From positions 1 through 33,847 of the IMG/VR virus record IMGVR_UViG_3300042306_000505: a stretch of DNA of 33,847 nt. One strand, 5' to 3'. Below, piece after piece: positions 1-33,847 of this stretch (positions are counted from its first letter, which is position 1; the number at the start of each line of letters is the position of its first letter). The DNA is from a virus. The position numbers and the translations under genes were made by a program. The notes below the pieces were generated by a model. That model was not told the origin of the DNA, made no database searches, and worked only from the letters and a program-made list of their open reading frames with translations.

Positions 1-448
1 CTAATGCTTGGACTACTTCTTGCTTTGCTTCTTCCTTTACTTCTTCTTGTTTGATTGCTTCAACAACTTCTTGCTTTGCTGCTTCAATAATGTTAGTATC
101 TACATTTGCGATTTTAGTAATATTGTTGATAAGAGCAATCTTTGCTTGTGGGTCATTTTGAGATAATAACACAAGGCATTCAGCAAGGATTTTTTCGTTT
201 TGTGTAATTGTAGAAAGTTTGCTTTCATATAATTTCAAACTTTCTGTAATAGTTGATTTGACTGCTTCTTTCACAGTTCCATCAACTCGTGATGCGATTT
301 CTTTTGGCGTAACTACGCTTTGCGTTTTGAACTTGTTGTAGATGCCTACTGCCCAAGTTAAAGCACCACCGCTAACTAAAAATTGTCCAAACAAAGCGAT
401 TTTTTCCGCACTTAGATTTTCTGTAAACCATTGTAAGATTTCGTCCAT
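1..448 (-). CDS. Holin-like or tail-end membrane protein, 3' end outside the window
   Basis: Reading from the ATG at 448, at least 149 codons stay open to the left edge, so the C-terminus is missing. Residues about 15-37 form one hydrophobic segment (IALFGQFLVSGGALTWAVGI) that could span the membrane. The rest is soluble and becomes a highly charged, Glu/Lys-rich helical stretch (KQEEVKEEAKQEVV), probably a coiled coil. A short N-terminal membrane anchor with a charged helical tail, located after the tail fibre genes, fits a holin or lysis-cassette protein, but a membrane-anchored tail protein is also possible. The gene follows the 83-residue gene at 450-701 immediately, and its ribosome binding site (AAAGGAG) lies within the end of that gene. 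The function is inferred from position and the one membrane helix only. Confidence 0.7.
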   Translation of the reverse strand, partial: MDEILQWFTENLSAEKIALFGQFLVSGGALTWAVGIYNKFKTQSVVTPKEIASRVDGTVKEAVKSTITESLKLYESKLSTITQNEKILAECLVLLSQNDPQAKIALINNITKIANVDTNIIEAAKQEVVEAIKQEEVKEEAKQEVVQAL

Positions 449-449
449 A

Positions 450-701
450 TTATTCTCCTTTGAGCAATGTTGCTATTGCTTCTCTTTCTTGATTAACTGC
501 TTCTTCAATTTTTTTTAAGGTAATCTTGTAATTGTGTTCCGCTTCTTCAATCTTGTTCTGTAACATAATGACTTGTTGCTTTACTTGATGTAGCACTTGT
601 TCAATATCCACAGGAACCCAGTTGCGTCCATCATAACCCAAAAGGTCGCCTTTTTTGGCGTTCTTAAACTCTTTGATTTTAATACCTAATTGTTGTTCCA
701 T
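450..701 (-). CDS. Small coiled-coil protein after the tail fibres
   Basis: An 83-residue protein with a good ribosome binding site (AGAGGT) just before ATG 701. Residues about 17-31 (KKGDLLGYDGRNWVPV) resemble the 'GDLLGYDG..WVPV' segments found in phage fibre and tail-tip proteins. From about residue 33 to the end it is a predicted long helix or coiled coil rich in Glu, Gln and Lys. It lies between the plus-strand small RNA locus and the holin-like gene. I do not recognise a family; a small tail-tip or fibre-associated role is inferred from the motif and position. Confidence 0.7.
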   Translation of the reverse strand: MEQQLGIKIKEFKNAKKGDLLGYDGRNWVPVDIEQVLHQVKQQVIMLQNKIEEAEHNYKITLKKIEEAVNQEREAIATLLKGE

Positions 702-732
702 ATTTACCTCTACTTACATTATACATATGTGC

Positions 733-762
733 TTGACTTTTTACAAAACATACTGCTATAAT
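733..762 (+). promoter_or_regulatory. Sigma-A/sigma-70 promoter reading on the plus strand
   Basis: TTGACT at 733-738 and a perfect TATAAT at 757-762 are separated by 18 bases. This points against all the phage genes and predicts a start at about 769-770. Its only apparent product is the short structured RNA ending at the terminator at 816-856, since no open reading frame follows. Confidence 0.78.
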
Positions 763-768
763 GATATT

Positions 769-856
769 AGAAGAAGAACCCTACCTTTCAGTTCTTCTTA
801 CCCCCTCCTGGGTTGCCCACTATATCTTGCTCGGTATAGTGGGTTTCTTTTTTTTT
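769..856 (+). ncRNA. Candidate phage-encoded small RNA (about 85-90 nt)
   Basis: The transcript predicted from the promoter at 733-762 has three parts. First is a perfect 9-bp hairpin (771-779 with 791-799) with an 11-base pyrimidine-rich loop. Second is a linker (800-815) carrying CCCCCTCCT, the complement of a Shine-Dalgarno sequence. Third is an intrinsic terminator hairpin (816-826 with 833-843) followed by a T tract. It contains no credible reading frame and lies wholly in the 153-base gap between two minus-strand genes. C-rich unpaired seeds between hairpins are known from Firmicutes small RNAs that block ribosome binding sites, for example the RsaE and LhrC types. A regulatory role here is therefore a reasonable inference. 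GGG at 810-812 could pair with nearby C runs and partly mask the linker. I recognise no named RNA family. Confidence 0.7.
816..856 (+). terminator. Intrinsic terminator of the plus-strand small RNA
   Basis: CCCACTATA (816-824) pairs perfectly with TATAGTGGG (835-843), extended by one U-G and one C-G pair around a six-base loop. It is followed by TTTC and nine or more T on the plus strand. Read on the minus strand the hairpin has no downstream T run, so it stops plus-strand transcription only. Confidence 0.85.
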
Positions 857-1076
857 ATTCTTGTTCTTTACCCGCTTGTTCTAATGCGAGTTTTCTTGCT
901 TCTAAATCGGCAATATCTAATCTAATTTGTTTGCGTTCATTTATTAAAGCAACATAATCGTAAGGCATTGGTTCTCCCATTAACTGTGCTTCAAAACATT
1001 TGATGATTTTATAATCGCCTTTTTTTAATTCATCTAATTTGGTTAAATAATTAACCACGATTTCCACATATTTCAT
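855..1076 (-). CDS. Small helical protein after tail fibre
   Basis: A 73-residue, mostly helical protein with a charged C-terminal half (ERKQIRLDIADLEARKLALE) that is likely a coiled coil. It begins two bases after the end of the fibre gene at 1078-1992, so it belongs to the same transcript, and its stop codon lies inside the T tract of the opposing small RNA terminator. Small proteins directly after fibre genes are often fibre chaperones or XkdX-like proteins, but no diagnostic residues are visible. The function is unknown. Confidence 0.7.
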   Translation of the reverse strand: MKYVEIVVNYLTKLDELKKGDYKIIKCFEAQLMGEPMPYDYVALINERKQIRLDIADLEARKLALEQAGKEQE

Positions 1077-1077
1077 A

Positions 1078-1992
1078 TTAGAAGTTTACCCTGTCTATGT
1101 ATCTTAAATACATTGCTACGTTAGTTTGAGTTCCTGTCATCGTCATTGATTTACCTCCACCAACAATCCAAGATGTTCCACTATAAGCACCAGTTGCGTT
1201 TGCTCTAATGTAAAACATATAGTGTAAATCTGCACCAGTTTGAAGGTCTAATGTATCACTAACATAAGTAAAAGCGTCAGTGCCTGATGTTGGCATTACA
1301 GTAACATAAGTCACAATATATGTGCTTGTTGTTGGACCCCACACAATTCTTAAAAGAGTTCCGGGTAAACCAGTCGTTCCAACACCAGTAGTAGATGCGG
1401 AAGCACTTAAAGTAATCGTTTGCGTTCCACCACTTGCGATAGTTAATGGAGTTGTATTTGTATATAAGTTTGTGAACTTTGCTTCGGTAGTCAATACACC
1501 GCTTGTGGTAGTCACAACCGCTAATCCGCTTGTTGAACCAATCGCACCTGCGTTAGTAATATTTCCGTGTGTATGACCCGAAGTAGCAAATGAAGATGAT
1601 GAAAAACCGCTATCTTGAATAAGTTTACCAGTCGTTCCGTTAAATGAAGCAAAGCGACCACTAACTGCGGAAGCGGGACCTACAACATCGCCACCACCTG
1701 CTGGGGTAGACCAAGTTCCATCATTGCGTAAGAAGGTTGTTGTTCCAGTTCCAATCGCTAATGCCGAACGAACGATTGAGTTTGAACCATTTACGAGAAC
1801 AAACTTTTGACCCGATGCCACAGCAGTATCCGCAGTAATAGTTCCAGTATCGGTAATATTTCCGTGCGTGTGTGCGGTAGGAGTAAAAGTAGTAGGTTTG
1901 CTTTCTACTTGGTTCCAATTCGTAGTAGGGTGTAGTGTATCAACATCTACTCCGTTATTTCGTTTTAATGTAATGTCTAAGGTTGAAGCCAT
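1078..1992 (-). CDS. Tail fibre protein
   Basis: A 304-residue protein rich in Thr, Ser, Gly and Ala. It has the repetitive beta-strand character and 'HTHGNIT' histidine repeats (around residues 42 and 142) typical of trimeric phage fibres, where the histidines often bind metal along the fibre axis. The N-terminus, MAST followed by LDITLKRNNGVD, is nearly identical to that of the fibre encoded upstream at 2005-3429, so both probably attach to the same site on the tail. The C-terminal half (from about residue 190) looks like a separate globular beta domain and is the likely receptor-binding tip. The start has a good ribosome binding site (GGGAG). Host receptor specificity cannot be deduced. 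Confidence 0.85.
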   Translation of the reverse strand: MASTLDITLKRNNGVDVDTLHPTTNWNQVESKPTTFTPTAHTHGNITDTGTITADTAVASGQKFVLVNGSNSIVRSALAIGTGTTTFLRNDGTWSTPAGGGDVVGPASAVSGRFASFNGTTGKLIQDSGFSSSSFATSGHTHGNITNAGAIGSTSGLAVVTTTSGVLTTEAKFTNLYTNTTPLTIASGGTQTITLSASASTTGVGTTGLPGTLLRIVWGPTTSTYIVTYVTVMPTSGTDAFTYVSDTLDLQTGADLHYMFYIRANATGAYSGTSWIVGGGKSMTMTGTQTNVAMYLRYIDRVNF

Positions 1993-2004
1993 ATTAACTC
2001 CCTA

Positions 2005-3429
2005 TTAATCAACGTCAAAGATAATATCGCCTAAGTTACTTCCAGTCGTAGTGTCGTAATAGATGTGTGGGGTATCAATCCAACTTGGTGCTACGCCACT
2101 TCCACCTGAAACAAGCATTTGTTTAACTTGTGTAGTAGAACCTGCTAATCCTGAACCAGTCGGTGCGTAGAAAGAAGGAGAAGTAGATGCACTGCCGTTT
2201 AAGGTCACAGCGGGGATTTGTCTTGGTAAGGTCACAAAACCTTTTTCACTTGATAATTCTAATGCTCTTTGAGTTTCAGTAGAAGTATAACCAATTTGTA
2301 ATCCACCACGAGTTCCATTCGCAGCGAGTGGCAATGAGTAGTTATTATAGGTAGCAGTAGTCACAGCAGTAACGTGCCCAAAACCATCAACTGTAATAGA
2401 GGCAATACCTGCCGAACCTTGTGCCCCATTAAGAGTAGAAGTATCGGTGTGTTGAATGCGTATAGCGTCTGTGGTAGGCGAAACTTCCACATCTACCCCT
2501 GCACCATCAACAATCGTTAAACTATCGGCAGTGGTGTCGGCAGTAGCAGTTCCAGTCGCACCCCAAGTGTGTCCACTATCGGTGGTAGTAACAGCAATGT
2601 TTCCAAAATCGCTTGATTGAGAAGTTAAATAAGTATTTGTATCCAACGAAGCATCGTTAACACCATTTACACGGATAAAACCTTGTGTTCCAGTAGTTAA
2701 TAAAGCAGCGAGGTCTGTTAAACCTGCGTTTGCTGGTTCATAAACGCCAGAGTGCGTGTGGTTACCATAAGCAATCTTTGTGCCAGTAGTTCCCATCAAA
2801 CCCGCTAAAATACCATCAGTTACAACTTTATCGCCAGTAGTGGCAACAGAAGTAGAACTTGATAAACGAACAATACCATCAACACCAGTTGTAGCAAGTT
2901 CATAAGTGTTTTCAACAACTGCACAAGTAACAATATATGGGTCGCCAACAGTCCCAGCACCAGTTCTATTTGTAATAACAATCCAGTCGCCAGTTTCTAA
3001 TGTGGTTGTAGTAGCGGAACCCATACTTCCTGCCGTTCCTAAACCGCCTTCATCTGTGCTTGTAAATCTTGTAATCCAATATAAACCACCACCATAACCG
3101 CTTAAAGCACCAGTAGAGTTTGCGTCTAATCCAGTAGTTTCTGTTGCTACAAAATAAGCACCGATAATACTACGACTGCCAACGTTAGTGTGGGCATAAT
3201 GCACCATATCTCTTAATAATGCGTTGCCCGATTGAGGGTCATATTGAGTTGCTGTCGTTAAACTTGTAACAAAATATAAACTATCAAAAACAGAGTTCGG
3301 TAATAAACTGACGCTAATTTTTCCATCAGTTAAAAGTCCAACAACTTGTGCCGGTATCGTCTTTGGATATAGCACGTCATAATCGGTGCCATTATTCCTT
3401 TTTAATGTAATGTTGATGTTTGAAGCCAT
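2005..3429 (-). CDS. Tail fibre protein (larger paralogue)
   Basis: A 474-residue fibre sharing the N-terminal segment MAS-[N]-INITLKRNNGTD with the fibre at 1078-1992. The central region is Thr/Gly/Ser-rich beta repeat, with a 'GNHTHSGVYEP' histidine motif typical of phage fibre shafts. The protein ends in a short segment, GDIIFDVD, resembling the GDLWYDID end of the baseplate-like protein at 3928-5010. It is probably a trimeric adsorption fibre. Ribosome binding site AGGAGA precedes the ATG. It follows the coiled-coil gene at 3433-3918 by only three bases, and the two may be assembled together. The N-terminal tag and the repeats are seen directly; trimerisation and adsorption are known for the class. 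Confidence 0.85.
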   Translation of the reverse strand: MASNINITLKRNNGTDYDVLYPKTIPAQVVGLLTDGKISVSLLPNSVFDSLYFVTSLTTATQYDPQSGNALLRDMVHYAHTNVGSRSIIGAYFVATETTGLDANSTGALSGYGGGLYWITRFTSTDEGGLGTAGSMGSATTTTLETGDWIVITNRTGAGTVGDPYIVTCAVVENTYELATTGVDGIVRLSSSTSVATTGDKVVTDGILAGLMGTTGTKIAYGNHTHSGVYEPANAGLTDLAALLTTGTQGFIRVNGVNDASLDTNTYLTSQSSDFGNIAVTTTDSGHTWGATGTATADTTADSLTIVDGAGVDVEVSPTTDAIRIQHTDTSTLNGAQGSAGIASITVDGFGHVTAVTTATYNNYSLPLAANGTRGGLQIGYTSTETQRALELSSEKGFVTLPRQIPAVTLNGSASTSPSFYAPTGSGLAGSTTQVKQMLVSGGSGVAPSWIDTPHIYYDTTTGSNLGDIIFDVD

Positions 3430-3432
3430 ATT

Positions 3433-3918
3433 TTACTTCTCCTTTAATTGTTCACTAAGTAACACTTCTAATTCTATCGCTACTTCTAATCCGCCCTGAG
3501 TTTGTTTTAGGAACGAACGGAAGTTGGATACATAACCATTTAATGCGTTAGCAATCTTTTTATATTGCGTTTCAAGTTTCTTAAATGCTTCTTCGTTGCC
3601 ATTAGCACGTCCGATTTCTAATTTAAGTTTTGCTTGGGTTTCTTGATTTTCTTTTTGGATTTTGTCTTTTAACGCAACCATTTCATTATACAATTTATCT
3701 TTTTCTTCGATAGATTGTGCTAAATGTTGTTGCTTTGCCACTTCTTGTTGTTGCTTATGAAGTTCTTTTTTTAACGCTTGTATTTGTTGCTCTGCGTTAG
3801 AGATTTGACTTCTTAATACTTCAATGTGCATATCCTTTGCTTGTATAGCATCGGCAAGGTGTTTTTGTTCCTCAACCAATTTAAGCAACTCTTCTTTCTT
3901 CATTTCCTTATATTCCAT
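3433..3918 (-). CDS. Coiled-coil tail-region protein
   Basis: A 161-residue protein in which residues about 5-125 are a nearly uninterrupted heptad-type, Lys/Glu/Gln-rich helix. A more hydrophobic C-terminal segment follows (about 128-155, around LNGYVSNFRSFLKQTQGGLE). It lies between a baseplate-like gene and a fibre gene with gaps of ten bases or fewer and has a strong ribosome binding site (AGGAGA). The composition suits an elongated structural linker or trimerisation stalk in the tail tip, or a fibre assembly chaperone. No family is recognised. It is far too short and wrongly placed to be a standard tape measure protein. Confidence 0.75.
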   Translation of the reverse strand: MEYKEMKKEELLKLVEEQKHLADAIQAKDMHIEVLRSQISNAEQQIQALKKELHKQQQEVAKQQHLAQSIEEKDKLYNEMVALKDKIQKENQETQAKLKLEIGRANGNEEAFKKLETQYKKIANALNGYVSNFRSFLKQTQGGLEVAIELEVLLSEQLKEK

Positions 3919-3927
3919 ATATTTCTC

Positions 3928-5010
3928 CTAATCAATATCATACCATAAGTCACCTTCAATTTGTCCAATAGGTTGTGTTTCGCTTAATTGAATATCTATA
4001 CCTCCGTCTAATCTTTGCTTTTGTGGATAGATAAAAATAGTAGCGTTGTTAAATTGATTAGTATTAAAATCTATAAGCGTAGCAACCCATATATCAGCGT
4101 TTGGTCTATTAGGTTCAACAATGGAGTATTTACCATTTTCCACAGATGATAGATAAAGTTTAGTTCCAAAAGTCAAAGCGTTCATATCAGTTCCGCTTTC
4201 AAGAACAATATTTAGGTCTATTCCGTGTAAATAACCAAAAATAAACACAGGTCCATATTCATTATTAGCGGTTTGTGTCCCTGCTACGCCAATCATTGCG
4301 TTCTTTTGTGGTGTTAAATAATTGCCATTTGCCTTGCCCATTAAGATATGATGACCTTGAACATCTTTAAAATAACACACCATACCATTATAAATGATTT
4401 CGCCTTCATTGTTTTTACCTATTCCGTGTAGATTTTGGTTAATTTGTATAGGTAAAGATTGTCCATTTTCGTATGTGTGATAATAAGTTAGAGTTTTATG
4501 TTCCGCTTCTGTATCAAAATAAAGCATACCGCTTTCAAAAGTTTCAGGTTCAAACGCTTCATTAAATACAATTTGGTCTACATCGTATGTTTTTAACGCT
4601 AATTGTTGAACAATTTGTTCGTATTGTTCAGGCGTAATTTCGCTATAATCGGCAAGAACGGATTGTTGAACCGAAGTAGTAACCTTACCTTGTGCTGCGA
4701 TAAGCAACCCAGAGTATAATTTAATCGTAATTTCAAGCGAACCAGCAACACCTAAAAACCAAGCGTCATATAAATCAAACTTATAACCTTCATAAGTAAC
4801 GGAATTATTCACAAAACTATATTGTTCCATCAATAATTCAGGAGATATAACCCCGTCCGACCGCTTAAAAGTAATCGTTGCTTGTGGATATAGTAACCAA
4901 GTTTTGCCTTGAAAACCAGCAGTAAATGAGTTTTGATTAACACTACCTTTAATCAATGGTTCACTTACGAACGATAATGTAGTTCCATATTGGTCAAAAA
5001 TTGCTATCAT
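3928..5010 (-). CDS. BppU-like baseplate/receptor-binding protein
   Basis: A 360-residue protein. Its first 150 residues are clearly paralogous to the whole of the neighbouring protein at 5013-5471: both have FDQYGT near the N-terminus, GSVN, TFKR.DG.ISPE, a YD.WFL segment, GK.T.SVQ.SV and ITxEQYEQ. This arrangement matches the N-terminal 'BppU/DUF2479' attachment domain of Firmicutes phage baseplate proteins, which joins a variable C-terminal domain to the baseplate. The C-terminal 200 residues are a separate beta-rich domain and the likely host-contact part. The protein ends in GDLWYDID, similar to the fibre at 2005. The family name is from memory of the domain pattern; the paralogy is seen directly. 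The ribosome binding site is weak, so translation may be coupled to the preceding gene. Confidence 0.78.
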   Translation of the reverse strand: MIAIFDQYGTTLSFVSEPLIKGSVNQNSFTAGFQGKTWLLYPQATITFKRSDGVISPELLMEQYSFVNNSVTYEGYKFDLYDAWFLGVAGSLEITIKLYSGLLIAAQGKVTTSVQQSVLADYSEITPEQYEQIVQQLALKTYDVDQIVFNEAFEPETFESGMLYFDTEAEHKTLTYYHTYENGQSLPIQINQNLHGIGKNNEGEIIYNGMVCYFKDVQGHHILMGKANGNYLTPQKNAMIGVAGTQTANNEYGPVFIFGYLHGIDLNIVLESGTDMNALTFGTKLYLSSVENGKYSIVEPNRPNADIWVATLIDFNTNQFNNATIFIYPQKQRLDGGIDIQLSETQPIGQIEGDLWYDID

Positions 5011-5012
5011 AT

Positions 5013-5471
5013 TTAATCCAATGTGTAAAAGAAATCAATACCAAGAGTTGCTATATTTTGTAGCATTTGTTCATATTGTTCGGTTGTTATATATGTTTCC
5101 TCTGCGACAACCGACTTTTGAACGGATACAGTTATTTTTCCATAGGCAATAATAAGGTTTTCGCCATATAAACGAATACTCATTTCTAAAATACCGCTAA
5201 CTTCCAAGAACCAAAAATCATAAAATCCAAACGAAAATCCAAGATGACTTGTTCCAGCGGGTTGTTCAAATGTGGCAGGAACCATAACCATTTCAGGCGA
5301 AATCATACCGTCCGCTCGTTTGAAGGTCACAGTTGCTAAACCATATTGTGAGTTTGGTCTATTCTCAAAAGCACAATATAAAGTGTTCGCATTGACGCTA
5401 CCTTGAACGATAGTTTGGTCAGTGGTGTCTAACGATAGTAGGGTTCCGTATTGGTCGAATAGTGCTTTCAT
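5013..5471 (-). CDS. BppU-like N-domain protein (short paralogue)
   Basis: A 152-residue protein that aligns end to end with residues 1-150 of the next gene (3928-5010), sharing FDQYGT, GSVN, TFKRADG.ISPE, YDFWFL, LE.SIRLY, GKITVSVQKSV and the EQYEQ helix. It therefore consists of the attachment domain alone, without a C-terminal receptor-binding domain. It probably arose by tandem duplication. It could be a ring component of the baseplate, or the remnant of a longer receptor-binding protein that lost its tip. It starts with a strong AAGGAGA ribosome binding site. Its gene lies between the tail hub gene and its paralogue. Confidence 0.78.
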   Translation of the reverse strand: MKALFDQYGTLLSLDTTDQTIVQGSVNANTLYCAFENRPNSQYGLATVTFKRADGMISPEMVMVPATFEQPAGTSHLGFSFGFYDFWFLEVSGILEMSIRLYGENLIIAYGKITVSVQKSVVAEETYITTEQYEQMLQNIATLGIDFFYTLD

Positions 5472-5496
5472 ATTTTCTCCTTATATTTTATCAAAT

Positions 5497-8103
5497 CTAT
5501 TGTCTTTCTTTCAATACATTTAAGTATACGCTTGTATTGATATTATTGTTATCAACTTTATTTACAGCAACAATAATCTCATTAAATATATTAGTGACCG
5601 CCCAACTTTGTATATTAGACAATCCAATAGATGCGAATAGCGTTGTAACCGCAGTAGTTAATGAAAGAACATTGTTTGTAACCGACACAGGCATTGAAGC
5701 CGAGTATTTAGTTCCTTTGCCGATAGTATCATTTATTGAGTATTTTTCGGTTGTGCTGTAATATAAACGAACATTAACTTGCTTATCTTTGGGCATAGTT
5801 AAACCACAATACTTTGCCATCATTGGCGTTACAATAACATTTTTGTTTTGAGAACAGAACTCATTTTGTATGGTCAACCTTGTTTTTTCTCTACTATCTT
5901 TGTATATATACCAATTTTGAATAGAAAGCATTATGTTTGTAGAAGCATACATATCGGTAAAAACTTTTGGCAGTTTCCAACTCTTATTAGCAACCGATGT
6001 TTCGTATGATTGATAATCGGAATAGATAGGCATAACGTGTGTTCCAGTAGTGCCAAGAACTGTATTAGTATAAGTTCTATCAAAAGTAGAACCATTATAA
6101 ACAAGGTCTAAACCATTAGATATTTGGTCTAACAAACGAACTCCGACAAAAACAAATTCGCCATTATTATCTACATATCTAATTGTGTTTTGTAAAGCAC
6201 CAGGTTCTCCTGCAACATTGTTACGAACAACTTGTAATCCAGCACTTGAATTGTCTTCAAGCGTCATCGTAATTAACGCAGACCTACCCGCTTGATACAA
6301 TGCCGTTTCTCCAAAAATCTCGTCCGATGTAGTGGCATCGGCATATGTAAAAGTCATAGTTCCACCAATTATTTTTGATTTTGTAGAACCAGTTGTATAT
6401 TCAATTTGAGATGCGGAAAAACCAAATCTACCCATTAAATAAGATGTATATGTGTTTCGTGGTGTGGTTGTTGATAAATCGCCTAAACCGAAATCTAATT
6501 TGTTTGTAAAACCAAACTCGCAATACATTTTATATAAATCACTTCGTTCAATCGCTTCTTCACTTTTAGCAATCGCCCACATTCTACGCCTTGCGTTTAT
6601 ACCTGTGTATAGTGTTTTTTGGACATAGTCCTTATAGAAAGAACCCTTAAAATTCACAAATCCGTCATATACAGCGACTTCTCTACCTGCCAATATATAA
6701 TCATCAATTTTATCTCCCAACGAAGGAATAGACGAAAATGCGTCATAACGCTTAATCGCAGTTAATTCGGGATTACCAAGTCGGTTTGCGTTTTGTTCAT
6801 TAAACACACCAAAGCGTTTTACATCAACAAAACTTGTTTCTTGATTGTTAGGCATAATTATCTTGTGTTTTGATGGAAGTAATTTAGAACTTGATAATTT
6901 AGTTGAGGTTAATGGAATATATTTTATCTGCATCGTTGTATTTCTGTAATCTACACCAACATCAAAAGCGTCTTCGCCATTCCACCACCATTCGCCACCA
7001 ACATATAACCATTGTGTTAATGCGAAATAAATGTTAATAAATGTTCTAACGCTATACCACTCTACATTTGCGAACAAACCGTTAATTGATTTTTCGCCAA
7101 GTTTGTAGTATATATAAAACTTTTTATAGTTTTCATCAAAAGCACCCGATATATTTTCGTTATACAACAAAATATATCTATCATATTCTATTGTTAATGG
7201 CGTTAGGTCTAAAATCAATTCCGCTGCGTTTGGAGTATTTATAGCATTTGCATATCTATAAGGAACATTTAATTTTACTTCTACAATTTTATATATCGGT
7301 AATTGTGTATAAAATGTAACTTCTTGATTAGTCATAAACGCACTATCTAATTGTCGTGGCGAAATCCAAGCAGTTTCGGTTACCATATCGTTTATATCAG
7401 TTAATGCGTTGTTGATTTCGGTTTGTAAATCCGAAACATATTCCATACCCATTTGTGTAGATACAACTTCATTAAAACTGCTTTTTACAAGAGAAGCACC
7501 TGTTTGCGTTAGGTCAATATAATCTAACTCTCCGCTTTGGTTAATTACAATAATACAATTCAAGGTCGATAACAAAACATTTAATGCGTCAAAAAGAGTT
7601 GGTTGTTGTAGCGTAAACTCGTGGCAATCTATATTATCAGTTTTGTTCATTAACCTTGTCGATATAGGATATGTGTTTTCATAAGAAGAAACACCTTTTG
7701 TTTTAGGTCCATACATATTCACATATTGATTTATCTTGTCGTAGATAGTTAATTTTAATGCGTCAATTCTAATCCGTTGCGTGACCGAAATGTTTGGCAA
7801 AATAATCTTTTGTAAAATAATAGTTCTTGATACATAGACAATCGTGTAGTTATATAGTGCAGGTGTAAACGACGCAACTTCTTCTTGAATATCTAATACA
7901 AAAAACTTTAACCAAGTTCCAGTTTGTGTTTGTTCGTTATAATCAAAAGATATTTCAAACTCATCAAATGGTTCAATAGTTAATTGAGATATTTGAGAAA
8001 TGATAGCAATACCATTGTTTAGTGTTTCATTGTAATAATCACGATAGATAGAACCATCGGCAAGATTATATACAACGCTGTTTATTTTGACTTTGCTACT
8101 CAT
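5497..8103 (-). CDS. Large tail hub protein (Tal/Dit-like)
   Basis: At 868 residues this is the largest structural protein here. The N-terminal 250 residues contain the pattern typical of tail-associated hub proteins: beta-rich segments followed by a region (about residues 165-210; QQPTLFDALNVLLSTLNCII, then GELDYIDL) resembling gp27/Tal hub domains. The rest is beta-rich with no recognisable peptidase or lysozyme motif. I chose ATG 8103, which has GGAGGTAGAG upstream and overlaps the TAG stop of the preceding gene; ten extra in-frame residues upstream lack such a signal. It would close the tail tip and carry the baseplate proteins encoded downstream. The family assignment is an inference from position, size and the hub-like segment. 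Confidence 0.72.
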   Translation of the reverse strand: MSSKVKINSVVYNLADGSIYRDYYNETLNNGIAIISQISQLTIEPFDEFEISFDYNEQTQTGTWLKFFVLDIQEEVASFTPALYNYTIVYVSRTIILQKIILPNISVTQRIRIDALKLTIYDKINQYVNMYGPKTKGVSSYENTYPISTRLMNKTDNIDCHEFTLQQPTLFDALNVLLSTLNCIIVINQSGELDYIDLTQTGASLVKSSFNEVVSTQMGMEYVSDLQTEINNALTDINDMVTETAWISPRQLDSAFMTNQEVTFYTQLPIYKIVEVKLNVPYRYANAINTPNAAELILDLTPLTIEYDRYILLYNENISGAFDENYKKFYIYYKLGEKSINGLFANVEWYSVRTFINIYFALTQWLYVGGEWWWNGEDAFDVGVDYRNTTMQIKYIPLTSTKLSSSKLLPSKHKIIMPNNQETSFVDVKRFGVFNEQNANRLGNPELTAIKRYDAFSSIPSLGDKIDDYILAGREVAVYDGFVNFKGSFYKDYVQKTLYTGINARRRMWAIAKSEEAIERSDLYKMYCEFGFTNKLDFGLGDLSTTTPRNTYTSYLMGRFGFSASQIEYTTGSTKSKIIGGTMTFTYADATTSDEIFGETALYQAGRSALITMTLEDNSSAGLQVVRNNVAGEPGALQNTIRYVDNNGEFVFVGVRLLDQISNGLDLVYNGSTFDRTYTNTVLGTTGTHVMPIYSDYQSYETSVANKSWKLPKVFTDMYASTNIMLSIQNWYIYKDSREKTRLTIQNEFCSQNKNVIVTPMMAKYCGLTMPKDKQVNVRLYYSTTEKYSINDTIGKGTKYSASMPVSVTNNVLSLTTAVTTLFASIGLSNIQSWAVTNIFNEIIVAVNKVDNNNINTSVYLNVLKERQ

Positions 8104-8539
8104 TTGTATCTCTACCTCCGTTGGTAAACACACCTGCTCTGCGTCTTAATAATTCTACTTCTTTTTCATTTCTAACATAGTTTATACCAACATTGGCAAG
8201 AGTTGAAATAGTAGTAATTGCTGCGCCTATGTAATCGCCAGTTAATAACTGCATACTAAATGAAACCGCTTGTGATACTTGGTTCATCTTTTGTGCCATT
8301 ACATAATCGCCAGTTAGGTTAGCATATTGCGACATACCTGCCGACAACATTTGTTTACCTGCCTGCCAAGCAACAGATTTTAGAAATGCGGGAGTTTCGC
8401 CTTCATCGTCATCTGCTTTTGGAGTTCTTGTTCTTGTAGACGAACCCTTTTTGGCTTCATCGTCTTTTTCAGATGACGGTGCGGTAGTTCTCTTGCGTTT
8501 CTTTTTTTCTTTAATAGTTATTTCAATTTCTTTTGCCAT
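8096..8539 (-). CDS. Short tail protein in the tape-measure position
   Basis: A 147-residue protein. Residues 1-48 are extremely charged and low in complexity (EKKKRKR, acidic DDDEGE). Residues about 50-120 are Ala/Met/Ser/Gln-rich and mildly hydrophobic, with a repeated 'LTGDY' (LTGDYVMAQ and LTGDYIGAA). The C-terminus (NEKEVELLRRRAGVF) is helical. It lies where a tape measure gene would be in a siphophage, between the tail-tube-like gene and the hub gene, but is far shorter than the usual 500-2000 residues. It may be a miniature tape measure or hub plug, or an internal protein of a short-tailed virion. The function is unknown. Confidence 0.7.
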   Translation of the reverse strand: MAKEIEITIKEKKKRKRTTAPSSEKDDEAKKGSSTRTRTPKADDDEGETPAFLKSVAWQAGKQMLSAGMSQYANLTGDYVMAQKMNQVSQAVSFSMQLLTGDYIGAAITTISTLANVGINYVRNEKEVELLRRRAGVFTNGGRDTNE

Positions 8540-8540
8540 A

Positions 8541-9377
8541 TTATTTACCTAATCTAATAGTCAAAATAGGCAGTTCGTTTGGTGTAGAAGTTAAAGAATA
8601 ATCTAATAAAATCATAGAAAATGTAGAAACAAGAATTGGCGATGCTTCGGTTCCTCGGTATAACTTAACTTCAAACGCTGTGTTGCCAGACAAAGAACCA
8701 GATGCGATATTGTAAACATCAGTAAAGAATTGACTTGATAGGTTGTTTGTAGTAAAGGACAACATTTGATTTGCGAGTTTCTTTTTAGTCACATTTAATT
8801 CTTCTCCGCTAACACGCTGACTATCGGGAGTAACGGTATAGGTAAATGCGAAACTCATAAACTTAATTGTAGTAGCAGTATCTGTGCCTTTTCTAATTGT
8901 GATATAAGAAATATCGTTGATGTTTTTAGTTACAACAACTGTGCCACCCAAGAATAGCATTGAGCGTAGACCATCGGGTGTTCTATTGAAATTACTCATT
9001 ATCACAGAGGTCGAATACATCTGTTTATAGTAAATCATCGTAGCAGGGTTTGTTGAGTTATCTATGACGCTAAAAGTGGTCATAGATTTGTTTTTAGCAA
9101 AGGTATCAATAAGGGTTCTCGCATATTCGACCGAACCAACTTCGCTAAACACCATAATTTGAACAGGATAAACAACGCTGTTAGTAAGAACGCTACCAGT
9201 AACAACTTTTAACACAAAGGTAATAGTTTTCTTTTCGCTCTCATCTTCTGTGCCAAAAGATAACTCTTGAATTACATTGATTTTATAACCGCTTGGTATC
9301 GTTGGAGTTGTTCCCGATGAAAGAGTGGTATAAAGTGCTTTTAATTCGGTTTCAAGATATGCTTTATAATTGTTCAT
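8541..9377 (-). CDS. Tail terminator/tube-like protein
   Basis: A 278-residue, beta-rich protein with many Thr, Ser and Val residues. Residues about 60-115 (PVQIMVFSEVGSVEYARTLI) resemble tail-terminator or connector proteins that form a ring at the head-tail junction. The C-terminal 150 residues could be a tail-tube-type beta domain (ending TPNELPILTIRLGK). It overlaps the upstream gp10-like gene by 14 bases and has little ribosome binding site of its own, so it is probably translated by coupling. It could combine terminator and tube roles, which would fit a very short tail. The assignment is from position and fold impression, not from a firm motif. Confidence 0.6.
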   Translation of the reverse strand: MNNYKAYLETELKALYTTLSSGTTPTIPSGYKINVIQELSFGTEDESEKKTITFVLKVVTGSVLTNSVVYPVQIMVFSEVGSVEYARTLIDTFAKNKSMTTFSVIDNSTNPATMIYYKQMYSTSVIMSNFNRTPDGLRSMLFLGGTVVVTKNINDISYITIRKGTDTATTIKFMSFAFTYTVTPDSQRVSGEELNVTKKKLANQMLSFTTNNLSSQFFTDVYNIASGSLSGNTAFEVKLYRGTEASPILVSTFSMILLDYSLTSTPNELPILTIRLGK

Positions 9378-9714
9378 ATTCTACACTTTCCGTCACATCG
9401 CTACCAAGTATTTTAGAAACTTGGGCAACGCATCTATCTACCCACAAGTAGTTATATTGTTGTTTAGGACCATAAGAGTTTTCATTTGTATATCGTGCAT
9501 ATTCCACACCACGAGAAATTATGATTTTAGCAACAACGCCACCTTTCGCTTCGCCATAATATTCAAGCGTTATGTTAGAACGCAAATTACCAGTATCAAT
9601 AGGAGATTGAGCAACAAGAGTGCTATAAAGCAACGCAACATAATTTGGAATAAAAGTCATTGCTTCCAATTGTTCTATTGATGCTTCGCCACCTCGTAAG
9701 ATTGTATCTTTCAT
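9364..9714 (-). CDS. HK97 gp10-like tail completion protein
   Basis: A 116-residue protein with the signature segment 'SPIDTGNLRSNI' (around residues 36-47), known from HK97 gp10/minor tail proteins where it starts the central beta domain. 'GVEYARYTNENSYGPKQQ' further on is also typical of the family. It acts at the head-tail joint, helping close the connector and attach the tail. Its start overlaps the stop of the preceding connector gene in an ATGA arrangement, and it is followed by the tail protein gene with a 14-base overlap. Confidence 0.8.
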   Translation of the reverse strand: MKDTILRGGEASIEQLEAMTFIPNYVALLYSTLVAQSPIDTGNLRSNITLEYYGEAKGGVVAKIIISRGVEYARYTNENSYGPKQQYNYLWVDRCVAQVSKILGSDVTESVEYEQL

Positions 9715-10064
9715 TTTCTAATTCCTATTTGATAAAATAAAACACTTCTATTAGATATGGCGTGACTTCGTTCTTCTTTCCTAAAAGATACGCTGTCTAC
9801 AATCCATAATTTGTCTTCATATAAAACCCAATCATCTACTTTTATAGAAACTTCATCAGTTGTATTTAGTGTAGTTCTGTCGGTATTTCTTCTCATTATG
9901 TTTTGATATTCGTCTTTGGATTGTGAAAAATCGCCTTCTTTCGCATAAAAAACACCACTTGGTTCAGCAATCTTTTCAGCGATTTCTTGTCTTGAATACT
10001 TGTTTGAATAATAAACACATCGTTCATAATTCGTTCTACGAGAGGTTCTTAAATCAATTCCCAT
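9711..10064 (-). CDS. Head-closure/connector protein
   Basis: A 117-residue protein with a GAGGT ribosome binding site. It has the layout of head-closure (stopper) proteins of the SPP1 gp16/HK97 gp7 type: an N-terminal region with several Arg and Tyr residues, a central 'DEVSIKVDDWVLYEDKLWIV' beta segment (about 75-94), and a basic end. The phrase 'VDDWVLYEDKLWIVDSV' is typical of these proteins, which seal the portal channel after DNA packaging. Order in the operon (capsid, adaptor, this gene, gp10-like) supports the call. Confidence 0.72.
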   Translation of the reverse strand: MGIDLRTSRRTNYERCVYYSNKYSRQEIAEKIAEPSGVFYAKEGDFSQSKDEYQNIMRRNTDRTTLNTTDEVSIKVDDWVLYEDKLWIVDSVSFRKEERSHAISNRSVLFYQIGIRK

Positions 10065-10072
10065 AGATTACC

Positions 10073-10492
10073 TCAGTAAATGTCTGTATATTTGAAGCCG
10101 TATCTTGATTTCATCTTTCTTGTCCACACACCCGCCATATGAAACTCCATTTTGGCGTTGTTAGATAATGCGATGCGTTCAAGATAATTAATATCGGTTA
10201 CAGGTCCGCTTTCAGGATTATAACCGCTATCTGTCGAAATATCGCTATTGCGAATAACATATTCCATTTGATATAAAATGCCACGCTTGAAATGTTCTTG
10301 TTGTTCGGTTGTTAGTGATGTATATTCTATTTTTTGAGCACTATGATATTGAATATAGGTTTCGCACCAATTTTCAATTTGTGAGATAAAGATATTAGAT
10401 TTATTGCTTGTATCATCTTTATCACGCAATTCTAAATCCAAGTCAATACCTGTAAAGTTTCTAAAATCGTCTTTTGTTACATATTTAGGCAT
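10073..10492 (-). CDS. Head-tail adaptor (gp6/gp15-like)
   Basis: A 139-residue, mostly helical protein that directly follows the major capsid gene, the usual place for the head-tail adaptor that binds under the portal. The N-terminus (YVTKDDFRNFTGIDLDLEL) and the helix ending in 'QQEHFKRGILYQMEYVIRN' match that class, in which a four-helix core packs against the portal. I chose ATG 10492 because AGGAGG lies six bases upstream; an in-frame start at 10534 would put 14 extra residues inside the hairpin region. The function is inferred from order and helical pattern. Confidence 0.72.
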   Translation of the reverse strand: MPKYVTKDDFRNFTGIDLDLELRDKDDTSNKSNIFISQIENWCETYIQYHSAQKIEYTSLTTEQQEHFKRGILYQMEYVIRNSDISTDSGYNPESGPVTDINYLERIALSNNAKMEFHMAGVWTRKMKSRYGFKYTDIY

Positions 10493-10512
10493 ATGTGTCC
10501 TCCTACGAAAAT

Positions 10513-10548
10513 AGGGTGCGTAGCATTTCGCCACACACCCTAATTATA
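10513..10548 (-). promoter_or_regulatory. Hairpin and extended -10 element between capsid and adaptor genes
   Basis: A 12-bp stem (10513-10524 with 10530-10541, two G-U pairs) around a five-base loop lies just after the major capsid gene and is followed on the minus strand by only ATTTTC. It could be a weak attenuating terminator that lets capsid be made in excess over the connector. Just upstream (10543-10551) is TGCTATAAT, an extended -10 box without a clear -35, so a promoter is an alternative. Confidence 0.45.
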
Positions 10549-10567
10549 GCACTTAACTAATTAGTCG

Positions 10568-11770
10568 TTATGCTTTTTTGACTAATGCTAATTTACCGGC
10601 AGCGATAGCGTTACCAGAGGCATCAGCAATCGCAACGATGATTGAAACATTAGATGACCCAGCGGCAATTTCTTGACCTGGAACCAAAGTGGTATAGGAC
10701 GAGAGTGAGTTACCATAAGCGGGTAATGCTAATGAACCAACGGCAGTCGTAGAGAGTAAGTATTTAAGCGTTCCACGGACACCAGCAGCATACACATCGT
10801 TAATGACTGTTCCGTATTGGACAGCACCAGCGACAGAAGTGAATGAAATTGGCGATAAGTAGGAGGTCACAGCACTTACTGAAACATAGATAGCAACACG
10901 CTTATTTTTAGGAACAAAGATGTCGTGATATAAGCGGTGGTTAAGTTTGAAACCATCGAAATCTTGGACGACTTCGGGACCAAACACTTTTAACACAGAG
11001 TGTTTCTTGATTGGCAACGCAGCGTTAAAGTGAACGAGCATAAAGTTCATTAACTTCGCACTTGCGGTTGGGAAGAAACCATTTTGGTTAAAGTCATAAG
11101 CGGTATAGAAACGACGAGCAGGAACTGGGATAATTGGGCGACCTTCCCATTTGGTTACTGTGAAAGTTAAACCAGCAGGAGTAGTGAAATCTTCTTGATA
11201 AATGCGTTTCGCTAATTCAGTCGTGTTACGGATTTGCGTCATAACAGCGTTAGAAACATACAAAACTTGTTCATCTTCGGGGATTTCTAAATCGGCAAAC
11301 TTTTCAAATGCCAAGTTAAACTTAGCAATAATTTCGTTAGCACCGATAGTTTCGGACACGATTTGGTCAGGATATGCTTTGCCGTATAAAGTAGATAAGC
11401 GGTAAGCGTCAACTTCTGGAACTTCTTTGGTGCGGACGAATTGGTCAAGTAAGTTACCAACAACAAGTCCTTGGGTTTCTTCATCGTCCATTTGGTCGAC
11501 TTTGAATTGTTTGCCTCGGTCTTTTGTTAAGGTGTGACTTTCCCAGTTGATGTCCACAGAACCTGCGGAGTAACCAGCGTTAGATTGGTCAGCACGGATA
11601 TAGTCGCCTAAACCGTCCATTTCAATAGATGGGATAAGCACAGTTTTAGCACTGGTAAACTTTAATAAACCAGAGTTGCGTTCAAGAATAGCAGTAACTG
11701 CTTCTTTCGCAAAGATTTCGTCTAAGATTTCGGGGGAGTATTTTTGGATTAAGCCAATTTTGTTTGCCAT
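10568..11770 (-). CDS. Major capsid protein (HK97 fold) with C-terminal extra domain
   Basis: A 400-residue protein. Residues 1 to about 297 follow the pattern of Firmicutes phage coat proteins with the HK97 fold: an N-terminal arm, an E-loop region (about 55-95), 'VLYVSNAVMTQIRN' in the P domain (around 166), and an 'YHDIFVPKNKRVAIY' ending that closes the A domain. The final 100 residues (from SVSAVTSYLSP onward, with SSNVSIIVAIADASGN) form a beta-rich extra domain, probably Ig-like and exposed on the capsid surface. It is preceded by a scaffold-like gene and followed by connector genes, the normal head-gene order. Ribosome binding site AGGAAA. Codon use is smoother and more GC-rich than in the neighbours, as expected for the most highly made protein. 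Confidence 0.88.
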   Translation of the reverse strand: MANKIGLIQKYSPEILDEIFAKEAVTAILERNSGLLKFTSAKTVLIPSIEMDGLGDYIRADQSNAGYSAGSVDINWESHTLTKDRGKQFKVDQMDDEETQGLVVGNLLDQFVRTKEVPEVDAYRLSTLYGKAYPDQIVSETIGANEIIAKFNLAFEKFADLEIPEDEQVLYVSNAVMTQIRNTTELAKRIYQEDFTTPAGLTFTVTKWEGRPIIPVPARRFYTAYDFNQNGFFPTASAKLMNFMLVHFNAALPIKKHSVLKVFGPEVVQDFDGFKLNHRLYHDIFVPKNKRVAIYVSVSAVTSYLSPISFTSVAGAVQYGTVINDVYAAGVRGTLKYLLSTTAVGSLALPAYGNSLSSYTTLVPGQEIAAGSSNVSIIVAIADASGNAIAAGKLALVKKA

Positions 11771-11791
11771 ATAATTTCCTATTTCTCTATG

Positions 11792-12025
11792 TTATTTATT
11801 TAAGGACGGAAACATAGACCGTGCCATTTTTTCTTCTTCAACTTCTTCGACTTCTTCTTTCATTTCGCCCTTGCCTTTTAGGTTTTCCATAATGAAGGTT
11901 CCTAATTCTTCGGGAGTTACTTTGAAATGCTTTGCTAATACTTCGATATGTTCGGGTGTTAGCGTTGGTGGTAATGCTTCACTTTTCGTTTCAGCACCCG
12001 CCATTTCTTTTTGTTTTTCTTCCAT
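11792..12025 (-). CDS. Small acidic capsid-assembly protein
   Basis: A 77-residue acidic protein. The middle contains a helical domain (TPEHIEVLAKHFKVTPEELGTF), then a Glu/Lys-rich stretch, and it ends in ARSMFPSLNK. That ending closely matches the end of the scaffold-like protein at 13125-13787 (IRGLFPSLTKK). Because scaffold proteins bind the coat through their C-terminus, this may be a second, short scaffold or a scaffold competitor. It directly precedes the major capsid gene in transcription order, has a GAGG ribosome binding site, and sits downstream of a possible promoter at 12046-12073. The function is inferred. Confidence 0.68.
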   Translation of the reverse strand: MEEKQKEMAGAETKSEALPPTLTPEHIEVLAKHFKVTPEELGTFIMENLKGKGEMKEEVEEVEEEKMARSMFPSLNK

Positions 12026-12045
12026 TGTTTTTCCTCTTAATGTTT

Positions 12046-12073
12046 AGTATAACATAAGTTTTTATTTACGCAA
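12046..12073 (-). promoter_or_regulatory. Possible promoter before the capsid genes
   Basis: On the minus strand TTGCGT (12073-12068) and TATACT (12051-12046) are 16 bases apart, in the short gap after the Pro/Gln-rich gene and before the small acidic and major capsid genes. The -35 match is weak, so this is a candidate only. It would raise coat protein expression. Confidence 0.4.
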
Positions 12074-13117
12074 CTATTTTATTTTTTTCAAAATACTCAT
12101 TAGTTGTGGTAACTTTTCAACTATAACATTCATATCCTCGACATCAAAGAGTTGTGCTAATTGCTGTAACTCATTTTGGTTTTGTTCAATAAATGCTTGT
12201 GTTGAAGCATCGTCCATCGTTTCAGTTTCGCCTTCGCCTTCGCCTTGTCTTGCGACTTGTGTAGGCAAATTAGTATAACTGTCCATTTCGTCCATAAGCA
12301 CATCTACATCTTCGTATTGAATAACATCTTCTCTAATAACAGGTCCGCCATTTGGTTCCATAACTTTAAGAACAAGGTCGCTACCATTATCCGTTAATAA
12401 GAATTGATTTCCGTTTGGGAATATGCCTTCAATATTTTTTTCATCAACCGCAAGTAATTGTTTAATACCAACTTGTCCATCAAGAACTTTCCACAAAGGA
12501 TTTACTTCGGGGTTTATTTCTTGTTGTTGCGGTTCAACTTTTTCTTGTAACGCTTCATCAAAAACTTGGTCTGTTTCCGTTTGGTCTAAAATTGCTTGTT
12601 GCTCTTTTGTAAGACCTCCCGTATTTTTCAAATATTGTAAAGCAGTTTTATCTCCTGCGTTTGCCATTTCATCAAGTTTTACCATAATTGGTTCATAAAT
12701 ATCTGGGTGGTCAACACCTTCTTTATCCATATCCGCTTGAAAATCAATTAACTGTTGTGCAGTCAAATCTTTGTTTTTTAATAATGCATTTGTTTTTTGA
12801 TAACCAGCGTAAGCGGGGTGTGTTTCATAACCAGGTTGATAACCAAGAAATTTTCCATCTTCTTTTTCCCAACCACTAATTGCTTTTTCGTATGATTTTT
12901 GTTTTGGTTGTTTTGGTTGTTGTGGTTGTTGTGGTTTTTCAAAAGTTACTGGTTTAAGAGTAGTTTTTGGTTTTTCAAACTTCACAGGTTGAAGCGGTTT
13001 TTGTTCCATAGGCATAGCGGGTTTAGGAACTGGTTTAGCACCAGTGGGCATCATAGGGGTTTGTTGTTCCCCTTGTTTCATCTTTGGTTTTTGTTTGGGT
13101 TTGAAAGAAAAATTCAT
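12074..13117 (-). CDS. Pro/Gln-rich head-region protein of unknown function
   Basis: A 347-residue protein. Residues 1 to about 75 are Pro/Gln/Lys-rich and disordered, with a repeated unit (VKFEKPKTTLKPVTFEKPQQ). A helical domain with 'AYAGYQKTNALLKNKDLTAQ' follows (about 95-200), then a beta-containing segment around 'NGNQFLLTDNGSDLVLKVME' and an acidic, Gln-rich helical end. It sits between the scaffold-like and the small acidic capsid gene. It could be an internal head protein, a scaffold partner or a decoration precursor. No catalytic motif is visible, so I do not propose a protease. Ribosome binding site GAGGT. Confidence 0.7.
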   Translation of the reverse strand: MNFSFKPKQKPKMKQGEQQTPMMPTGAKPVPKPAMPMEQKPLQPVKFEKPKTTLKPVTFEKPQQPQQPKQPKQKSYEKAISGWEKEDGKFLGYQPGYETHPAYAGYQKTNALLKNKDLTAQQLIDFQADMDKEGVDHPDIYEPIMVKLDEMANAGDKTALQYLKNTGGLTKEQQAILDQTETDQVFDEALQEKVEPQQQEINPEVNPLWKVLDGQVGIKQLLAVDEKNIEGIFPNGNQFLLTDNGSDLVLKVMEPNGGPVIREDVIQYEDVDVLMDEMDSYTNLPTQVARQGEGEGETETMDDASTQAFIEQNQNELQQLAQLFDVEDMNVIVEKLPQLMSILKKIK

Positions 13118-13124
13118 CTATACC

Positions 13125-13787
13125 TCATTTCTTCGTCAAACTTGGGAATAGACCTCTAATTTGTTCTCTGTCCGACACTTTTGGCGTTGATACAGAACCA
13201 GTATTGCCTAATCTCGCAGGACGAACTGCTGGTTGTTTTTGTGGTCTTACCCATTCTTTGTGAGTTTCTAAAACTTTTTTTACATTGTCGGCATTTAATT
13301 CCAACCCTTTACCCTTCATATAGGTAATGATGTCGTCATATTTTGCCAAGTTAACATTGTTCGTAAACAACAATTTTCGGTTAGAAAACTCCTTTAATTG
13401 TTCCTGTGCTTGATTATATTTGACTTCTAAATCTGGATATTGCTTTGCCCTACCGATAAGAGCATCTAACTCGGTATCATCTTTCACACCATACTTCGTG
13501 TATAAAGATTTCTTGTTATCCAGCAATCTGCTTTGGACAATTCTGTTAACTTCTTCCTGCGACAGCATTTTTGGTGCTTGTTCAGGAGTAGTTACCTCTT
13601 GTTGCGTTTCTTGAACCTGTGCGACAGGTTGCGTTTGTGTAGGAGTTTGGACTTCCTTTTTCACAGCAGTAGGTTTTACTTCAACAGGTTTTACAACAGG
13701 TTTCGGATTTGTCGCCACTTGTTGAACTGGTTGTGCTTCAACATTTGGTTGCGATGGAGTAACGCTCGACACGACATTTTCTTCCAT
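13125..13787 (-). CDS. Scaffolding protein (DUF4355/GP20-like)
   Basis: A 220-residue protein with a disordered Pro/Gln/Val/Thr-rich N-terminus (residues 1-70). A 'MLSQEEVNRIVQSRL' helix at about 73-87 is the hallmark of Firmicutes phage scaffold proteins. A long helical region follows to about 175, then a Pro/Arg-rich linker and the C-terminal peptide IRGLFPSLTKK. Scaffolds guide coat assembly from inside the prohead and leave before packaging. Its location between the minor capsid and major capsid genes fits. It ends in TGA, confirming the standard code. The end peptide is shared with the 77-residue protein at 11792-12025. Confidence 0.8.
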   Translation of the reverse strand: MEENVVSSVTPSQPNVEAQPVQQVATNPKPVVKPVEVKPTAVKKEVQTPTQTQPVAQVQETQQEVTTPEQAPKMLSQEEVNRIVQSRLLDNKKSLYTKYGVKDDTELDALIGRAKQYPDLEVKYNQAQEQLKEFSNRKLLFTNNVNLAKYDDIITYMKGKGLELNADNVKKVLETHKEWVRPQKQPAVRPARLGNTGSVSTPKVSDREQIRGLFPSLTKK

Positions 13788-13842
13788 AGTGTTTTACCTC
13801 TTTCTATGAGTAGTTCCTTGTTTCTACAAGTAATAAGGGAGT

Positions 13843-15081
13843 TTAACTTGCTTTGATATTATAACGCACACCTAAATCCTGAATAATAATCTCGTTGCTC
13901 TCTCTACGAAAATCTCGTTGGAGAACATTGGGATATTTGGAGATAAGAGTTTGTTGTTTACTCTGCCACTTCCTAATAAACATATTATCACGTTTTAAGG
14001 AGTTCAACAAGTCATCTTTCAATTCTTTATCTTTTACTAACTCTATTGCTTTCTCGTGGAGTTCTCTTTGCTCTTTCCATTTTCTTATATTTCGCTCATT
14101 ATAACGCTGTTCTTGGAGTGCCTCATAATGTGCTGGGTTATAATTTCCCTTCTTTAAGTTTAATTCATTTAGCAGTTGATTTGGTGTCTTTTCAAGCACC
14201 TCGTCTATTGATAGTGGCATAAACTTGTGTCGACAATTAGGTCTTGTAGTCATATACACAGGTTCATCTTTTACCCATTGAAAACTTTTCATATTCGTTC
14301 TCGTGATAAGCGATTGAACTTGTGCGTGTAGTTCTTTTGGCACCATTTGTCGCCAGTTTTCATCATAGTATATTTTACCTTGATAATCTTTGTGGTCAGG
14401 AGCACTATCGCTGTGCGAACTCGCAATGTAGAACGCAACGCCAGTCATACGCCCAACATATTCTTGTAACTTCGCAGCGTCTTGCATTAGTCCTGTTCTA
14501 ACAACCATCTCGGTATATGTTTTGTAAGACATCTGTTTACCATTTGGGGTCATTATCTTCGGTTGTTTATCTATGCCTTCCTCTGTCGCTTGTTTGATGC
14601 TTTGATATAGGGCATTGGTCTTTTGTGTCTGTAATAGCGAGAAAGCCCCTATTTTTAACACCTTGCGTTTGTGTTCTTTTAACACTTCATCAGTCACAGA
14701 TTGAACTGTCTTCTTTGCTATGTCTTTGAAATAGGTAATCCTATCTTTTACAAGCGTAGGGATTTCCACATCAACAATTTTCTTTTCTCGTAGCGTTTCT
14801 AATTCTTTGAGAATATCTAATTTGCCTGTGGATAATTTAGAGTTTAGAACAATAACTTTTTCTAATGCGTTGTTGAGTAAAGGCAATTCTTTTTTGATAA
14901 TCAATCCTAACTCTTTTTCAAACCTCGCAAACATACTGGTTTGATATGACTTCCAAGCAACTGGGTCTAACTCTACTTTGCTATACAACAAAAGATGCGA
15001 CATCATTTTTGCTTCGCTTTCAAGACGACCAAATATCTTGGACATCAATTCAGCGAGTTCGTCTATTTCTCGTTTTCCCAT
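13843..15081 (-). CDS. Phage minor capsid protein 2 (MuF-like)
   Basis: A 412-residue protein of the phage_min_cap2 type, a distant relative of Mu gpF/SPP1 gp7. Residues 1-200 are helical. The conserved core is visible around residues 221-290, with SSHSDSAPDHKDYQGKI and then 'RPNCRH' at 280-285, whose His and Cys residues are typical of the family. Such proteins bind the portal inside the head and are present in a few copies per virion. It follows the portal gene. No toxin domain is fused to its C-terminus, unlike some MuF proteins. Its own ribosome binding site is poor, and the 35-codon reading frame at 15050-15157 may supply ribosomes by coupling. Confidence 0.85.
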   Translation of the reverse strand: MGKREIDELAELMSKIFGRLESEAKMMSHLLLYSKVELDPVAWKSYQTSMFARFEKELGLIIKKELPLLNNALEKVIVLNSKLSTGKLDILKELETLREKKIVDVEIPTLVKDRITYFKDIAKKTVQSVTDEVLKEHKRKVLKIGAFSLLQTQKTNALYQSIKQATEEGIDKQPKIMTPNGKQMSYKTYTEMVVRTGLMQDAAKLQEYVGRMTGVAFYIASSHSDSAPDHKDYQGKIYYDENWRQMVPKELHAQVQSLITRTNMKSFQWVKDEPVYMTTRPNCRHKFMPLSIDEVLEKTPNQLLNELNLKKGNYNPAHYEALQEQRYNERNIRKWKEQRELHEKAIELVKDKELKDDLLNSLKRDNMFIRKWQSKQQTLISKYPNVLQRDFRRESNEIIIQDLGVRYNIKAS

Positions 15082-15157
15082 AAGTTTTTTCTTTTGATTT
15101 TAATTTGGGTCTTCCGTATGCTGTTGCGTATTGTTTAATCGGTTGTATATTGTTCAT
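15050..15157 (-). CDS. Possible 35-residue basic peptide overlapping portal and minor capsid genes
   Basis: An ATG overlapping the portal stop (ATGA at 15157) opens a 35-codon frame that reads across the 72-base gap and 32 bases into the minor capsid gene in another frame. The peptide is strongly basic, ending TYGKTRNRRTR. No sequence match is known to me. It may be real, or serve only to carry ribosomes to the poorly signalled minor capsid start. Confidence 0.4.
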   Translation of the reverse strand: MNNIQPIKQYATAYGRPKLKSKEKTYGKTRNRRTR

Positions 15158-16785
15158 ACTTGTCCTGTTTCGGCAGCAAGGAACTCTTCTTCTTCACTCG
15201 GTGCTTGTTCTTGTGGTTGCGTGGCACCTAATAATGCGTCTAATGGATTACCGCCTTGTCCCATAAATTGTTTGATATATTCGACTTCCGCTTGTTTTGC
15301 CGCTTCATCTAAACTATCGCCCCATAATAAATCCACATATCTATCAACCGAGATAGCACCCGATGATAATGCGTTGGCAAGGATAACGATTTGGTTTTCA
15401 AATGACGGGTTCGCAAACTCTTCAAAGTCAACACCGATTTCATATTCGGTAAACTCTGTAAGCGTTGGGTTCATCATATAATCTTGCATCTTTAATGCGA
15501 GGCACACAACCTTGTCCAAGATTTCTTTTTGCTTCAAGATAATATTGTTGCGGGTCATAATCGTGACTTTTTCTTTTTCTCTTTGTGCATCGGCATTATC
15601 TTTTTTAGCAACATCAATGCCCATCGTAGCAGGAGATAAAATACCAGTTAAAATAAATGATAACAAAGTTAATTCTTCGCCAGAGTATTGTGAGAAATTA
15701 ACGGCAGGTTGCGTGGTGTTAATTTGAGCAACTCTGTCGCCATCGCCAGTTCTTCCTGCGGGTGTAGCAACATATGTTCTATCATATCGTGCTGGTAATT
15801 TTGGTTCGCCTGTCGGAGTGCGTTCAAGCATATCAACTGGGAAGTATTCCACAGGAGTTGATTTGCGAACAGTGTTAGCAGATTGCGACAACGCTTGGTC
15901 TAAATCATCAAATAGGTCTACTTTGCCTGAGTAGATACTTCTTCCGTGACCTTCGTAAATAGTATCCTTGAAAAAGATAGATGGAACGCCAAGTATTTCG
16001 GTTAATCCGACAATCTCGGTATCTTGTAAATCTTTTGTTTGTGGCAGAGTAGATAGAGGCACTTCTTCCGCATCTTTCTCATATTCTCCGTCTTTTTGAC
16101 CAGGACGCAGTTTGTAGAGTTTATATTCCACATAACTATTTCCGTCATCAACGAACCGATGGTCTACAAGAGCATATGCTTTGTTGTCTTGTCCTTTGTA
16201 ATAGTCCACAAACTTAATTCCCATAATTCTACGAGAGATAATTTCAAAGCGAACATTTCTAACATCATAAAAAGTTAGAATAGGTTTATCACTAATGTTT
16301 GTATCAATGTTAATCTTCCAAGCACCGCCACCAGTTACAAGAGTGAGAGGCATTTGTTCTTGGTTCACTGCGGTATATAAATCGTTTGATTTTACAATCT
16401 CATCAATGCGTTGTTGAACCATAGGGTCGTCACTTGATAGCATAGGATTACCAATAGCGTTGGTAATTGTTTCCACAATAGCACGAGGTATACCGCTATG
16501 CGTTCTCTTGACTTTTTCTTCCATTGACGCAACAGACCAGAAGTAATCCTTCTTGTTGCGATTAAAGATTGGGTCAGTTTGAAACTCACGGAAGTTACCA
16601 CGAGTGTAATAATTGAGTAACTCATCACTATCGCCACTATACCAAATTAAATACTCTTGGAGTTTTCTTTTCCTAATTTCTTCATCATCGTTAATAAACC
16701 ATAAGCGGTTATCATAGGGTTTACCAACACGATTTGTTTGTGAACTAATGTTCAACCAACGCATAGCATCTCTAAAAAATCCCAT
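15154..16785 (-). CDS. Portal protein
   Basis: A 543-residue protein of the SPP1 gp6-like portal class, which forms the 12-fold ring through which DNA enters and leaves the head. The pattern includes a Tyr/Trp-rich N-terminal segment (LQEYLIWYSGDSDELLNYY), an 'IVETITNAIGNP' segment (about 102-113) and the wing and clip regions through residue 330. 'SGEELTLLSFILTGILSPATMG' (about 365-385) is typical of the crown and stem region, and a Gln/Glu-rich end follows. It lies directly after the large terminase gene. There are 77 bases between the two, with a short 13-codon frame I rejected as a gene. Confidence 0.88.
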   Translation of the reverse strand: MGFFRDAMRWLNISSQTNRVGKPYDNRLWFINDDEEIRKRKLQEYLIWYSGDSDELLNYYTRGNFREFQTDPIFNRNKKDYFWSVASMEEKVKRTHSGIPRAIVETITNAIGNPMLSSDDPMVQQRIDEIVKSNDLYTAVNQEQMPLTLVTGGGAWKINIDTNISDKPILTFYDVRNVRFEIISRRIMGIKFVDYYKGQDNKAYALVDHRFVDDGNSYVEYKLYKLRPGQKDGEYEKDAEEVPLSTLPQTKDLQDTEIVGLTEILGVPSIFFKDTIYEGHGRSIYSGKVDLFDDLDQALSQSANTVRKSTPVEYFPVDMLERTPTGEPKLPARYDRTYVATPAGRTGDGDRVAQINTTQPAVNFSQYSGEELTLLSFILTGILSPATMGIDVAKKDNADAQREKEKVTIMTRNNIILKQKEILDKVVCLALKMQDYMMNPTLTEFTEYEIGVDFEEFANPSFENQIVILANALSSGAISVDRYVDLLWGDSLDEAAKQAEVEYIKQFMGQGGNPLDALLGATQPQEQAPSEEEEFLAAETGQV

Positions 16786-16862
16786 ACTTTATTTTACCAC
16801 CCGTTTTCTTTTTCTTAATGTTTTGTTCATAGTGTTTATTTTATTATACTCCTAAATGCTTT

Positions 16863-18305
16863 TCAATGTTCCTTAAATTGTTTCCATCTTTGTAATTGCT
16901 TAATCATACTCGCCCAAGCATATTCATTACCATTGATAGCGTGGTCGTTATTGTCTTCACGAGGTTCTCCATTTTCTCCTTTGCGAGAGTTTTTGAGTTC
17001 TCGTATTAAATTGGGGCACGCCTCACTGATTAAGTATTCGTCCCACGCCATTAACAATCTTATTATATCAACTCTTGTCTGTATTTTCATCTTGGTAGAT
17101 GGACCGAAGTAAACATTGAACAATCCTTTTTGCCGAGCAACGAGTTCTAACCCTTGTCGGAAACCTATATCAGCACTATCAACCCACACATAAGTCATAC
17201 CCTTCATCAGTTTACGATGTGAATTATACATCTCACGCCACTTGATAATGGTATCTACTATCTCGTTCATTATTTCAGGTTCTGTCTTGGGGGAAGGCGA
17301 ACCAGCGTTGGTATAGAAGAACTCATTGAGGCAAACCAGTTTTGAGTAATCGGAGGTTAATCCCACAAGTTGCATCGTTGTAGCACTGCGAACATCTCCG
17401 TCACGCTTCACTCTGCCTTCGCCATTGGATAGTCCTGTATCAATACCGATAGCATAGTCCACAAAGTTATACGAGTTCGCTTGTCCACGAGAGATAACTA
17501 ACTTGTCGCTATACTCTGGGTAGCAAGAACCTTTGGCGTTACCCCACATACCAAGCCCTTCGACTTTGAATATGTCCGGTGCTCTGCGTGATAATTCAAG
17601 CATCGCAATATCGTATACTGTCTTGTCCCTAAACTCGTTGATTTTATAGTTATTTATCATCAAGTATAGTCCTTTACCATAGTCGCCTATGTAATTATCG
17701 TCAATGTATTCCATAGACGGATTGAGCATAAGCGTATCGTAATCGTCCTCTAATCGTCCCTTAAAGAACTCTGTGTATAACCAACTATCAATGTTCCACG
17801 GGTTGAATATCATTGTGAGTTGATAATATACGCCTTGCGGTGGAATACCACGGATTGAACCATCTAACTTGCGGAAGTCATCGTAGGACTTGATTTCAAA
17901 TGCTTCTTCTATGTAGACCTTTGATAGCACACCAGTTTCGACTGTAATCGAAGTTAGTGAAGTAGGTTGGTTCATTCCACGAAAGATGATGACTTGTCCT
18001 GTTGGTTTATACATAATTTTTAGGGGATTGTTGATTACCTTGAAGTGATTTTCAATACCCATAATGCTTAACCATCTCACTACGTTTGCGAAGGTTGATT
18101 GTCTATTGTTAGCGTCTACTTGGCGTATCACTAACACATTGTTATATTTGTTTTCCAAGATGTCCATAATAATACGATAACCCATACCGATTACCGATTT
18201 CTTACTATTACGACTGCCTTTGATTAAACGATAGCGACCTTTGAAGTTCCAAAACTTCTCATATCCTTTGCCTATAAAGTCATAGATGTTTATTTCTTTT
18301 TCCAT
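16863..18305 (-). CDS. terL: Terminase large subunit
   Basis: A 480-residue packaging motor of the Terminase_3 (PBSX XtmB-like) type. The ATPase half shows a variant Walker A GSRNSKKS at residues 30-37 and a Walker B YIEEA at 131-135. The nuclease half shows GIDTG at 287-291, VDSAD at 375-379 and DNNDHAIN near 451-458, the three acidic clusters of the RNase H-like headful nuclease. I chose ATG 18305 (GAGG five bases upstream); a longer in-frame start at 18383 would overlap the preceding membrane protein gene by about 90 bases without a signal. It overlaps that gene by 16 bases. Confidence 0.92.
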   Translation of the reverse strand: MEKEINIYDFIGKGYEKFWNFKGRYRLIKGSRNSKKSVIGMGYRIIMDILENKYNNVLVIRQVDANNRQSTFANVVRWLSIMGIENHFKVINNPLKIMYKPTGQVIIFRGMNQPTSLTSITVETGVLSKVYIEEAFEIKSYDDFRKLDGSIRGIPPQGVYYQLTMIFNPWNIDSWLYTEFFKGRLEDDYDTLMLNPSMEYIDDNYIGDYGKGLYLMINNYKINEFRDKTVYDIAMLELSRRAPDIFKVEGLGMWGNAKGSCYPEYSDKLVISRGQANSYNFVDYAIGIDTGLSNGEGRVKRDGDVRSATTMQLVGLTSDYSKLVCLNEFFYTNAGSPSPKTEPEIMNEIVDTIIKWREMYNSHRKLMKGMTYVWVDSADIGFRQGLELVARQKGLFNVYFGPSTKMKIQTRVDIIRLLMAWDEYLISEACPNLIRELKNSRKGENGEPREDNNDHAINGNEYAWASMIKQLQRWKQFKEH

Positions 18306-18544
18306 ATTAACCTCAACAAGAAATATGCTAATAGAATGTTCACAACCCATAGTGGAGTAAAGGGCAACATAAAAATAGTCCATATGGTTCCCGCTACGAT
18401 GTAACCGCGGTTATCTTGAAAGATAAAACCATAAGCAAGTGGAATTGCCCACGGAGTAGATGTTATCAGGTTAGCAATAATCCAACTAATCCAACCTTCC
18501 TTTGTTAAGAAAAGGTTTTTGAGTTGTTGCTTAAACTTGTTCAT
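18290..18544 (-). CDS. Small two-helix membrane protein between the terminase genes
   Basis: An 84-residue protein with two clear hydrophobic segments at about 17-40 (WISWIIANLITSTPWAIPLA) and 48-78 (GTIWTIFMLPFTPLWVVNIL), and basic ends (MNKFKQQLKN, RLIWKKK). Its start overlaps the small terminase stop (ATGA) and its end overlaps the large terminase start. It is therefore expressed with the packaging genes. A holin is one option, though lysis genes are seldom placed between terminase subunits; a membrane-bound packaging or superinfection-exclusion role is also possible. The function is unknown. Confidence 0.75.
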   Translation of the reverse strand: MNKFKQQLKNLFLTKEGWISWIIANLITSTPWAIPLAYGFIFQDNRGYIVAGTIWTIFMLPFTPLWVVNILLAYFLLRLIWKKK

Positions 18545-18909
18545 TTGTCTTCTTTCTTATCGTCAATAGGGAGTGGCGTTTCATTAGGCACATTGTTTAC
18601 CACCTTGATAGGTTCTATGTTGGTGTTAATATCATAATCCCTTTGGTTAAGGATTTGTTTACCTAACCATATTGCCATTGATACATTGTTTTCGGCAAGG
18701 CGGAATTGTATTCTACGCAAAGAGATTTTGCCCTTTGCCGAGTTCTTTTTATATATATCCGCAAAACCCTCACTATAATTCCTAACACACCAGCGTTCAA
18801 TAGTGTCCTCCGAGCAACCAAAAAAATAAGCAATCTCTGCTAATGTGCATTGTAGAGCACAGAGATTTTCAAACGCCTTTTCATCTATTTCAATCGGAGG
18901 TCTGCCCAT
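18541..18909 (-). CDS. terS: Terminase small subunit
   Basis: A 122-residue DNA-binding protein beginning GRPPIEIDEKAFENLCALQC. Its helix-turn-helix (about 18-42; CTLAEIAYFFGCSEDTIERW) is the common form in Firmicutes phage small terminases. It recognises the packaging site and recruits the large subunit, which is encoded one gene downstream. The central helices (about 50-90) would form the oligomerisation core, and the Pro/Asp/Lys end is flexible. It starts two bases after the ParB-like gene's stop, without a strong ribosome binding site, so is probably coupled to it. Confidence 0.82.
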   Translation of the reverse strand: MGRPPIEIDEKAFENLCALQCTLAEIAYFFGCSEDTIERWCVRNYSEGFADIYKKNSAKGKISLRRIQFRLAENNVSMAIWLGKQILNQRDYDINTNIEPIKVVNNVPNETPLPIDDKKEDK

Positions 18910-18910
18910 A

Positions 18911-19432
18911 TTACATTATTTTCTTATAGAATTGTGCTTGGTTGTATGTCGCAGCGTTTTCGGTCATCATTTTTAGGAAGTCGTCACGAGTAAAATTACT
19001 TAATCGGAAAACTTCTTCGGGCTTCATACCGAGTTGCTTACATATTTCAGCAACAGGTTTACCGCTATCAATAAGTTCTTGGACAATCGCTTTCATTGGG
19101 TCAAGTAAATGTGTCCCACGAGCACGGTTATGTGTAATCGTTCCATACATATCTCCCGCTTTGTCTTCGTGTTCAACAATAACCACAGGAACTAATCCTG
19201 CCAATAGCGTCTTTAATGGTTCTTGTCCAGCAACAGTCCATCGGTGGAACCCGTCAATAATCGTAAAGTCGGGTCTAACCACAATAGGCATAGTCCAACC
19301 ATTCGACATAATTGATTGAACAAGTAAATCCAAGTTTTGTCTATTGACTACGTTTGGGTTATAGTTGTTTGGTTTTAATAAATCTCTTTGAACGAATTTC
19401 ACGTTCTTTAATGGGTATAGAATATCTTTCAT
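18911..19432 (-). CDS. ParB/Srx-domain protein, IbrB-like (second pair)
   Basis: A 173-residue protein with an N-terminal ParB/sulfiredoxin fold. It has 'NYNPNVVNRQNLDLLVQSI' (about 23-41), 'VVRPDFTIIDGFHRW' with the DGFHRW nucleotide-binding-type motif at 60-65, and 'THNRARGTH' (about 100-108). The C-terminal part includes a helix-turn-helix-like 'EICKQLGMKPEEVFRLSN' (about 129-146). IbrB is known as the partner of IbrA, a PAPS-reductase-fold protein; here the matching gene is directly upstream and overlaps by four bases. IbrA/IbrB were first described as activators of eib genes in E. coli prophages, but their biochemical activity is not established. The role here could be DNA modification or transcription control; neither is shown. 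Confidence 0.8.
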   Translation of the reverse strand: MKDILYPLKNVKFVQRDLLKPNNYNPNVVNRQNLDLLVQSIMSNGWTMPIVVRPDFTIIDGFHRWTVAGQEPLKTLLAGLVPVVIVEHEDKAGDMYGTITHNRARGTHLLDPMKAIVQELIDSGKPVAEICKQLGMKPEEVFRLSNFTRDDFLKMMTENAATYNQAQFYKKIM

Positions 19433-20583
19433 TGTTGTTTCCTCGTTTCTTCCATTTTCATAAATGAGAATAATTGGTTTATTAACGCTTGATAACTTCT
19501 TTCTTTTGGGTCGCCTCCATACGCAGTATCATAAGCACCTTTGTAAATGCGATACTTGTGTGCTTCTCTTAATCCTTCAATCTGCACACCGAATTTCATT
19601 AAGAACGATTTAAGTTTTCGTTGCGTTTTCTTTTGAGTTGGTGTAGTGAAGGCACTATCATCATTGAGAAGTTTGAACGCTTCTTGCTTGTAGTATTTAC
19701 TATCGGCAACAATTTGTTCATCTCCTTCTTCTTGAATTATACCGCCAACTTTACCTTTTTGCGACTTTCTAAACATTTCGGTATCAAAGTAAAGCGTTGC
19801 TAAGTAGGCATTTGGTTCACGCTTTAATATCTTATTGAATAGGTCAGGGTAAAACTCAGTCATTTGAACAAGCGACTTAGCGGTATCCACAGAGAAGAAT
19901 TGACTAATGCGTAAGAATTTCTTTGTGATGCCGATTTGATACATAAACATATAAGCGTCAGGGAAATCTAATTTATTTTCTTTGATATATAACCAAATAT
20001 CACTGTCGAACCAGTCATAGATGGGGTAGAAATAGTTGTTGCCTTTGGCAGTTGCGATAGCATTTCGTCTGCGGAAACTTTCGCTAACTCTAATTCCCAC
20101 AAGAGCAATTCTTGAAGCACAATACTTTTTGAGAAACGATTGGTAAGTTTCTTCTCTCGGATAAAAGTATGGGTGCCCAGTTACAGCAAACTCAGGCATA
20201 GGTCTAACCCAACTATCACGCTTGGTTTCGTCCCAACAAATAAATGTTTCATCGTTTTGTAGTTGGTTAAAGCAATTAAAATGCTTACATTGAATAGCAA
20301 ACCAAGTAAACTTCACGCCAATACTCAACCATTTAACTCGCCAATCTTTCATAACCTTTTCGACAGACGGATAAACGGCTTCTTCGTCCACAAATACAAC
20401 TTCTAATAATGATTTATCAATTTCGCCTGTCTTACACATTTTATAGACAAGGTCACATAGAACAATGCTGTCCTTACCACCCGAAAGAGAAAGCACAACA
20501 CCAACATTGTTTGAAAATGAGTTTTTAATTCTCTTTTTAGCAGCGACTAATACATTGTCCTCTAATGGAAAAAACTTAATCAA
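19429..20583 (-). CDS. PAPS-reductase-fold protein, IbrA-like (second pair)
   Basis: A 384-residue protein. The adenylating P-loop SGGKDS lies at residues 34-39, the hallmark of the N-type ATP pyrophosphatases. 'VDEEAVYPS' follows at about 85-93, then 'GIRVSESFRRRNAI' (about 167-180) and 'YPIYDWFDSDIW', typical of IbrA and phage PAPS-reductase-like proteins. The extended C-terminus (about 250-384) is not found in simple CysH enzymes. It most likely activates a substrate with ATP rather than reducing PAPS, as no 'ECGIH'-type CysH tail is present. The start appears to be TTG at 20583, eight bases inside the preceding gene and about 11 bases after GGGGAAG. It overlaps the IbrB-like gene. Confidence 0.83.
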   Translation of the reverse strand: MIKFFPLEDNVLVAAKKRIKNSFSNNVGVVLSLSGGKDSIVLCDLVYKMCKTGEIDKSLLEVVFVDEEAVYPSVEKVMKDWRVKWLSIGVKFTWFAIQCKHFNCFNQLQNDETFICWDETKRDSWVRPMPEFAVTGHPYFYPREETYQSFLKKYCASRIALVGIRVSESFRRRNAIATAKGNNYFYPIYDWFDSDIWLYIKENKLDFPDAYMFMYQIGITKKFLRISQFFSVDTAKSLVQMTEFYPDLFNKILKREPNAYLATLYFDTEMFRKSQKGKVGGIIQEEGDEQIVADSKYYKQEAFKLLNDDSAFTTPTQKKTQRKLKSFLMKFGVQIEGLREAHKYRIYKGAYDTAYGGDPKERSYQALINQLFSFMKMEETRKQQ

Positions 20584-21196
20584 GGTAAATCACTTCCCCA
20601 CAACGAGGGCAAAGAACAAACTTTCTTTGTTTCTCAGTTGGAGTGACTGGTGTATCAACAGGAGTATCTTTTTCCCAAGTAGGAGTTGAAGCGGGAGTTC
20701 CTGCGACATACTTTTCATCTCTAACTTCTGCCTTCTCTACGCTTTCTTTTGCCTTTTCGGTCAACACACCATACTTGCTGTCGCTTTCTTGTGCGTCCTT
20801 TTCGGTAATCGTAATCAATTTCAAACTTTCTTCATCAAAACCAGCAATATCAAAATCGCCAAACTCAGTAACTTCTTTAATAAAACTTTCAATGTTGGCA
20901 TAATCGTCCATACCTAAATCGTAGGTTTTATTATCGGTTAGAATAAGTTTCTTCTTTTGGATTTCGCTTAAACCAGTTACAAGCAACGCATCGCCTTGGG
21001 TTCTACCCATAGTCACAAGTGCTTTATGTAATCCGTTACCAACCAAGATGTTATTTTGTTCATCAATAACCATAGGTCTTGTTTGACCAAATTGTTCAAC
21101 ACTTCTAATCAATTCTTTAATTTGACTATCGGGGTGCATTCGGACGTTCTTTGCTAACGGCTTCAAATCGGCAAGTTTCACAGTCACAATATTCAT
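20576..21196 (-). CDS. ParB/Srx-domain protein with C-terminal CPRCG (first pair)
   Basis: A 206-residue protein. Residues 1-110 form a ParB/Srx domain (HPDSQIKELIRSVEQFGQ at about 21-38, LVGNGLHKAL at 51-60), followed by 'LTDNKTYDLGMDDYANIE'. Phage ParB-domain proteins of this kind are often linked to DNA methylases or other DNA-modifying enzymes. After an acidic, Thr/Pro-rich linker it ends with CPRCGEVIYLD, half of a zinc ribbon, which suggests zinc binding as a dimer or a truncated ribbon. It overlaps the PAPS-reductase-fold gene upstream (4 bases) and the TTG of the next one (8 bases), so the set is made together. Confidence 0.8.
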   Translation of the reverse strand: MNIVTVKLADLKPLAKNVRMHPDSQIKELIRSVEQFGQTRPMVIDEQNNILVGNGLHKALVTMGRTQGDALLVTGLSEIQKKKLILTDNKTYDLGMDDYANIESFIKEVTEFGDFDIAGFDEESLKLITITEKDAQESDSKYGVLTEKAKESVEKAEVRDEKYVAGTPASTPTWEKDTPVDTPVTPTEKQRKFVLCPRCGEVIYLD

Positions 21197-21999
21197 AATT
21201 TAATTCCTTTTTCTTTTACATATTGGTCTATTATATTGACCCGACCTATGTTCTTTTTAATTGTTTCAGGGTCGCATTGTAATACTTCATCTAAAATCGC
21301 ATACACATTTCCATCTACACAATTCCTTTCAGTCCAAGCGTGAGTTCCATATACCCAACCATCTTTCCATTTATAAAAGGGTGGTAGTGGTATGTTGTTG
21401 TATTTAATATACGCCAAGACCTGTTCGTGTGTCCAATCTGCTATGATATTTAATTTTATCACACCTTCACTCTTTGTCGTATGTAAAGGTGGTTTACCAC
21501 AAACATTACCATCAATAATCCTTCTACCTGTAACAAACCCATCAATGTTGTTATCTTTACACCATTTGTTCTGGATATGCCATCTGGCAGATGTATACTT
21601 GGCATCAAACTCAGGAAACCTTGGATTTGGGAATAACCAACGAGGGTCAGCGTTAAGTTGTTCAGGAGTAACCATTCCCATACTTACAATTTCACAATTA
21701 GCAGGTTTGTTATAATCTACCCACTTCTCAAAAGCGTCATATTCGTTTTCATACTTACAAAATAACCCTTTGGTTTTAATACCTGACTTCTTTATCAGGT
21801 CATATATAACCACAGCGTCCTTTCCTCCACTCCAACCATAACCGATATTCTTGATTGAAAAGTGTAATATACTGCTCTTTAATCTAACAATAGCGTTTTG
21901 GGTTAATTTTGCTATCTCCTCCACAGTTACGAGGGTATTTATATGTTCCCACGCAACTAACCAGTCATAGTTACTGCTTTTATGTTTTTTTCCTATCAT
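21193..21999 (-). CDS. PAPS-reductase-fold protein (first pair)
   Basis: A 268-residue protein with P-loop SGGKDA at residues 57-62; Ala replaces the usual Ser, and Asp is kept. Further motifs are 'GLFCKYENEYDAFEKW', 'GFVTGRRIIDGN' (about 153-164) and 'IIADWTHEQVLAYIKYNNIPLPPFYKW' (from about 185), the last being the typical 'PL..W...DVW.YI....IP..P.Y' of sulfurtransferase/PAPS-reductase proteins. It is shorter than and only distantly related to the IbrA-like protein downstream. It is the first gene after the repeat-rich region at 22018-22276 and has a strong AAGGAGAT ribosome binding site. Expected chemistry is ATP-dependent adenylation; the substrate is unknown. Confidence 0.83.
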   Translation of the reverse strand: MIGKKHKSSNYDWLVAWEHINTLVTVEEIAKLTQNAIVRLKSSILHFSIKNIGYGWSGGKDAVVIYDLIKKSGIKTKGLFCKYENEYDAFEKWVDYNKPANCEIVSMGMVTPEQLNADPRWLFPNPRFPEFDAKYTSARWHIQNKWCKDNNIDGFVTGRRIIDGNVCGKPPLHTTKSEGVIKLNIIADWTHEQVLAYIKYNNIPLPPFYKWKDGWVYGTHAWTERNCVDGNVYAILDEVLQCDPETIKKNIGRVNIIDQYVKEKGIKL

Positions 22000-22017
22000 A
22001 TATCTCCTTATATGTTT

Positions 22018-22276
22018 TTTTAGGGCATTTTAGGGCATTTAAGCGGAGTTTAGGCACCCCCCCTATTTTACCCCTATACCCCCCCATTTTAGGGCGTTTT
22101 TAGGCAAAAATGACCCCCCACCCCCCCTATTTTTAGGGTATTTTAGGCGATTTTAGGCGATTTTAGGGCATTTAATGATAATATAGGGGGGTATCTATAA
22201 ACTCTCGGTAAATCGCATAAAATCCCTATAAAATGCTATATGCCGTATACCCCCCCTATACTGCCTATTTTTAGGG
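22018..22276. repeat. TTTTAGG repeat array with C7/G6 runs (intergenic, about 280 bases)
   Basis: Between the ABC-type lipoprotein gene and the first PAPS-reductase-fold gene there is no reading frame of note. About ten copies of the plus-strand word TTTTAGG[G/C] occur. Four run at an exact 10-base pitch (22131, 22141, 22151, 22161), and another 10-base pair is at 22018 and 22028. Runs of seven C lie at 22057-22063, 22079-22085, 22121-22127 and 22250-22256, six C at 22114-22119, and six G at 22186-22191. GTATA-C7-TATAC at 22245-22261 is a perfect palindrome around a C run. The helical-pitch spacing suggests cooperative protein binding; the C runs could form G-quadruplexes on the minus strand. 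It may be an operator array, a replication origin or a phase-variable switch. I found no clear sigma-A promoter in it. Confidence 0.75.
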
Positions 22277-22281
22277 TGTTT

Positions 22282-23211
22282 TTAGAGTAGATTATTATAC
22301 TGATTAGTTACGAGCATTTCCGCGGTAACCCAAGATGGAGTGCCGTGGTTCGCTTTCATATAGTCCAACCAAAACTGTGCGTCCTCAACCACAACTTGTC
22401 CATTAGGTTGAAAGACGTAATCGTCAATCATCTCGACAGCAATGCCGGTATACTTACTAACCATCTCTTTTGCTTCCGCTTGGTTATCTTTGGTCCAGTT
22501 GGCAGCACGAGCAATAGCGGTAGTAAATGCCTTAGCATCTGCTACATTGTTTTCCGCCCAAACCTTATTCACAAAGATTTCACAAAATTGTCTTTCGCCA
22601 AAGACATCTACGCCAGTAAATAATGTTTTTACAAGTTCATTATCTCTTGTGCGTTTAGTCCAAGGTTGGATTAAACCAATAGCGTCAACTGCACCTTGTA
22701 AGAGTGCTTCTTCTTGTTGAGCAAAAGGCAAAGTAACAAAGGTAACATCGGTTTCTAACATTCCAGCGTTTTGTAACGCCATTAACCAAGTGTAGTGAAA
22801 AGAAGATTTCACAAGGTTAATTGCGATTTTCTTTCCTGCTAAATCTTGAATAGTGTTAATTCCGCTGTTGGCAAGAACAAAGAACTCTTCTAATGGTGCT
22901 TCTTCAAAAGACGATTGAATATCCGCAACTCCGATAATCGGTAAACCTGCGGCAACAGAGTTAATGATTGCCATAGTAGACACAAGAGCACCTTGAACTT
23001 GTCCACTTGAAACCATTTGAACAGCGGTAGCACCCCCAGCAACAGTGCTTACGATTTCTACTTCAATGCCTTCTTCTTCAAAGAAACCATTTTCCATAGC
23101 AATATAAACAGGGTCATAGACCTGTAATCCAACATATTTAATCACAGTTGGATTTTGCTGTGATACGCAAGAAGCAAGTAGTAAAGCCATTACAGTTAGA
23201 GATTTTTTCAT
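22282..23211 (-). CDS. ABC transporter substrate-binding lipoprotein (SsuA/TauA/NMT1 class)
   Basis: A 309-residue exported lipoprotein. It has a short positive N-terminus, a hydrophobic stretch and a lipobox LLAS-C with the lipidated Cys at residue 15. The mature part has the type II periplasmic-binding fold of the NMT1/THI5-like group: 'VYIAMENGFFEEEGIEVEIV' (about 34-53), 'GGATAVQMVSSGQVQGAL' (about 59-76) and 'TIQDLAGKKIAI'. The group binds small organic ligands such as sulfonates, taurine, thiamine precursors or aromatic acids; the ligand cannot be deduced. It overlaps functionally with the permease gene, whose last codons contain its GGAGGT ribosome binding site. Such a gene is very unusual in a phage. 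No ATPase gene is present. Confidence 0.87.
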   Translation of the reverse strand: MKKSLTVMALLLASCVSQQNPTVIKYVGLQVYDPVYIAMENGFFEEEGIEVEIVSTVAGGATAVQMVSSGQVQGALVSTMAIINSVAAGLPIIGVADIQSSFEEAPLEEFFVLANSGINTIQDLAGKKIAINLVKSSFHYTWLMALQNAGMLETDVTFVTLPFAQQEEALLQGAVDAIGLIQPWTKRTRDNELVKTLFTGVDVFGERQFCEIFVNKVWAENNVADAKAFTTAIARAANWTKDNQAEAKEMVSKYTGIAVEMIDDYVFQPNGQVVVEDAQFWLDYMKANHGTPSWVTAEMLVTNQYNNLL

Positions 23212-23214
23212 TTG

Positions 23215-23991
23215 TTATACCTCCTCTCTTAACTTGTAAATTATATAATCAAAAGTCACATTGATAGTTAACCCTATCAAAGCAACAATGATAATATACG
23301 CATAGACATTCGGATACTTGAACGAGTTGGTTTCCCACAATATCATAAAACCAAGACCTCTACTCGCTCCAAGCATCTCACTTACGACTAACGAAATAAA
23401 CCCACCGCTAATACCAACCTTGATACCAGTAAATAAATCTCTCAACGATAGTGGGAATAGTATATGGGTCATCATATAGAACTTGTTAGCACCAACATTG
23501 ATTGCTGCTTCTATGATTTCCTTTTCCACAGAACGCAAACCTTTTAGCATATTGATATAGATTGCAGGAAACGAAGTCCAAACAATAATAAATATCCGTG
23601 CGGTATCACTAATACCCATAAGCACAATCAAGAGTGGGAAGAAAGATATTGCCGATACATTTTTTAAGGAATTAAATGGAACAAAGAATAGTTTTTCTAC
23701 AATTCTAAACTCATAAGACAATATTACCATCAATACTCCGCCAAACAATGCTATCAATAAACCCGAAACTACTAATTTAATAGTAGAAAGGATATGAATA
23801 ATCAATTCTCCGTCCACAAAAACATCATAAAGCGATGAACCTATACGCAACAAACTTGGTATTGCTGGGTTTTGTAGTGTAAAACTTATCACACCCCACG
23901 CTGTAAACAAAATAATAACACCAAGTAAATAAGGCATTAACTTTTGTGTATAGTAATGTAGGTTATGTAGTATTTTATAATAACTCTTCAT
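23215..23991 (-). CDS. ABC transporter permease (SsuC/TauC class)
   Basis: A 258-residue membrane protein with about six hydrophobic helices, the first at about 20-38. The cytoplasmic EAA loop at 161-180 (EAAINVGANKFYMMTHILFP) is the conserved contact to the ATPase subunit in BPD-type permeases; it is intact, so the protein should still be able to bind an ATPase. With the lipoprotein downstream it makes two of the three parts of an importer. The start ATG at 23991 has no visible Shine-Dalgarno, unlike nearly every other gene here, and lies below the repeats at 24001-24048. These may indicate low or regulated expression. An origin from a bacterial chromosome is inferred. Confidence 0.87.
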   Translation of the reverse strand: MKSYYKILHNLHYYTQKLMPYLLGVIILFTAWGVISFTLQNPAIPSLLRIGSSLYDVFVDGELIIHILSTIKLVVSGLLIALFGGVLMVILSYEFRIVEKLFFVPFNSLKNVSAISFFPLLIVLMGISDTARIFIIVWTSFPAIYINMLKGLRSVEKEIIEAAINVGANKFYMMTHILFPLSLRDLFTGIKVGISGGFISLVVSEMLGASRGLGFMILWETNSFKYPNVYAYIIIVALIGLTINVTFDYIIYKLREEV

Positions 23992-24000
23992 AGAAATTAT

Positions 24001-24048
24001 CTATATAGGGGTTTATAGAAAACTATACAAACTATACACAACTATACA
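24001..24048. repeat. Three AACTATACA repeats and a TATAGGGG element before the permease gene
   Basis: AACTATACA occurs at 24021-24029, 24030-24038 and 24040-24048, spaced nine and ten bases apart, with the last overlapping the stop of the 77-residue gene. Next to them, 24003-24016 reads TATATAGGGGTTTA, similar to TATAGGGGGGTATC at 22182-22194 on the other side of the ABC genes. On the minus strand, TTGTGT followed after 18 bases by TATAAA is a possible promoter running through the repeats. They look like operator sites for the ABC gene pair. Confidence 0.5.
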
Positions 24049-24275
24049 TTGTCCTTCTTGCTTTTATACTCCGAAATCTGTTCCATAACCTTTGGGTAAA
24101 CCTTCTTGTATTGCTTCAAAAACTCACGAACAAAGGTCTTGGGTTCCAGTTTACTTTTCTCCGCCACATCATAAAGTAAGAAACTTAAAGATGAACCGAG
24201 TTCTTTAATCACATCTTCAAACTTGCCATCAAAGTCAACTTCAATCTGTCCGTCTTGGTTAATAAGTTTTACCAT
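24042..24275 (-). CDS. Small protein of unknown function
   Basis: A 77-residue protein, probably cytoplasmic, with a short beta-containing start (MVKLINQDGQIEVDFDGKFE) and a helical rest ending in Lys-rich residues. It is the first gene after the promoter at 24303-24331 and the last gene before the ABC pair. A GAGGG ribosome binding site lies about 11 bases upstream. I recognise no family; the size and position suit a phage early regulator or accessory factor. Confidence 0.65.
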   Translation of the reverse strand: MVKLINQDGQIEVDFDGKFEDVIKELGSSLSFLLYDVAEKSKLEPKTFVREFLKQYKKVYPKVMEQISEYKSKKDNV

Positions 24276-24302
24276 AAAATAAAAACCCTCTTTCTAAATG
24301 TA

Positions 24303-24331
24303 AGTATACACTATTGAAAGGGGGTATACAA
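24303..24331 (-). promoter_or_regulatory. Promoter for the accessory genes
   Basis: TTGTAT (24331-24326) and TATACT (24308-24303) are 17 bases apart on the minus strand, in the gap between the acetyltransferase gene and the 77-residue gene. The sequence GTATAC occurs twice (24304-24309 and 24324-24329), overlapping both promoter boxes, so a repressor bound there could block it. GGGGGTATAC at 24320-24329 also recalls the G-run/TATAC elements at 22245-22261. Confidence 0.6.
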
Positions 24332-24346
24332 TAACTTTATGTTTGC

Positions 24347-24853
24347 TTAAAAATGTATTGATAATTGATAGCGAACTCCTAAAATTGTATGATATATTTT
24401 CCTAAGTTTATTTTTGTAACTCTTGTCTTTTTTGTTTGCCATTAAATATCTATTGTATTGAAATGAAATGTATTTAGAGTTTACAAGTTTATACTTATTG
24501 CGTAAATAGAAATTATATCGTTTTTTGTTTTGAGGCGAATAGGGAGGTAGTATCTCGGCAAAGATAACGCCCTTATAAAAGTTTCTAATTTGTTTTAAGA
24601 AAATAGAACCATAACCTTTGTTTCTATACTCGGGGTGTATGCCGATATAAATAATTAGACAATCGGTGTTCTTGGTTGCTAACACACAATACCCAACTTG
24701 TTTGCCTTCACAATAAAACCAGTAAGCATTAAAGATGTTTTCTCTAATTCTCTCTTTGAGTTTTTCACGAAGCATAACATCATACTTTGGAAAATCTCGT
24801 TTTATATATTTCATTAAGTTAGGTGTATACTCGGTTCTCACTAACATAATCAT
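24347..24853 (-). CDS. GNAT-family acetyltransferase
   Basis: A 168-residue protein with the GNAT core: a beta strand 'VGYCVLATKNTDCLIIYIGI' (about 53-72), then the acetyl-CoA pyrophosphate-binding loop RNKGYG at 77-82 and the following helix. The C-terminal region (about 105-168) is Lys/Tyr/Arg-rich and not typical, perhaps for binding nucleic acid or an acidic partner. The substrate is unknown; in phages such enzymes may modify host proteins, toxins or DNA. The start at 24853 overlaps the helicase stop in an ATGA arrangement; the ATG two codons later (24847) is better spaced from GGAAGA and may be the true one. Confidence 0.78.
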   Translation of the reverse strand: MIMLVRTEYTPNLMKYIKRDFPKYDVMLREKLKERIRENIFNAYWFYCEGKQVGYCVLATKNTDCLIIYIGIHPEYRNKGYGSIFLKQIRNFYKGVIFAEILPPYSPQNKKRYNFYLRNKYKLVNSKYISFQYNRYLMANKKDKSYKNKLRKIYHTILGVRYQLSIHF

Positions 24854-26190
24854 TCTTCCTTTTTGAGAATTGCTTTTCTCTTTTTGTAAGCATTAACGCA
24901 GTAATAGATATTAGTATCAACGAAGTCAATGATAACTGGCGTTTGTTTATTAGTCACATTACGCTGTATGCGACCCGCACTTTGTCGAATAATCGCATAG
25001 TCCTTTTGGGGCGTTGTAAGATATAACCTATCCAAGATAGGAATATCTAAACCCTCTTTCGCAAGTGAATAAGTTGACAACAATAAACGGACAACTCCAC
25101 TTCTCGCATCTTGAAGGATTGCTTCTCTTTCTTTTTTAGGAGTATCGCCAACAAGTATACTGCCGTAACCGAGTATCCTTCTCAACTGATATAAATGCTC
25201 TACTCGGTGGGACAAGACAAGACCATAGTTGTTTGTTTTGTTTATCACTTCGGCAATGTCTTTATTGCGTTGTTCATTATTGCATAGATAATCTATGAGT
25301 TTGTTGTATATAAGTGTTCCATCGGTGTCCAAGTAATCTAAACTTGTAATAGATTTCAACTCAACTTTTTGATGTATCGCTTTGATAGTTTTGTTTCCAA
25401 CTTCTTTCTCCGTAATGATATGCGATATGTCGCCCAAGACAGAGTAGGTAGATTTAATAAGTTTATCGGCACGATGTAGCGTTGCTGATAATCCGTATTT
25501 GTATCGTGAAGCCAAGTTGGTAACTACTTTATAGAACATCATAAGTCGTGTAGGCGAACCCGCTACTTTATGGCACTCATCAACAATAACCATATCGAAC
25601 TCATACTTAAATCGGTGTAGGTCTAATTTAGATAATGTTTGAACCGTAGCAAATGTAATATCTTTTCCAACATTAACTCTTCCTTCTGATATAACACCAA
25701 TATCACATTTGAAATATTGTTCGGCACGAGTTTTTGCTTGGTTAATTAAATCCAGTGTATGCGTAATCCATAGCGTTTTTAATTTTAGTTCTTTTACAAG
25801 TTGTAGACCTATTTGAGTTTTCCCACTTCCACAAGGTGCTTGTAGTATTCCGCCCTTTTGTGCTACAAGAGATTTTAATGCTTTGTCTTGGTAGTCATAT
25901 AACTTGATGCTACCATCAAAAGTAACTTCTCCGTTATTTGCGAAATCGGTTATGATGTCGCTATGTTTAATCATTGGGAAGATATGTTTAATCACACCAA
26001 ATGGAAGGATTAACTCATTATATCTTGTTTCATACAAAACGATGGTGCGAGGAATGCGTCCAACATAACGCCCAGCACGGAGGGCACTATAAAACTCGGG
26101 ATTATCTATGACCAAGTTTTCCTCACACCATTTCAATAACTCGGGTGTATAATCTTTTATTCTTATATCGTTGGACACAATCGTCTTCAT
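24850..26190 (-). CDS. SF2 DNA helicase (UvsW-like)
   Basis: A 446-residue superfamily 2 helicase with an N-terminal substrate-recognition region (about 1-95) and both RecA-like domains. Walker A APCGSGKT is at 118-125, DECH at 204-207, SAT at 235-237, and motif VI QSAGRIQR at 403-410. The layout and the N-terminal region resemble T4 UvsW, which remodels branched DNA and rewinds or dissolves R-loops during recombination-dependent replication. This fits with the recombination genes upstream. The start has in-frame context just after the 112-residue gene, with GAAGG in the gap. Confidence 0.87.
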   Translation of the reverse strand: MKTIVSNDIRIKDYTPELLKWCEENLVIDNPEFYSALRAGRYVGRIPRTIVLYETRYNELILPFGVIKHIFPMIKHSDIITDFANNGEVTFDGSIKLYDYQDKALKSLVAQKGGILQAPCGSGKTQIGLQLVKELKLKTLWITHTLDLINQAKTRAEQYFKCDIGVISEGRVNVGKDITFATVQTLSKLDLHRFKYEFDMVIVDECHKVAGSPTRLMMFYKVVTNLASRYKYGLSATLHRADKLIKSTYSVLGDISHIITEKEVGNKTIKAIHQKVELKSITSLDYLDTDGTLIYNKLIDYLCNNEQRNKDIAEVINKTNNYGLVLSHRVEHLYQLRRILGYGSILVGDTPKKEREAILQDARSGVVRLLLSTYSLAKEGLDIPILDRLYLTTPQKDYAIIRQSAGRIQRNVTNKQTPVIIDFVDTNIYYCVNAYKKRKAILKKEE

Positions 26191-26194
26191 AAAA

Positions 26195-26533
26195 TTAACC
26201 TTCTTTTACTTCGACAAGTCCTAATTGTAGAAACTCAATAAATGCGGTAACATCTACAAACTCGTCAATAGTTGATTTTTCGTATGCTTCATCTGGTTCG
26301 ACATACTCAATTTCTTCATCTTTGCTAACTTGTGCATAGTTGGTAGTAAAAGTTGGGTCGTTTTGAACATATAACTCAACCTTGCGAGTTTCCATATTCA
26401 CAAAGATTTCAACACTTAAATCATTATCGTTGCTGGCAATTAGTTTATAATAGTTTTTGTAGTGACTAATAAAACCAAGTGTTTCTAATTGATTTGCTGT
26501 AACTTCGGGTTTTAAGTAAATGCTCTTTTTCAT
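26195..26533 (-). CDS. Small phage protein of unknown function
   Basis: A 112-residue acidic protein. I start it at ATG 26533 (AAAGGAAC upstream) rather than at a longer in-frame start inside the previous gene. The sequence begins MKKSIYLKPEVTANQLETLG, followed by alternating beta strands (KNYYKLIASN, VEIFVNMETRKVELYVQ) and an acidic helical end. This two-layer pattern occurs in many Firmicutes phage early proteins of unknown role. It ends five bases before the helicase gene. Confidence 0.65.
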   Translation of the reverse strand: MKKSIYLKPEVTANQLETLGFISHYKNYYKLIASNDNDLSVEIFVNMETRKVELYVQNDPTFTTNYAQVSKDEEIEYVEPDEAYEKSTIDEFVDVTAFIEFLQLGLVEVKEG

Positions 26534-26534
26534 T

Positions 26535-26759
26535 TTAATTTTGTTCCTTTCGGTTTCCTTTTCTTTTTGCCATTTCTTGATTAAGTAATTGTGGGTCAAT
26601 TTCAAACGCTTTTAGCAAGTGCGACATATACATAGATACGGCACCGACTAAAAACGATTTGTCTTTGATGTCCTTAAACATTTCGGTAATTTCTCTTACT
26701 GCTCGTTCTCCTGAACTAAGTAGGATAGTAACTAATTGCTCGTCTGTAAATTGCTTCAT
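26535..26759 (-). CDS. Small helical protein of unknown function
   Basis: A 74-residue protein starting at ATG 26759, chosen because AAAGGAG lies about eight bases upstream. It appears all-helical (ERAVREITEMFKDIKDK and SFLVGAVSMYMSHLLKAFEI) with a basic end (KRKGNRKEQN). It stands between the ribbon-helix-helix gene and the 112-residue gene with gaps of one or two bases. No family is recognised. Confidence 0.62.
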   Translation of the reverse strand: MKQFTDEQLVTILLSSGERAVREITEMFKDIKDKSFLVGAVSMYMSHLLKAFEIDPQLLNQEMAKRKGNRKEQN

Positions 26760-26760
26760 A

Positions 26761-26928
26761 TTATTCTCCTTTCTCTTCTTGAATACTGATAGCAAGTTTT
26801 AATAGATACTCAACTTGGTTTTGTAAACTACGCACATCACGCTTTGCTAACGCACGAACAACGTTCATAAGTTCAATAGGCATTCTAATGCGGATTACTT
26901 CCGTGCCTTCGTTTTTGATTTCTTCCAT
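26761..26928 (-). CDS. Ribbon-helix-helix (Arc/CopG-like) protein
   Basis: A 55-residue protein matching the RHH pattern: a short beta ribbon VIRIRMP (residues 11-17), helix 1 (IELMNVVRALAKRDV), a turn containing Ser/Gln and helix 2 (LQNQVEYLLKLAI). RHH proteins bind operators as dimers through the ribbon residues, here I, R and R. Its start overlaps the end of the zinc-finger gene by 34 bases, and GGAGG lies upstream of the ATG. A phage transcription regulator of the early genes is likely. The tandem repeats in this window are possible targets, but that is untested. Confidence 0.72.
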   Translation of the reverse strand: MEEIKNEGTEVIRIRMPIELMNVVRALAKRDVRSLQNQVEYLLKLAISIQEEKGE

Positions 26929-27125
26929 TTTGCTTTTCCTCCTTTCTTTTTAGTTTCGGTTGGGTTGGTTGCTCTACTCATATTGATAATCATATACATA
27001 ATTTGAACTCGTGCTGGTATAACTTCGTCTATGTTACATTTGTCACAGCACTGTCCTTCGGCACTAATTGGGTCGGCATTGTGTCCGTAACCCTCAAATT
27101 GTTTTCCACAAATAACACATTTCAT
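26895..27125 (-). CDS. Small zinc-finger protein
   Basis: A 76-residue protein with Cys3 and Cys6 (CVIC) and CC..C at about 26-30, giving a four-cysteine zinc site. 'KCVICGKQFEGYGHNADP' followed by 'GQCCDKCNIDEVIPARVQ' is a recurrent pattern in small Firmicutes phage proteins of unknown role. The end is strongly basic (KKKGGKAKWKKSKTKARK), suitable for nucleic acid contact. It overlaps the ribbon-helix-helix gene by 34 bases. Confidence 0.75.
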   Translation of the reverse strand: MKCVICGKQFEGYGHNADPISAEGQCCDKCNIDEVIPARVQIMYMIINMSRATNPTETKKKGGKAKWKKSKTKARK

Positions 27126-27127
27126 AA

Positions 27128-27292
27128 TTATTCCTTTTCTACTACAAGCGTTTTGATTTCTTTGTCACTAAGTTCAATACCATATTGTTCCTTAAAAATC
27201 GCTTTGAGTATTCTCTTTGCGTCTTTCTTGGATTTGCCTTCTATACCGAAGTTACTCCATTTGATTTTAATTACTGCGTAATATTGTTTCAT
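27128..27292 (-). CDS. 54-residue protein of unknown function
   Basis: A 54-codon gene from ATG 27292 to TAA at 27128, with an AAAGGAA ribosome binding site. It begins MKQYYAVIKIKWSNFGIEGK, a likely beta strand pair, then a helix rich in Lys (SKKDAKRILKAIFKEQYGIE) and a further short strand. The layout resembles small phage ssDNA- or RNA-binding folds, but nothing is diagnostic. It sits one base from its upstream neighbour and two bases from the zinc-finger gene. Confidence 0.65.
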   Translation of the reverse strand: MKQYYAVIKIKWSNFGIEGKSKKDAKRILKAIFKEQYGIELSDKEIKTLVVEKE

Positions 27293-27293
27293 A

Positions 27294-27779
27294 TTATATT
27301 CCTTTCATAATCCAATGCGGTTTGGGTCTATGCGTCCACGAGAACAAGTGTCGCTTATCGTGATTGTAGTATTGTCGGTAAGCGATAACTGCGTTTTGAT
27401 GCTTGTATGCGTCAGGCATTGCTTGGGCAAACGGAGTTAATTGTCCGCTCGGTATATTAGTAGGCAACTTGGTAAGATACTTATATATATCGCCAGTAGA
27501 ATGCGAACCGCCATAACGCAATTTGAACTCGGTTAATAAGTGACGCAGTAAATTGAGTGCCCATTTATAATTGGCATCGCTTTGGCGAACCCATACTGCG
27601 CAAGGGTGGTTATAATATGCCTTGCGATATAATTTAGTATTGGCATAATTTGAATTGTCTAACATATGGTGGGCGGTAGATAGCAGTTGTGCTGTTTCTA
27701 AAATCATTTTTACAACGTGCTTGTCGGTATGGTATCGTGCTGCTTTTTGTGGGTCGGTGTGTAAAACAAATATGTTCAT
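27294..27779 (-). CDS. Conserved phage protein of unknown function
   Basis: A 161-residue protein of a family widely seen in phages of many hosts, recognisable by 'MNIFVLHTDPQKAARYHTDKHVVKMILETAQLLS' in parts, 'NHPCAVWVRQS', 'LTPFAQAMPD' and 'AYRQYY'. Conserved His (DKHVVK), Cys (HPCAVW) and Trp residues suggest an enzyme or nucleic-acid protein; it has sometimes been labelled as pyrimidine-dimer glycosylase without proof, so I leave the function open. I start it at ATG 27779 because GGGGAAG lies six bases upstream; a GTG five codons earlier is in frame. Its ATG overlaps the stop of the leader peptide at 27776-27826. Confidence 0.83.
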   Translation of the reverse strand: MNIFVLHTDPQKAARYHTDKHVVKMILETAQLLSTAHHMLDNSNYANTKLYRKAYYNHPCAVWVRQSDANYKWALNLLRHLLTEFKLRYGGSHSTGDIYKYLTKLPTNIPSGQLTPFAQAMPDAYKHQNAVIAYRQYYNHDKRHLFSWTHRPKPHWIMKGI

Positions 27780-27826
27780 AAGTAACTTCCCCACTTGTCT
27801 ACTTTGTCTACTTTCGGTTTATTCAT
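27776..27826 (-). CDS. 16-residue leader peptide (candidate)
   Basis: ATG 27826 is preceded by the strong ribosome binding site AGGAGGG (27840-27834) and opens a 16-codon frame, MNKPKVDKVDKWGSYL. Its TGA overlaps the ATG of the next gene (ATGA at 27779). The near-consensus promoter at 27847-27875 lies immediately upstream, so the mRNA would begin almost at this ribosome binding site. It could be a leader that couples or regulates translation of the following gene. No similar peptide is known to me. Confidence 0.5.
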   Translation of the reverse strand: MNKPKVDKVDKWGSYL

Positions 27827-27846
27827 ATATAAACCCTCCTGTCTAA

Positions 27847-27875
27847 ATTATATACGAAATCTAACAAATAGTCAA
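27847..27875 (-). promoter_or_regulatory. Strong sigma-A promoter of the second early gene set
   Basis: TTGACT (27875-27870) and TATAAT (27852-27847) with exactly 17 bases between them on the minus strand. This is the best promoter in the window. The start would be at about 27840, at the ribosome binding site of the leader peptide. A perfect 11-base tandem repeat at 27879-27900 lies just upstream of the -35 box. Confidence 0.83.
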
Positions 27876-27878
27876 CAA

Positions 27879-27900
27879 AATCTTATCATAATCTTATCAT
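27879..27900. repeat. 11-base tandem repeat upstream of promoter
   Basis: AATCTTATCAT is repeated exactly twice (27879-27889 and 27890-27900), one helical turn apart, four bases upstream of the -35 box of the 27.85-kb promoter. It overlaps the stop of the RecU-like gene. The location suits an activator or repressor site. Confidence 0.55.
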
Positions 27901-28260
27901 TGAGTTACGGTTAATATGGGTTAGGTTATGGCGTAACTTAGTTATGTTATCGTAGGTTATGAGATAGAAGCCACCATCACTAAACCGAACTGCTAAACCG
28001 CATTTGTAGGTGCCTTTACTTATAAGCATTTGGAAAGCGGTATGTTGATTAGGTTCAATTCTATCAAGGTCAAACAATTCTCCACTCTCTACATTTTTCA
28101 CATCAAGAAACCAAGTGACATTGTCCTTGGACATAACCACATCAAATGGTTGTCCATTTTGGTTATACGCCAAGATATGAACCCACCACCCTTGTTGATA
28201 CATATACTGGGCAAACAACTTTTCGGTTTCGTTGCCTATTTGCTTATTTGATTTTTTCAT
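27886..28260 (-). CDS. RecU-like Holliday junction resolvase/PD-(D/E)XK nuclease
   Basis: A 124-residue protein beginning KKSNKQIGNETEKLFAQYMY, with Glu11/Glu13 as the first metal ligand candidates. PFD at about 38-40 supplies Asp40, and LDVKN supplies Asp53 and Lys55 of the D-x-K motif. 'IEPNQHTAFQ' at 68-77 corresponds to the conserved 'I..HQ' of RecU, but with Asn for His. It would cleave recombination or replication junctions, matching the recombination genes upstream. It is shorter than B. subtilis RecU (about 206 residues) and lacks its N-terminal arm. It overlaps the preceding gene by one base. Confidence 0.72.
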   Translation of the reverse strand: MKKSNKQIGNETEKLFAQYMYQQGWWVHILAYNQNGQPFDVVMSKDNVTWFLDVKNVESGELFDLDRIEPNQHTAFQMLISKGTYKCGLAVRFSDGGFYLITYDNITKLRHNLTHINRNSMIRL

Positions 28261-28553
28261 TATTCAAACTTGCTACGATAGATAACTGTTGTAAAATCTT
28301 CTATGTTTTCAATAGCAACCTCTTCGTCATTTCCGTTAGGAAGGAAACCTGCTTTTTTTAGTAACATCAATTTACCTCTAAAAATGCGTAGACCGAAATG
28401 AGAAATCTTTTCGGTGTTGATGTTTTCTACAATAAAAGAAATCGTTGATTTAGTTTTAGGCAAAAGCATATAAGGAATATCGTGTTCGGTTAAATAGTTT
28501 TTTGCCTTGGCATATAAATTGTGTGCTTTGGATTTGTTTTGAAAGAACTTCAT
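28260..28553 (-). CDS. Small protein of unknown function
   Basis: A 97-residue basic protein with a helical start (FFQNKSKAHNLYAKAKNYL) and alternating strands in the middle (STISFIVENIN, HFGLRIFRGKLMLL). It ends with 'EDFTTVIYRSKFE'. It overlaps the ATGA of the 53-residue gene upstream and the RecU-like gene downstream, so it belongs to the replication operon. The pattern is consistent with a small DNA- or RNA-binding phage protein, but no family is recognised. Confidence 0.68.
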   Translation of the reverse strand: MKFFQNKSKAHNLYAKAKNYLTEHDIPYMLLPKTKSTISFIVENINTEKISHFGLRIFRGKLMLLKKAGFLPNGNDEEVAIENIEDFTTVIYRSKFE

Positions 28554-28711
28554 TTTATATTCCTCCGTCCTTCGTTAATAACTGCGTGTTCGTAATCTAC
28601 ATAGATGCTTTCTAAATAACTTAATGTTTCTTTGGTAACAGTTTTGTTTTTACCATATCGTTTCATAAGTTGATAAACAAACTTCATCTTTTGTTCTAAT
28701 GTGTAATTCAT
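28550..28711 (-). CDS. 53-residue protein linking the primase and next gene
   Basis: A 53-codon gene with ATGA overlaps at both ends: its start overlaps the primase stop (28708-28711) and its stop overlaps the next ATG (28550-28553). The sequence begins MNYTLEQKMKFVYQLMKRYG and is helical and basic, with an end of INEGRRNIK that also encodes the GGAGG ribosome binding site of the next gene. The double overlap and the clean reading frame make it a likely real gene. The function is unknown. Confidence 0.68.
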   Translation of the reverse strand: MNYTLEQKMKFVYQLMKRYGKNKTVTKETLSYLESIYVDYEHAVINEGRRNIK

Positions 28712-30972
28712 ACTTTGAATTTGTCGAAAGTATATTGTGTTGTATCTTTGTTTAATCGGATATTGATATACACAATACCTTGTGACCTCCTTTTCTTTTC
28801 AAATCTTTTACCCATTTCTTTTCCAAATCTTGTAAGTGGCATCAAGTATTCGTTACCGCGTCTTGCCCACTCGCTATAAACTTGGTATACATCGCTAACA
28901 TTAGTTTCCCAACCAGGCACAACGCTACAACATTCATCTACAAATGTATTGATGATGTCCATTTCGTTCTTATAGTCCTTCGTTGCTTCTTCAACAGTTG
29001 ATGGACTTTCTAATCCTTCTTTAAGCCATTTGATAGTGCCTTGAACCGCCCAATTAAATATCTCGGGTAATTCTTTTAATAGTTTGGCAGTCAAATCTCT
29101 ATCTTGTTTGTCCTTTGGCAATTTCATTTCAAATGGTATTAAGCGTATGCGTCGCCATATACCTCCGTCAGTGCCACGAATAACTGGACGATAGTTTGTT
29201 GCTAACCATAACTTAAACTCTGGTCGGAACTCAAACTCTTTTCCATAAAGGAACCGAGCAGTAATCTTGTCGCCACCTGTAAGTTGTTTCACAAGTCCTT
29301 CGTTGAACTTTGAACCTTCGTTAGGTTCGCCAGTGGTAACTAAACGAGCACCTTTTAATCTTGCCAAATCGCTTGACGCAGCACCTGGCGTTTTGTTGTA
29401 TAAGATAGTATCTACTTGGGCATTAACCGCATAGTCGCCTAACATAGTTGCTATAACATCAAGGAACACGGATTTACCATTTGCCCCATCGCCATAGCAA
29501 ATGAACATACATTGTTCTTTGATAGAACCAGTAATTGTATATCCTACTGCTTTTTGAATAAAGTTAATTAACTCTTGGTCGCCACCGAATATCTCGTTTA
29601 GAAACTTCAACCATAGTTTAGGTTCCTTGTCCGACACATTGATAGGTATAACTTTGCTCATCATAAAATCCTTATGATGCTCTAACATCTTGCCAGTTGA
29701 TAAATCTACAACTCCTGAAAGAGTGTTGATAAACTTTTTGCTTTTATCAAAGTCAGTATTGTTAACTGGTAACCCTGGTAAATGTATGCTTTCTTTTAGC
29801 ATTGCTTCTTTACCTCGTGATGAGTATGCGTGTTGAACATTTCGCATTTTCATCTTTTGGATTTCTTTATCGTCTTCCGCAAGAGCATCTTTACGCATTT
29901 CATCAATTACAATTTCACACATATTCTTTATAGTGAGTTCGGTATCATTCGCCCAATGAGTTCCCTTCCACACCATATAGTTTCTATTATCAAGGTTATA
30001 CTTGATTTCATCTCCGTATCGGTCTACGAACCTATGGGCGTTGCCAGTATCATTAAGTTCATAGTCCTTGTTCTTGGAAAATACAACTTCGCCTGTCTTG
30101 GCATTAACCATCACTTCTTTTTCTTTCATTTGAGGGTCATACACATTCACAGTTTTATTACAAGCGTTTTCTATCGTGATAGCACCATAGGTTGTATTGT
30201 TTTGTTTTCTATCCCACTTGGGACGCATCAAACCGCTTAATCTCATTATGCGGTCCATTTGTTGTTTATCTTTGCGTGTCCAAAATGCTAACAAGAAACA
30301 GAATGCCATATCTGCCTCGCTTTGACTTTCATACACGCCTTCCCATTGTCCTGCGAAAAGTAGAGAGAACAAACCTCCGTTCTTACTCATACTTGCTTTT
30401 TTGATGATTTCGTTATCATCTAAATTGCTTGAAGTTGGTGGAATATCAAACTTGTAAATCTCGTCTTCTTGCTTGGCGGTCATAAGGTATTTATCAAATA
30501 GTTTTTTGACTTCGTTAGTCCTATCATAGATTTCGGATTTAGTTAATGAGTTACCAGTCATCACAAAGAAACGCTGACTATCATACATCTCAATTCCGTT
30601 TTTTCTACGAGGTCCATCGGGTAATTTGCCTTTACATATAATGTGTATACCATTACCACTTTGCGAAATCTCGGTATATGAGTTTAGCGTAGACATAAAC
30701 TCTTCTTTGAGTTCTTCCGTGCAGTCATCTAAATCTATACCGAAGTAACCATTAGCAAACATAAACCCTATACCTGATAGATTATATGTTTTTACTGCCT
30801 CGACTGCCTTATCAAAGGTAGTCCAAGTTAATGGGTTATTGCTCATAGCATTACTTCCATTGATAGCACTAATAGGTATCTTGGTCGCTTTGCCTTTTTC
30901 GTTGGTAATTTTTTTCCAACAAACCCATTGTTTTAATTCTTTTAATTCTTGTGGTATGTTTTCGTAAGACAT
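28708..30972 (-). CDS. Primase-helicase (archaeo-eukaryotic primase-type + D5/SF3 helicase)
   Basis: A 754-residue replication protein. The N-terminal primase domain shows GIDLDD at 78-83, the metal site, and SGNGIH at 105-110, both typical of phage bifunctional prim-pol proteins. The C-terminal superfamily 3 helicase shows Walker A GDGANGKS at 494-501, then motif B 'LVTTGEPNEGSKFNEG', sensor 'WLATNYRP' and 'GIWRRIRLIPF', and a final winged-helix-like region. No phage DNA polymerase is seen, so this protein probably starts replication and host polymerase extends. It has a strong AGGAGGG ribosome binding site in a leader with two hairpins. Confidence 0.9.
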   Translation of the reverse strand: MSYENIPQELKELKQWVCWKKITNEKGKATKIPISAINGSNAMSNNPLTWTTFDKAVEAVKTYNLSGIGFMFANGYFGIDLDDCTEELKEEFMSTLNSYTEISQSGNGIHIICKGKLPDGPRRKNGIEMYDSQRFFVMTGNSLTKSEIYDRTNEVKKLFDKYLMTAKQEDEIYKFDIPPTSSNLDDNEIIKKASMSKNGGLFSLLFAGQWEGVYESQSEADMAFCFLLAFWTRKDKQQMDRIMRLSGLMRPKWDRKQNNTTYGAITIENACNKTVNVYDPQMKEKEVMVNAKTGEVVFSKNKDYELNDTGNAHRFVDRYGDEIKYNLDNRNYMVWKGTHWANDTELTIKNMCEIVIDEMRKDALAEDDKEIQKMKMRNVQHAYSSRGKEAMLKESIHLPGLPVNNTDFDKSKKFINTLSGVVDLSTGKMLEHHKDFMMSKVIPINVSDKEPKLWLKFLNEIFGGDQELINFIQKAVGYTITGSIKEQCMFICYGDGANGKSVFLDVIATMLGDYAVNAQVDTILYNKTPGAASSDLARLKGARLVTTGEPNEGSKFNEGLVKQLTGGDKITARFLYGKEFEFRPEFKLWLATNYRPVIRGTDGGIWRRIRLIPFEMKLPKDKQDRDLTAKLLKELPEIFNWAVQGTIKWLKEGLESPSTVEEATKDYKNEMDIINTFVDECCSVVPGWETNVSDVYQVYSEWARRGNEYLMPLTRFGKEMGKRFEKKRRSQGIVYINIRLNKDTTQYTFDKFKV

Positions 30973-30975
30973 ATT

Positions 30976-31023
30976 CCCTCCTTAATGGAGAAAGGGATTA
31001 CATTGTTTAGATATAACCCCTTT
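30976..31023 (-). promoter_or_regulatory. Hairpins in the primase leader
   Basis: In the 63-base gap before the primase gene, 30991-31000 pairs with 31014-31023 (ten pairs, one G-U), and CTCC next to it (30990-30987 on the minus strand) can pair with the GGAG of the ribosome binding site (30981-30978). The second could partly hide the AGGAGGG site. No T tract follows, so this is not a terminator. Translational control is an inference. Confidence 0.42.
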
Positions 31024-31035
31024 CAGTTTACGATA

Positions 31036-31491
31036 TTAGAATGGTAAATCTTCGTCTTTTGCGATTTTAGGTTTAGCAACTTCTTGCGGTTTCGCTTTTG
31101 AACTTCGGTAGTAAACGATTTTATTTACTTCTTCGTTTCTATACTCATCGTGTTCTACTGCTACTTTAACCACAAGCATACTGCCAGTCAAGAACTTTAA
31201 TAACTCCGCAATCGTATCAAATGTTTTACCATTTTCAATTTTTTGAGTTGCGAGTAATAAGTTTAACCTACGTCTATTGAAGAATTGTGGGTTATCTTTT
31301 TCTTTCCAAATGTCTTCAAAGATAATGCGGTTCTTACCTTCTTGTTCAACATCGGTTCTAATTCTAAATTGAATACCAATTTTTTCTTTGCCACTTAAAA
31401 GTTTTTTGATTTCCGCTTTTTCTAAAATGACTTCATATTCGCCTTCTTTAATTAACCCACTTGTATTTGTAAAAGTATATTGTTCTGCCAT
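31036..31491 (-). CDS. DUF669-type single-stranded DNA-binding-like protein
   Basis: A 151-residue protein with the DUF669 pattern: 'LIKEGEYEVILEKAEIKKLL', then 'IGIQFRIRTDVEQ', 'IIFEDIWKEK' and 'FFNRRRLNLLLATQKIENGKTF', ending in DEDLPF (146-151). An acidic, hydrophobic tip of this kind is the protein-interaction tail of SSB proteins. It probably coats single-stranded DNA in phage replication and recombination. I chose ATG 31491 (AAGGAAAA upstream); the longer in-frame start overlaps the preceding gene. The SSB role is inferred from the C-terminal tip and from its neighbours. Confidence 0.78.
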   Translation of the reverse strand: MAEQYTFTNTSGLIKEGEYEVILEKAEIKKLLSGKEKIGIQFRIRTDVEQEGKNRIIFEDIWKEKDNPQFFNRRRLNLLLATQKIENGKTFDTIAELLKFLTGSMLVVKVAVEHDEYRNEEVNKIVYYRSSKAKPQEVAKPKIAKDEDLPF

Positions 31492-31495
31492 TGTT

Positions 31496-32080
31496 TTAAT
31501 TTTCCTTTTCTTTTGATTTCCATTTTTCTTGGAATACTCCAAACAGGTTCCTTTCTTTTAACCAGTTGAAGAATTGGTGTATTACTGGTGCCATAGGTTT
31601 CACTTCATCTCTACGATAGGTTTCTAAATATGTTTGTTCGCCATCGTTGATTAAGTAAGTAAACGCTATTGCCTCGGGTATCAACTCCATATATAAGTGG
31701 TGTTGGTAACTGTCGTAATACTTTTGAGTTTCATATTTACTCACACGCTTTATATCATAGATAATTCCTGCTTTCAAGCAGTCAAGTTTCCCATATAAGA
31801 GAACTTCCACATTGTCTACTTCTATAACTTTCGTGCCAGTTGCTTGGAATACTCCGCCTTTGATTAGGTCACTTATAACCTCAACTCTTCCGTCAACGCA
31901 GTCCTGTTCAAATTGTATACCGCGTTCCATAAAGAAATTAGGCGGAGTATGTATTTTATTAAGAGTGTTTATAAAGTCATTGTAAGCGTCTTGGACTTTG
32001 TCGCCATCGGACGATAGCACATAGTTCCACGAGTTTAATAATGTTTGTGTTATATACACCTTACTTTTGTTGTTCGACAT
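31496..32080 (-). CDS. PD-(D/E)XK nuclease (RecB/Cas4-like exonuclease)
   Basis: A 194-residue protein with the motif order of RecB-type nucleases: Glu58 in 'MERGIQFEQD', GKLD at 97-100, DIK at 109-111, and the 'QHHLY' motif (126-130) typical of the Q-x-x-x-Y nuclease end. It probably produces 3' single-stranded ends for annealing by the Sak4-like ATPase. ATG 32080 is chosen because AAGGA lies ten bases upstream. It overlaps the ATPase gene by 20 bases. Confidence 0.8.
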   Translation of the reverse strand: MSNNKSKVYITQTLLNSWNYVLSSDGDKVQDAYNDFINTLNKIHTPPNFFMERGIQFEQDCVDGRVEVISDLIKGGVFQATGTKVIEVDNVEVLLYGKLDCLKAGIIYDIKRVSKYETQKYYDSYQHHLYMELIPEAIAFTYLINDGEQTYLETYRRDEVKPMAPVIHQFFNWLKERNLFGVFQEKWKSKEKEN

Positions 32081-32999
32081 AGGTATATTGTCCTTTGTCC
32101 TTATCATATGTTAGTGAAAGTTGTTTTGCCTTTTCGTGAATATGGAGTTTTAATTCCTTTTCACTTGTTAGGGCGTGTTCCATTGTCTTAACTCTTTCCA
32201 CCAACTTATTGATATGGTCAACCGAGGTCGCCTTTTCAATAAACTGAGTAATCAACATTGCTTTATCATAGACATCTTTTTCTTTTGCGAATGTTGATAC
32301 TTCATTTTGTAAATCTTGAATAACCTTATTAAATAGGTCAGTCAAGAAGGTATTAGATGCACCGTCCCTTAAATCAGGGATATTGTAAATACCTTTAATT
32401 CCGTGAGTTCCTTTGGCGTAATACTTTTCGCAGTTTGAGAAACCGATAGTTCTTGATTTACCAGTCATCTCAACAAAACCGCCCAAGTCCATCATTTGCC
32501 AAATGTTATCACGAGTAGAACCTTCAACGAGTATGCGTAGTTTTGTTTCATCGCCATCTCGTTCTTCTTTGGAGTGGAAGATTACGACTAAATGTTTATT
32601 TAACCCTTCCACAAGTTTCATAAAATCCGTAAACTTTCTACTGATAGCACCCCAACCTGCGAGAGCAAGAGTTCCATCTTTTTGTCCGTTCTTGGGATTT
32701 TCTAAAATGACTTGTGGCTTTAACAAATCAAGTAACTTACCTCCTGTATCAATTACGATTGTATCATAATTGGACAAGTCGTTAGTAGTTAAATCTTTCA
32801 CAAGTTCATTATAGTCATCAACTAAGATTACATCTTTGCGGTATCGTGCTTCAACTCGGTCAACGCCTTTATCTAAATCAATTAGAAGTGGGCGTGGTGC
32901 GGATAATCCAAGAGTGGTCTTGCCAATTCCTGGGTAACCTGCTATAATCATCTTTAACTTTTTAGAGGAAAAGTTTAACTCATTAGGTTTTTTAAGCAT
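32061..32999 (-). CDS. Sak4-like RecA-fold ATPase (AAA_24)
   Basis: A 312-residue protein with Walker A GYPGIGKTT at 21-29 and Walker B 'TIVIDT' (Asp84). The sequence also has 'VVIFHSKEE' and 'MMDLGGFVEM', familiar in the AAA_24/Sak4 group of phage recombinases. Sak4 proteins assist annealing of complementary single strands with the phage SSB, whose gene lies two genes downstream. The C-terminal 100 residues are a helical extension. The start overlaps the preceding gene by eight bases. Confidence 0.85.
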   Translation of the reverse strand: MLKKPNELNFSSKKLKMIIAGYPGIGKTTLGLSAPRPLLIDLDKGVDRVEARYRKDVILVDDYNELVKDLTTNDLSNYDTIVIDTGGKLLDLLKPQVILENPKNGQKDGTLALAGWGAISRKFTDFMKLVEGLNKHLVVIFHSKEERDGDETKLRILVEGSTRDNIWQMMDLGGFVEMTGKSRTIGFSNCEKYYAKGTHGIKGIYNIPDLRDGASNTFLTDLFNKVIQDLQNEVSTFAKEKDVYDKAMLITQFIEKATSVDHINKLVERVKTMEHALTSEKELKLHIHEKAKQLSLTYDKDKGQYTYVEQQK

Positions 33000-33444
33000 C
33001 GTGTTTGTCCTCCTTGCTCGTTTTAACCTTTACTTCGTCTTCTTCGTCTTCCTTATCATCATCTTGTTGTGCTTGTTTGAATAATTCTCCTTTCTTTGAA
33101 TTAAGCACTTCAAGTAATTCATCGGGGTGCTTAATGTTTTGTTTTTTCACAACATCAAGAACTCCGTGATAAGCAGTAATCATAGCATCTACCATCTTTA
33201 CGAGAACAAATGCTTCCATTGGATTTTTAGGATTGTGAATGCGTAAATCAAGCATTTCAATCATTGAAACAAGCACATTGATAATGGACGCTTTGCCAAA
33301 GTTACCCATACCTTTAATGCTCATAGCACTCGTATCATCATCTTGGTCTTTTAGAGTAATCAATATAACACCTTTTAATAATTGTTCAATGTCGATATTT
33401 CGGTCTTGTAGTAATTCCTTGATAGTCACTTCATCTTTTTTCAT
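32992..33444 (-). CDS. Early protein of unknown function
   Basis: A 150-residue protein. I start it at ATG 33444; a TTG start 12 codons earlier is also open, and the AGGAGGG ribosome binding site lies about 14 bases before the ATG, a long spacing. It is helical in the middle (SIINVLVSMIEMLDLRIHNP, FVLVKMVDAMITAYHGVLDV) and ends in a very acidic segment (DDDKEDEEDEVKV). The acidic tail might contact DNA-binding proteins. Its gene sits between the regulator and the Sak4-like gene, a common place for accessory recombination proteins. Confidence 0.7.
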   Translation of the reverse strand: MKKDEVTIKELLQDRNIDIEQLLKGVILITLKDQDDDTSAMSIKGMGNFGKASIINVLVSMIEMLDLRIHNPKNPMEAFVLVKMVDAMITAYHGVLDVVKKQNIKHPDELLEVLNSKKGELFKQAQQDDDKEDEEDEVKVKTSKEDKHDA

Positions 33445-33472
33445 AAGTTTTTTATTACCCTCCTTGGTAAAC

Positions 33473-33706
33473 TTATTCAACGTCTACTCGTTTCATAACT
33501 TGGCGAAGTTCAATGTAAGTCATACCCAGTGCTGTTGCTAATCTGTCTATTGCTTTTCGTCCGCCTTTAATGTGTCCGTTTTCAATAAGCGAGATAGTAA
33601 CTCTGGACAAGTTTGCTCTCTTGGATAGGTCTAAAATGCTTAGGTTGTTGTCTAAACGCTTTTCTCGTATGAAGTTTCCAAACTTTGCCATACCTTTATC
33701 GGTCAT
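33473..33706 (-). CDS. HTH (XRE/Cro family) transcription regulator
   Basis: A 77-residue protein with a Cro/cI-type helix-turn-helix at about 20-45 (NLSILDLSKRANLSRVTISL), followed by 'IENGHIKGGRKAIDRLATAL'. It probably controls the early operon, as its gene is the first in it and the promoter at 33735-33763 lies upstream. I chose ATG 33706 with AAAGGAGG before it; ATG 33793 is also open and has AGGAG, giving 29 more residues. No integrase is seen, so lysogeny is not shown. Confidence 0.8.
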   Translation of the reverse strand: MTDKGMAKFGNFIREKRLDNNLSILDLSKRANLSRVTISLIENGHIKGGRKAIDRLATALGMTYIELRQVMKRVDVE

Positions 33707-33734
33707 ATGTATTCCTCCTTTCCTTCTTGTTATC

Positions 33735-33763
33735 ATATTAGCATACTGTAATCCATTTGTAAA
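33735..33763 (-). promoter_or_regulatory. Promoter of the early operon
   Basis: TTTACA (33763-33758) and TAATAT (33740-33735) are 17 bases apart, with TGC directly before the -10 (an extended -10). An mRNA starting here would carry the AAAGGAGG site and start the HTH regulator at 33706. Confidence 0.6.
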
Positions 33764-33785
33764 TAGATTATTAACAATTTGTTGG

Positions 33786-33847
33786 TTACTCATTTGCTCT
33801 CCTCACAATTTCTACTTCGTCTTCGTTGGGTATAACTGCGAGAGAAC
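33786..33847 (-). CDS. C-terminal end of an unidentified gene cut by the window edge
   Basis: A frame open from the right edge ends at TAA (33788-33786) after SLAVIPNEDEVEIVRRANE. The stop overlaps the alternative ATG at 33793, and its last codons contain GAGGAG, the ribosome binding site for that start. It looks like an upstream member of the early operon; too little remains for identification. Confidence 0.45.
   Translation of the reverse strand, partial: SLAVIPNEDEVEIVRRANE

Follow-up and report, generated by a model that had tools for sequence, protein, structure and literature searches.

A plus-strand unit at positions 733–856 of a phage genome known from metagenomes alone is probably the gene for a small regulatory RNA. 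The unit consists of a promoter, a hairpin, a C-rich linker, and an intrinsic terminator. It lies in IMG/VR virus record IMGVR_UViG_3300042306_000505, the whole 33,847-nt stretch of which was analyzed and is referred to here as the window. Judged from sequence, the predicted ~85-nt RNA may act in trans, base pairing with mRNAs and blocking their Shine-Dalgarno (SD) sequences, and its likeliest phage targets would be genes of the replication/early module, the primase first. We put the probability of this reading at roughly one-half.

Anatomy of the plus-strand unit

The unit occupies a 153-nt gap between an 83-aa gene and a 73-aa gene, both of which belong to the minus-strand late operon. All substantial genes of the window are carried on the minus strand, so the unit opposes them, as the first-pass annotation of this DNA had reported. 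The features of the locus are as follows.

450–701, minus strand: 83-aa gene, downstream in the late operon, function unassigned
655–957, plus strand: overlapping 100-aa reading frame with a TTG start, translation very unlikely
733–762, plus strand: sigma70-type extended −10 promoter, TTGACT-N18-TGCTATAAT, 11/12 match plus TG
761–925, plus strand: overlapping 54-aa reading frame, ATG within the −10 box and no SD, judged untranslated
771–799, plus strand: hairpin 1, 9-bp stem (771–779/791–799) with an 11-nt loop
800–814, plus strand: C-rich linker ACCCCCUCCUGGGUU, holding the anti-SD sequence CCCUCCU (803–809)
815–856, plus strand: intrinsic terminator, 12-pair stem (815–826/833–844) including G-U, loop UUGCUC
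855–1076, minus strand: 73-aa gene, upstream in the late operon, phrog_17180, function unassigned

The promoter hexamers TTGACT (733–738) and TATAAT (757–762, preceded by TG) are separated by an 18-nt spacer. This promoter is the best match within the first 20 kb of the window, and its score is shared by just two further sites across the whole window. Transcription is expected to start near position 769, ~7 bases past the −10 box, giving an RNA of ~85 nt in agreement with the 85–90 nt proposed earlier. The promoter resembles the early promoter at 27875–27847 (TTGACT/TATAAT), suggesting that the RNA is probably made early by the host polymerase.

The predicted fold has an MFE of −31.2 kcal/mol compared with −17.3 ± 2.7 kcal/mol in shuffled sequences (z = −5.1). 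The loop of hairpin 1 (780–790, CCUACCUUUCA) is pyrimidine-rich and has an unpaired probability of 0.97–1.0. Within the linker, the computed pairing leaves UCCU (806–809) fully unpaired (1.0) and positions 804–805 about half unpaired, while base 803 is mostly paired within a weak ACCC/GGGU hairpin. This possible third hairpin, ACCC-CCUCCU-GGGU, is absent from the earlier description, which otherwise gave the promoter, the 9-bp hairpin, and the C-rich linker as we find them. The terminator stem is followed by TTC and then by T9 at 848–856, where the stop codon of the 73-aa gene overlaps the 3′ end of the T tract. The earlier description of a terminator with a long T tract thus stands; its stem, given there as 11 bp, is counted here as 12 pairs with G-U included.

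The combination of elements was compared with chance by searching both strands for a strong promoter 20–150 nt ahead of a strong terminator in the window and in 300 dinucleotide shuffles. Such a unit occurs once in the window and in 0/300 shuffled genomes. The complete unit exceeds chance expectation.

The claim that the gap holds no reading frame was inexact, as the plus-strand frames at 761–925 and 655–957 cross the unit. The unit could accordingly be read as the messenger for a small membrane-like protein encoded at 761–925 and not as an RNA gene. In the sister lineage described below this frame stays open, having few changes and a 3-nt gap that preserves the phase, but we regard the messenger interpretation as scarcely credible. 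The ATG begins inside the −10 box, sharing its final AT and adding the G that follows (TATAATG), and lies upstream of the expected transcription start without a ribosome site, so the predicted transcript misses it and the frame is judged not to be translated. Moreover, the terminator and its T tract fall within the frame, and the 3′ part of the frame is dictated by the opposite 73-aa gene. The 74-nt core of the unit (771–844) shows one synonymous change relative to the sister where ~5 would be expected, an estimate based on the neighboring 83-aa gene, whose 252 nt contain 24 changes and whose product has 5 amino acid changes. No Pfam match was found for the frame. With its own promoter, its own intrinsic terminator, and no frame judged to be translated, the unit has the makeup of an independent small RNA gene.

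Retention in a sister lineage and searches for homologs

Scans of IMG/VR with the tail gene, the capsid, the terminase, a terminase alignment, the neighboring gene, and three RNA patterns recovered a single sister lineage. It is represented by records IMGVR 3300042385_002314 and 3300042519_000942, which are 99.97% identical to each other and about 85–91% identical to the window. RNA-pattern matches in other contigs were rejected because the rest of the RNA was missing, four chromosome matches to GTTCTTCTTACCCCCTCC were set aside as unrelated repeats or chance, and blastn against phages and plasmids returned chance pieces only.

The sister lineage retains the complete unit (promoter, stems, loops, linker, and terminator) at the same place. 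Conservation of the promoter and stems in related phages was one of the conditions that the first-pass annotation had set for its proposal, and in this one lineage both are conserved. Both promoter hexamers and the TGC are identical to those of the window, as are hairpin 1 and the terminator stem, and the 74-nt core contains a single change, U/C at position 814, the last base of the linker. The flanks have diverged, with 3/8 bases changed at 763–770 and 4/10 in the T tract, which is shorter in the sister but kept and is predicted to stay functional. The conserved block therefore ends where the RNA stems end.

Conservation of the core is unremarkable when taken alone, since 4.9% of all 74-nt stretches differ by no more than one base between the window and the sister. 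The equal similarity of these other stretches is due to recombination or constraint. High conservation was therefore rejected as a stand-alone proof of function. The similarity of other stretches left by recombination, together with the availability of two lineages only, is what could be said for a chance promoter beside a remnant terminator with no functional RNA. We consider this very improbable, given that no shuffled genome reproduced the unit and that promoter, stems, and terminator were kept while flanking bases changed.

Rfam searches at gathering and at permissive thresholds gave no credible match to the small RNA, consistent with the earlier remark that it resembles no known phage RNA. 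The non-random unit, its retention in a second lineage, and the lack of an Rfam match give good support at the sequence level to the proposal of a stand-alone plus-strand RNA gene. A packaging or virion role had also been allowed for earlier. In such a role the RNA would be a structural part of the virion or of its packaging motor, comparable to phi29 pRNA. Like pRNA, the RNA is small and phage-encoded, and its locus lies among late genes, but nothing more favors such a role and we hold it to be extremely unlikely. The RNA differs from pRNA in size and fold, being simpler and half as long; neither the packaging-RNA models nor any other Rfam family is matched; and the phage has an ordinary terminase of the large-subunit type. 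The exposed C-rich, anti-SD sequence speaks rather for a regulatory RNA that works by base pairing.

Further relatives have terminases 81% to 47% identical to that of the window. As judged from gene content, the contigs of two of them (G003 and G004) end before the locus. No RNA-like match was found in relatives G006 and G009 or in cultured phages with related portals, which infect Anaerostipes, Solobacterium, and Streptococcus. The closest primases, at 44%, are those of Listeria and lactobacilli phages. No integrase was present among the window genes scanned, so the phage is probably, although not certainly, virulent.

Features away from the locus were also noted. The window carries phage-borne ABC transporter genes at 22282–23991 (minus strand), an unusual cargo that encodes a substrate-binding lipoprotein of the NMT1/THI5-like kind (Pfam NMT1, 1.4e-32) and a BPD_transp_1 permease of the inner membrane; no ATPase gene was seen with them. 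They are kept in G003 and G004 at 68% and 59% identity and perhaps serve uptake of a sulfonate or thiamine precursor. Adjacent to them is a 282-nt non-coding gap (22000–22281) with ATTTTAGGGC/ATTTTAGGCG repeats spaced 10 bp and several runs of C7 matched by runs of G6. This gap is iteron-like and perhaps a replication origin. The sister contig breaks exactly there, and the corresponding gap of G004 is similar but diverged. At 19429–21999 (minus strand), ParB-like genes lie both between and next to a pair of PAPS-reductase-like genes. Finally, a 44-bp near-repeat (84%) at 1952–1995 and 3389–3432 marks the starts of two neighboring tail genes with similar N termini (MAS.[DI]ITLKRNNG), suggesting a tail-fiber gene duplication.

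Anti-Shine-Dalgarno complementarity and candidate targets

CCUCCU is the anti-SD sequence of 16S rRNA. On the plus strand of the window CCCTCC occurs four times, once in the small RNA and three times as the complement of an SD. Outside the locus, all three copies of AGGAGGG, the complement of linker CCCUCCU, are SDs. The same holds for 4/4 copies in the sister, namely the three of the window plus that of a MoxR/CobS-like ATPase gene (9527), and all of these SDs, in window and sister alike, belong to the replication/early module. The ATPase gene itself, at 8246–9514 (minus strand) of sister contig L039, encodes a MoxR/CobS-like AAA ATPase (phrog_249, "porphyrin biosynthesis") and adjoins a phrog_1909 gene; the window lacks this 4-kb segment because its contig ends. 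The candidate targets in the window are the following.

33458–33464, minus strand: SD AGGAGGG of the gene starting at 33444, which adjoins a Sak4-like gene
30973–31035, minus strand: primase mRNA leader with two complementary sites, primase gene starting at 30972
27834–27840, minus strand: SD AGGAGGG of the gene starting at 27826, directly after the TTGACT/TATAAT promoter at 27875–27847

The shorter SD motif GGAGG is found at 8/22 early genes versus 2/23 late genes (Fisher p = 0.035). Judged by pairing energy, the linker showed no significant distinction between early and late genes (p = 0.27), and the idea that it prefers early genes on energetic grounds was rejected.

The 63-nt primase leader contains a 14-bp hairpin followed by the SD AGGAGGG (30976–30982), which is set in a CUCC-AUUAA-GGAG element and is complementary to the linker. 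A second leader site, CUGAAAGG (31019–31026), is complementary to CCUUUCAG, that is, loop 1 with its closing base. The primase is the best two-site target, with a summed energy of −26.4 kcal/mol compared with −21.7 kcal/mol for the runner-up; it was chosen as a target after the results had been inspected. The best joint score was also reached by a shuffled loop 1 in 55/500 cases and by a shuffled linker in 13/500, which makes the primase pairing a lead and no demonstration. The contribution of loop 1 is weak. In addition, the two sites come in the same order in both RNAs, making a contiguous duplex with the leader topologically awkward. The block at 30962–31059 is identical between window and sister. 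The leader hairpin directly ahead of the SD (z about −3.7, likewise identical in the sister) is a cis-regulatory element in its own right; it is missing from G004, whose contig stops before the locus and contains no copy of the RNA.

A trans-acting mechanism can be proposed on this basis. Host RNA polymerase would transcribe the free ~85-nt RNA from its own strong promoter, and its own terminator would end the transcript. The linker CCCUCCU, aided by the pyrimidine-rich loop 1, would cover purine-rich AGGAGGG SDs and so block translation initiation, most likely in genes of the replication/early module and first in the primase with its two leader sites. Strong SDs on host mRNAs may be targeted as well. 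Later, opposing late transcription would collide with synthesis of the RNA and yield its perfect complement, soaking it up and perhaps serving as an off-switch.

An RNA acting only on host RNAs or proteins, by blocking SDs or by sponging a small RNA or an RNA chaperone, would make the phage SD matches incidental. In favor of such a role, many host mRNAs would offer a match to the CCUCCU core, transcription would start from a host-like sigma70-type promoter, and phage small RNAs with host targets have been published (PreS on dnaN, VpdS; PMC12197685). Restriction to the host is nevertheless quite unlikely in our estimation, as the AGGAGGG sites of the phage itself are all SDs of one module.

Action in cis is the main rival to trans-acting SD blocking. 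Given where the unit lies and which way it faces, any late message that reads through the gap would carry, in the leader of the 83-aa gene, a stretch perfectly complementary to the small RNA. The RNA could then act on the late mRNA before the downstream (possibly lysis-related) genes, controlling its read-through or its stability by RNase III cleavage, attenuation, or polymerase collision, much as lambda OOP and plasmid ctRNAs do. Antisense RNAs directed at late or lysis genes of phages have been published (PAK_P4as15, OOP; PMC12197685), and the unit bears a very weak likeness to the ctRNA_pT181 model, its 19.5 bits (E = 2) falling below the cutoff of 56. Control in cis is possible, if on the unlikely side. 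A cis target changes automatically with the RNA, so the identical loops and linker seen in the sister are not required by it. Furthermore, the RNA stops short of the SD and start (701) of the 83-aa gene and covers no start codon, and SD matches elsewhere are left unexplained.

Comparison with known small RNAs

Small RNAs that use C-rich stretches to block SDs have been described in low-GC bacteria. The RNA described here has the exposed C-rich motif complementary to SDs by which such RNAs are recognized. LhrC of Listeria monocytogenes, ~100 nt long, consists of a stem-loop, a single-stranded C/U-rich stretch, and a terminator hairpin, and its unpaired C-rich motifs pair with SDs and block translation (PMC4132741). 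The phage RNA similarly combines a C-rich loop, a single-stranded C-rich stretch, and a terminator. LhrC, however, carries UCCC in three redundant copies, including one in its terminator loop, whereas the phage-borne RNA, with its terminator loop UUGCUC, exists in one copy and contains no UCCC anywhere in 769–856, loop 1 included. In a study of a lytic Listeria phage, candidate RNAs likewise lacked UCCC motifs, and avoidance of such motifs by phages was suggested (PMC12282133).

IsrR and related staphylococcal RNAs, including RsaE and SprD, also pair with SDs through unpaired C-rich regions. Their genome is AT-rich and has few G-rich stretches other than SDs (PMC9410917), a scarcity shared by the phage window. 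IsrR differs in having more stems, in being iron-regulated, and in being chromosomal; SprD sits on a pathogenicity island and targets a host gene (PMC2880579). By analogy, the phage RNA would work most like LhrC and IsrR. Rfam searches gave no sequence homology to LhrC or to any other described C-rich SD-blocking RNA; for this reason, and because the UCCC motif is lacking, we do not file it as a member of the LhrC/IsrR type.

Among phage RNAs, lambda PreS and OOP, P22 sar, VP882 VpdS, and PAK_P4as15 are likewise short and independent and base pair with mRNAs of phage or host; two of them, OOP and PAK_P4as15, are in addition transcribed against phage genes (PMC12197685). In contrast to the RNA described here, several of them are Hfq-dependent and come from temperate phages of Gram-negative hosts (PMC12197685). 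None of the RNAs described in that review of phage regulatory RNAs has a C-rich anti-SD architecture (PMC12197685).

The most far-reaching interpretation is that a probably virulent phage times its genome replication by means of an anti-SD RNA, with an AGGAGGG regulon headed by the primase and with opposing late transcription neutralizing the RNA. In this complete form the proposal is doubtful. If it is true, ~85 nt would suffice for a virus to control a whole gene module through an anti-SD sequence.
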